From the IMG/VR virus record IMGVR_UViG_3300017730_000058, positions 1 to 29,029 of that record: a DNA stretch of 29,029 nt. One strand, 5' to 3'. Every line of letters starts with the position of its first letter. Position 1 is the stretch's first letter. Position numbers and translations under genes: made by a program. Below the pieces are notes generated by a model. The model worked only from the letters and a program-made list of their open reading frames with translations, had not been told where the DNA came from and did no database searches. Positions 1-29,029 of this stretch are shown here, piece by piece. The stretch is from a virus.

Positions 1-368
1 CTACTACCATTCCAAACAAGTCCACCAATATAACCCGATGAAGCAGTTCCATCGTTTCCATGAATTTGAAGAGTAATATTTGTAGAACCCGCACCTTTTT
101 GATTTTGAATCAAATAACCTCTTTCACTATTATAAGCCACCGATTTAAACCAACATGACAAAGTAACTTCATTGCCAGTTACTATACTATTTGATTGACC
201 TACTGTTATTTTTTCAGTACTTGCATCAAACGAAGTCGAACCCTCTGATGGGAATGCAAGTGCGTCTGACCTATTTGATTTGAAGTCGAGGTATAACTTG
301 AGGTTGTCCTTGACATATGTTAAGAGGGATGCACCCCCTTTTACTAAACTACTAGCTAATCCTAGCAT
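1..368 (-). CDS. LamG/concanavalin-like structural protein, N-terminal part (cut by window edge)
   Basis: Reading from the ATG at 368, the frame stays open to the window edge and gives about 122 residues. It begins MLGLASSLVKGGASLLTYV, followed by a motif like NLKLYLDFKS and then a beta-rich stretch with TLSCWFKS and RGYLIQNQKG. That pattern (LYLDF, then VTLSCWFK) is what the laminin-G/concanavalin-like lectin domain looks like in phage virion and fibre proteins, where it usually binds glycans or decorates the virion. The gene follows the 99-residue gene after a single base, so it belongs to the head-gene transcript. Its C-terminal part lies outside the window. The family call comes from motif recognition. 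Whether it sits on head or tail is unknown. Confidence 0.75.
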   Translation of the reverse strand, partial: MLGLASSLVKGGASLLTYVKDNLKLYLDFKSNRSDALAFPSEGSTSFDASTEKITVGQSNSIVTGNEVTLSCWFKSVAYNSERGYLIQNQKGAGSTNITLQIHGNDGTASSGYIGGLVWNGS

Positions 369-369
369 G

Positions 370-669
370 TTAGCCTAAATATGCTATAACTGATCCACTA
401 GATAAAGTGAAAGCAGTCCAACTACCAAATATGGTAACTCCTTGAGGGAATGTATTGGAAGAACTTACCGCATCTCCATTACCACCAGATGAACCTATAT
501 AAGAACTATCTGCGGGCGTTAATAATGAGAATGCTGTATCTTCTAAAAATTGTATAGCAACTATATTTTTACCTGAAATAGCAGACTGGCCACTTTCAAA
601 TAAGCAACCATTTTGCCCTAATGATACGTTTTGTGATTCTTGAACTGAATATTTGTGTATATTTGCCAT
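370..669 (-). CDS. small beta-rich virion-associated protein, function unknown
   Basis: The product is 99 residues, starting MANIHKYSVQES behind an AAAGG ribosome site. It is rich in Gly, Ser and Thr, has no charged helices, and ends in a hydrophobic beta-like tail (FTLSSGSVIAYLG). The core IVAIQFLEDTAF and the later VTIFGSWTAF look like strands of a compact beta fold. It lies between the capsid gene and the LamG gene in the head operon, so a decoration protein, head fibre or fibre-attachment protein is plausible. I cannot name the family, and the virion role rests on position and composition only. Confidence 0.7.
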   Translation of the reverse strand: MANIHKYSVQESQNVSLGQNGCLFESGQSAISGKNIVAIQFLEDTAFSLLTPADSSYIGSSGGNGDAVSSSNTFPQGVTIFGSWTAFTLSSGSVIAYLG

Positions 670-756
670 TTTCTCTACCTTTCTAAGCTATGACTAGCGT
701 GAATGAAACATAATTAACGATTAAAATTAAAAACAAGAGTAATATTTTTGAAAGCG

Positions 757-939
757 TTACTTCTTTTTCTTTTTAGATTGCTTCTTTTTAGGCTCAGAAT
801 ATACCATATCATCTGTTTCTGACTTTATTCTTGTATAGCCTTTACTCTGCAAAGATTCAAGTTTTTCTGGGTGTTTTTCTAATTCACTATTTTCAACTCT
901 TTGTACTTTACCATTATAAAAATTTTTCCAGTATTGCAT
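757..939 (-). CDS. small lysine-rich hypothetical protein
   Basis: The product is 60 residues, starting MQYWKNFYNGKVQRV, with a good Shine-Dalgarno (AAGGA) 7 bases upstream. The last 11 residues are nearly all lysine (KKKQSKKKKK), encoded by an A-rich tract. The N-terminal half looks like a small folded unit with a YW/FYNGK pattern. It sits directly after the major capsid gene. Its function is not recognised. The basic tail could contact DNA or RNA. In the -1 frame over the stop codon there is an open hydrophobic stretch of about 24 codons without a start, noted under findings. Confidence 0.65.
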   Translation of the reverse strand: MQYWKNFYNGKVQRVENSELEKHPEKLESLQSKGYTRIKSETDDMVYSEPKKKQSKKKKK

Positions 940-957
940 TTTCTTTCCTTTTTTAAA

Positions 958-983
958 GTGGGGCAGAGCGAATCATACCCCAC
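958..983 (-). other. GC-rich hairpin after the capsid gene
   Basis: A 6-bp perfect stem (GTGGGG/CCCCAC) with a 14-base loop lies between the stop of the 60-residue gene's upstream neighbour (the capsid gene, stop at 999) and the ribosome site at about 946. On the transcribed strand it is followed by TTTAAAAAA, too short a U-run for a convincing terminator. It may attenuate transcription or stabilise the capsid mRNA 3' end. The stem is visible directly, and the role is inference. Confidence 0.45.
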
Positions 984-998
984 ATGTTATGGTTTTTA

Positions 999-1895
999 TT
1001 AACCGAGATTTAGAAACTTAATTCCTTTTTTATTATCTCCATCGTCAATTACTTTAGCCCCATACAAAATGTCACTAACAACTTTAGTACCTAAAGCGTC
1101 AATGCTATATTCAGATTGAACACGAACATCTTGCTGAACTGCTATAGCACAAGCTGATTTATGAAAAACAGCACCTACAACTGTATTATTTGCAATGGCA
1201 CTGCTAATGGTGTTAGACATGTAGACTTCAATGCCATAAAGCGAACCAACTAAACCAGACCTGAGTCCAGAACCATCTCCACTAGCATCATTTCTGATAA
1301 AGTAAGAAGATAAACCAGCAGAAGGATTTAAAATATCTGCATATAAAGTTGGATTAACAACCATTACACAGTCTCCATCCATATAAGGAATATCGTTCTC
1401 ACCTAAGTTAGTTAATGCTTCTTCAAATTTAGCAGCAGTTAAAGTATTATTTGCGCTTAAATCCATACTAAGGTTTATAGCACTTAACTCTGTCCAAATG
1501 TCTGCATCAACTTGTCTAGCAAGAGCTTCACCCATCATTCTTGAGTACTTAGCAACCATGTCTGCGTTTGCCTGAATCTTTAACACGTCTTCAAATAACT
1601 TAGCAACATATTTATGCTTGTTAATTGTAAGTTGTGTTTCAGTTGTTACAGTTGCATCATAAGATACATCTGCTCCAACGCCTTTACTTCCAACAGTTCC
1701 TATTAAACTGATTTCAGGAATATGAAGTACATCTCCAAACCCAGCTCCCCCAAACATAGCAGAGTAATCTTCTACTAAGTTTCGGAATATTGATTTACGT
1801 TCAAAAAACCTATAAATGCCTTCACCCCAAATTTCAGGAACAAAATGTTGATCCGTTGTTGCGGTGCTTGCGCTACCTTGATAATGTTTTGACAT
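999..1895 (-). CDS. major capsid protein (HK97-fold-like)
   Basis: The product is 298 residues, beginning MSKHYQGSASTATTDQHFVPEIW. The pattern 'F(V/I)PEIWGEGIYRFFERK' then 'GDVLHIPEI' then a helix with MAKYSRMMGEALARQVDADIW is typical of HK97-fold phage coat proteins: an N-arm, then an E-loop-like beta region, then the spine helix. The late motif VVNPTLYADIL followed by LYGIEVYMSN is also characteristic of the coat P-domain. It has a strong ribosome site (AGGAAAAAATA-ATG) and follows the scaffold gene, as expected. No N-terminal protease or delta domain is fused. The fold assignment is from motif recognition, not from structure comparison. Confidence 0.85.
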   Translation of the reverse strand: MSKHYQGSASTATTDQHFVPEIWGEGIYRFFERKSIFRNLVEDYSAMFGGAGFGDVLHIPEISLIGTVGSKGVGADVSYDATVTTETQLTINKHKYVAKLFEDVLKIQANADMVAKYSRMMGEALARQVDADIWTELSAINLSMDLSANNTLTAAKFEEALTNLGENDIPYMDGDCVMVVNPTLYADILNPSAGLSSYFIRNDASGDGSGLRSGLVGSLYGIEVYMSNTISSAIANNTVVGAVFHKSACAIAVQQDVRVQSEYSIDALGTKVVSDILYGAKVIDDGDNKKGIKFLNLG

Positions 1896-1909
1896 TATTT
1901 TTTCCTATT

Positions 1910-2449
1910 CTATTTTTTTCGATATGAGTCCAAAATAGAACTCCAATTAGAACGCCTTTCTTCAGATGACATATCAACCCAATTTTTATTATCAGGATTA
2001 GATGTTCTTGCGGGAGTCCCATCGGTTGGTGGAACATTCGAAATATTGTTAATTAATTTACCATGAAGAACACGAATTTGCCCTAAACTTAAGGATTCAA
2101 ATTCTTTTTTGTCTTCATCTTCAAAATCAGAAAGGAGTTCTTGCTTAAAAGATTCTTCATTTTTTTTCAACCTGTTATAATCTTCTTCAATAGTATCAAT
2201 ATGATTTTGTCTTTTTTCAGCTAACTCTTTCCATTCGTTTTGCTTTGCCATTCTATCTTCTTCTTGTTTTGCTAGTTGCTTTTCAAGTTCCGCTAGTTTA
2301 GTCTCAGCATCTTGTGCCCTGCTTCTATACTTTTTGCTTTCTGCAATCAAACCACCAACTTCAGAGCTAGGTTCAGTTGTTTGTGTTTGGCTATCAGTTG
2401 CCACCTCTTGCGCAGTTTCTTGCACTTCTTCTTTTGCTACTTCAGACAT
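1910..2449 (-). CDS. scaffolding protein
   Basis: I take the ATG at 2449 as the start because GGAGG (2455-2459) lies five bases upstream. A longer frame to an ATG at 2461 would place that ribosome site inside its own first codons. The product is 179 residues: an acidic, Glu/Gln/Thr-rich N-terminus, then a long charged coiled coil (about residues 35-115, repeated ELEKQLAKQEED-type heptads), then a Pro/Asn-rich linker and a short basic end (SILDSYRKK). Acidic start, coiled coil and basic C-terminal capsid-binding tip are the standard layout of procapsid scaffolds. The position directly upstream of the capsid gene agrees. Confidence 0.85.
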   Translation of the reverse strand: MSEVAKEEVQETAQEVATDSQTQTTEPSSEVGGLIAESKKYRSRAQDAETKLAELEKQLAKQEEDRMAKQNEWKELAEKRQNHIDTIEEDYNRLKKNEESFKQELLSDFEDEDKKEFESLSLGQIRVLHGKLINNISNVPPTDGTPARTSNPDNKNWVDMSSEERRSNWSSILDSYRKK

Positions 2450-2472
2450 CCTGTCCTCCATGTTTGTTATTG

Positions 2473-2949
2473 TTAAATGCTAATATCAAATTCAATTATA
2501 TCAGCTACAAATTTTTTTATCTTAGTGTTATATTTAGACTCCATAAACTCTTGAATGAACGCAGTATTCTTTTCATTTAAGCCATAAATATTTCTTCTTT
2601 TCTTTTTAAGTCTTGCAGGTGGCTTAGCATTTCCCATCACTTTAGCTCCGTCTGCATATAATATCTCAACACTTTCAGTAGTTGGCTTTTGAGCTTTTAT
2701 CGAATCTAGCATTGTTCCAGTTAGTCTTAAATTGGGCGGACTTATTTGTCTACTAACTGAGAGACCTTTTAAACTTGCTTTTCCAGCTGCTTTCTTAATA
2801 GCATAGCTTGATTTATAAGGTTCAAATGGCTTACCCTTACCATCTTGACTAATACCTCTATCTGCGTCTTTAACTATTCTTGTAGCAAGTTTCCCGCCTA
2901 GTTCTAGCCAATCACTTTTTTTCATTTCAATTACTTTATGTATTTTCAT
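2473..2949 (-). CDS. virion morphogenesis / tail-completion-like protein
   Basis: The start chosen is the ATG at 2949, which overlaps the TGA of the Mu F-like gene (ATGA). An in-frame TTG at 2961 is less likely. The product is 158 residues and basic, with KPFEPYKSSYAIKKAAG, then LRLTGTMLDSI, and a C-terminal part with KKRRNIYGLNEKN. The motifs 'LTGxMLxSI' and a late 'R-x-(F/Y)-x-GL' before an amphipathic helix resemble the Mu gpG / HK97 gp10-type virion morphogenesis and tail-completion family. It sits in the head operon between the Mu F-like gene and the scaffold. The family match is moderate. Confidence 0.6.
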   Translation of the reverse strand: MKIHKVIEMKKSDWLELGGKLATRIVKDADRGISQDGKGKPFEPYKSSYAIKKAAGKASLKGLSVSRQISPPNLRLTGTMLDSIKAQKPTTESVEILYADGAKVMGNAKPPARLKKKRRNIYGLNEKNTAFIQEFMESKYNTKIKKFVADIIEFDISI

Positions 2950-3644
2950 AAAACCATCCAACTATGTCTACAATTAAAACCACCACGAACGCCAAAAGGA
3001 GTATTTGTATCATTATTTACTTGTTCTTCTGTATATCCAATAGCTGGTTCATTATTATGCGTTGATTGACAATCATCTCTTGTTCTATCATCTTGTGGTC
3101 CAACATAAGTCCATTTAACATCTTGCCCTCTAAATACTGAGTATCTACTTAAATCACTAAATTGTCTTAACCCAGTATTAACTGCAACATTCATTTGATA
3201 TGTAGCTAATTCTGTTTCTGCTATAGATGCAACAACACTTCGAATATTCGCTCCGCTATATATGCTTGTAAACATTGACTTTTTCATTTCATTACTCCAG
3301 GCACTAGCCCTACCTAATAATGTTTCAGTATCTAAATCTTTTAATGTTTGTAACGCTTCAACTCTTTCCGAGCCTACAGGGATAATACCTCTTTTATTTG
3401 CTTCAAGTACTGACTTTGCTAATAATACATCATACTCAATCATTAAATTATTTAATTCTTTTCCATAGCCTTTATCAATTAGCTCTTGTAAGAAATTAAG
3501 TTTTTTAGTTGTCGCTAGTATTTCAGTATCAGTCATTTGGCTCATCTTATATGCCAACTTTTCTAAATCTCGCTGTAGTTCATCTTCAATAGCTTTAATA
3601 TTAGCCATAAACGTATTTACTGCATTGTCAATAGAATCAGGCAT
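2946..3644 (-). CDS. Mu F-like minor head protein (SPP1 gp7 family)
   Basis: The product is 232 residues. The N-terminal 130 residues are helical and charged. The C-terminal third carries the signature of the phage Mu protein F / SPP1 gp7 head morphogenesis domain: KWTYVGPQDDRTRDDC, a His a few residues on, and the closing GVRGGFNCRHSW. These proteins join the procapsid through the portal and are needed for DNA packaging or ejection. It overlaps the portal stop by eight bases and is immediately downstream of it, which is the usual order. The family call is strong and the exact virion copy number or role is not visible. Confidence 0.85.
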   Translation of the reverse strand: MPDSIDNAVNTFMANIKAIEDELQRDLEKLAYKMSQMTDTEILATTKKLNFLQELIDKGYGKELNNLMIEYDVLLAKSVLEANKRGIIPVGSERVEALQTLKDLDTETLLGRASAWSNEMKKSMFTSIYSGANIRSVVASIAETELATYQMNVAVNTGLRQFSDLSRYSVFRGQDVKWTYVGPQDDRTRDDCQSTHNNEPAIGYTEEQVNNDTNTPFGVRGGFNCRHSWMVL

Positions 3645-5001
3645 TTAATATGCGCTCAAGTTGGCTAACAGGTTGTTGCGCTTCACGTTCTTGTTGAACC
3701 TGAGTCGCTTTTTCTTCTTGTAGTTCACTTAACTTTATTTGCAATTCTTCATCGCTCATATCAGGATTAAAATGCAATAATAAATCACGTTGGCTCATAA
3801 TACCATTAGCCATCTTCCATTCTAGCATTTTTAGTTCTTGATCAATAGACATCGGATAAGATACTTCACCAAAGTCAATAGATAAATCTTCATTTAAATT
3901 CATAACCCCATGCTTTTCTAGTATTGTTCTGTCTATCTCATACCTACTATGTTCCCATTCTTTAAAATAAGGGATGTCACTTTCACGAGATTCTAAGTTT
4001 TCAATTTCTAAAATACGCAACGCTTCACCTGAGGGTGAATTACCTCCCGATTCACCCCATCTTATTCTTAGGTGATTATTTTCTGCTGTTTGATTTGCAA
4101 ATGCTTTGACACTTTCAATCATCTCATTAATACCTCCTCCTGGGCTAACATATTGAAATGTCGCTCCCTCTGGTAATATAATTGCAGAATCAATACCTGA
4201 CTTAATTACACTTTGGCCTTCATCTATTCCTGTGAAAACTGGTTGCCCTAATCTACTTCTAACGCTTAATGCTATTTCAGTCATTGCTATTCCAATTTGT
4301 ATAGCACTTCTTATTACATCATAACTAGATGAGGGATAAATAACTTTACTGATAGGAGTAATTCCATACGGATTGATCATATCTTCGTTCCCTAAAACAG
4401 CATATCTATTTCCTTTTTGATTAAATCTAAAATGCATTCCAGGCATTCCATCTCTATCTTCTGACCAGAATACATACTGTCTATCTTTATTATTACCTTT
4501 ATCAACTTCATAACTATATCCGTATGGCTCTGAATCACCTTGTAGATAGTATTCTTTTACAAAAGGAAGTATTTCATATTCTAATCTTTGTTTCCGTTCA
4601 TTAAACTTAGTTTTAAAGTGGCAACTACCTAACAACCAAGCTAACTCACTAAAACATTTTGTTTGACTATCTAGCATATAAGCGATGTTTTTATAATCAT
4701 CGTTTTCCTCTCCACCTATTATTCTTTTTGGAGCATTCTTATATAGCATCATTCTTGCTCTACTAAAACGTGGAACTACTTTTTGAGGGAATGTTGGAAT
4801 TTGTTGCAAAGATTCACTTGAGAAGTATTGCTCAATATGTTTATCCATATTAATATTATAGTAAAAATCCATAGCAGTCATTCTTTCAGCCATCTCTTTT
4901 TCTTTAAACTCTTGCTCGGCTTTAGCTACTGTTTGAAGTATTATTTGTTCAGATAGTTCAGGGATTACTACTTGATTCACTGTTTTACCAAAATTATACA
5001 T
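3637..5001 (-). CDS. portal protein
   Basis: The product is 454 residues. Features that fit the dodecameric portal are the early TVAKAEQEFKEKEMAERM helix, then KVVPRFSRARMMLYKNAPKR, the WLLGSCHFK strand region, the central long helical segment around SVRSRLGQPVFTGI, then RWGESGGNSPSGEALRILE followed by an acidic helix, and a Gln/Glu-rich coiled C-terminus. The SGExLRxLE pattern is typical of SPP1/HK97-type portal crowns. It lies between the large terminase and the Mu F-like gene, the canonical order. The ribosome site is weak (GGTAAAATAAT-ATG), so translation is probably coupled to the terminase gene. Confidence 0.85.
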   Translation of the reverse strand: MYNFGKTVNQVVIPELSEQIILQTVAKAEQEFKEKEMAERMTAMDFYYNINMDKHIEQYFSSESLQQIPTFPQKVVPRFSRARMMLYKNAPKRIIGGEENDDYKNIAYMLDSQTKCFSELAWLLGSCHFKTKFNERKQRLEYEILPFVKEYYLQGDSEPYGYSYEVDKGNNKDRQYVFWSEDRDGMPGMHFRFNQKGNRYAVLGNEDMINPYGITPISKVIYPSSSYDVIRSAIQIGIAMTEIALSVRSRLGQPVFTGIDEGQSVIKSGIDSAIILPEGATFQYVSPGGGINEMIESVKAFANQTAENNHLRIRWGESGGNSPSGEALRILEIENLESRESDIPYFKEWEHSRYEIDRTILEKHGVMNLNEDLSIDFGEVSYPMSIDQELKMLEWKMANGIMSQRDLLLHFNPDMSDEELQIKLSELQEEKATQVQQEREAQQPVSQLERILNA

Positions 5002-5007
5002 ATTATT

Positions 5008-6210
5008 TTACCATTTCATTATTGTACTCGCCTTACTTATTACTGGAAACTTGTATGCAATAGCATAGCTACAAGCATCCAATGCGTGAGTGAGTTCTAT
5101 GTTAGATTTGTCAATGCCTCCCTTTTTATCTCTCTGCACTTGCTCTAAATCTTTTATTAAGAATTTACATTTCGGATCAACAGTCATTGTTACATTACCA
5201 TCTGCATCTAATAATTTTCTATTTAAAGCATTTAATCTATCTATGTGGCTTGGGTGTGACTTCTTTGCTCTAATTAAAAATCCGTAATCTCTTAAAATAG
5301 CGTGGTCTGATTTTCTTGAAGTTGTAGACCTAGCCGAGCCTGCAGGGTCAGGATATACTTCAACGCCTGGCATAATAGATTTCATTTTCCTGGCCATCTC
5401 TTCAGTATTACTATTCTTTAATCTTATCTCATCATAATAGTGTATTGTTCCATCAGTGTATTGAGTGCATAATACTGCGCTCATCCAGTCTACGTTAAAA
5501 TCACAACCCCACCATTTATAATCAGATAAGTTGTCTGCTTGCTTACAATGTACCTGCCTGTCAAAATTCCAGGCTGCTCTATTTCCTGTAGATTCAAAAG
5601 ATGCTTCAAACTCTTGCCTAAACAAAGTTGAATCCATTGTTCTTTTTGCTCTAGCTATTTCTTCAGCTGGTACAAATCCACCATCTATAGTTTTAAATTG
5701 CCAAGACTTCCATCCAGGTTCGCTTTGCCCTCTGCTATATAAATCATACATCACATCATATCCACTCGGTGTACCTATAAACAAAACGCTTCCTTGTGTT
5801 GTTGCTAACATAGGGTAAACAATTTCTTCCCATACATGTGGTTTAATATAAGCCATCTCATCCATTACACATTTAGTGAGTTCGACACCACGAAGATTGT
5901 GTTCATTATCTGCGCCCTTAACTGCAAGCTCTGCTCCATTATCAAATACAACAGACATTTCGCTTTCATTCAATTTAGCTCCAGTAAACCCTGCAAACAT
6001 TTGGCGTAGAATAGGAAATACAATCATTTTCCCCTGTCGGTAAGTTGGTGTGATAAACCACCTGCGCTCTCCTGCTTCGAATTGGTCTTTCAGTAAATAC
6101 ATAAGTGACAGTACAGTCTTTCCCCATCTTCGGCCACATACTAAAACTTTGAATCTGCTCGGGTCGTTTAATATATCTTTGCGAGTTTGATTTACTGTCC
6201 ATTGAATCAT
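5008..6210 (-). CDS. terL: terminase large subunit (packaging ATPase and nuclease)
   Basis: The product is 400 residues. Walker A is GRRWGKT at residues 26-32. Walker B is KCVMDEMAY with D117 and E118. SVLFIGTPSG (about 141-150) is the coupling motif. The RNase H-like nuclease domain follows, with metal ligands likely D237 (WWGCDFNVDW), D288 (VYPDPAGSA) and D378 (THALDAC). This is the motor that threads DNA through the portal and cuts concatemers. The ATG overlaps the TGA of the 40-residue gene upstream (ATGA). The length is slightly short for terminases but both domains look complete. Confidence 0.93.
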   Translation of the reverse strand: MIQWTVNQTRKDILNDPSRFKVLVCGRRWGKTVLSLMYLLKDQFEAGERRWFITPTYRQGKMIVFPILRQMFAGFTGAKLNESEMSVVFDNGAELAVKGADNEHNLRGVELTKCVMDEMAYIKPHVWEEIVYPMLATTQGSVLFIGTPSGYDVMYDLYSRGQSEPGWKSWQFKTIDGGFVPAEEIARAKRTMDSTLFRQEFEASFESTGNRAAWNFDRQVHCKQADNLSDYKWWGCDFNVDWMSAVLCTQYTDGTIHYYDEIRLKNSNTEEMARKMKSIMPGVEVYPDPAGSARSTTSRKSDHAILRDYGFLIRAKKSHPSHIDRLNALNRKLLDADGNVTMTVDPKCKFLIKDLEQVQRDKKGGIDKSNIELTHALDACSYAIAYKFPVISKASTIMKW

Positions 6211-6329
6211 TTTTTAATTTTTTTTGTTTTTCCATTCTTAGTTCTAGCAAATTTATGAGTCTTTGTTTCTCTGATGAGTGTTCCAGAATATCTTTTTCCA
6301 CCCCATGTCCAAGTTACTGTTTTTGCCAT
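6207..6329 (-). CDS. 40-residue basic mini-protein between small and large terminase
   Basis: The gene runs from ATG at 6329, directly after the TAA of the small terminase gene (TAAATG), to a TGA overlapping the large terminase ATG by four bases. It encodes 40 residues: an aromatic start MAKTVTWTWGGKRYSGTLI and a basic end (FARTKNGKTKKIKK). The exact fit between two terminase genes, with no spare bases, is the main argument that it is real. I recall very similar short proteins from uncultured marine phages, but I cannot confirm that here. Function is unknown. A small beta protein with a nucleic-acid-binding tail is a guess. Confidence 0.7.
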   Translation of the reverse strand: MAKTVTWTWGGKRYSGTLIRETKTHKFARTKNGKTKKIKK

Positions 6330-6665
6330 TTAGTCCTCTCCTATAACCATTACTTTGATTGGTTCGCTTTTTGTTGTTCGCTCTTGTCGCTCTAACGCTT
6401 TACCTTCCATGCGCTCTACTATGAATTGTATTGCTCTAAGGTCTCCACGTTCTGCTAATTGAAATAACTTACCTAATATTATTTCCCTACGCTCTTTGCC
6501 ATTTACTTCTTGAAAGCTAAATTGTTTTATTAAATCAGTATAAGCATTGCGCCTACCATTAGGATTACCAGACTCTCCTTTTTTCCATCTATTGCCTAGC
6601 TTATTGCCTTTAGCAAACTTTCCATTATCTTTATGATCACGTTTGTTCTGCGTTTGTTTAGTCAT
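6330..6665 (-). CDS. terminase small subunit-like protein (DUF5681-type N-terminus)
   Basis: The product is 111 residues. The N-terminus is basic and contains KKGESGNPNGRR, the hallmark of the DUF5681 domain found in front of phage terminases. It is followed by a helical region (YTDLIKQFSF, then ERREIILGKLFQLAERGDLRAIQFIVERMEGKA) that resembles the helical bundle of small terminase subunits. Small terminases recognise the packaging site and load the large subunit. The position two genes upstream of the large terminase, with a tight overlap, supports the call. The start overlaps the previous stop. Confidence 0.75.
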   Translation of the reverse strand: MTKQTQNKRDHKDNGKFAKGNKLGNRWKKGESGNPNGRRNAYTDLIKQFSFQEVNGKERREIILGKLFQLAERGDLRAIQFIVERMEGKALERQERTTKSEPIKVMVIGED

Positions 6666-6840
6666 CTAATTGCACTAATCCCATCGAGATTGGTTTGTTT
6701 AACATATCCATTAAGTCTTTGACTTTGTCGTTGTCTATTTCAAATACATCGAATTCAATACGCCAGTTATGAGTCATCTTTAGATTTTTAATACCAACTA
6801 GCTCTACATTAAGAGCTGTATTATTTTTTTCTTTTGCCAA
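6658..6840 (-). CDS. small hypothetical protein (TTG start)
   Basis: The product is 60 residues. The only plausible start that keeps the conserved-looking N-terminus is TTG at 6840. The next ATG would leave about 38 residues (from MTHNWRIEF). The core WRIEFDVFEIDNDKVKDLMDMLNKP, ending MGLVQLDD, looks like an alpha/beta mini-domain. It overlaps the preceding 34-residue gene by 20 bases and the small terminase start by eight, so it is translated as part of the head operon. Function is not recognised. Confidence 0.6.
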   Translation of the reverse strand: MAKEKNNTALNVELVGIKNLKMTHNWRIEFDVFEIDNDKVKDLMDMLNKPISMGLVQLDD

Positions 6841-6925
6841 ATCTAGCTTTTTTAGATTTCATCGGTTTAGATTTTTTTGGTGGTCTACCACGTTTTGAAC
6901 CATAAGTTCCTTTACCTTTGGGCAT
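6821..6925 (-). CDS. 34-residue highly basic protein
   Basis: The gene runs from ATG at 6925 with ribosome site AAGGA (6933-6937) to TAA at 6823-6821. The product begins MPKGKGTYGSKRGRPPKKSK and continues with more lysine and arginine, so it has almost no acidic residues. GSKRGRPPKK contains an AT-hook-like core (RGRPPKK), which suggests DNA minor-groove binding. It is the first gene of the head/packaging block and is tightly overlapped by the next gene. I recall similar 'MP(M)GKGTYGS' mini-proteins in marine phages. Function unknown. Confidence 0.65.
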   Translation of the reverse strand: MPKGKGTYGSKRGRPPKKSKPMKSKKARFGKRKK

Positions 6926-6987
6926 AATATTTTCCTTGCTTTTATAGTATCTTAATTTAAAAACACTTTTAAAGTTATTGAAATATA

Positions 6988-7266
6988 TTATTTTAAGCGT
7001 GTAACAGGTCTTAAAGTAAGTAAAGAAATTATCTTTGGAGTTATATTTATGTTTTCTTTATTAGGCAAGTATATTGCTTTTACTATTTTAGGGTCACGGT
7101 CTTTTACGTAGCTTAATCTATTTTCTATGTCTTTCATTAGCTCTTGTATTGTGTCACCTACGGCGCTTGTATAAGCAAATGCTTTTTCTGTTTCGTATTG
7201 TATTTCACAGTGGTAGTTAAAGTTGTGATTTACATTAAGTTTGTCCAAATGAGTTTGTTTGCTCAT
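6988..7266 (-). CDS. hypothetical protein
   Basis: I place the start at the ATG at 7266, because GGAGAG lies four bases upstream. A longer form from 7278 would have a poorer site. The product is 92 residues, beginning MSKQTHLDKLNVNHNF. It has an alpha/beta look (NYHCEIQYETEKAFAYTS, then DTIQELMKDIENRLSYV), somewhat like small phage proteins annotated only as hypothetical. It overlaps the 54-residue gene upstream. It is the last gene before the 63-base gap that precedes the head block. No function recognised. Confidence 0.6.
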   Translation of the reverse strand: MSKQTHLDKLNVNHNFNYHCEIQYETEKAFAYTSAVGDTIQELMKDIENRLSYVKDRDPKIVKAIYLPNKENINITPKIISLLTLRPVTRLK

Positions 7267-7399
7267 ATATCTCTCCATTAATTCTTGCTATTGCATCTAT
7301 TAATTCCATCACTATTAATTCATCGTGACCTGCTATATCAACTAATTCATTAAACTCTTCATATGATACTATTGTTACTATGTATTCAAATGGTTCCAT
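7235..7399 (-). CDS. 54-residue acidic hypothetical protein
   Basis: ATG at 7399 to TAA at 7237-7235. The product is acidic and mostly helical: MEPFEYIVTIVSYEEFNELV, then AGHDELIVMELIDAIARING. The start lies inside the zinc-ribbon gene upstream and the end inside the next gene, forming a chain of three overlapping small genes. There is no strong Shine-Dalgarno, so it would depend on translational coupling. Coding potential is suggested by its balanced composition and by the overlaps, not by any family match. Confidence 0.5.
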   Translation of the reverse strand: MEPFEYIVTIVSYEEFNELVDIAGHDELIVMELIDAIARINGEIYEQTNSFGQT

Positions 7400-7536
7400 C
7401 TTGGATATTTCTCACTGCAATCTTGACAACTCCATATATGCCCATTATTATTATCTTGCCTATTAACCATGGTTACTAATTTACGGCAAATACCACATTT
7501 AAAACTATCTATGTAATTCTCAATCGGTTCGCTCAC
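7378..7536 (-). CDS. 52-residue zinc-ribbon protein (GTG start)
   Basis: A GTG at 7536 opens a 52-residue frame with two CxxC knuckles: FKCGICRKLV and WSCQDCSEKY, spaced by about 22 residues, the spacing of a small zinc ribbon. Starting instead at the ATG at about 7475 would lose the first knuckle, so GTG is preferred. GGGG lies a few bases upstream. The start overlaps the end of the cyclotransferase gene in another frame. Such mini zinc ribbons are common in phages. Function unknown. Confidence 0.6.
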   Translation of the reverse strand: MSEPIENYIDSFKCGICRKLVTMVNRQDNNNGHIWSCQDCSEKYPRWNHLNT

Positions 7537-8098
7537 TAATTACCCCACTCATAATACAATCTACAATAAATGCTTCTTCATCTAAAGTATTTAAGTTTAT
7601 CTTGCTACGTTGTTTTACTAAGTCCATATAAATTTTATTAGTTGGTGCTCTTCTGCCGTCAAAGAATCTCATATGAAACACTAATTTATCTGGTGTGTCA
7701 ATATACAATCTATCATCTATCATTACACTATATTTTCTGCTTACATACTCTTTCCAAAACCCGCTTTTAATCCTAGTCAGCTTATAGTAATTATTTTTAA
7801 ATTTATCTTTATCTAATGTCACATAATAGCTCATATCTAATTTACTATCATATATCCTTTTATAAAACTTACCCTCTCCTTCTAGTGCATCTATAGCTGT
7901 TAGCATCTTATCATCTATTTCATATACCTCTCCATATACTTTCCTGGCAGTTATATCTTCAAACATTAAAGGAAATCCATGAGTAATATCAAACAGCGCA
8001 TATCCGTGAATTACTTCATACCTTATAAAGTTAGCATTTCTTAAATAAAAATGGTTTTTAGCACCCTTTTTGAGCGTGCCATATACAAATAATTTCAT
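7520..8098 (-). CDS. gamma-glutamylcyclotransferase-like (AIG2/GGCT fold) with C-terminal extension
   Basis: The product is 192 residues. Residues 1-95 match the GGCT/AIG2 fold: MKLFVYGTLKKG substrate loop, Asn at 15, KVYGEVYEI strand, and AIDALEGEGKFYKR carrying the expected catalytic acid (E73) and the Y/R that follow it. These enzymes cleave gamma-glutamyl amides to release 5-oxoproline, and in some cases make or trim gamma-glutamyl conjugates. About 90 further residues follow that I do not recognise. The gene starts with TAATG overlap on the glutamine amidotransferase gene, and the amidoligase lies just beyond it, so it likely acts on the same amide chemistry. The substrate is unknown. 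Confidence 0.85.
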   Translation of the reverse strand: MKLFVYGTLKKGAKNHFYLRNANFIRYEVIHGYALFDITHGFPLMFEDITARKVYGEVYEIDDKMLTAIDALEGEGKFYKRIYDSKLDMSYYVTLDKDKFKNNYYKLTRIKSGFWKEYVSRKYSVMIDDRLYIDTPDKLVFHMRFFDGRRAPTNKIYMDLVKQRSKINLNTLDEEAFIVDCIMSGVISERTD

Positions 8099-8991
8099 TA
8101 CTTAACCTTTCTAATTGTTGAACCATCGTTTGCTTTAAACATTTTTAGTTGATCACTATATGAAAATCTAGGAACAAATCTTTCAACTGTCTCTGATTTA
8201 CTTTCATAAGCCCCAATCTTTTTGTTATAAAAAGCAAATTTCTTTGGCTTTGGTTTTTTTATCGTGATTTCTTTAGTATCTATTTTGAGTGTCTTAGTAT
8301 TAATCCGAACCATTGTATTTGGCTTTATAGTAATTGCATTTTTATAATCAACTTTAAAACCTGATTTAACAATAGCATCTGTGCTACCATAAGCATATCC
8401 ATCTATTTCGGGAATATAATACATCTGAATTGGATTATTAGCTTTAACCATATATACATATTCTGGTTTTTCTAAGTCTGCCCATACTATAGCTACACGA
8501 CCACTTACTTTTGGCAATCTATTATTAACAAATTCACTCATACTGCCTGAAGTTTCATATAGTCTAAATATGGCTTCACTATCAACTTGGGCATATCTTT
8601 CCATAGCATACTTATTAAACAGCTCTTTATGGTTATGTATTGAGCCATTATGAGTACCTATAGTTTGACCTGTCCGTATAGGGTGGTTATTTTTATTAAT
8701 AGTTGGTGAGCCAAGTGTCGCATATCTAGTGTGACCCATTAATGTAGTTACTCCGTTGTAAATTAAATCAATGTTATCTTGGGCATCTGAATCTTCAAAG
8801 AATTTATATGCATCTTTTGCTTTTTTACAAATAGTATAATCTCCGAACTTATCTATTAAAGCAAATCCTGTAGCGTGACCACCTCTGATATCTGCTTCGT
8901 ATAACATTTTTACAAAAGACTTTGAGACCCGATTAAGGGCCTCGTTGTCTCTGTCTTTTTCTTTTAAAATAATTCCTGCTAATCCGCACAT
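8098..8991 (-). CDS. class II glutamine amidotransferase (Ntn hydrolase)
   Basis: The product is 297 residues and begins MCGLAG, so Cys2 becomes the N-terminal nucleophile after Met removal. Further family motifs are RGGHATG (36-42), GHTRYATLG (86-94), GTHNGSIHN (112-120) and VDSEA (136-140). These are the glutaminase signatures shared by PurF, GlmS and AsnB, which release ammonia from glutamine. There is no phosphoribosyl, SIS or ATP-PPase synthetase domain. After about residue 215 there is only a basic extension. Ammonia would therefore be passed to another protein, most simply the adjacent amidoligase. It has a good ribosome site (AGAGAGGAG) and starts two bases after the amidoligase stop. 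Confidence 0.92.
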   Translation of the reverse strand: MCGLAGIILKEKDRDNEALNRVSKSFVKMLYEADIRGGHATGFALIDKFGDYTICKKAKDAYKFFEDSDAQDNIDLIYNGVTTLMGHTRYATLGSPTINKNNHPIRTGQTIGTHNGSIHNHKELFNKYAMERYAQVDSEAIFRLYETSGSMSEFVNNRLPKVSGRVAIVWADLEKPEYVYMVKANNPIQMYYIPEIDGYAYGSTDAIVKSGFKVDYKNAITIKPNTMVRINTKTLKIDTKEITIKKPKPKKFAFYNKKIGAYESKSETVERFVPRFSYSDQLKMFKANDGSTIRKVK

Positions 8992-8993
8992 AA

Positions 8994-10019
8994 TTATGCT
9001 CCTCTCTGTAGTTGCTCTTTAATTGTATTAAAATACTTAGTTCCTCTTCGGCTTGCGTTCATCGCTGAAGTATTTAATTCTGCAAATCTTTTTGTGATCA
9101 CTTTATTAGCGAATTTTATATCTTCACATCTATCTTTACTACCGATAAAACCGATTGCTTTTCTAAGGTGAAACATACCCGCTTCATTAGTCTGAACATT
9201 AGTAAAGTTTACACGACTGTTCTCTTTGCTAACAACTACAAAAGCCTGAGTAAATACTATCCACGCCCAAAGTTTTTCAAAACTTAAAGTTCCCTGGTGG
9301 TATCTAAATTCAACAGAACCTCTGGTCCAGATGTTTTTTAGATTTAAACCGCAGTATCTACTTCCTTGAGTTTCTCTTGGGTTGTTACTAGTATTCACTC
9401 CTGCACCTGAATTTTCATATTTTCTGTCACAATCAATTTTTAAATTATCATCTATTTTTTTTGTGATTGATTTAACAGATATTTCTTGTCCCCACCATTG
9501 TCCGAATACAACTCTTGCAGGCTTAGTCCACCAACCTCGGCCAATTTTCTTTAATCTTGAAGGAGCAATTAAGCGGTAGATAATATGTTCATATTTAACT
9601 ACTGTTTTGATTAAAGTATTAAGGAAAGATGTTACAACTTCTTTACTTTTTAACATTACGTCAGTAACATCGTGGTGAACGTGAGTACCACATGTCTTAT
9701 TTACTTTACAATCTAACTCATTTAAAACTCTTAAAACTGTTTTAAGTTGTTCTTTACCATTTTGACCATATAACTTAGGAGATACAAGCTCGTTGTTTCC
9801 GTAGTGAGTATATCCAAGACTTAAAGACTTAACCGTGCAATCTGTAGTCATTTTCCAGTGCTCTACTGTTTCGTGACCATAACCTTCTAATTTACAAGTT
9901 ATATCGTGATTGTTATTTAACGCCTCTACAACAGAACTCTTTGAAACTCCTCTTGGAATTAATAGTTCTAGTTCTACACCAAACGCTAACTCATTATTAA
10001 AATGTCCTTTTTTATTCAT
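8994..10019 (-). CDS. amidoligase of the COOH-NH2 ligase superfamily (Amidoligase_2-like)
   Basis: The product is 341 residues. Motifs seen are LAFGVELELL (11-20) with the Mg/ATP-binding glutamates E16/E18, a WKMTTDCTV segment with D60, ELVSPKLYG (77-85), KTCGTHVHHD (108-117), and late in the protein RYCGLNL and RGSVEFRYHQGTL. This is the glutamine-synthetase/glutamate-cysteine-ligase-type amidoligase family that couples a carboxylate to an amine with ATP. The family is described in phage and bacterial operons together with GATase II and AIG2-type cyclotransferases, exactly as here. It is the first gene downstream of a strong promoter, with ribosome site AAGGGAAG. The substrate (peptide, nucleotide base or small molecule) cannot be read from the sequence. 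Confidence 0.9.
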   Translation of the reverse strand: MNKKGHFNNELAFGVELELLIPRGVSKSSVVEALNNNHDITCKLEGYGHETVEHWKMTTDCTVKSLSLGYTHYGNNELVSPKLYGQNGKEQLKTVLRVLNELDCKVNKTCGTHVHHDVTDVMLKSKEVVTSFLNTLIKTVVKYEHIIYRLIAPSRLKKIGRGWWTKPARVVFGQWWGQEISVKSITKKIDDNLKIDCDRKYENSGAGVNTSNNPRETQGSRYCGLNLKNIWTRGSVEFRYHQGTLSFEKLWAWIVFTQAFVVVSKENSRVNFTNVQTNEAGMFHLRKAIGFIGSKDRCEDIKFANKVITKRFAELNTSAMNASRRGTKYFNTIKEQLQRGA

Positions 10020-10084
10020 TTTGACTTCCCTTCGCTTTTTGTTAATTTCGCTTTTTTTATTAAACAGTTAATCATCGTGGTATA

Positions 10085-10113
10085 ATATTACTATGAAAAA
10101 CAATACGTGTAAA
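10085..10113 (-). promoter_or_regulatory. sigma70-type promoter P1 for the amidoligase operon
   Basis: On the minus strand: -35 TTTACA (10113-10108), 17-base spacer, -10 TAATAT (10090-10085). Expected start is near 10078, giving a leader of about 60 bases to the amidoligase ATG. The -35 box lies in one arm of a dyad GTGTAAA-7-TTTACAC, so a repressor or activator could act here. It shares an extended element with P2 at 16.45 kb. Confidence 0.75.
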
Positions 10114-10133
10114 GTCTTTTTTTACACTTTTTT
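10109..10133 (-). repeat. 25-base upstream element shared with promoter P2 (copy 1)
   Basis: On the minus strand, AAAAAAGTGTAAAAAAA then GACTTTAC. The copy at 16450-16474 is identical in 23 of 25 positions (GTG becomes GTC, and GAC becomes CAC). Both copies sit at the same distance from their -10 boxes and include the first five bases of the -35 box. It looks like a regulator site or an A-tract UP-like element. Confidence 0.75.
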
Positions 10134-10142
10134 AACTCTTTG

Positions 10143-11015
10143 TTAAGTGTTTACTATATTTTTTACATAATCTTCTATGTTTTTTACTGGTTTATAGTCT
10201 AATAATGTTTCTGCAGCTGTTAAATCAGCTAATGTAATATCATATTCCCCTTTTCTAGTTGGAATATATTGTCTTGGATAGTTTTTACCGAACATATCGG
10301 CTATCTCATTAATAGAATAGTTTTTTCCTCTACCTAATTCAAATACGGGAGTTTTAAAAGTGCTTTCTAATTTTATTATTAGTTCTTTCATACTAATTAA
10401 TCCACTTACAATATCTTCAATATGAGTAAAGTCTCTGCGTTGCTCTCCCGTGCCTACTATTGTTAAAGGTTTATTATCTCTAAATTGCTTTTCAAATATA
10501 CCAATTACTGTAGACCATTTCCCACTTTCTACTTGATATGGTCCATATACATTATAAAATCTACAAATCATGGTTTTTAATTTCTTATGCTTAGAGTATA
10601 ATTTGCACATTTGCTCTCCACTATGTTTTGACCAGGCATAAGGGCTTTCATATATTCCGCTATGAAAAGAGCTAGAACCTGAATAAATTACAGGAATGTT
10701 ATTATCTGCAGCGGTTTCAAGTAAGTTTAATGTGCTTAAAAAATTATTTTTAATTGTTGGTTTCGGGTCTTTAATGGAAGGCTGTATTCTTGAATATGCA
10801 GCTAAGTGATAAACTAAATCAATTTTATCTTCAATATACCAATAGCCTTCTGCTAAGTCTTGGTTTAAATAAGTGACTCCAGGCAAATGATTTTCTTCTT
10901 TCCCAATATAATAACTATCATAAGAGTAAATATTATGTTTTTTAGAATCTTTTAAAAGCCCTTTAATTAAGTTTGTCCCGACAAAGCCAGTCCCACCAGT
11001 GACTAATATATTCAT
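10143..11015 (-). CDS. NAD-dependent NDP-sugar epimerase/dehydratase (extended SDR)
   Basis: The product is 290 residues. It has the Rossmann glycine motif GGTGFVG (7-13), an NxDL pattern near 51-54, LAAYSRIQPS (71-80), catalytic S near 113-115 (YSGSSS), and YAWSK (126-130), the Y-x3-K of extended short-chain dehydrogenases. RFYNVYGP is the family's downstream motif. It closely resembles UDP-glucose 4-epimerase and related enzymes, acting on an NDP-sugar in the cytoplasm. It overlaps the glycosyltransferase stop (ATGA) behind GGAGG, so the pair is co-translated and probably supplies the sugar donor. The specific sugar is unknown. It is the last gene before P1. Confidence 0.9.
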   Translation of the reverse strand: MNILVTGGTGFVGTNLIKGLLKDSKKHNIYSYDSYYIGKEENHLPGVTYLNQDLAEGYWYIEDKIDLVYHLAAYSRIQPSIKDPKPTIKNNFLSTLNLLETAADNNIPVIYSGSSSFHSGIYESPYAWSKHSGEQMCKLYSKHKKLKTMICRFYNVYGPYQVESGKWSTVIGIFEKQFRDNKPLTIVGTGEQRRDFTHIEDIVSGLISMKELIIKLESTFKTPVFELGRGKNYSINEIADMFGKNYPRQYIPTRKGEYDITLADLTAAETLLDYKPVKNIEDYVKNIVNT

Positions 11016-11848
11016 TTATCCTCCAGTTTTATTAGTTTCATTCCATAGTTATTTATTTTATCAGGTATAATTAAACCTTTTTTCTTTTTTAATTTATTAT
11101 GTTTAAATGGTTTATAATTTACTTGGTGCTGCCATCTTCCCCATTTCCAGCTAACTTTTGTAACATCTGGGTGTTGATCAACTAATGATTGTGCCATTTT
11201 TAATCTTCCATCATCTATCTCATATAAATCTTCTGTATTACCACCTGTCATTGTCATTGTAGTTGTCTTATCGCAAAGAAATGCTTGAAATAATATTGTA
11301 CACCATCCATCTTTTAATGCTCTAAGCGACAAATCAGTGTCTTCATTATATCTACCACGCCATCTATAAGGTATGTCGTTTTGAATTAGTATACAAGAAT
11401 ACACTCTTGTGTTTTGTCTATAAGCTCTGAGCTTTTCTTTACGTGGAATAAACATAAAATACTCAAAACCTGATATTGCAACATTTTCATATCTATCAAC
11501 AAAGTCTTCAGCGCATCTAAAAATAGTTCCAGATGATACGGGAACTGGCAAATTATTGTTTAATCTATAAAAATGCATTAAATTATCATCCATTATCCAA
11601 TGTCTTTTTGCTCCTATACTCATAGAGTGATGCCACACCCAATTTCTTGCTGGTATTGATCCGCTTCCTAAATTACTAAATGGTAAGACAAGTATTTTTT
11701 GAGAGTTAATTACATTAGCATATTGTTTATATTCTTGAGGCTCTATTACAATGTGATATGGAACATTCATTTTTTCTAAAGCCTTACTTGTTTTTCTTGT
11801 CTCCCACCTGCCTTTAGAAATTATATAAATTGGATATTTAGAGTTCAT
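11012..11848 (-). CDS. TET-associated-glycosyltransferase-like (TAGT) GT-A enzyme
   Basis: The product is 278 residues. The N-terminus YPIYIISKGRWETRKTSKAL, then PYHIVIEPQE, ILVLPFSNLGSGSIPARNW and RHWIMDDNLMHF (D87/D88, a DxD-like metal site) form the GT-A pattern of the TAGT family, predicted from comparative genomics to glycosylate oxidised bases in phage DNA. NEDTDLSLRAL later is the acidic acceptor-site motif of GT-A enzymes. No TET/JBP dioxygenase or base hydroxymethylase is visible in this window, so the acceptor is uncertain: DNA base, protein or host glycan. The epimerase follows with ATGA overlap. Confidence 0.8.
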   Translation of the reverse strand: MNSKYPIYIISKGRWETRKTSKALEKMNVPYHIVIEPQEYKQYANVINSQKILVLPFSNLGSGSIPARNWVWHHSMSIGAKRHWIMDDNLMHFYRLNNNLPVPVSSGTIFRCAEDFVDRYENVAISGFEYFMFIPRKEKLRAYRQNTRVYSCILIQNDIPYRWRGRYNEDTDLSLRALKDGWCTILFQAFLCDKTTTMTMTGGNTEDLYEIDDGRLKMAQSLVDQHPDVTKVSWKWGRWQHQVNYKPFKHNKLKKKKGLIIPDKINNYGMKLIKLEDK

Positions 11849-12111
11849 TACTCTTCCTCATCAATATATCTTTTATTCATAAACCTAGTTATTTTTACTT
11901 CAGGAAACCAAATACTTTTTGTATTCGGAGTTATATTTTGATTTACAAGCTCTGCGAATTTAGCAACATCTGCTTCGCTTTCAAAGTTTATTTTTAATGA
12001 AAACTCAGCTGTAAGATTTTGCATTTTAAATTCAGGCATATCTTGCCATTCTTGCCTCCAGGATTCTAATTGCTCTAAATCCCCAAATAAAGATTCTTGA
12101 TTATCACTCAT
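11848..12111 (-). CDS. conserved small phage protein next to the glycosyltransferase
   Basis: The product is 87 residues with ribosome site AGGAG. The N-terminal third is acidic and Trp-rich (WRQEWQDMPEF). The rest, LKINFESEADVAKFAELV then TKSIWFPEVKITRF, is an alpha/beta unit. I have a sense of the 'FxxxxDxxxFAxLxxQxxTxxTKSIWFP' pattern from many uncultured phages, often beside DNA-modification or ParB-like genes, but I cannot name a domain. It shares TAATG with the glycosyltransferase start, so it may be a partner of that enzyme. Confidence 0.7.
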   Translation of the reverse strand: MSDNQESLFGDLEQLESWRQEWQDMPEFKMQNLTAEFSLKINFESEADVAKFAELVNQNITPNTKSIWFPEVKITRFMNKRYIDEEE

Positions 12112-12508
12112 TATTATACTCCTTTATTTTTTGATCAAGTTCTTGTCTTGTTATTTTACCATCCCTTAACTCTAATCCCCACTCCCAAAGTTTGTTAATT
12201 AATCCACTTGGCGTTTCATCTCTTTTACTCTTAATATGTTTTTCATCAAATTTTTCTATTCTATTTGCCATTAAAATACGTTCTATTATTTGCATTTTTG
12301 GTAGCCTTCCAGCTAATTGCCCATTTGGTAAATCACATGAATTAAAAATTTCAGACCAAGATTTTTTTATAGTTTCTAAAGAATACTTCATTAAGATACT
12401 ACAAAATTGATTAAATAACAACTGATTATTTCCTTTTATTTCTAAAGTGTCAAATAAGTCGTTTATATAGTGACTAGCTTCCTGTGAACTGCATTTCTTC
12501 TCGCTCAT
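12104..12508 (-). CDS. helical hypothetical protein, possibly helicase-loader-like
   Basis: The product is 134 residues, all helical in appearance: ASHYINDLFDTLEI, then FNQFCSILMKYSLETIKKSW and LPKMQIIERILMANRI. The first part has the spacing of small phage helicase-loader or loader-inhibitor domains, and it directly follows the replication-initiator-like gene (35-base overlap). That makes a role in loading a replicative helicase conceivable. This is inference from position and helix pattern only. The ribosome site is AAGGG. Confidence 0.6.
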   Translation of the reverse strand: MSEKKCSSQEASHYINDLFDTLEIKGNNQLLFNQFCSILMKYSLETIKKSWSEIFNSCDLPNGQLAGRLPKMQIIERILMANRIEKFDEKHIKSKRDETPSGLINKLWEWGLELRDGKITRQELDQKIKEYNNE

Positions 12509-13106
12509 TCTTTCCCTTCTTGTCGTTTATTTTCCACTCTTTATTATTTTTAACCCAAGTTAATAGCCTTCTTGGTATCTCAAAAGTCTGTTGTAATTCA
12601 AACCTCATCTTTGTATTTGAGTTGTTTTTTTCTGTCCAAAACTCTATAAAATTACTTGTTTCATCGTTTGAATACTTTTTTTCTTTTATAACATTATTAA
12701 CTTTTTCTATAAATTTATCTTTCCTTTTATCTATATCTTTATCTTTAAGAGTTCCTGGAACTGTTTGGATATAGTTATCAAGACCTTTTTCTTTAAGTCT
12801 TTTAATAACAGACATATGTGGTTTACTATTTTCTTTTAATAATCCATATTGGTACTCTACAAAACTAGATATAAAGTACTGGTCTTCACTTATCCTATGC
12901 ATTTTATCTCTTATTAACTTTGGTAAATCTTCATCTGAATCTATTTTTTCACCTATAAAAAACGATGCGGCTTCCCAATCGCCATCTAAAATTCCAGCGT
13001 GATCACATTTTGTTATTATATATACCCAAATTAATTTACCTCTTGGTTCCAATTTTCTGAACCAACTTTTGTCCCATATTTTTGTATCAATAAAGCGTTT
13101 AGCCAT
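12474..13106 (-). CDS. replication initiator-like protein (winged-helix N-terminus)
   Basis: The product is 210 residues. Residues 1-110 (MAKRFIDTKIWDKSWFRKL, IWVYIITKCDHAGI, ASFFIGEKID, FISSFVEYQYG) follow the pattern of phage DnaD/replication-protein-O-like winged-helix domains that bind the replication origin. A charged linker follows. The C-terminus, FIEFWTEKNN then FELQQTFEIPRRLLTWVKNN, is the typical end of this family, where it may contact the helicase loader. It sits in the replication block with a strong ribosome site (AAGGAG). No origin could be located with confidence nearby. Confidence 0.75.
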   Translation of the reverse strand: MAKRFIDTKIWDKSWFRKLEPRGKLIWVYIITKCDHAGILDGDWEAASFFIGEKIDSDEDLPKLIRDKMHRISEDQYFISSFVEYQYGLLKENSKPHMSVIKRLKEKGLDNYIQTVPGTLKDKDIDKRKDKFIEKVNNVIKEKKYSNDETSNFIEFWTEKNNSNTKMRFELQQTFEIPRRLLTWVKNNKEWKINDKKGKNEREEMQFTGS

Positions 13107-13323
13107 TATTTTCTCCTTCTTTTTTTATTTTATCTGAAATGCCTTTATCTAACCCAATACCTAAACACCACATTAAAGCATCCCGCCAACCATCGTGGTA
13201 CTTTTCTTGTTCATATATTTCATCTTTTTTACTTCTTGCTTTTATTCTTTTTGTAAATAATAACTCCGCCCTTGAAGTTTGCAAAAAATATTCCATTATT
13301 ATTTCGTTTTTCTTTTTTCTCAC
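13099..13323 (-). CDS. small hypothetical protein (GTG start)
   Basis: The product is 74 residues. GTG at 13323 is preceded by GGAGG four bases upstream and overlaps the previous TGA (GTGA), so I accept it over the internal ATG. The protein is basic at the N-terminus, and its middle EYFLQTSRAELLFTKRIKAR is helical, followed by KYHDGWRDALMWCLGIGLD. It is co-translated with the replication genes. No family recognised. Confidence 0.6.
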   Translation of the reverse strand: MRKKKNEIIMEYFLQTSRAELLFTKRIKARSKKDEIYEQEKYHDGWRDALMWCLGIGLDKGISDKIKKEGENNG

Positions 13324-13586
13324 TTTTCCTCCTTACATTTTTTACATTTTAGTTTTTCTTTTCCAATTATTGGTATGTGGTTTTTAGGATAATATTCATA
13401 ATCCCTATTATACATTTTTCTGTTCTTTTTCCAAGTTAATTTACATTCTGGGCAATATTTTATTTGATCATCTATGCTGATATGTAATCTTTCATATTTA
13501 TTAGTCTTTTTTAATTTGCTCATTTTATTGTTAACATTACTTTGGTCCGTAACTTCTAAAATGTATTCAATCATTGATTTTTTCAT
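13320..13586 (-). CDS. small zinc-ribbon protein
   Basis: The product is 88 residues. Its C-terminal half has two knuckles, KYCPECKLTW and LKCKKCKEEK, about 35 residues apart, which fits a zinc ribbon or treble-clef-like unit. The N-terminus MKKSMIEYILEVTDQSN is helical. It overlaps the NinG/HNH-like gene (ATGA) and the next gene (GTGA). Probably nucleic-acid or protein binding; function unknown. Confidence 0.6.
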   Translation of the reverse strand: MKKSMIEYILEVTDQSNVNNKMSKLKKTNKYERLHISIDDQIKYCPECKLTWKKNRKMYNRDYEYYPKNHIPIIGKEKLKCKKCKEEK

Positions 13587-13969
13587 AGCTCCGCATTATT
13601 CTCCTCCTCATATTTAGTTAGCTTTTCTTTTAATTCTTTATAGTGCCAATCTGATAATAAATCTTTTTTACTTGCTCTAGTATTAGAACGTAAAGTCAAT
13701 TTATTGAATTTTGATTTTCCTATCTTTTCTATTTTATGCTTTCTGTGTTCTTGTGGGTGGCTGCCAAGATATTGATGACAGCCATAACACAATGCTTCTG
13801 CATTTTCAAAATCGAATCTAGTGGAATATTTTGCTCTGCCGTAAAAATGAGAACAATGCAACCCTTGTCGTTTGCCAGTAGGGTAATATTTACTACATCT
13901 TTGGCAAGTCCATTTATCTCTAGTTCTTATTGCATTAGAAAAAACTACATCCCACTTACTTCGTTTCAT
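13583..13969 (-). CDS. NinG/HNH-like nuclease-related protein
   Basis: The product is 128 residues. It has a zinc-binding start CQRCSKYYP (22-30), then GLHCSHFYGRAKYSTRF and ALCYGCHQYLG, i.e. C-x2-C, HCSHF and C-x2-C. This is the NinG/Rap-like and HNH treble-clef pattern: HCSHF corresponds to the catalytic His region, followed by the N-A-x-x-L-C and GCHxxxG segments. NinG-type proteins act in phage recombination. HNH relatives cut DNA. The location in the replication block suits either. Whether the nuclease is active cannot be told. Confidence 0.75.
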   Translation of the reverse strand: MKRSKWDVVFSNAIRTRDKWTCQRCSKYYPTGKRQGLHCSHFYGRAKYSTRFDFENAEALCYGCHQYLGSHPQEHRKHKIEKIGKSKFNKLTLRSNTRASKKDLLSDWHYKELKEKLTKYEEENNAEL

Positions 13970-14475
13970 TAAAATAAGTCCTCTTCAGTTCCAAGCATTT
14001 CTTTTTCATTTTTAATTGATTCACATATTTCTTCATGTAAAGCAATAACACCATGAGTATTTACTTTTAAGTCATCTAAGTTTTTTGAAAAAGCAGAGGC
14101 AACTTTCATACTAGCAAAAACCTGTATTTTAATTTCTGTCTCGTTTTTAGTCGCAATCATTTGATTGTCTAATGTATCTGTATTACCAACTGCGTGAACT
14201 TCCCACTTATGTAAATAAAAAGCCTCTGATTCATCGGTGTCTATAATCTCAACAATTGAGCCACTACTAAACCTATTAAGCTCATCAAATAATATCTTAT
14301 CTACAAAAGTAGTATAGTCGGCATTATTATAAATAATATTATAGCCGTACCACGGTCGCATGCTTCCGTCGTTTTTTTTCTTATCTGGTGACTCTCCACT
14401 AAAGCCATCTTTTAATGTGACTTTATATTTTTTACCTTTTTCAATATCCAGTTTTGGATTCCTTTTCTTTTCCAT
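13969..14475 (-). CDS. putative single-stranded DNA-binding protein (OB-fold-like, acidic tail)
   Basis: The product is 168 residues. The N-terminal part alternates strands (YKVTLKDGFSGE, then RPWYGYNIIYNNADYTTFV, FSSGSIVEIIDTDE), consistent with an OB fold with aromatic residues that could stack on bases. The far C-terminus is acidic and ends EEDLF, like the conserved acidic tip of SSB proteins that recruits partner enzymes. It lies between the HTH protein and the NinG-like gene, a replication/recombination context. The fold call is inferred from strand pattern and tail. There is no clear signature motif. Confidence 0.55.
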   Translation of the reverse strand: MEKKRNPKLDIEKGKKYKVTLKDGFSGESPDKKKNDGSMRPWYGYNIIYNNADYTTFVDKILFDELNRFSSGSIVEIIDTDESEAFYLHKWEVHAVGNTDTLDNQMIATKNETEIKIQVFASMKVASAFSKNLDDLKVNTHGVIALHEEICESIKNEKEMLGTEEDLF

Positions 14476-14585
14476 TATATACTCCTATATATTAGTTTAA
14501 TTAAAAATTGTATTACTAGAGCTGAGAATGCTGCGGCAATATACAAGAACACCCACATCTCAAAGTTATCAAAAAAATCTTTCAT
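14475..14585 (-). CDS. 36-residue single-span membrane protein
   Basis: ATG at 14585 with AGGAG seven bases upstream, stop sharing TAATG with the next gene. The protein begins MKDFFDNFEMWVFLYIAAAF and continues as one transmembrane helix, ending in a basic tail (LIKLIYRSI). The strong ribosome site and one-base overlap argue that it is expressed. Function unknown; a small inner-membrane modulator of host processes is possible. Confidence 0.65.
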   Translation of the reverse strand: MKDFFDNFEMWVFLYIAAAFSALVIQFLIKLIYRSI

Positions 14586-14603
14586 TATTTTCTCCTAATT
14601 TTT

Positions 14604-14659
14604 GGGGCGTGAGGAAAGCGAAATCCAACATGATGTTACGAAGGAAAACCCCACACCCC
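14604..14659 (-). other. long GC-rich stem-loop upstream of the small membrane protein gene
   Basis: On the transcribed (minus) strand the arms GGGGUGUGGGG and CCUCACGCCCC pair over 11 positions, two of them G-U wobbles. On the other strand the same positions would be mismatches, so the RNA of the minus strand is the likely structured form. The loop is about 34 bases and contains a short inverted repeat (AACAT/ATGTT). There is no following U-run, so it is not a standard terminator. It may stabilise or process the mRNA. Confidence 0.55.
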
Positions 14660-14666
14660 GATTATA

Positions 14667-14984
14667 TTATCTTATATGCTTTTTTTCATCAAATGCAGGT
14701 GGTGTATCTAACCATGATTTAAATTCTTTCGGACTATCTGAAAACATACTGATTTGGTCTTTATTTCCAGGTGCGTTGATCATTTTATATTCTGCAAATC
14801 TAATGCTCTGATTATCCATGTTAGTATGAGACTTATCTATTGTTTCAATTTTCATACCATCTTTTTTTAAATCAAATATAATCGCAGATAATCTATAAGC
14901 ATTGAATAATTCAATAGCATCTTTTTGAGTAATGCCGTTGCCTAATTCCAAATGCTCTTTTATTTTTTGCTTTTTAGTTTTCAT
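14667..14984 (-). CDS. helix-turn-helix protein (HTH_39-like)
   Basis: The product is 105 residues. Residues 5-50 (IKEHLELGNGITQKDAIELF then RLSAIIFDLKKDGMKIET) match the small winged-helix domain seen in many phage proteins, with the 'G-x-(I/L)-T-x-x-x-A ... RLSA-x-I-x-DL+x-G' signature. The rest is polar. It may be a transcriptional regulator or bind replication DNA. GAGGAG precedes the ATG, and the start overlaps the previous gene. Confidence 0.75.
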   Translation of the reverse strand: MKTKKQKIKEHLELGNGITQKDAIELFNAYRLSAIIFDLKKDGMKIETIDKSHTNMDNQSIRFAEYKMINAPGNKDQISMFSDSPKEFKSWLDTPPAFDEKKHIR

Positions 14985-15126
14985 TATTTATACTCCTCAT
15001 TTTATTTACATCATCTTGTAAGTCAGATATAATCTTAGCATTTTCATCTAGTAATCTGAAAATTTCTTTCATTGACTTATCATACTCACTTATTGATTTA
15101 TCAATTTCATTAAATATTTTATTCAT
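14974..15126 (-). CDS. 50-residue coiled-coil protein
   Basis: I use the ATG at 15126, one base after the previous stop. A longer frame from TTG at 15156 would overlap that gene without a clear ribosome site. The product, MNKIFNEIDKSISEYDKSM then FRLLDENAKIISDLQDDV, is one amphipathic coiled coil. It lies in the early block and overlaps the HTH gene. Function unknown. Confidence 0.55.
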   Translation of the reverse strand: MNKIFNEIDKSISEYDKSMKEIFRLLDENAKIISDLQDDVNKMRSINNEN

Positions 15127-15127
15127 A

Positions 15128-15343
15128 TTATTTATACCCCAATTCGTTTTGTTCAAAAGCGTCCATCTTAGTAGTTATAATATCAAGTCTTTGTCTCAAC
15201 ACCTTTAATTCAGCTTGTATTTTGTTCATATTCGCTGTTTTTTCAAATTCTATATGGTTATAAAGACTTCTGATAAAACCACTTAAATACATATACTCAT
15301 CTTTAAGTTTTTGCAATTGAAATATATTGGCTGGTGCTATCAT
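15128..15343 (-). CDS. 71-residue coiled-coil protein
   Basis: ATG at 15343 follows AAGG and comes one base after the nuclease-fusion stop. The protein is a helical heptad-rich sequence (LQKLKDEYMYLSGFI, then IQAELKVLRQRLDIITTKM). It resembles accessory coiled coils scattered through phage early blocks. No domain recognised. Confidence 0.6.
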   Translation of the reverse strand: MIAPANIFQLQKLKDEYMYLSGFIRSLYNHIEFEKTANMNKIQAELKVLRQRLDIITTKMDAFEQNELGYK

Positions 15344-15344
15344 A

Positions 15345-15965
15345 TTAAAACCTTGGGTTTATAAAATCCGTCCAGTGATTAACTAATTTTTTCTGTCCGT
15401 TCTTATTATGATCACCAACTTGAATATTAGTTGTCCATCTTTTATTAATTCGTTTATTTTTCATATACATTACAATAGGACTTATTAATCCATTAGGGTG
15501 TTGAATTTCTGTAACAAAAGCCACCCAGTCTGCTCTTGAACGCTTAACATCAAAACGGATAGAATTACTGCTGTCATATTGTTGAGAGTATTTTATTTGT
15601 AATGTTATAAATCTACTTTTATTGCCATCTCGAATCTCTACTATTCTGTCAACACCAGAATCATCAAGCCTAGATTTAGCAGTTGAAAAGCCTCTTTTTA
15701 ATAAATCTGCATCTGTATACAACTCGCCTACTTCACCACTTACTAAAGAGCTTTGTATAAAGTAATCTGAAGATAATTCTTTATCCCAAAGTTTATTCCA
15801 GCCATTGCTCCAACTTCTTAATTCTTTTTGCATCTGAAGTTCTATCTGAGCCCTAACAGTTTTTGCAATATCTTTGTTTTTTGTTTTAAGGCTTTTTGCT
15901 TTTCTTTTTCCATCTACATTAACACTAAGATAATAAGTACCATTGTTTTTATATAGTGAGCTCAT
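15345..15965 (-). CDS. integrase-type arm DNA-binding domain fused to a PD-(D/E)XK nuclease-like domain
   Basis: The product is 206 residues. Residues 1-50 (SLYKNNGTYYLSVNVDGK, RKAKSLKTKNKDIAKT) look like the arm-type DNA-binding domain of tyrosine recombinases. No recombinase catalytic domain follows. Instead residues 77-130 give GEVGE (E81), a LLKRGF strand, SGVDRIVEI with D106, and TLQIKYS with Q123-x-K125, the pattern of restriction-endonuclease-like (PD-(D/E)XK) enzymes such as Holliday-junction-resolvase relatives. That suggests a sequence-directed nuclease or recombination enzyme. Activity is not proven, since the third acidic position is Gln. It has a good ribosome site and overlaps the upstream gene. 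Confidence 0.7.
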   Translation of the reverse strand: MSSLYKNNGTYYLSVNVDGKRKAKSLKTKNKDIAKTVRAQIELQMQKELRSWSNGWNKLWDKELSSDYFIQSSLVSGEVGELYTDADLLKRGFSTAKSRLDDSGVDRIVEIRDGNKSRFITLQIKYSQQYDSSNSIRFDVKRSRADWVAFVTEIQHPNGLISPIVMYMKNKRINKRWTTNIQVGDHNKNGQKKLVNHWTDFINPRF

Positions 15966-16176
15966 TTTGCACTCCCTCTTGAATTTTATTTAATGATTTT
16001 AGTTCGTGGTTTAAACAAAGTCTGCGGTAACTTAAATCATCTTTAATTTTTTCATATTCACCCCAGTTATTAAACCTACAATCAAGCCAAGCAGCCCTAC
16101 TATTATTTTTTGCAGCTTGAATTTTAGAGTCTAATTTTTTTAACTCTTTCTCAACTAATTTTATTGTTTGTTTCAT
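15949..16176 (-). CDS. 75-residue charged hypothetical protein
   Basis: The start is ATG at 16176 after GGGGG. The product is helical (KLVEKELKKLDSKIQAAKNN, then WGEYEKIKDDLSYRRLCLNH), a likely coiled coil. It lies one base after the previous stop and overlaps the nuclease fusion. Function unknown. Confidence 0.6.
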   Translation of the reverse strand: MKQTIKLVEKELKKLDSKIQAAKNNSRAAWLDCRFNNWGEYEKIKDDLSYRRLCLNHELKSLNKIQEGVQNELTI

Positions 16177-16177
16177 C

Positions 16178-16387
16178 TTACTTACCCCCTAAGTGTACAC
16201 CAATAATGTATTTGGCTTTGTTTATCCACTGATTTCTAAGAACAGGGTCTGATGTTTCTTGAGCATCTGATAGAATACTTAATGCGAACATACTTCTATC
16301 TTCTGGTGACCGACTAAGTATTGATACATCTAGCTCTTTTTGTGTTATTCCAAAACACCTAATTTCATTATTTTGTTCTTTATTCAC
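16178..16387 (-). CDS. 69-residue hypothetical protein (GTG start), first gene behind P2
   Basis: AAGGAG lies six bases before a GTG at 16387, which I prefer over an ATG at 16417 that falls inside the likely transcription-start motif GATGATTAA. The product begins MNKEQNNEIRCFGITQKELD and continues SPEDRSMFALSILSDAQ. The middle is helical and there is a well-ordered C-terminus (INKAKYIIGVHLGGK). It would be the first product made from promoter P2, so an early-expressed regulator or host-takeover protein is a reasonable guess. No family recognised. Confidence 0.6.
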   Translation of the reverse strand: MNKEQNNEIRCFGITQKELDVSILSRSPEDRSMFALSILSDAQETSDPVLRNQWINKAKYIIGVHLGGK

Positions 16388-16425
16388 TTTTAACTCCTTG
16401 TTGTTTTGTTTAATCATCTGGTATT

Positions 16426-16454
16426 ATATTAAACACTATATTTGAAAAAGTAAA
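16426..16454 (-). promoter_or_regulatory. sigma70-type promoter P2 for the early/replication block
   Basis: On the minus strand: -35 TTTACT (16454-16449), 17-base spacer, -10 TAATAT (16431-16426), followed by AATACCAGATGATTAA. Expected start near 16419, giving a leader of about 30 bases to the GTG at 16387. The layout and the bases after the -10 nearly repeat promoter P1. Confidence 0.7.
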
Positions 16455-16474
16455 GTGTTTTTTTAGACTTTTTT
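16450..16474 (-). repeat. 25-base upstream element shared with promoter P1 (copy 2)
   Basis: On the minus strand, AAAAAAGTCTAAAAAAA then CACTTTAC, 23 of 25 positions identical to 10109-10133. It lies directly after the stop of the Pyr_excise-like gene. Unlike the P1 copy it has no dyad symmetry. Confidence 0.7.
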
Positions 16475-16479
16475 TAGTG

Positions 16480-16980
16480 TTAACTAAGTCTATTGTAAAT
16501 AAAAAGGTCTGGTCGAGGTCTATCTGTCCAGGCGGAGTTAGGTTTTATTTTCTCTGTTATATAATATAATAAGTATGATTCTACAACGCTTTGTGATTTA
16601 TATGCATCTGGCATACATTTAGGTCTTTGAGTTAATAAGTCTTGCGAATCATTAAATATAGATAACTCGTGTTTGTTATTATCGCACCACCTAATAACTT
16701 GCTCTGTTTTATGAGTCCTGTCACGCCACTCTGTATATATTTTACAAAGTTCTAGTGAGTGTTGTATAAGCCAGTTAAAGTTAGCTGAAGATGTTCTTGT
16801 CCATATTGTCATAGGGTGATTTACATACGCTTTTTTATAGGGTATATCTTTTGTATAACCTAGCTCGTGATATGCGGTACAAAGCATTTGGGCTGACTCT
16901 AAAATCATCTTGACTACATGTTTATCATGCATCATTTGTGCAGCAACTTTTGGTTTATTATCTAAGAAAAAAATATTCAT
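16480..16980 (-). CDS. Pyr_excise-like phage protein
   Basis: The product is 166 residues, MNIFFLDNKPKVAAQMMHDK then VVKMILESAQMLCTAYHELG. The start 'MN-x-F-x-x-D-x-x-P ... D-K-H-x-x-K-M-x-x-E-x-x-Q-M-L' resembles the family annotated as pyrimidine-dimer DNA glycosylase (Pyr_excise). Later NHPMTIWTRTSSANFNWLI and the C-terminal KPNSAWTDRPRPDLF recall the rest of that phage family. Enzymatic activity is not proven by the motifs I can see. It is transcribed from its own promoter P3 with ribosome site AAGGAG and begins the early block. Confidence 0.6.
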   Translation of the reverse strand: MNIFFLDNKPKVAAQMMHDKHVVKMILESAQMLCTAYHELGYTKDIPYKKAYVNHPMTIWTRTSSANFNWLIQHSLELCKIYTEWRDRTHKTEQVIRWCDNNKHELSIFNDSQDLLTQRPKCMPDAYKSQSVVESYLLYYITEKIKPNSAWTDRPRPDLFIYNRLS

Positions 16981-17014
16981 AAAAACTCCTTGTTTGTAGA
17001 TTAATCATCTATCT

Positions 17015-17043
17015 ATTATAAAAATAATTTTTTAAATAATCTA
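17015..17043 (-). promoter_or_regulatory. promoter P3 for the Pyr_excise-like gene
   Basis: On the minus strand: perfect -10 TATAAT (17020-17015), weak -35 TAGATT (17043-17038), 17-base spacer. The start would be near 17008, inside TAGATGATTAATCTA-like symmetry (17001-17013). It follows the terminator directly, so it restarts transcription after the tail operon. Confidence 0.55.
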
Positions 17044-17114
17044 TAAAAAAATAAGGGGCGGAAGCGATGATTAACAAGAAGTCAGCTACGGGAATGTAGC
17101 AATAAACCGCCCCT
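17043..17114 (-). terminator. rho-independent terminator of the tail operon
   Basis: On the minus strand, AGGGGCGG (17114-17107) pairs with CCGCCCCT (17061-17054), an 8-bp GC-rich stem. Inside is a second hairpin GCTAC-6-GTAGC (17100-17085). The outer stem is followed by TATTTTTTT. It lies 37 bases after the last tail gene stop. The branched loop is unusual for a terminator. Confidence 0.75.
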
Positions 17115-17151
17115 AAAGACTTACTAACTTAATAAATTAAGAAGTCATAAA

Positions 17152-17907
17152 CTAGCTTAATTGTTCTATAAGTTTAATTGATACTGAATATCTTTCAAAA
17201 GCCACTTCGGTAAACGTTAGTGGGCCATTTAATTTTACATAATTAAAATTTGTATCATCGTAATATACAAACTTTTTAAAATCAGTTACGTTTTGTTCCA
17301 TACTTGCCAAATTATCTCTAAATGTTTTTGAGATATTTTTAAAATTTAATGTCCATGTACTTCTTGGATTGTGTTTTTTATATGAATATTCAATTCCACC
17401 TAATGAAACATTTGTAATAGTTCCAAATTGTTCTGATGTATTTATACCTATATCTGGTTCAACTTCAAATTCTAATGGTACCCCCATTATAACTTCTGCA
17501 AGGCCAGAAAAGACACCATCTTCACTCCTTATAAACCAATACTGACTAGTATGTTCAGTACCTTGTATTACATCCCACCCTAAAGGAGTATCGCTATCAA
17601 ACTGCCAAAGACCTCCATCTGTACTTGTATTTGTTGAAGAAGAGCCTCGATACCACCATAAATCATTGCTGTCTGCCTGAGTATTATACTTTAATATACG
17701 CGATATTGTTTTTGCAGAGCCAAGATTAATTCTAATCATATCTTCATCACCAAAACCGCTAACTGCTTCCGCAATAGATTGGTCATTTATTTTGTGTTCG
17801 TTTGTTACCGCACTAGATGACGGTGTAAATGTTGGGAAAGAAAAAGTCCCCGCTGTAATAATTGCATTTGATATTCCTGCAGAATCATAATAAAATTGTT
17901 TTGCCAT
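17152..17907 (-). CDS. distal tail protein-like structural protein
   Basis: The product is 251 residues, beta-rich, with many Ser, Thr and Asn: MAKQFYYDSAGISNAIIT, then MIRINLGSAKTISRIL, STWTLNFKNISKTFRDNL and a closing FTEVAFERYSVSIKLIEQL. The fold of the ends (early beta strand pairs, late 'YSVSIKL(I)EQL') resembles siphophage tail proteins next to the hub. It follows the hub gene by one base and precedes the terminator, closing the tail operon. The exact component (distal tail, tip or fibre base) is uncertain. The ribosome site is GGGAAG. Confidence 0.65.
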   Translation of the reverse strand: MAKQFYYDSAGISNAIITAGTFSFPTFTPSSSAVTNEHKINDQSIAEAVSGFGDEDMIRINLGSAKTISRILKYNTQADSNDLWWYRGSSSTNTSTDGGLWQFDSDTPLGWDVIQGTEHTSQYWFIRSEDGVFSGLAEVIMGVPLEFEVEPDIGINTSEQFGTITNVSLGGIEYSYKKHNPRSTWTLNFKNISKTFRDNLASMEQNVTDFKKFVYYDDTNFNYVKLNGPLTFTEVAFERYSVSIKLIEQLS

Positions 17908-17908
17908 A

Positions 17909-19987
17909 CTAAACTTCCCTTAATGTTAATTTTAAATTATCTAATGACCTTGCAATATCGGTTACAATCCAAAATTCTTTGTCACCATAACTATATGCAA
18001 ATGCTTTAATTTCTGAATCTAATATTAAAGTAATTATATCTCCGACATCTATATTAAAAAACTTAGGATTGACTACAGTAAATTTTATTATTATTTTTGG
18101 CTCACCTATTATTTTATCATAGTAAGTATAAAAGTCATTATTTCTAGTTCCTGGAGATGTACTTGGAGCAGAAACATTTGCATCAAGTTTCACTCTTTTT
18201 ACGTTCTCATTATTGCTTGTAATTCTTAATTTTGTTCTTGCGCTACTATTTACAGCGGTTACGGATGAATCATATCTATCTTCGGCTGGATGTTTTTCAT
18301 ATTCAATTTCCATTTTAGTAACCGCAGAATTTAAAGAGGTTAAGGATATTTCTACATCTTGAATATCTTCAAATTGCAACGTGTGGTTTTCATTAACACT
18401 ATTAGGAATATAAATATATTGACCATCGCCTTGACTATTAAATCGGAATATAAATCCGCCTTCATATTGTAATTTTTCAAGAACCTCTATTAATGGCGTT
18501 GGCTCTAAAATCCAACATCTAATTTTCCAATCCCTAGTTCCATCTAAGTTAGTACCGCTTGACCAATTTATTGGCGTATTTGAGCCTATATAGCTCGTGT
18601 GTCTATGTAAAATATCTCTATGAGCTTCATGAATTTCTGTTATAGGCGATTCATTAATTGTTGATACCTCTCCATCTGCCCCTGAATATAAAAAATCATA
18701 TGTTTTATTATCAAGCCTTCTTGTAGCATCGTCAGGGTAACTATAGGTTGTATTAACAACTGGTTCCTCTACCCTAAATTGTTTAGAAGGATTCATCACC
18801 CCACTAAATGTTATTTGAAATTTTAAATATTCAGGCATTTTTTTGCCATTACTGTTATACTTACTTAATATATTTATACTGAATATGTGTGTTTCGTTTG
18901 TACTATATGTTTCGACACCTATTCTATTTGAACTACCCGATTCATCATTAAAAAATAACTGACAAGTGCACCCACTTGCTCCCCCTATTGTTCCTAAAAA
19001 TTGAGTTTGCACTGTTAATGTTAGTGAAGTTGCTTCGCCATCAAAATTAGGGCAATTAATATATAAATATTTATTTGCATCCCCTGAACTTTGTGCTGGA
19101 GCTGGTAAATAAGCAAACCCAGAGTCTTGAAATAAATTTGCAGTATCTAGCCAACCTGAGTCTGAACCTGGTGATTCTGAAGATGCTCTAACTGAAGTAA
19201 GATAAAACTTTGTACTTCTAGTAGAGCCAATAGGAAAGCCTAAGGCTTTTTGACTTAAAACCGCTCCAGAAGTTGAAGATGAATCATCTATTTTAGAATA
19301 TTGCTGTAAGTATTTATCCCAGTATAGCGCACCTTTTGTCCCGTTACTACCTTGCCCTGTTAAATAAAATTGCTGTCTATTTATTTCTGTACAATATTTT
19401 ATTGGATGAGTTTTCATTGCTGGATAATCATCTTCATCTGTTCCAGCGTCAGTATAATCACCATAGACTATCGGTCTGTAAATATTATTAGTAGTTTTAT
19501 AACTTGCGCTAGGTACAACTAAGTCATCCCAAACTCTTTTTGCGGTTATATCTAATGTAACTTGACCAATTGTATGAGATATGTTAATTAATTTGCCTTG
19601 ATATATTTGAAGGCATGAATCGGTAGTATCAATATCATCAGGCTGAATCCATATTTTTACTTGTCTATTAATATACTCAACAGAGCTATAATCAGAACCA
19701 CCATAAATTCTTTCAGAAAATAATTTGCCACTATCATCTATAAAGTTTGCTACATTGAAGGATACATTGCTTGTATTTGCAGTTGAATTTTCTAAGTCAA
19801 TTGATTCACGTATAGATGCTTTGTTTATTATAGCGCCTTTATAGAATTTATCATCAACTGTAGTGTCTGAATATGCTAATCCAAAAAAATCGCCAACACT
19901 CTCATCATCGTAAAATAATTGAACCAACCAATTTAATTTTATTGATTTTTTATCAAAAATTGTTGCGTCATCAAAAGTTAAAGCCAT
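17909..19987 (-). CDS. tail hub/tip protein (baseplate-like)
   Basis: The product is 692 residues. The N-terminus, KLNWLVQLFYDDES then YKGAIINKASIRESI, and VKIWIQPDDI match phage tail proteins that connect the tube end to the tip. The middle region has low-complexity insertions. The C-terminus, LIEVLEKLQYEGGFIFRF followed by IEYEKHPAEDR and FNIDVGDIITLILDSE, is typical of the hub beta domains of gp27/gp44-like proteins. It sits downstream of the tape measure, where hub genes lie. No cell-wall hydrolase motif seen. Confidence 0.75.
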   Translation of the reverse strand: MALTFDDATIFDKKSIKLNWLVQLFYDDESVGDFFGLAYSDTTVDDKFYKGAIINKASIRESIDLENSTANTSNVSFNVANFIDDSGKLFSERIYGGSDYSSVEYINRQVKIWIQPDDIDTTDSCLQIYQGKLINISHTIGQVTLDITAKRVWDDLVVPSASYKTTNNIYRPIVYGDYTDAGTDEDDYPAMKTHPIKYCTEINRQQFYLTGQGSNGTKGALYWDKYLQQYSKIDDSSSTSGAVLSQKALGFPIGSTRSTKFYLTSVRASSESPGSDSGWLDTANLFQDSGFAYLPAPAQSSGDANKYLYINCPNFDGEATSLTLTVQTQFLGTIGGASGCTCQLFFNDESGSSNRIGVETYSTNETHIFSINILSKYNSNGKKMPEYLKFQITFSGVMNPSKQFRVEEPVVNTTYSYPDDATRRLDNKTYDFLYSGADGEVSTINESPITEIHEAHRDILHRHTSYIGSNTPINWSSGTNLDGTRDWKIRCWILEPTPLIEVLEKLQYEGGFIFRFNSQGDGQYIYIPNSVNENHTLQFEDIQDVEISLTSLNSAVTKMEIEYEKHPAEDRYDSSVTAVNSSARTKLRITSNNENVKRVKLDANVSAPSTSPGTRNNDFYTYYDKIIGEPKIIIKFTVVNPKFFNIDVGDIITLILDSEIKAFAYSYGDKEFWIVTDIARSLDNLKLTLREV

Positions 19988-21912
19988 TAGAAAATAGAGT
20001 GTATTGAGCGTGTAGAAGTAAGCCTAGCTGTATTATTTCCTACTGCTTTATTTATTGCGGGGATTATCGTATCTAATATATGTTCATCTATAAGTGGAGC
20101 AGTTATATTTATAGTAACATTTCCCATGCCCCCAGCTAAATTATCTTGCTGAGCTTGATTTAAAATTAGCTCCCCTGGAGTTAACATTGCTGGTACAGTG
20201 TCTTGATTCCCAGAGCCTGGTACAATGCCACCTTGAGCAAATTGAGGTACCACCGAATCAAATACAGATGTAACTGCTATTGCCCCTACAGAAGCAGTAA
20301 GTGCACCTACTAGCCCCTTTGATTTAACTTCTTTTAATATCATTGCTGCAACACTTTCAGCTAAATATGCTTTAATTGCACTTCTTGCTCCAGATAAAGT
20401 AGTAACAATTCTTGCTTCTTCGTTACTTTTTAAATCTTTTACTATATTATTCTGATTACTTAAAATATCTCTAACGGTTTTTACAGGAATTATTTTTTTA
20501 TTTTCTCCCTCTACAAAAGCCTCTGTTTCTTCTTCTTTTTCTCTAGTTAATAAAGCAAATAAACCCGTATACATTCCTTTTATACTAGCTAAACTAGACT
20601 CTGTAATTACCTTTGCTTCTTCATTAGCCTTAGTTATTTCTTCAGACATATCCGTAGCGAATCTACCTAATACTGCAATTTGAATTTCTTGCCCTATCTC
20701 TAATGCTACCGACCTTACATTTGCTTTGATCATATTCATTCCATGTTCAAAAGTAAGTCGCATAATTTTCATTATTGTGTCACTATCTTCTTGTATTCTT
20801 TTTCCAACAGTGTCCCAACCAACATCACCTATCTTTTCAAATAATTTATTTACTGCTTTTATTTTCGGTCCAATTACTTCAATAATAGCATCGCCAACTA
20901 AAATCATTGCACTTTGAGCATTATTTATTAGACTTGCCATTTGATTATTAAAGCCTTCACGCATCTTTTTAAATGCTACTTCAGTTTCACTTATGGCATT
21001 TCCAAACTCATCTACATTATTTGCTGCATCTGCAAATTCGCTAACTTTATCCCGTAAAGCATCCATATTATTAGCCATAGTTAAAATACCTAACTGAGCC
21101 CTAATATTTGGAACAAACCTTGTTAATGCGTCTGAGTCCATACCTTCAAACTGAGCCATAGTTTCAACTAAATCTACAGAACCATCTGCAAATCTTTTTA
21201 CTTCAATGCCTGCTTCTTCCATTGCTTTTTTTGCAGCTTTACCTGGAGCTGTTAATCCAGTTATTGTGCCTTTAAGAGCTGTAGTTGCTTCCGCTGTATT
21301 AATACCAGCTGCAGTAAGTACAGCCATAGATGCTCCAACTCCATCTATGTCTAGCTTCATAGCTTTAGCAAAAGGTAATACTTGACCCAAACTTTGCGCT
21401 AATTGATTTATTGTTGTCTTACCTTGTTGAACTGTAACAAATAAAGAATCACTAATTTTTTGAGAATCTTCTGCTTCAAGCCCATAAGCATTAATTGCTG
21501 ATGTTAAAAGGTCTGCAGCTTCTGCTGCTGAAGTTACACCTCCTACGGCTAATTGCATTGATGTGTTTAATACTTTAGCAGAATCCGAAACTCCTCCAAA
21601 TCCTGCAGAAACAATATCATACTTTGCTTTTGATAAAGAGCTTAAAGCAAGACCAGATGCTCCAGCTGCATTGCGCAACTCACTGCTCATCTTTTTTAAA
21701 TTAAAGGTACTTGCATCCATCAGAGTTGAAATCTCTAATAGATTTTTTTGAAAGTCTCCTGCTAATTTTACAGAAAATGCTGCAAAAGCCCCTGCTGTAA
21801 TTCCTGCAGCTTTTCCTAATTTAGTTACCGAAGATGAAACCTTATTTAATACCGCCCTTGTTGCTTTTGCGCCTTTAGCCGTAACTTTTAATACTATTTG
21901 TTTAACTGCCAT
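19987..21912 (-). CDS. tail tape measure protein
   Basis: The product is 641 residues. The N-terminal half matches the TP901-type tape measure domain: LLEISTLMDAS, then VSAGFGGVSDSAKV, SAINAYGLEAEDSQ, GKTTINQLAQSLGQ and GVGASMAVLTAAGI. After a long charged helix there is a hydrophobic patch (SVAAMILKEV, LVGALTASVGA) and the Gly-rich end GGIVPGSGNQDTVPAMLTPG common to these proteins. It sets tail length. At the usual roughly 1.5 angstrom per residue this would mean a tail near 100 nm. It is translated after the chaperone frameshift gene, as expected. Confidence 0.9.
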   Translation of the reverse strand: MAVKQIVLKVTAKGAKATRAVLNKVSSSVTKLGKAAGITAGAFAAFSVKLAGDFQKNLLEISTLMDASTFNLKKMSSELRNAAGASGLALSSLSKAKYDIVSAGFGGVSDSAKVLNTSMQLAVGGVTSAAEAADLLTSAINAYGLEAEDSQKISDSLFVTVQQGKTTINQLAQSLGQVLPFAKAMKLDIDGVGASMAVLTAAGINTAEATTALKGTITGLTAPGKAAKKAMEEAGIEVKRFADGSVDLVETMAQFEGMDSDALTRFVPNIRAQLGILTMANNMDALRDKVSEFADAANNVDEFGNAISETEVAFKKMREGFNNQMASLINNAQSAMILVGDAIIEVIGPKIKAVNKLFEKIGDVGWDTVGKRIQEDSDTIMKIMRLTFEHGMNMIKANVRSVALEIGQEIQIAVLGRFATDMSEEITKANEEAKVITESSLASIKGMYTGLFALLTREKEEETEAFVEGENKKIIPVKTVRDILSNQNNIVKDLKSNEEARIVTTLSGARSAIKAYLAESVAAMILKEVKSKGLVGALTASVGAIAVTSVFDSVVPQFAQGGIVPGSGNQDTVPAMLTPGELILNQAQQDNLAGGMGNVTINITAPLIDEHILDTIIPAINKAVGNNTARLTSTRSIHSIF

Positions 21913-22572
21913 TTAATTTTTCTTTATGTGTTTTTATATTAGATAATTCATTTTCTATGATCAAAAAGCAATCAGTAGTAAATACATCTACAGAATTTAA
22001 CTCCGATGCTAAAGGAACATTATAGTTTTTAACTAAATAAAAATCTTCAATCATGTCCCAACACCACTGTGGAATAATATTAAGAGGCTCACAAAAAAAA
22101 GGCATTTGATAAAATAAAGATTGGCCAACTCCAAACTTTTGTGTTGCATCTTCTGATAAAATTCTATCAATTTCATCAAATATATCTCCTTTGTCTTTAT
22201 ATTCGACTGCTCTTTTTAGAGTAGGCGACTGAGCGGTATATGGGAGGAGTAAACCAGTGCTTGGTAATCCTAAAGCAGAAAACCAAAGTGCAGTTCTCAG
22301 TCGCCAGTTTCTAAAGGGCTTTCAAAACCCATATAACTGTTTATTATAGTCATCAAAACTTCATCTTCTTGCAATGCGCTTAATCCACTTAGCACTTTTT
22401 CGGCTTTCTTTTCATTTTCAAAAGCTATTAGTGCAAATTCATCTGCTAGGTCATGCATTTGTTCCATGTCTTCACTAGCAAATATAGATTTAACTTTTCT
22501 ATATAAGCCTCTCCTTTGTTTTCTGCTCATATCTTTGCATTCAAACTGTCCGTGTTTAGTATCAACTATCAT
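21902..22572 (-). CDS. tail assembly chaperone, -1 frameshifted long form (GT-like)
   Basis: The gene is read as a -1 frameshift product. The first 87 codons are shared with the short chaperone, and then 136 codons continue in the -1 frame from 22312 to TAA at 21902, giving about 223 residues. The extension begins RNWRLRTALWFSALG, has an amphipathic middle and includes the segment from MPFFCEPLN onward, which would otherwise look like a 67-residue orphan gene. In the -1 frame a TGA lies at 22324-22322, so the shift can only occur between 22321 and 22300, and the only canonical heptamer there is CCCTTTA. G/GT-type chaperones bind the tape measure while the tail tube assembles. Confidence 0.85.
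22297..22572 (-). CDS. tail assembly chaperone, short form (G-like)
   Basis: The product is 91 residues from ATG at 22572 with GGGAGG upstream. It is helical and acidic (MSRKQRRGLYRKVKSIF, then MHDLADEFALIAFENEKKA), similar in size and style to lambda gpG-type chaperones. It ends at TGA 22299-22297. It lies between the tail tube and tape measure genes, the conserved place for this function. Its 3' end carries the frameshift site. Confidence 0.8.
   Translation of the reverse strand: MIVDTKHGQFECKDMSRKQRRGLYRKVKSIFASEDMEQMHDLADEFALIAFENEKKAEKVLSGLSALQEDEVLMTIINSYMGFESPLETGD
22312..22318 (-). promoter_or_regulatory. programmed -1 ribosomal frameshift site (CCCTTTA)
   Basis: On the minus strand, CCCTTTA is read as C CCT TTA in the zero frame and slips to CCC TTT with AGA as the next codon. 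It fits the X XXY YYZ rule. The nearby heptamer GGGTTTT (22330-22324) is unusable because the -1 frame hits TGA directly after it. Confidence 0.85.
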
Positions 22573-22590
22573 TATTTCCTCCCGTTTTTA

Positions 22591-23604
22591 TTAAGTTAAT
22601 TTAACGTTGATTAATTTCTGAGTTCCTGTCGCCGTTCCTTGAAATGGTAGTTCTATAAAAACACCACCTTCACTACCTAAATCTACATTATGACCAGTAT
22701 ATTTAGCTTGAGGTATTTCAAAGAATATATTTGTTGCGCTACTGCCTCCTGCTGATCCTTCATCTCCAACTAAAATTGATTTTGAAGTTCCTGCTAAAAA
22801 GAAAGGTAGTTGAGCTACAGAAGTATCATCCATCTTAACATTTATAGAACCAGTAACATCTACTCTGTCCCTTACATAATCTTCGGGCTCACCATCGTTA
22901 CTATTAATATTTACAAAACCAACTCTTGTAGCAGGGTTTGAAATAGTAACAGAAAAAGCCTTTGAAGTTATTTGAGTTGTCGCTACTTCGACTGCATGGC
23001 AATCATGTAAACCAAACGCAAATGCAGTATTAGTTCCAGTTGAACCATCTGCAACTGCATTGGTTCCTATTACTGGCCTAAAGCCTGAGTACATAGTGCC
23101 ACTTGCTCTTAATCTACCACCATTTGTTCCCATGTCCATTGACAAAGTTAATTCAGATACTACAGCGGAGTGTAGTAATCTAGTTTCACTAGCGTCAGGG
23201 CTTACTAAAGTCACCTGCAAAGAAAAGTCTGGAGCAGAAGTTCCATTAACATATTGAGCAGAATGTCCGTGATTACCTGCAATACTTATTAAGCCATCTG
23301 TTCCATCTACTTCCATTGCAGACCTGAGTAATAATTGTAAAATTGGCTCTGAATCTACAAGGTAATCAAAACTCCAGGTATAAAACCCGCCATTTTGTGT
23401 TGTAAATACATCTGTTTCTCTAAAAACTTTTTGACCAGTTCTTGGTAAAAATTCTTGTGTTACTCCAGATGAAAAATCAATATCATTTATAGTTTCTAAG
23501 TTCATTCTAAATAAGGTACCATCACTGTTTTGAGTAGCAGTTCCCTGAGCTGCACCGTGTTGCCCTATATAACATAAAAACTGATTGTTTGAATATGTAG
23601 CCAT
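22591..23604 (-). CDS. major tail tube protein
   Basis: The product is 337 residues, beta-rich with few cysteines. The N-terminal half contains LFRMNLETINDIDFSSG and the middle AFSVTISNPATRVGFVN. The length and the two-domain beta layout, with an added Ig-like or insertion domain rich in Ser, Gly and Thr, fit siphophage tail tube proteins. It is immediately upstream (in transcription) of the chaperone pair and tape measure, which is the classic position. The ribosome site is AAAGGAG. Confidence 0.75.
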   Translation of the reverse strand: MATYSNNQFLCYIGQHGAAQGTATQNSDGTLFRMNLETINDIDFSSGVTQEFLPRTGQKVFRETDVFTTQNGGFYTWSFDYLVDSEPILQLLLRSAMEVDGTDGLISIAGNHGHSAQYVNGTSAPDFSLQVTLVSPDASETRLLHSAVVSELTLSMDMGTNGGRLRASGTMYSGFRPVIGTNAVADGSTGTNTAFAFGLHDCHAVEVATTQITSKAFSVTISNPATRVGFVNINSNDGEPEDYVRDRVDVTGSINVKMDDTSVAQLPFFLAGTSKSILVGDEGSAGGSSATNIFFEIPQAKYTGHNVDLGSEGGVFIELPFQGTATGTQKLINVKLT

Positions 23605-23789
23605 TATTTATCTCCTTTAGCTTTTTCAACCATTTTATTTTTTATTAATTTGGTTGGTTCAAAATCAAGCTCTACTTTTTCACCTCGTGATAGTCTTGCG
23701 TGATTATCTTGTCCCAACCCCTCATAGTTATTAAAGGCATCTACATCAAAAGCTGAAGTTGCCTTATATTTTCCTTTTTTATTAGCCAT
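23604..23789 (-). CDS. small tail-region protein, hypothetical
   Basis: The product is 61 residues and basic, with MANKKGKYKATSAFDVDAF then LSRGEKVELDFEPTKLIKNK. It shares TAATG with the tail tube gene and is preceded by GGAGAAAC. The position suggests a tail assembly or connector accessory, but I do not recognise a family. Confidence 0.6.
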   Translation of the reverse strand: MANKKGKYKATSAFDVDAFNNYEGLGQDNHARLSRGEKVELDFEPTKLIKNKMVEKAKGDK

Positions 23790-23800
23790 TGATGTTTCTC

Positions 23801-24223
23801 CTATATTATTTCAATGTTAGTGCAATTAAATGTGGCTACAGCTCTTAATATATCTGCGTTGTCTGTATCTCTTTCATAATCAATGCTTTCAATACCAGCA
23901 TCAAACCAAGCATCGCCACTAGAATAGCTCATGTTGTTAAATATAACTGTTTTTAGTCTTTCCATAGTGTTAGAAACTTGTTTTATATCGTTTTTATTAT
24001 AAGTACCACCAATTTTTATTTCATACGCTATTTCTATTGTATAACGCCTTTCAATTCCATCGTGTAAATGCCCTACTAATTCATCCGAAACTGGTAATAT
24101 TAAAAAGGAGTGATTGCCTCTATGCTGATCATAAAATACAGGGCTATTAAACTCACCATTTATTAAGGTCTCTAAAGACTGTAAAATTTTATCATAAATA
24201 ATATTTGTAAAATTAGTTGGCAT
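23801..24223 (-). CDS. tail terminator-like protein
   Basis: The product is 140 residues with an alpha/beta layout: NIIYDKILQSLETLING, then SFLILPVSDELVGH and RYTIEIAYEIKIGG. This resembles small siphophage tail terminator/completion proteins that cap the tube (lambda gpU-type and HK97 gp10-like). It lies between the connector gene and the tail tube gene, which fits. Family match moderate. Confidence 0.65.
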   Translation of the reverse strand: MPTNFTNIIYDKILQSLETLINGEFNSPVFYDQHRGNHSFLILPVSDELVGHLHDGIERRYTIEIAYEIKIGGTYNKNDIKQVSNTMERLKTVIFNNMSYSSGDAWFDAGIESIDYERDTDNADILRAVATFNCTNIEII

Positions 24224-25212
24224 TATTTTCTCGTCATTTGTACTCTTTTAATAGGCGTAAACATCTGATCAGTTACTCCACTAATTTCTAATTCAAACTC
24301 ATCAGAAGTAGTATATACACCAGCTGAAAATCTAACCCACATACCATGCCCTACTAGTTGCCAATAACAATCAATTAGTTCATTAGTTGCCATTGCTTCT
24401 AGTTTTAATCCGTTTTCATTTCCTATAAAAGAATTAAATTTAACTGTTGTATTTGAAGTACCTTCTTGAATTGTCCCACCATTACTAATTATAATTTTTA
24501 TTTTATCCCAAGAATAACTTGGAGTGCCTTTTACATCTACAATTCCACCTGTTGAATTAGCGTTCTGAGTTATTGTTCTTAATATACCACGTTTTTTATA
24601 TTCACTTTCACTTGAATAGAGGTGTATTTGACCTGTTCTGAGCATGTCTAGCCAACCATTACCTTGCTCATTAATGACTTGATTTTTAATTTCGTTTGCT
24701 TTCTCTACATCATAAGGTCTAATTAAAGACTCAACTGCCATAACAGCGGTACTTCTTACAATTATTTCAGGAAAATCTGAACCAGATACATCTTGAGTAC
24801 CAACTCCTTTATTTGGGTATATAGGAAAAGGTAAGTATGAGCGAATAAAGTCACTTGCTCTTTTTACTGCGTCAGTTTTTAAAGTTGCCCAATCACTAGA
24901 GGATTCAATCACGCTAGAGTTTAATGTATTAGCACTTCCTCCGCTTTGATACAGTTCTAATAAATCTGTTGAAGCAGTATATTTATATTCATTATTTTCG
25001 TTTGGAGTATCTGTTACTGCGGTTAATTCTTGCCCGTCTAAGTATAGCTGACCACTAACATCTCCACTATTATATAAATAAAATAGATGCGTTGTTCCGC
25101 TTGCTGTCCAATTACTAGGCAGTAATCTTTTTCCGTCATATTGTGATAAATAAGGCTCTATAAATAATAAATCAGTTGTTGTATTACAATAACTTGTTTC
25201 GTATGTACTCAT
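24223..25212 (-). CDS. head-tail connector-like protein with C-terminal beta extension
   Basis: The product is 329 residues. The middle carries DAVKRASDFIRSYLPFPI, then PEIIVRSTAVMAVESLI and GNGWLDMLRTGQIHL, a helical connector pattern (gp6/gp15-like, with similarity to DUF1320-type proteins). The N- and C-terminal parts are beta-rich, with the C-terminus (GTIQEGTSNTTVKFN, then GHGMWVRFSAGVY) probably an Ig-like or decoration domain. This join of connector and beta domain in one gene is somewhat long for the family. It overlaps the metallophosphoesterase stop (ATGA). Confidence 0.65.
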   Translation of the reverse strand: MSTYETSYCNTTTDLLFIEPYLSQYDGKRLLPSNWTASGTTHLFYLYNSGDVSGQLYLDGQELTAVTDTPNENNEYKYTASTDLLELYQSGGSANTLNSSVIESSSDWATLKTDAVKRASDFIRSYLPFPIYPNKGVGTQDVSGSDFPEIIVRSTAVMAVESLIRPYDVEKANEIKNQVINEQGNGWLDMLRTGQIHLYSSESEYKKRGILRTITQNANSTGGIVDVKGTPSYSWDKIKIIISNGGTIQEGTSNTTVKFNSFIGNENGLKLEAMATNELIDCYWQLVGHGMWVRFSAGVYTTSDEFELEISGVTDQMFTPIKRVQMTRK

Positions 25213-26285
25213 TTTTTATATCTCTTCCTTTTAAATTTTAAATAATCTGCAGCTTCATAAGGATTAAAAAATAAAGTAATCAGTCTATTGTCGTCATCAT
25301 CATATTGAGGGTCAATTATTGTTACTGGAGCATTAAAGATATTTTTATCATCTAACCCTAATTTATTAGCATATTCATCCATATTTTTAAATGATGCTAC
25401 TTGTATTGCGTGACTTATTAATCCACTAGCGGGGTCCTTTAATACTTGATAACCCGAAACGTGAGTATGTCCAGCAGTTAATATATGATCACGCCATCCT
25501 GTTTGTACCGCTCTACTAATTGCGTGAGCCGTGTTCCACATCGAGTTCCCCTTAAACTGATGTCTAGCGTTAATGCGAACACATTTCCCATTAGGGAACC
25601 TTAAATTCATTCTTGCGCCATGTTGCTTATATAAAGTGTTTTTATCTCTCATAATAAAATCTAAAGGATCACCATCTCCTGACCAAACATCGTGATTTCC
25701 AGCTATTAAATAAAGCCATTGAATACTATTTAAAAAGTGCTCAGATATCATCCAGGATTCTTTTGCAGTAGTTGATTGTTGTCCATGTAGTGCTTTTAGT
25801 CTACCAACCCAATTGTTTTGAATATCACCTAAATTTCCTGCAAACAAACCTTCCGTATCTTTAATTAAGTCACATAAAGAATAAATTTCAGCTAAGTCTG
25901 TTCCATCATCATCTACATGCGGATCACCAAAATGACAAATTCCTACTGGTCCATGTATATTTACTCTCACGTCAATTAATTTTCTTTGCTTATATGCTTC
26001 ATATTTTTGAACGTATCTTTTTTTCCTATACTTAATAATATCATCAATGTTCATTTCTTCAAGAGGTAAATCTTGAACATTAAACTCACTTTTTTCTATT
26101 ATTATAGGATTCAAAGTTTTAGTTCCGCAATCTGTACACATCCAGCGTTGTCTTTTTCTATTATTTTTCCAGTATTGCCAGCCATCTTTTCTAATATTCT
26201 CTGTGTTACATTTAGGGCATCCAACATAATTTCCATCGGCATCTTTTGCTCTTTTTTTAGTAATTCCATTAGGTTGTTTACCCAT
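25209..26285 (-). CDS. zinc-ribbon/metallophosphoesterase fusion
   Basis: The product is 358 residues. Residues 20-60 form a zinc ribbon of InsA type (C23, C26, C50, C53: CPKC then RWMCTDCG), seen in IS1-like transposases as a DNA-binding start. The rest is a calcineurin-like phosphoesterase: GDPHVDDDG (120-128), NLGDIQNN, AGNHDVW (195-201), RH at 241-242 and GHTHVSG (272-278), giving a complete two-metal site. A DNA-binding ribbon plus phosphatase or nuclease fold suggests a DNA end- or strand-processing enzyme, or a phosphodiesterase. It lies in the connector operon, an unusual place. The substrate is unknown. Confidence 0.85.
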   Translation of the reverse strand: MGKQPNGITKKRAKDADGNYVGCPKCNTENIRKDGWQYWKNNRKRQRWMCTDCGTKTLNPIIIEKSEFNVQDLPLEEMNIDDIIKYRKKRYVQKYEAYKQRKLIDVRVNIHGPVGICHFGDPHVDDDGTDLAEIYSLCDLIKDTEGLFAGNLGDIQNNWVGRLKALHGQQSTTAKESWMISEHFLNSIQWLYLIAGNHDVWSGDGDPLDFIMRDKNTLYKQHGARMNLRFPNGKCVRINARHQFKGNSMWNTAHAISRAVQTGWRDHILTAGHTHVSGYQVLKDPASGLISHAIQVASFKNMDEYANKLGLDDKNIFNAPVTIIDPQYDDDDNRLITLFFNPYEAADYLKFKRKRYKK

Positions 26286-26712
26286 CTATTAACTCAAAAT
26301 GTAGTAAATCATCAAATCCATTATCAGAGGTCGTTCTAATTTCTTTTCCCATCATTACGTTTTTATCAAGACTAGGAGATGACCAGTCTCCACCCCAACG
26401 AACATTTACGCCCATCATTGCCGATATACCTAGAACAAATCCACCTAGATAATGCCAATCATCTCTGTTTTCCCAGTCTATTTTTTTTGTTTTAAAATTA
26501 TAAGGTGCAATATCAACCGCTAATCCCTGTACGTGTTTACCAAACTTGGTCTTAGATTTTCCTTGCGCCAACAATTCATTTTGTCTAGCCTGACTGCGCA
26601 ATCCTTCTATAATTGTAATATCATAATACTTTACTACTTTTTGTAGTACAGCTACAAGTCTAGGGTCCACGCCTTTCAGTCTTTTCATACTTCTTCGACC
26701 AAGTTTTGGCAT
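26278..26712 (-). CDS. M15-family peptidase, probable endolysin
   Basis: I take the ATG at 26712, where GGAG lies eight bases upstream and the holin-like gene stop is two bases away. A longer in-frame start at 26754 lacks a ribosome site. The product is 144 residues with the M15 zinc peptidase signature: GLRSQARQNELLAQG (37-51), GKHVQGLAVDI (58-68; ligands H60 and D67) and LLHFELIDG (136-144; H138). These enzymes cut peptide bridges of peptidoglycan (L-alanyl-D-glutamate or D-Ala-type). There is no signal peptide, so export depends on a holin; three membrane proteins lie just upstream. Confidence 0.85.
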   Translation of the reverse strand: MPKLGRRSMKRLKGVDPRLVAVLQKVVKYYDITIIEGLRSQARQNELLAQGKSKTKFGKHVQGLAVDIAPYNFKTKKIDWENRDDWHYLGGFVLGISAMMGVNVRWGGDWSSPSLDKNVMMGKEIRTTSDNGFDDLLHFELIDG

Positions 26713-26713
26713 A

Positions 26714-26947
26714 TTATTTTCTCCAAACCATTTTAATCGCTTCAGATAATACATCCATACATTCTTTTGCTATTTTTTGCTCTTCTTCTTTTGTAACTTT
26801 TCCATCAGCTTTTGCTTCTCTGTATGTTTCTGCTACATCTTGCAAAGATTTCAAAAGCATTCTCCATTTAGTTGCGACCATTGTTGCTAATCCACCTAAA
26901 ATTATTGCGATTAAATACGCAGCATTTTCCCAATTTAACCAATCCAT
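26714..26947 (-). CDS. holin-like small membrane protein
   Basis: The product is 77 residues: one transmembrane segment near the N-terminus (AAYLIAIILGGLATMVATKW), followed by a charged helix (VAETYREAKADGKVTKEEEQK). It is directly upstream of the peptidase, a usual holin position, with a strong ribosome site (AAAGGAGAG). One transmembrane segment with a cytoplasmic charged tail fits a class III or pinholin-type holin. Alternative: a membrane coiled-coil partner. Confidence 0.65.
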   Translation of the reverse strand: MDWLNWENAAYLIAIILGGLATMVATKWRMLLKSLQDVAETYREAKADGKVTKEEEQKIAKECMDVLSEAIKMVWRK

Positions 26948-26948
26948 A

Positions 26949-27188
26949 TTATTTACTCTCCTTTAGTGTTTCTTTAATTTCCGCAATATCTTCTATAATT
27001 ACATCTAACTTATACTCAATTAATTCCCTATCCGCTATTATTTCACGCTTATCTGCCTTCAAATCAAGTGTTTCTTCAATTATTCGAATGTCGTATCGCA
27101 TGAAACCAAAAGCAAGTATTACAGAGCATATTATTGTTAAGATAGTTACTACATTCTCTATTGAAATATTTGTATTTAATTTTACCAT
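26949..27188 (-). CDS. membrane protein with C-terminal coiled coil (holin/spanin-like)
   Basis: The product is 79 residues: a short start, one hydrophobic helix (ENVVTILTIICSVILAFG), then a charged coiled coil (ETLDLKADKREIIADRELIE, then EDIAEIKETLKE). It resembles i-spanin or holin-accessory proteins. It overlaps the basic protein gene upstream. Role inferred from topology and lysis context. Confidence 0.6.
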   Translation of the reverse strand: MVKLNTNISIENVVTILTIICSVILAFGFMRYDIRIIEETLDLKADKREIIADRELIEYKLDVIIEDIAEIKETLKESK

Positions 27189-27466
27189 TTTACTTTATTT
27201 GCCCAGTAAGCAGCACTCATTTTTCCTTTAGCAATATTTTTAGCATGCCTTGCTTTAAATGATTTGCGTCTTGCTTTTTGTTTTTTAGTTTTAGGATTTT
27301 TTCCAGCTCCACTAACGCCTTGTTGTCCAAAGCGGATAGTTTTTATTTTATTACCTTCTTTAGCTACAACTACATGTGAGCTACTTCGATGATTCGGAGT
27401 CCTTTTTGGCTTATTAAAGCCAGATACTCCTGCTCTTTTTAGTCTCGGGTCTTTTTTTGCTGGCAT
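27182..27466 (-). CDS. small basic protein, family unknown
   Basis: The product is 94 residues, very basic: MPAKKDPRLKRAGVSGFNKP then TIRFGQQGVSGAG and KARRKSFKARHAKNIAKGKM, ending AAYWANKVKW. The 'IRFGQQGV-SGAG-x-x-(P/K)-K...RRKSFKARHAKNI-x-KGKMSAAYWANK-x-KW' pattern is one I recognise from many phages and some large DNA viruses (DUF5872/DUF6321-like), function unknown, probably DNA or RNA binding. It precedes the lysis genes and overlaps the next. The ribosome site is GGGGAT. Confidence 0.7.
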   Translation of the reverse strand: MPAKKDPRLKRAGVSGFNKPKRTPNHRSSSHVVVAKEGNKIKTIRFGQQGVSGAGKNPKTKKQKARRKSFKARHAKNIAKGKMSAAYWANKVKW

Positions 27467-27474
27467 ATTATCCC

Positions 27475-27792
27475 CTAGTGCTTCCCATTTAACCTACTAA
27501 TCACACCTTTTATTTCCGATACTTGATTATCAAGGTCGTTTATTTCTTTAGTTAAAGAATCAAATTTCCTATCTAATTTATCGTCAGATTGATTCCATCT
27601 GCTAATTAATTTTATGATCATCCCTTCAGTATTTTCTAAAGTTTCACTTTGACCCCTGTTTTCTGTTTTTAAGTCTGCTAAATTTTCTGCCTGTTCTAAC
27701 CCTCTTTTGTTCAAAGAGTAAACCATATACACTAGCAAAGCTCCTACAACACCTATCATCCCTGCTTCGCTGTAAACTTCTAAAAAATTCAT
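27475..27792 (-). CDS. membrane-anchored coiled-coil protein (BhlA/holin-like)
   Basis: The product is 105 residues: one N-terminal transmembrane helix (AGMIGVVGALLVYMVYSL) and a long charged coiled coil (LKTENRGQSETLENTEGM, then FDSLTKEINDLDNQVSEI). This layout resembles BhlA/UviB-type holins and i-spanin-like proteins. It overlaps the small zinc-knuckle gene (ATGA). Role in lysis is inferred from topology and neighbours. Confidence 0.65.
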   Translation of the reverse strand: MNFLEVYSEAGMIGVVGALLVYMVYSLNKRGLEQAENLADLKTENRGQSETLENTEGMIIKLISRWNQSDDKLDRKFDSLTKEINDLDNQVSEIKGVISRLNGKH

Positions 27793-27908
27793 TTTTTATT
27801 ACCTCTATATGCCGTTATTTCTTCTTTTTGACATTCTTTACATAATCCGTTAAATCTTTTTAAGCATTTTTTATTACATATCATACAAATAAAATCAATT
27901 AATTTCAT
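27789..27908 (-). CDS. 39-residue zinc-knuckle mini-protein
   Basis: ATG at 27908 overlaps the preceding TGA (ATGA), and its own TGA overlaps the next ATG. The product begins MKLIDFICMICNKKCLKRF and ends with GLCKECQKEE, so it has two CxxC knuckles about 13 residues apart, one more Cys, and a basic C-terminus. The chain of four-base overlaps makes it likely to be translated. Function unknown. Confidence 0.65.
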   Translation of the reverse strand: MKLIDFICMICNKKCLKRFNGLCKECQKEEITAYRGNKK

Positions 27909-28063
27909 TTAACTCTTCGCAACTCTTTGTTAATAAAATAACTATGTTCAATGTCATCTAATTCCACTCTTGTATCTTCTATCCACCAATTATTAGGTGC
28001 TATTTTTTTCTTTTTTTCTTCCCCCAAGATAAGGGATTTAAATTTAATTCCTTTGAATACCAT
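27905..28063 (-). CDS. 52-residue hypothetical protein overlapping the membrane gene
   Basis: ATG at 28063, inside the 3' end of the 108-residue gene in another frame, to TGA overlapping the next start. The product begins MVFKGIKFKSLILGEEKKKK, then has IAPNNWWIEDTRVELDDIEH and ends LRRVK. The well-balanced second half suggests a real protein. The first 20 residues overlap a codon-constrained A-rich tract. The ribosome site is weak, so it may depend on coupling. Function unknown. Confidence 0.55.
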   Translation of the reverse strand: MVFKGIKFKSLILGEEKKKKIAPNNWWIEDTRVELDDIEHSYFINKELRRVK

Positions 28064-28326
28064 TCTATTTCTTTTTCCATTTGAGCAATTTTTGCTTCTT
28101 CGTTTTCTATATGCTTATTGACAAGCTCTTCAATTTCGGTATCAGCAAGTTCAACTCTCCGCTCAAGCTCTCCAATTCTGTTTTCAATTTGCAAGTACGA
28201 ATAAACAAGCCCAGCGACAAATACAAGCACTTGCATAAGCCACTTAATATTAATAGATATAACAGCGTTGTCACTGACCATAGTTCCACGATAGCTCCTT
28301 GCCGTTTTAGGTTTGCCATCACTCAT
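28000..28326 (-). CDS. membrane-anchored coiled-coil protein
   Basis: The product is 108 residues: a basic start (MSDGKPKTARSYRGTMVSD), one transmembrane segment (KWLMQVLVFVAGLVYSYL), then an acidic coiled coil (IGELERRVELADTEIEELV) and a basic tail (SWGKKKRKK). It shares ATGA with the lipoprotein gene upstream. The layout fits an i-spanin-like or holin-accessory protein paired with the preceding lipoprotein, which could be an o-spanin. Confidence 0.7.
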   Translation of the reverse strand: MSDGKPKTARSYRGTMVSDNAVISINIKWLMQVLVFVAGLVYSYLQIENRIGELERRVELADTEIEELVNKHIENEEAKIAQMEKEIEWYSKELNLNPLSWGKKKRKK

Positions 28327-28442
28327 ACCTCATATCCAGCTACGCTCCAACCACTATCACAGCTTCCAATAAGTATTAAACCGCCAAGCACTATAAATAA
28401 AAATGCTATTATAGAGATGTAATCTTTCCAATCTTCACTCAC
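28323..28442 (-). CDS. 39-residue lipoprotein-like small protein (candidate o-spanin)
   Basis: GTG at 28442 overlaps the end of the 180-residue gene, and the TGA overlaps the next ATG (ATGA). The sequence is MSEDWKDY followed by a hydrophobic stretch (ISIIAFLFIVLGGLILIGSC) and then DSGWSVAGYEV. LIGSC resembles a lipobox with Cys at residue 28, so about 12 residues would remain after cleavage, very short for an o-spanin. A plain small membrane protein is the alternative. No strong ribosome site; translation is likely coupled. Confidence 0.5.
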   Translation of the reverse strand: MSEDWKDYISIIAFLFIVLGGLILIGSCDSGWSVAGYEV

Positions 28443-28977
28443 CAGACCACTCATCTTTTTTCATTTCTTCTAAACATTCACTATGCGATAAAGCTGTAAC
28501 GCCACTAACTCCTTTGACTTGGTCTAAAGTTCCATCTGATATTGCTAATTCATATTTAACAAGAACCTTTGTATTGTCTTTGTTCCATCTTGGACTACCA
28601 AGTTTTCCATGTTTAAACGCACATTCCTTCCATGTTGGCGATTGCAATGTCGTAGTATCCACTTCTTGAGTTGTATACTTATACTCTTCTTCAACTTGTG
28701 GTACAGAATGAGGCTCTACCATGAGTTTTTCAAGTAGTTCTGCTTTGGTATCGCTTGAAGAATAATCTACCTCACAATCATCCATATACGTTTTTATTTC
28801 AGCCTTTGTGTTATCATCTGATGGGTAGTAATCATATTTGTCTACCATTCTTGTAGCAGTTTTCTCTACATCTTTATAAGTGTATTCATTCCAAGACAAT
28901 CTATCCGCAGTTTTGAGTTTGCTTGGTAATGCTGACTCCCATTTAGCTTTTGTTAATATTAAATATGTATTAGTCAT
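28435..28977 (-). CDS. hypothetical protein with HeH/LEM-like (SAP-like) motif
   Basis: The product is 180 residues. Residues 57-86 (TKAEIKTYMDDCEVDY, then SDTKAELLEKL) match the HeH/LEM-like helix-extended-loop-helix motif that phages use for binding DNA or protein. The C-terminal part has a basic/aromatic stretch (WKECAFKHGKLGSPRW) and a short beta region (KVLVKYELAIS). It is the first complete gene of the window in transcription order. It overlaps the partial gene upstream. Virion or late function possible; not assigned. Confidence 0.65.
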   Translation of the reverse strand: MTNTYLILTKAKWESALPSKLKTADRLSWNEYTYKDVEKTATRMVDKYDYYPSDDNTKAEIKTYMDDCEVDYSSSDTKAELLEKLMVEPHSVPQVEEEYKYTTQEVDTTTLQSPTWKECAFKHGKLGSPRWNKDNTKVLVKYELAISDGTLDQVKGVSGVTALSHSECLEEMKKDEWSGE

Positions 28978-29029
28978 TTTTATGTTTACCTTTTTGGTGT
29001 TTATAGTTTTTCTTTATTTCTCCATCTGC
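28970..29029 (-). CDS. C-terminal end of a gene continuing outside the window
   Basis: The last 19 codons and TAA of a minus-strand frame (ending KGKHKND) overlap the start of the 180-residue gene by eight bases. The 5' part lies beyond the window, so its identity cannot be read. The overlap style matches the other genes, which supports a real coding end. Confidence 0.45.
   Translation of the reverse strand, partial: ADGEIKKNYKHQKGKHKND

Follow-up and report, generated by a model that had tools for sequence, protein, structure and literature searches.

Introduction

The phage gene trio that encodes an amidoligase, a class II glutaminase (GATase) and an AIG2-like gamma-glutamyl cyclotransferase (GGCT) is known as such. 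Versions of it have been documented in UFV-P2 and other LUZ24-like phages (UFV-P2 ORFs 21-29) and in Arthrobacter phages, and the amidoligase together with the GATase has been documented in OM43 phages. According to the papers that cite it, the study of Iyer et al. (2009) had already described the trio in phages with its product not known, as the original prediction for this locus stated, and had proposed that the phiEco32 version modifies the cell wall against superinfection. Phage annotations have listed the three genes for more than fifteen years with no substrate assigned, and in the literature searched we found neither a substrate nor a product for any PF12224 enzyme, and no characterised member of that family. 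What does the cassette make, and are the three recognised genes all of it?

Three described systems are close enough to compare. In the phiEco32/LUZ24-like phages, including UFV-P2 and phiIBB-PAA2, an Amidoligase_2 protein (PF12224), a class II GATase and an AIG2/GGCT protein are encoded in one region. Their extended operon also includes a COOH-NH2 ligase (PF14395), an ATP-grasp enzyme and a longer GATase; the first two are present in both UFV-P2 and MW202615. In the Arthrobacter phages Salgado, Laroye and Ottawa (Salgado and Laroye belong to cluster AL), the same three gene families are adjacent, in the order GGCT-amidoligase-GATase. Finally, Bacillus phage 031MP004, Geobacillus phage GR1 and Porphyromonas phages encode an amidoligase, with a GGCT nearby in the first two.

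Organization of the cassette

The window analysed here is a 29,029-bp IMG/VR virus record whose minus strand encodes head, tail and terminase proteins of a tailed phage. On the same strand, from 10019 down to 7520, lie the amidoligase, then the class II glutaminase, then the AIG2/GGACT-type cyclotransferase. The features discussed below are as follows.

11012..11848, minus strand: TAGT-type hydroxymethylcytosine glycosyltransferase, neighbour in the upstream slot (PF20691, E 5e-46)
10143..11015, minus strand: NAD-dependent nucleotide-sugar epimerase/dehydratase, neighbour in the upstream slot (PF01370, E 3e-39; phrog_540)
10085..10113, minus strand: promoter-like site TTTACA-17-TAATAT upstream of the ligase (score 9/12, chance level)
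8994..10019, minus strand: amidoligase, 341 aa (Amidoligase_2, PF12224; glutamine-synthetase/GCS-like fold)
8098..8991, minus strand: stand-alone class II (Ntn) glutaminase, 297 aa (PF13522)
8101..8127, minus strand: C-terminal tail of the glutaminase, DGSTIRKVK, conserved in the clade and a possible docking motif
7520..8098, minus strand: whole GGCT ORF (AIG2/GGACT), 192 aa
7742..8098, minus strand: GGACT-type gamma-glutamyl(amine) cyclotransferase core, residues 1-119 (PF06094)
7535..7732, minus strand: C-terminal partner domain of about 65 aa fused to the GGCT (stand-alone-only HMM, hhalign, AF2)

Two nucleotides separate the ligase and glutaminase ORFs, and the glutaminase and GGCT share a single nucleotide (TAATG). 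The identities originally proposed for these three nearly touching genes are borne out by their matches to PF12224, PF13522 and PF06094. The description of the cassette as promoter-driven is not supported: the candidate site upstream of the ligase scores just 9/12, and sigma-70-like sites between 7000 and 12600 occur no more often than chance predicts (28 seen versus 29.8 expected from shuffles).

With its three gene families adjacent, the window belongs with the phage amidoligase-GATase-GGCT loci. It lies outside the extended phiEco32/LUZ24-like operon: a scan of the large ORFs surrounding the cassette found neither a PF14395 ligase nor an ATP-grasp enzyme, and the longer GATase is not there either. 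The Arthrobacter proteins differ from those of the window in gene order and are distant in sequence (25-30% identity). In the Bacillus, Geobacillus and Porphyromonas phages, unlike the window, no GATase adjoins the ligase. Membership in the MurT/GatD peptidoglycan amidation family was considered and rejected, since that system joins a Mur-ligase-like MurT to a class I GATase, whereas the window encodes a class II GATase and a GS/GCS-like ligase. Models of known defence systems (PADLOC) gave no match.

The three enzymes

Sequence and modelled fold agree in identifying the first product as a predicted ATP-dependent carboxylate-amine ligase of the GCS/glutamine-synthetase superfamily. It matches PF12224 over the full length of the profile (positions 2-245 of 245) with an E-value of 2e-26 and 93.7 bits over a cut-off of 22, and residues E16, E18, D60, E77, H113, H115, R155, E237 and R239 are present in all 90 of 90 homologues. 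The AF2 model has a pLDDT of 92, and its best PDB folds are YbdK/GCS2 and glutamine synthetases (E 6e-5 to 1e-3), with low TM-scores of about 0.3-0.4. The ligase has its fold class in common with this superfamily and conserves an ExE...HxH...ExR pattern within its own family, but no solved structure matches its sequence significantly.

The second product is, on the same two lines of evidence, a predicted class II glutaminase that resembles the N-terminal domain of GlmS and keeps its catalytic residues. Its match to PF13522 (GATase_6, E 4e-17) covers the GATase domain alone, and no synthetase or isomerase domain of the GlmS, AsnB or PurF type is present in the 297 residues, in agreement with its original description as stand-alone. 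C2, R89, N115, G116 and D137 are conserved in 29/29 homologues, and the nearest solved relative is the glutaminase domain of GlmS (E 1e-7). An EgtC-type gamma-glutamyl amidohydrolase was rejected, TIGR03442 scoring 21 bits against an equivalog cut-off of 219. The listed glutaminases of the window's clade carry a DGS/DGT tail at or adjoining the C-terminus (consensus DGSTI[RK]K), which three outliers (L014, L053 and L058) lack; from its sequence conservation, a docking role for this tail is plausible.

The third product is likewise predicted to be a GGACT-like gamma-glutamyl cyclotransferase with a conserved extra domain. It matches PF06094 (GGACT; E 4e-20, 73 bits), its fold matches those of PH0828 and human GGACT (E 1e-8 to 3e-6), and G7 and E73 are kept in 57/57 homologues. 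E73 aligns with E82 of human GGACT, the position at which the E82Q mutant chain departs from wild type. The closest relatives are the gamma-glutamylamine cyclotransferases of the GGACT/AIG2-like group, with which the phage enzyme has the fold, the VYGTL loop and the catalytic Glu (E73 = E82) in common, whereas the C-terminal domain is an addition of the phage protein. The key residues that the original prediction had named are thus present, and the catalytic residues are kept across the 90 ligases, 29 glutaminases and 57 cyclotransferases compared.

A small partner domain

The GGCT of the window is longer than a GGACT domain, and its residues ~123–188 constitute a separate domain. This domain resembles a small protein, mostly of 62–120 aa, whose gene stands next to the ligase, or a short way downstream of it, in many phages and prophages that have no GATase. 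An HMM built exclusively from 40 stand-alone sequences, all without a GGCT core, matches the GGCT C-termini of the window's relatives, at the equivalent position, with E-values down to 8e-9 and matches no shuffled decoys, and profile–profile comparison (hhalign) of the stand-alone proteins with the GGCT C-terminal domain gives 97%. A 9-seed partner HMM gave no direct match to the window GGCT; the homology of the window domain to the stand-alone proteins follows from the match of the 40-sequence HMM to its GGCT relatives together with the profile–profile comparison.

Among 36 aligned sequences R164 does not vary, and M158 and F177 hardly do. AF2 models the fused domain as a beta-hairpin followed by three helices, with a pLDDT of 88-97 up to residue 190. 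Fold searches with this domain identified no known fold, and a sequence-profile search of the PDB gave no significant match. No Pfam, PHROGs or NCBIfam model covers it, and copies of the family therefore stand in databases as "hypothetical protein." The partner looks new: an apparently uncatalogued component that the earlier reading of the trio had missed. Among phages it is encoded, unannotated, in Porphyromonas phage018a (E 1.5e-14), in Bacillus phage 031MP004 as gp41 (6e-8) and in a gut phage (2.6e-15), with a weak match in Geobacillus phage GR1 (0.01). In 031MP004, GR1 and the Porphyromonas phages it has a short gene of its own, next to the ligase or in its vicinity. The partner was not detected in the LUZ24-like phage phiIBB-PAA2, whereas in the window it is fused to the GGCT, and neither it nor the conserved GATase tail was detected in Salgado, Laroye or Ottawa. 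Searches of named phages by tblastn with two partner proteins returned 0 and 1 matches.

What is the partner for? In a flavobacterial family of 197 genomes, the three best partner matches adjoin an amidoligase, and the other copies inspected are chromosomal with no amidoligase nearby. These stand-alone chromosomal copies rule out a partner dedicated exclusively to amidoligases, and because of them the partner cannot be regarded as dedicated to amide chemistry. Tagging by a small protein in the manner of Pup or LysW was also rejected: the C-terminus has no conserved Glu or Gln, Arg, Phe and Leu are the ones that hardly vary, and the domain forms part of the GGCT protein. On the simplest view, phage amidoligase systems recruited a conserved adaptor-like domain. 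It is improbable that the domain is instead a dedicated component of a widespread phage amidoligase system, as an acceptor, a carrier or a substrate presenter; the ligase would then work on it or by means of it, and the cyclotransferase would free the product from it. If it were, the system would amount to a previously undescribed machinery that transfers amides with the help of a small protein, in which one clade fused the partner to the cyclotransferase and added an ammonia source.

Distribution and linkage

A profile scan yielded at least 79 viral and at least 31 cellular amidoligase loci, and the amidoligases listed, with those collected earlier, form at least 82 groups at 90% identity. 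The GGCT core and the partner were counted with separate profiles. Many contigs are fragments, and absences are less certain than presences. Among the loci listed, a GATase, where present, lies within three same-strand ORFs of the amidoligase in 25/26 cases, a GGCT in 42/48 and the partner in 47/51, against 319/1337 ORFs overall; the conserved linkage on which the original prediction had staked the trio is clear from the first two counts. Of the at least 82 amidoligase groups, 47 have the partner close by and 42 a GGCT, both well in excess of background.

The ligase–GATase–GGCT arrangement itself is confined, among the loci listed, to one clade of 24 amidoligase rows (SH-aLRT 98). The gene order is fixed there, although in a few members other genes intervene between GATase and GGCT. 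Outside this clade the GATase is mostly missing, so that most of the amidoligase loci listed have no glutaminase, and many of the listed groups have the ligase and partner with no GGCT in the flank. Many loci have ligase and partner, with or without GGCT, and no GATase, so that the core does not need the glutaminase. What recurs is thus the amidoligase and its partner, often with a GGCT; the clade of the window fused the partner to the GGCT and added the glutaminase, which is a clade-specific addition. The divergences of the three proteins are correlated (r 0.76-0.89), a value to which shared phylogeny contributes. That the glutaminase is an add-on guides which proteins to purify together, and gp40–gp41–gp44 of Bacillus phage 031MP004 and gp97–99 of Arthrobacter phage Salgado are tractable models.

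Proposed mechanism and alternatives

Our main reading, to which we give a probability of roughly 45%, is a ligase–cyclotransferase system that makes an amide or γ-glutamyl bond on a host peptide or metabolite. The ligase would join a carboxylate, probably the gamma-carboxylate of a glutamyl unit by analogy with GCS/GmaS, to an amine at the expense of ATP, and the cyclotransferase would later remove the gamma-glutamyl group as 5-oxoproline. The ~65-aa domain would be an adaptor holding ligase, cyclotransferase or acceptor together, and the glutaminase of the clade would supply ammonia from glutamine (or cleave gamma-glutamyl groups). The benefit may be the blocking of competing phages or the evasion of host defence, which is a guess. 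As for the acceptor, our guess favours a small metabolite or a peptide precursor of the host cell envelope over phage DNA. Since the ligase has a GCS/GS fold and is accompanied by a γ-glutamyl cyclotransferase, the bond is most simply of the γ-glutamyl type. Such a put-on/take-off cycle is not universal, given the many groups with ligase and partner and no flanking GGCT. An ammonia-using ligase would suit the glutaminase better than a gamma-glutamyl ligase would, and these two readings point different ways. The three-step model first offered, from glutaminase through ligase to GGCT, is coherent as a hypothesis.

Could the cassette amidate the host envelope? Ammonia from the glutaminase would then allow the ligase to form a primary amide on a carboxylate of a peptidoglycan precursor (meso-DAP or D-Glu), as MurT/GatD or AsnB/LtsA do; lysis timing would be changed or superinfection blocked, and the GGCT would recycle gamma-glutamyl by-products. 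We consider this somewhat unlikely. It accords with the superinfection proposal for phiEco32 that citing papers attribute to Iyer et al., with the resemblance of the glutaminase to GlmS-type ammonia donors, with its inseparability from the ligase within the clade, and with the occurrence of the amidoligase in phages of both Gram-positive and Gram-negative hosts. Against this, most of the amidoligase loci listed do without a glutaminase, and no envelope-synthesis gene was recognised adjoining the cassette. The chemistry of the cyclotransferase also tells against it. GGCT requires a free alpha-amine on the γ-glutamyl unit, which the D-Glu of an intact peptidoglycan stem does not offer, and therefore should not act on that stem. 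Trimming of intact peptidoglycan peptides is thus chemically awkward; if the envelope is the target, established chemistry would have the cyclotransferase act on precursors or released pieces.

An improbable alternative is that the cassette protects a small amine metabolite or a defence signal by a gamma-glutamyl group; the glutaminase-fold protein would then remove gamma-Glu rather than supply ammonia. Butirosin synthesis uses the ligase BtrJ and the cyclotransferase BtrG, and ergothioneine synthesis the ligase EgtA and the Ntn amidohydrolase EgtC; the enzyme classes of the cassette match these pairings. The closeness of the GGCT to gamma-glutamylamine cyclotransferases and a weak match of the glutaminase to the EgtC model point the same way, but the GlmS model fits far better (4e-17 versus 1e-4), two different removers of gamma-Glu would be redundant, and no biosynthetic partner genes lie near the cassette.

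The upstream slot

The TAGT of the window is ~50% identical to Aeromonas phage proteins annotated "beta-glucosyl-HMC-alpha-glucosyltransferase." Sixteen loci of the clade have a same-strand upstream flank that can be read, and in these the module directly upstream of the cassette is of a DNA-modification or dNTP type. Its variants are TAGT, with or without the epimerase, as in the window; a thymidylate-synthase-fold (TS-fold) protein with dUTPase and DUF6378 genes, in one case also with a dCMP deaminase; a C5-cytosine methylase with a second methyltransferase; and an N4/N6 methylase. T4 dCMP hydroxymethylase is the nearest match to the TS-fold protein, which has retained an Asp at the position changed in an Asn-bearing PDB variant, presumably D179 of the T4 enzyme. 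TAGT, TS-like and C5-methylase genes are mutually exclusive across 21 contigs, and along the amidoligase tree one module has replaced another at least five times beside an unchanged cassette.

It is quite improbable that the cassette, with the adjacent TAGT, places or trims an amide or gamma-glutamyl group on modified bases or sugars of phage DNA: the type of the upstream module, the TAGT within three ORFs of the amidoligase in 9/10 cases among the loci listed, and the hydroxymethylase-like protein with its Asp kept would suit such hypermodification, but the modules exclude one another and are swapped, C5-methylases are not enriched near the listed amidoligases overall (p = 0.26), and a shared hotspot explains the pattern. 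Among the targets first offered, the phage's own DNA bases have accordingly lost ground, in that the repeated exchange of the neighbour beside an unchanged cassette makes the building of one particular base less likely. The slot looks like a hotspot for anti-restriction modules beside a stable cassette, of which the TAGT and epimerase are probably not part. As its content is exchangeable, comparing its variants offers a ready-made way to tell anti-restriction functions apart from what the cassette itself does. Not all of the slot genes need act on DNA, since the methyltransferase that accompanies the C5-methylase resembles a PHROG named tRNA methyltransferase.

DNA-modification and repair genes

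The window encodes a TAGT-type hydroxymethylcytosine (hmC) glycosyltransferase with approximately 50% identity to Aeromonas phage proteins; despite this, no dCMP hydroxymethylase-like gene was found across the 29-kb record. Thymidylate synthase (TS)-fold proteins are encoded at four of the compared loci.

window 11012-11848, TAGT-type hmC glycosyltransferase
L021:4809-5504, TS-fold protein
L028:5185-5889, TS-fold protein
L034:5199-5894, TS-fold protein
L005:3-584, TS-fold protein
window 16480-16980, pyrimidine-dimer-glycosylase-like (PF03013) gene
L020:5397-5912, pyrimidine-dimer-glycosylase-like (PF03013) gene
window 15345-15965, phage accessory protein
window 8101-8127, DGSTI[RK]K tail, glutaminase C-terminus

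Comparison with T4 places the Asp typical of dCMP hydroxymethylase in the L021 protein, and the motif at this residue is identical in the other three. Genes for dUTPase and DUF6378 precede the TS-fold gene in L021, L028, and L034, with an additional dCMP deaminase gene in L021. Together, these genes are a candidate compact hmC pathway in ~30-kb phages.

The PF03013 gene, also present in L022 and L030, adjoins the cassette in some relatives and lies away from it in the window; it is a mobile gene for repair or modification. The accessory protein matches DUF4365 (restriction-endonuclease-like) weakly, scoring slightly below the Pfam cut-off.

Cassette components and comparable loci

The glutaminase tail is conserved within the clade and was found in none of the outlying class II glutaminases examined. 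A neighborhood of the same kind occurs in Clostridium difficile Tn6164, a phage-derived island whose published map lists Orf20-24 as N4/N6 DNA methylase, hypothetical protein, amidoligase, AIG2/GGCT, and phage terminase (PMC3485107). In flavobacterial chromosomes (L128-L155), copies of the GGCT C-terminal partner domain are stand-alone genes in chromosomal context without an amidoligase, often with a ~486-aa gene in convergent orientation.

Follow-up and report, generated by a model that had tools for sequence, protein, structure and literature searches.

Introduction

Among the antisense RNAs described in phages, those closest to the locus studied here are c4 of P1 and P7 (RF01695) and the related CI RNA of P4, small structured RNAs with loops complementary to the mRNA around the ribosome-binding site. 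The c4 RNA is processed out of a transcript in which it precedes its main target. The sar RNA of P22 and OOP of lambda, likewise antisense RNAs that regulate phage genes, come from genes that lie opposite their targets or next to them. In Firmicutes, FasX and ska form a pair in which the sRNA shields the 5' end of the mRNA. We know of no described phage RNA that uses one guide for the 5' ends of several operons, and none was found in the open-access literature that we searched, the coverage of which was incomplete. The specificity of c4 differs between related phages, as in the heteroimmunity of P1 and P7, sar pairs with the ant mRNA and represses antirepressor synthesis, and OOP pairs with the cII mRNA (PMC12197685). 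RoxS binds the extreme 5' end of the yflS mRNA (PMC5419742).

Here we analysed a stretch of 29,029 nucleotides from an IMG/VR virus record (the window), whose minus strand bears the main genes. Behind its late operon lies a hairpin which, judging from comparison with related genomes, is very probably an antisense RNA that the phage encodes and that acts in trans, arising as the 3' end of the late transcript and pairing through a short guide with the mRNA starts of three promoters, P1, P2 and P3. As in c4, unpaired parts of the hairpin are complementary to the targets around the ribosome-binding site, the Shine-Dalgarno part of this likeness being modest. Unlike c4, the RNA is placed behind the late operon and not in the leader of a target operon, there are two to four separate target promoters, some of them kilobases away, and the pairing would cover the exact 5' end. 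We found no Rfam match in window positions 9900-17400 at E up to 1, and none in seven relatives at gathering scores; given this and its different gene position, the hairpin is not a member of the c4 family, though it would work alike. It also differs from sar and OOP in that a short guide would direct it to several leaders at a distance. RoxS-yflS and FasX-ska involve chromosomal sRNAs of other bacteria, which stabilise and activate their targets, and a sequence relation to them, sought by Rfam only, was not seen.

Results

In the window, P3 and P2 precede an early block and P1 precedes an amidoligase/glutamine amidotransferase/GGACT-like cassette; then come the terminase and major capsid genes, the lysis and tail genes and, lastly, the hairpin. 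The first gene behind P1 encodes an Amidoligase_2 protein (8994..10019, minus strand; Pfam PF12224, 2e-26, and PHROGs) and is followed by genes for a glutamine amidotransferase (8098-8991, minus strand) and a gamma-glutamyl cyclotransferase-like protein (7520-8098, minus strand; PF06094, 4e-20). The first gene behind P2 (16178..16387, minus strand) more likely starts at the GTG at 16387, which is preceded by AAGGAG, than at the ATG inside GATGATTAA that the ORF caller chose (ORF 16178-16417). Behind P3 lies a pyrimidine-dimer-glycosylase-like gene (16480..16980, minus strand; PF03013, 6.5e-6; phrog_624). Of the window proteins that were scanned, none was recognisable as an integrase or a repressor. 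A well-conserved early protein at 12474-13106 (phrog_19415, with a function-less annotation) also occurs in the syntenic genomes and is a useful lineage marker. Upstream of gene 6658-6840, an AT-rich stretch, TTTCAATAACTTTAAAAGTGTTTTTAAATT (6841-6987, minus strand), is similar in several relatives of what we call lineage A and is possibly another promoter.

The phage group is an uncultured, mostly marine one. Megablast and protein searches found no close relative among phage isolates, and a scan of genome contigs gave only distant relatives (25-45% identity for most matches), with no obvious prophage among them. When viral contigs were scanned for the exact pattern of the operator or of the promoter plus start, only one near-identical contig matched. 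A near-identical contig runs approximately 2 kb beyond one end of the window, indicating that the record is incomplete. Since the letters of the promoters are not conserved, we sought conservation by synteny: searches with the TAGT-glycosyltransferase and the amidotransferase gave 15 usable syntenic relatives, each with two to four promoters of the P1/P2 layout, and a search with an early protein added many more genomes.

The sequence-only reading of this DNA had pointed to a 25-base element on the minus strand at 10109-10133, identical in 23 of 25 positions to that at 16450-16474. We confirm this match, and in an all-against-all comparison of the whole window it is the sole same-strand pair of 25-mers at or above 23 of 25, a level that no pair reached in four dinucleotide shuffles. 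The promoter layout said to be shared by the two sites is likewise present. On the minus strand P1 consists of TTTACA, 17 bases, TAATAT, TATACCAC and GATGATTAA (-35 to -10 at 10085..10113), and P2 of TTTACT, 17 bases, TAATAT, AATACCA and GATGATTAA (-35 to -10 at 16426..16454). Both thus have the -35 and -10 hexamers at approximately 17-bp spacing of a sigma70 promoter; this is a reading of the letters, with predicted starts, and the register of the -10 is ambiguous, as TATAAT or TATTAT is found in the same stretch 3 bases farther downstream. P3 has a TATAAT (17015-17020) without a clear -35.

The 25-base element turned out to be a portion of an array of four 11-bp repeats that runs up to the -35, namely AACACTTAACA/AAGAGTTAAAA/AAGTGTAAAAA/AAGACTTTACA at P1 (10108..10151, minus strand, including 10109-10133) and AGACTTAGTTA/ACACTAAAAAA/AGTCTAAAAAA/ACACTTTACTT at P2 (16448..16491, minus strand, including 16450-16474). 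Over 39 promoters of this phage group, the lag-11 autocorrelation reached a z of 10.1 against simple shuffles. A period of 11 bp fits, as expected, a transcription-factor or UP-type site, and the earlier proposal of a transcription factor or an A-tract/UP-type element is compatible with a phased array that overlaps the -35. The hexamers, the 17-bp spacer and the A-rich upstream sequence in helical phase are also those of sigma70 promoters with an UP element or phased operators. The repeat letters vary between genomes yet agree among the promoters of one genome, which suggests that a dedicated DNA-binding regulator, rather than alpha-CTD alone as at an UP element, would read the array. The earlier proposal that early block and amide cassette are controlled jointly gains support from the fact that both promoters have the same layout in the syntenic relatives. 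What is conserved in the promoter regions of relatives is this layout and the covariation described below, but not the letters themselves.

The window has four copies of the start motif GATGATTAA. Three copies lie on the minus strand at P1 (10068..10076, amide cassette), P2 (16410..16418, early block) and P3 (17001..17009, gene 16480-16980), where the TATAAT ends 5 nt before the motif, and one is inverted, at 17066-17074 in the hairpin; the P3 and hairpin copies had both escaped the sequence-only reading. Genome-wide, core matches are found almost only at promoter-like leaders. A start motif also stands at promoters without an upstream array, namely P3 in the window and sites in L014 (10095), L116 (11497), L016 (2589) and L119 (11524), so it did not simply arise along with duplicated promoters. 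The pyrimidine-dimer-glycosylase-like gene is placed elsewhere in L014, L116 and L119, with the start motif still before it. A duplicated promoter, which had been offered as the origin of the start-site motif, therefore does not account for a motif that stands at array-less promoters and covaries with a distant hairpin, and we rejected plain promoter duplication as it fails to predict that covariation.

The hairpin itself (17052..17117, minus strand), a predicted structured RNA with a fold z of -4.35, closes the late (tail) operon at its 3' end. Its guide, TTAATCATC (17066..17074, minus strand), is the reverse complement of GATGATTAA and is mostly unpaired in the predicted fold, with an unpaired probability of 0.69 compared to 0.50 for the whole hairpin. 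Next to the guide is a linker, CTTCTTG (17075..17081, minus strand), complementary to CAAGGAG, the Shine-Dalgarno stretch in the P2 and P3 leaders, and beyond the linker lies an inner hairpin, GCTAC-ATTCCC-GTAGC (17085..17100, minus strand), with a C-rich apical loop. Far better folding than in shuffles was found in 12 of the 13 cases tested (z -3.1 to -6.3), the exception being the L204 hairpin with a z of only -1.8. In an alignment of the lineage-A hairpins, pairing holds in 99% of cells, and both partners have changed in 7 of the 14 pairs, among them all five pairs of the inner helix; these counts refer to lineage A, and MAFFT across both hairpin lineages misaligned the guide.

An equivalently placed hairpin is present in more than 40 loci. 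Of 41 loci measured, 40 have the hairpin 17-61 nt behind the stop codon of the last late gene and one has it at 137 nt, and no consistent promoter was seen between stop codon and hairpin. Given this proximity and the lack of a consistent intervening promoter, an origin of the RNA from the 3'UTR of the late operon is most likely, and a location between a stop codon and an operon terminator is indeed that of 3'UTR-derived sRNAs. Seen from the hairpin, P2 lies approximately 0.6 kb and P1 approximately 7 kb further on.

Other hairpins were seen in these genomes. L103 contains at 4886-4967 a likely paralogue of the late hairpin (covariance model, E 0.0038) with a different single-stranded segment, TTATTGACAC. 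Early-block hairpins in L203 (5874-5938, CTATTCAC) and L238 (5578-5638, TTAATCAC) carry the same guide as the late-operon hairpin of their own genome. A second conserved hairpin, RNA2, lies in the early block of the window (14604-14659, minus strand), where it includes GTCATGTT and GGATTTCGCTTTCC, and also in L096 (4440), L098 (3922), L102 (4011), L103 (5471), L104 (5016) and L112 (5481). The RNA2 segment ATTTCGCTTT is complementary to the P1 leader of the window (AAAGCGAAAT) and to the beginning of an early gene in L096, L098 and L102 (ATGTTACTTAAAAAAAAGCGAAATC or a similar sequence); the corresponding two sides in L103 are CTTCGCTTT and AAAGCGAAG. RNA2 is possibly a second antisense RNA.

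Evidence for pairing comes from covariation. In each of the 15 relatives, the late-operon hairpin carries the reverse complement of that genome's own start motif, and these motifs are diverse (GTGATTATC, GTGAATAAC, GTGAATACT, GTGAATAT, GTGAATCA or GATGATTA); across all relatives the start motifs also include GTGAATACTA, ATGAATAA, GCGAAT and ATGATGATTGATAAA. Over 16 genomes with 12 distinct hairpins, the complementary run averaged 8.2 with the own hairpin and 5.8 with swapped ones (0 of 200,000 permutations), the leaders in this test having been picked with the motif already known. We also made an out-of-sample test with 20 distinct new genomes, in which hairpins were sought by structure alone and the leader was taken as the stretch before the next gene. 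The mean was 9.2 for own and 7.1 for swapped hairpins (0 of 100,000 permutations), with sense, reversed and complement controls at approximately 6.1; in a few of these loci the hairpin was picked by hand among several candidates, and with fully automatic picking the result was 0 of 200,000 permutations. Shared ancestry is not fully removed from these own-versus-swapped permutations. Further start motifs, predicted from new guide types, were moreover borne out, namely ATGATGATTGATAAA (L185), GTGATTAATAA (L238), TTTGCGAATA (L218), TTATGAATAA (L223, L224, L228 and L239) and TAGTTGTGAATAT (L204, L206, L217 and L219). Leaders in L119 and L201 match the guide poorly, and that of L188 matches it only if wobble pairs and a bulge are allowed.

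A second stretch of complementarity, with the Shine-Dalgarno region, bears on what the pairing would do. When the duplex of guide plus linker was scored at 47 gene starts of the window, P2 and P3 ranked first and second, and P1 fourth. Either the linker CUUCUUGUU (lineage A) or the apical loop UUGCUCC (lineage B) matches the Shine-Dalgarno of the leaders, and targets pair better in this region than other genes (p 4e-4). The effect is modest, and statistically weak because every gene has a Shine-Dalgarno. This second match argues for a translational block and against the best-surviving alternative, namely that pairing at the 5' end protects or activates the mRNAs by shielding them from RppH, RNase E or RNase J, so that the cassette stays on late. 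Coverage of the extreme 5' end, as in the site bound by RoxS (PMC5419742), speaks for such protection, which we nevertheless regard as rather unlikely.

Less probable still is a DNA operator: a phage protein would bind the GATGATTAA duplex at the +1 of the three promoters and at the inverted hairpin copy, which is about 60 bp upstream of P3, and the sites would co-evolve, so that covariation within a genome would follow too. Against this, the hairpin copy is always antisense and falls where the RNA fold is mostly unpaired; compensatory changes preserve the helices of that fold. The complementarity, furthermore, stops at the putative +1, 4-8 nt past the -10 depending on the register (start sites are predicted), and nearby hairpin bases match the Shine-Dalgarno, which an operator would not need. 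Finally, GCGAAT and GTGAAT leaders coexist in L212, L218, L221 and L236, where the G of the guide can pair with C or U (G-C or G.U). This coexistence is all that we take from counting G.U mismatches, since the 2-mismatch sites (21 wobble, 202 other) were collected with G.U-only counting and loose leader criteria and most of them are not leaders. That the hairpin is a mere intrinsic terminator and the promoter likeness just sigma70 consensus plus UP element is highly improbable and was rejected: the hairpin does lie directly behind the last tail gene, with a T-run after it in the window, but a plain terminator leaves the conserved inner hairpin unexplained and fails to predict the guide covariation, with three permutation tests against it, and a clear U-run is missing in several genomes, the hairpin being kept without a T-run in L104, L105 and L096.

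Discussion

The antisense reading suggests the following course of events. Late transcription would end in the hairpin, which would then be cut or terminated into a separate RNA of approximately 70 nt. Its single-stranded guide would pair with the first 8-11 nucleotides of the P1, P2 and P3 mRNAs, whose transcripts are predicted to start at the motif, and the adjoining C/U-rich linker or the apical loop would pair with the Shine-Dalgarno region of the same mRNAs. With late transcription running, the early block and the amide cassette would most likely be translated less or not at all. Taken alone, the sign of this regulation is somewhat more probably repression than the opposite. Transcription from P1 and P2 would be controlled separately, via the 11-bp repeat array.

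A more speculative extension, which we hold to be doubtful, is that guides and targets co-diversify as a self/non-self system, in which a phage already in late transcription silences the early genes of any incoming phage that shares its guide. Such a system would amount to superinfection exclusion, with heteroimmunity groups like those of P1/P7 c4 and an advantage for rare guides, and it fits the many guide types that occur over an otherwise similar hairpin (e.g., L103 compared with L098).

In practical terms, the covariation would offer a bioinformatic rule, in which one locates the hairpin, reads the guide and then locates the promoters, thereby mapping putative start sites in uncultured phages. 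If the antisense reading is true, one short RNA from the late operon would address all earlier operons by their first nucleotides, across an uncultured phage lineage, and would let the late stage feed back on the early one in a compact circuit that needs no repressor protein. The address code would diverge between relatives, such that compatibility in mixed infections would be predictable from approximately nine bases.
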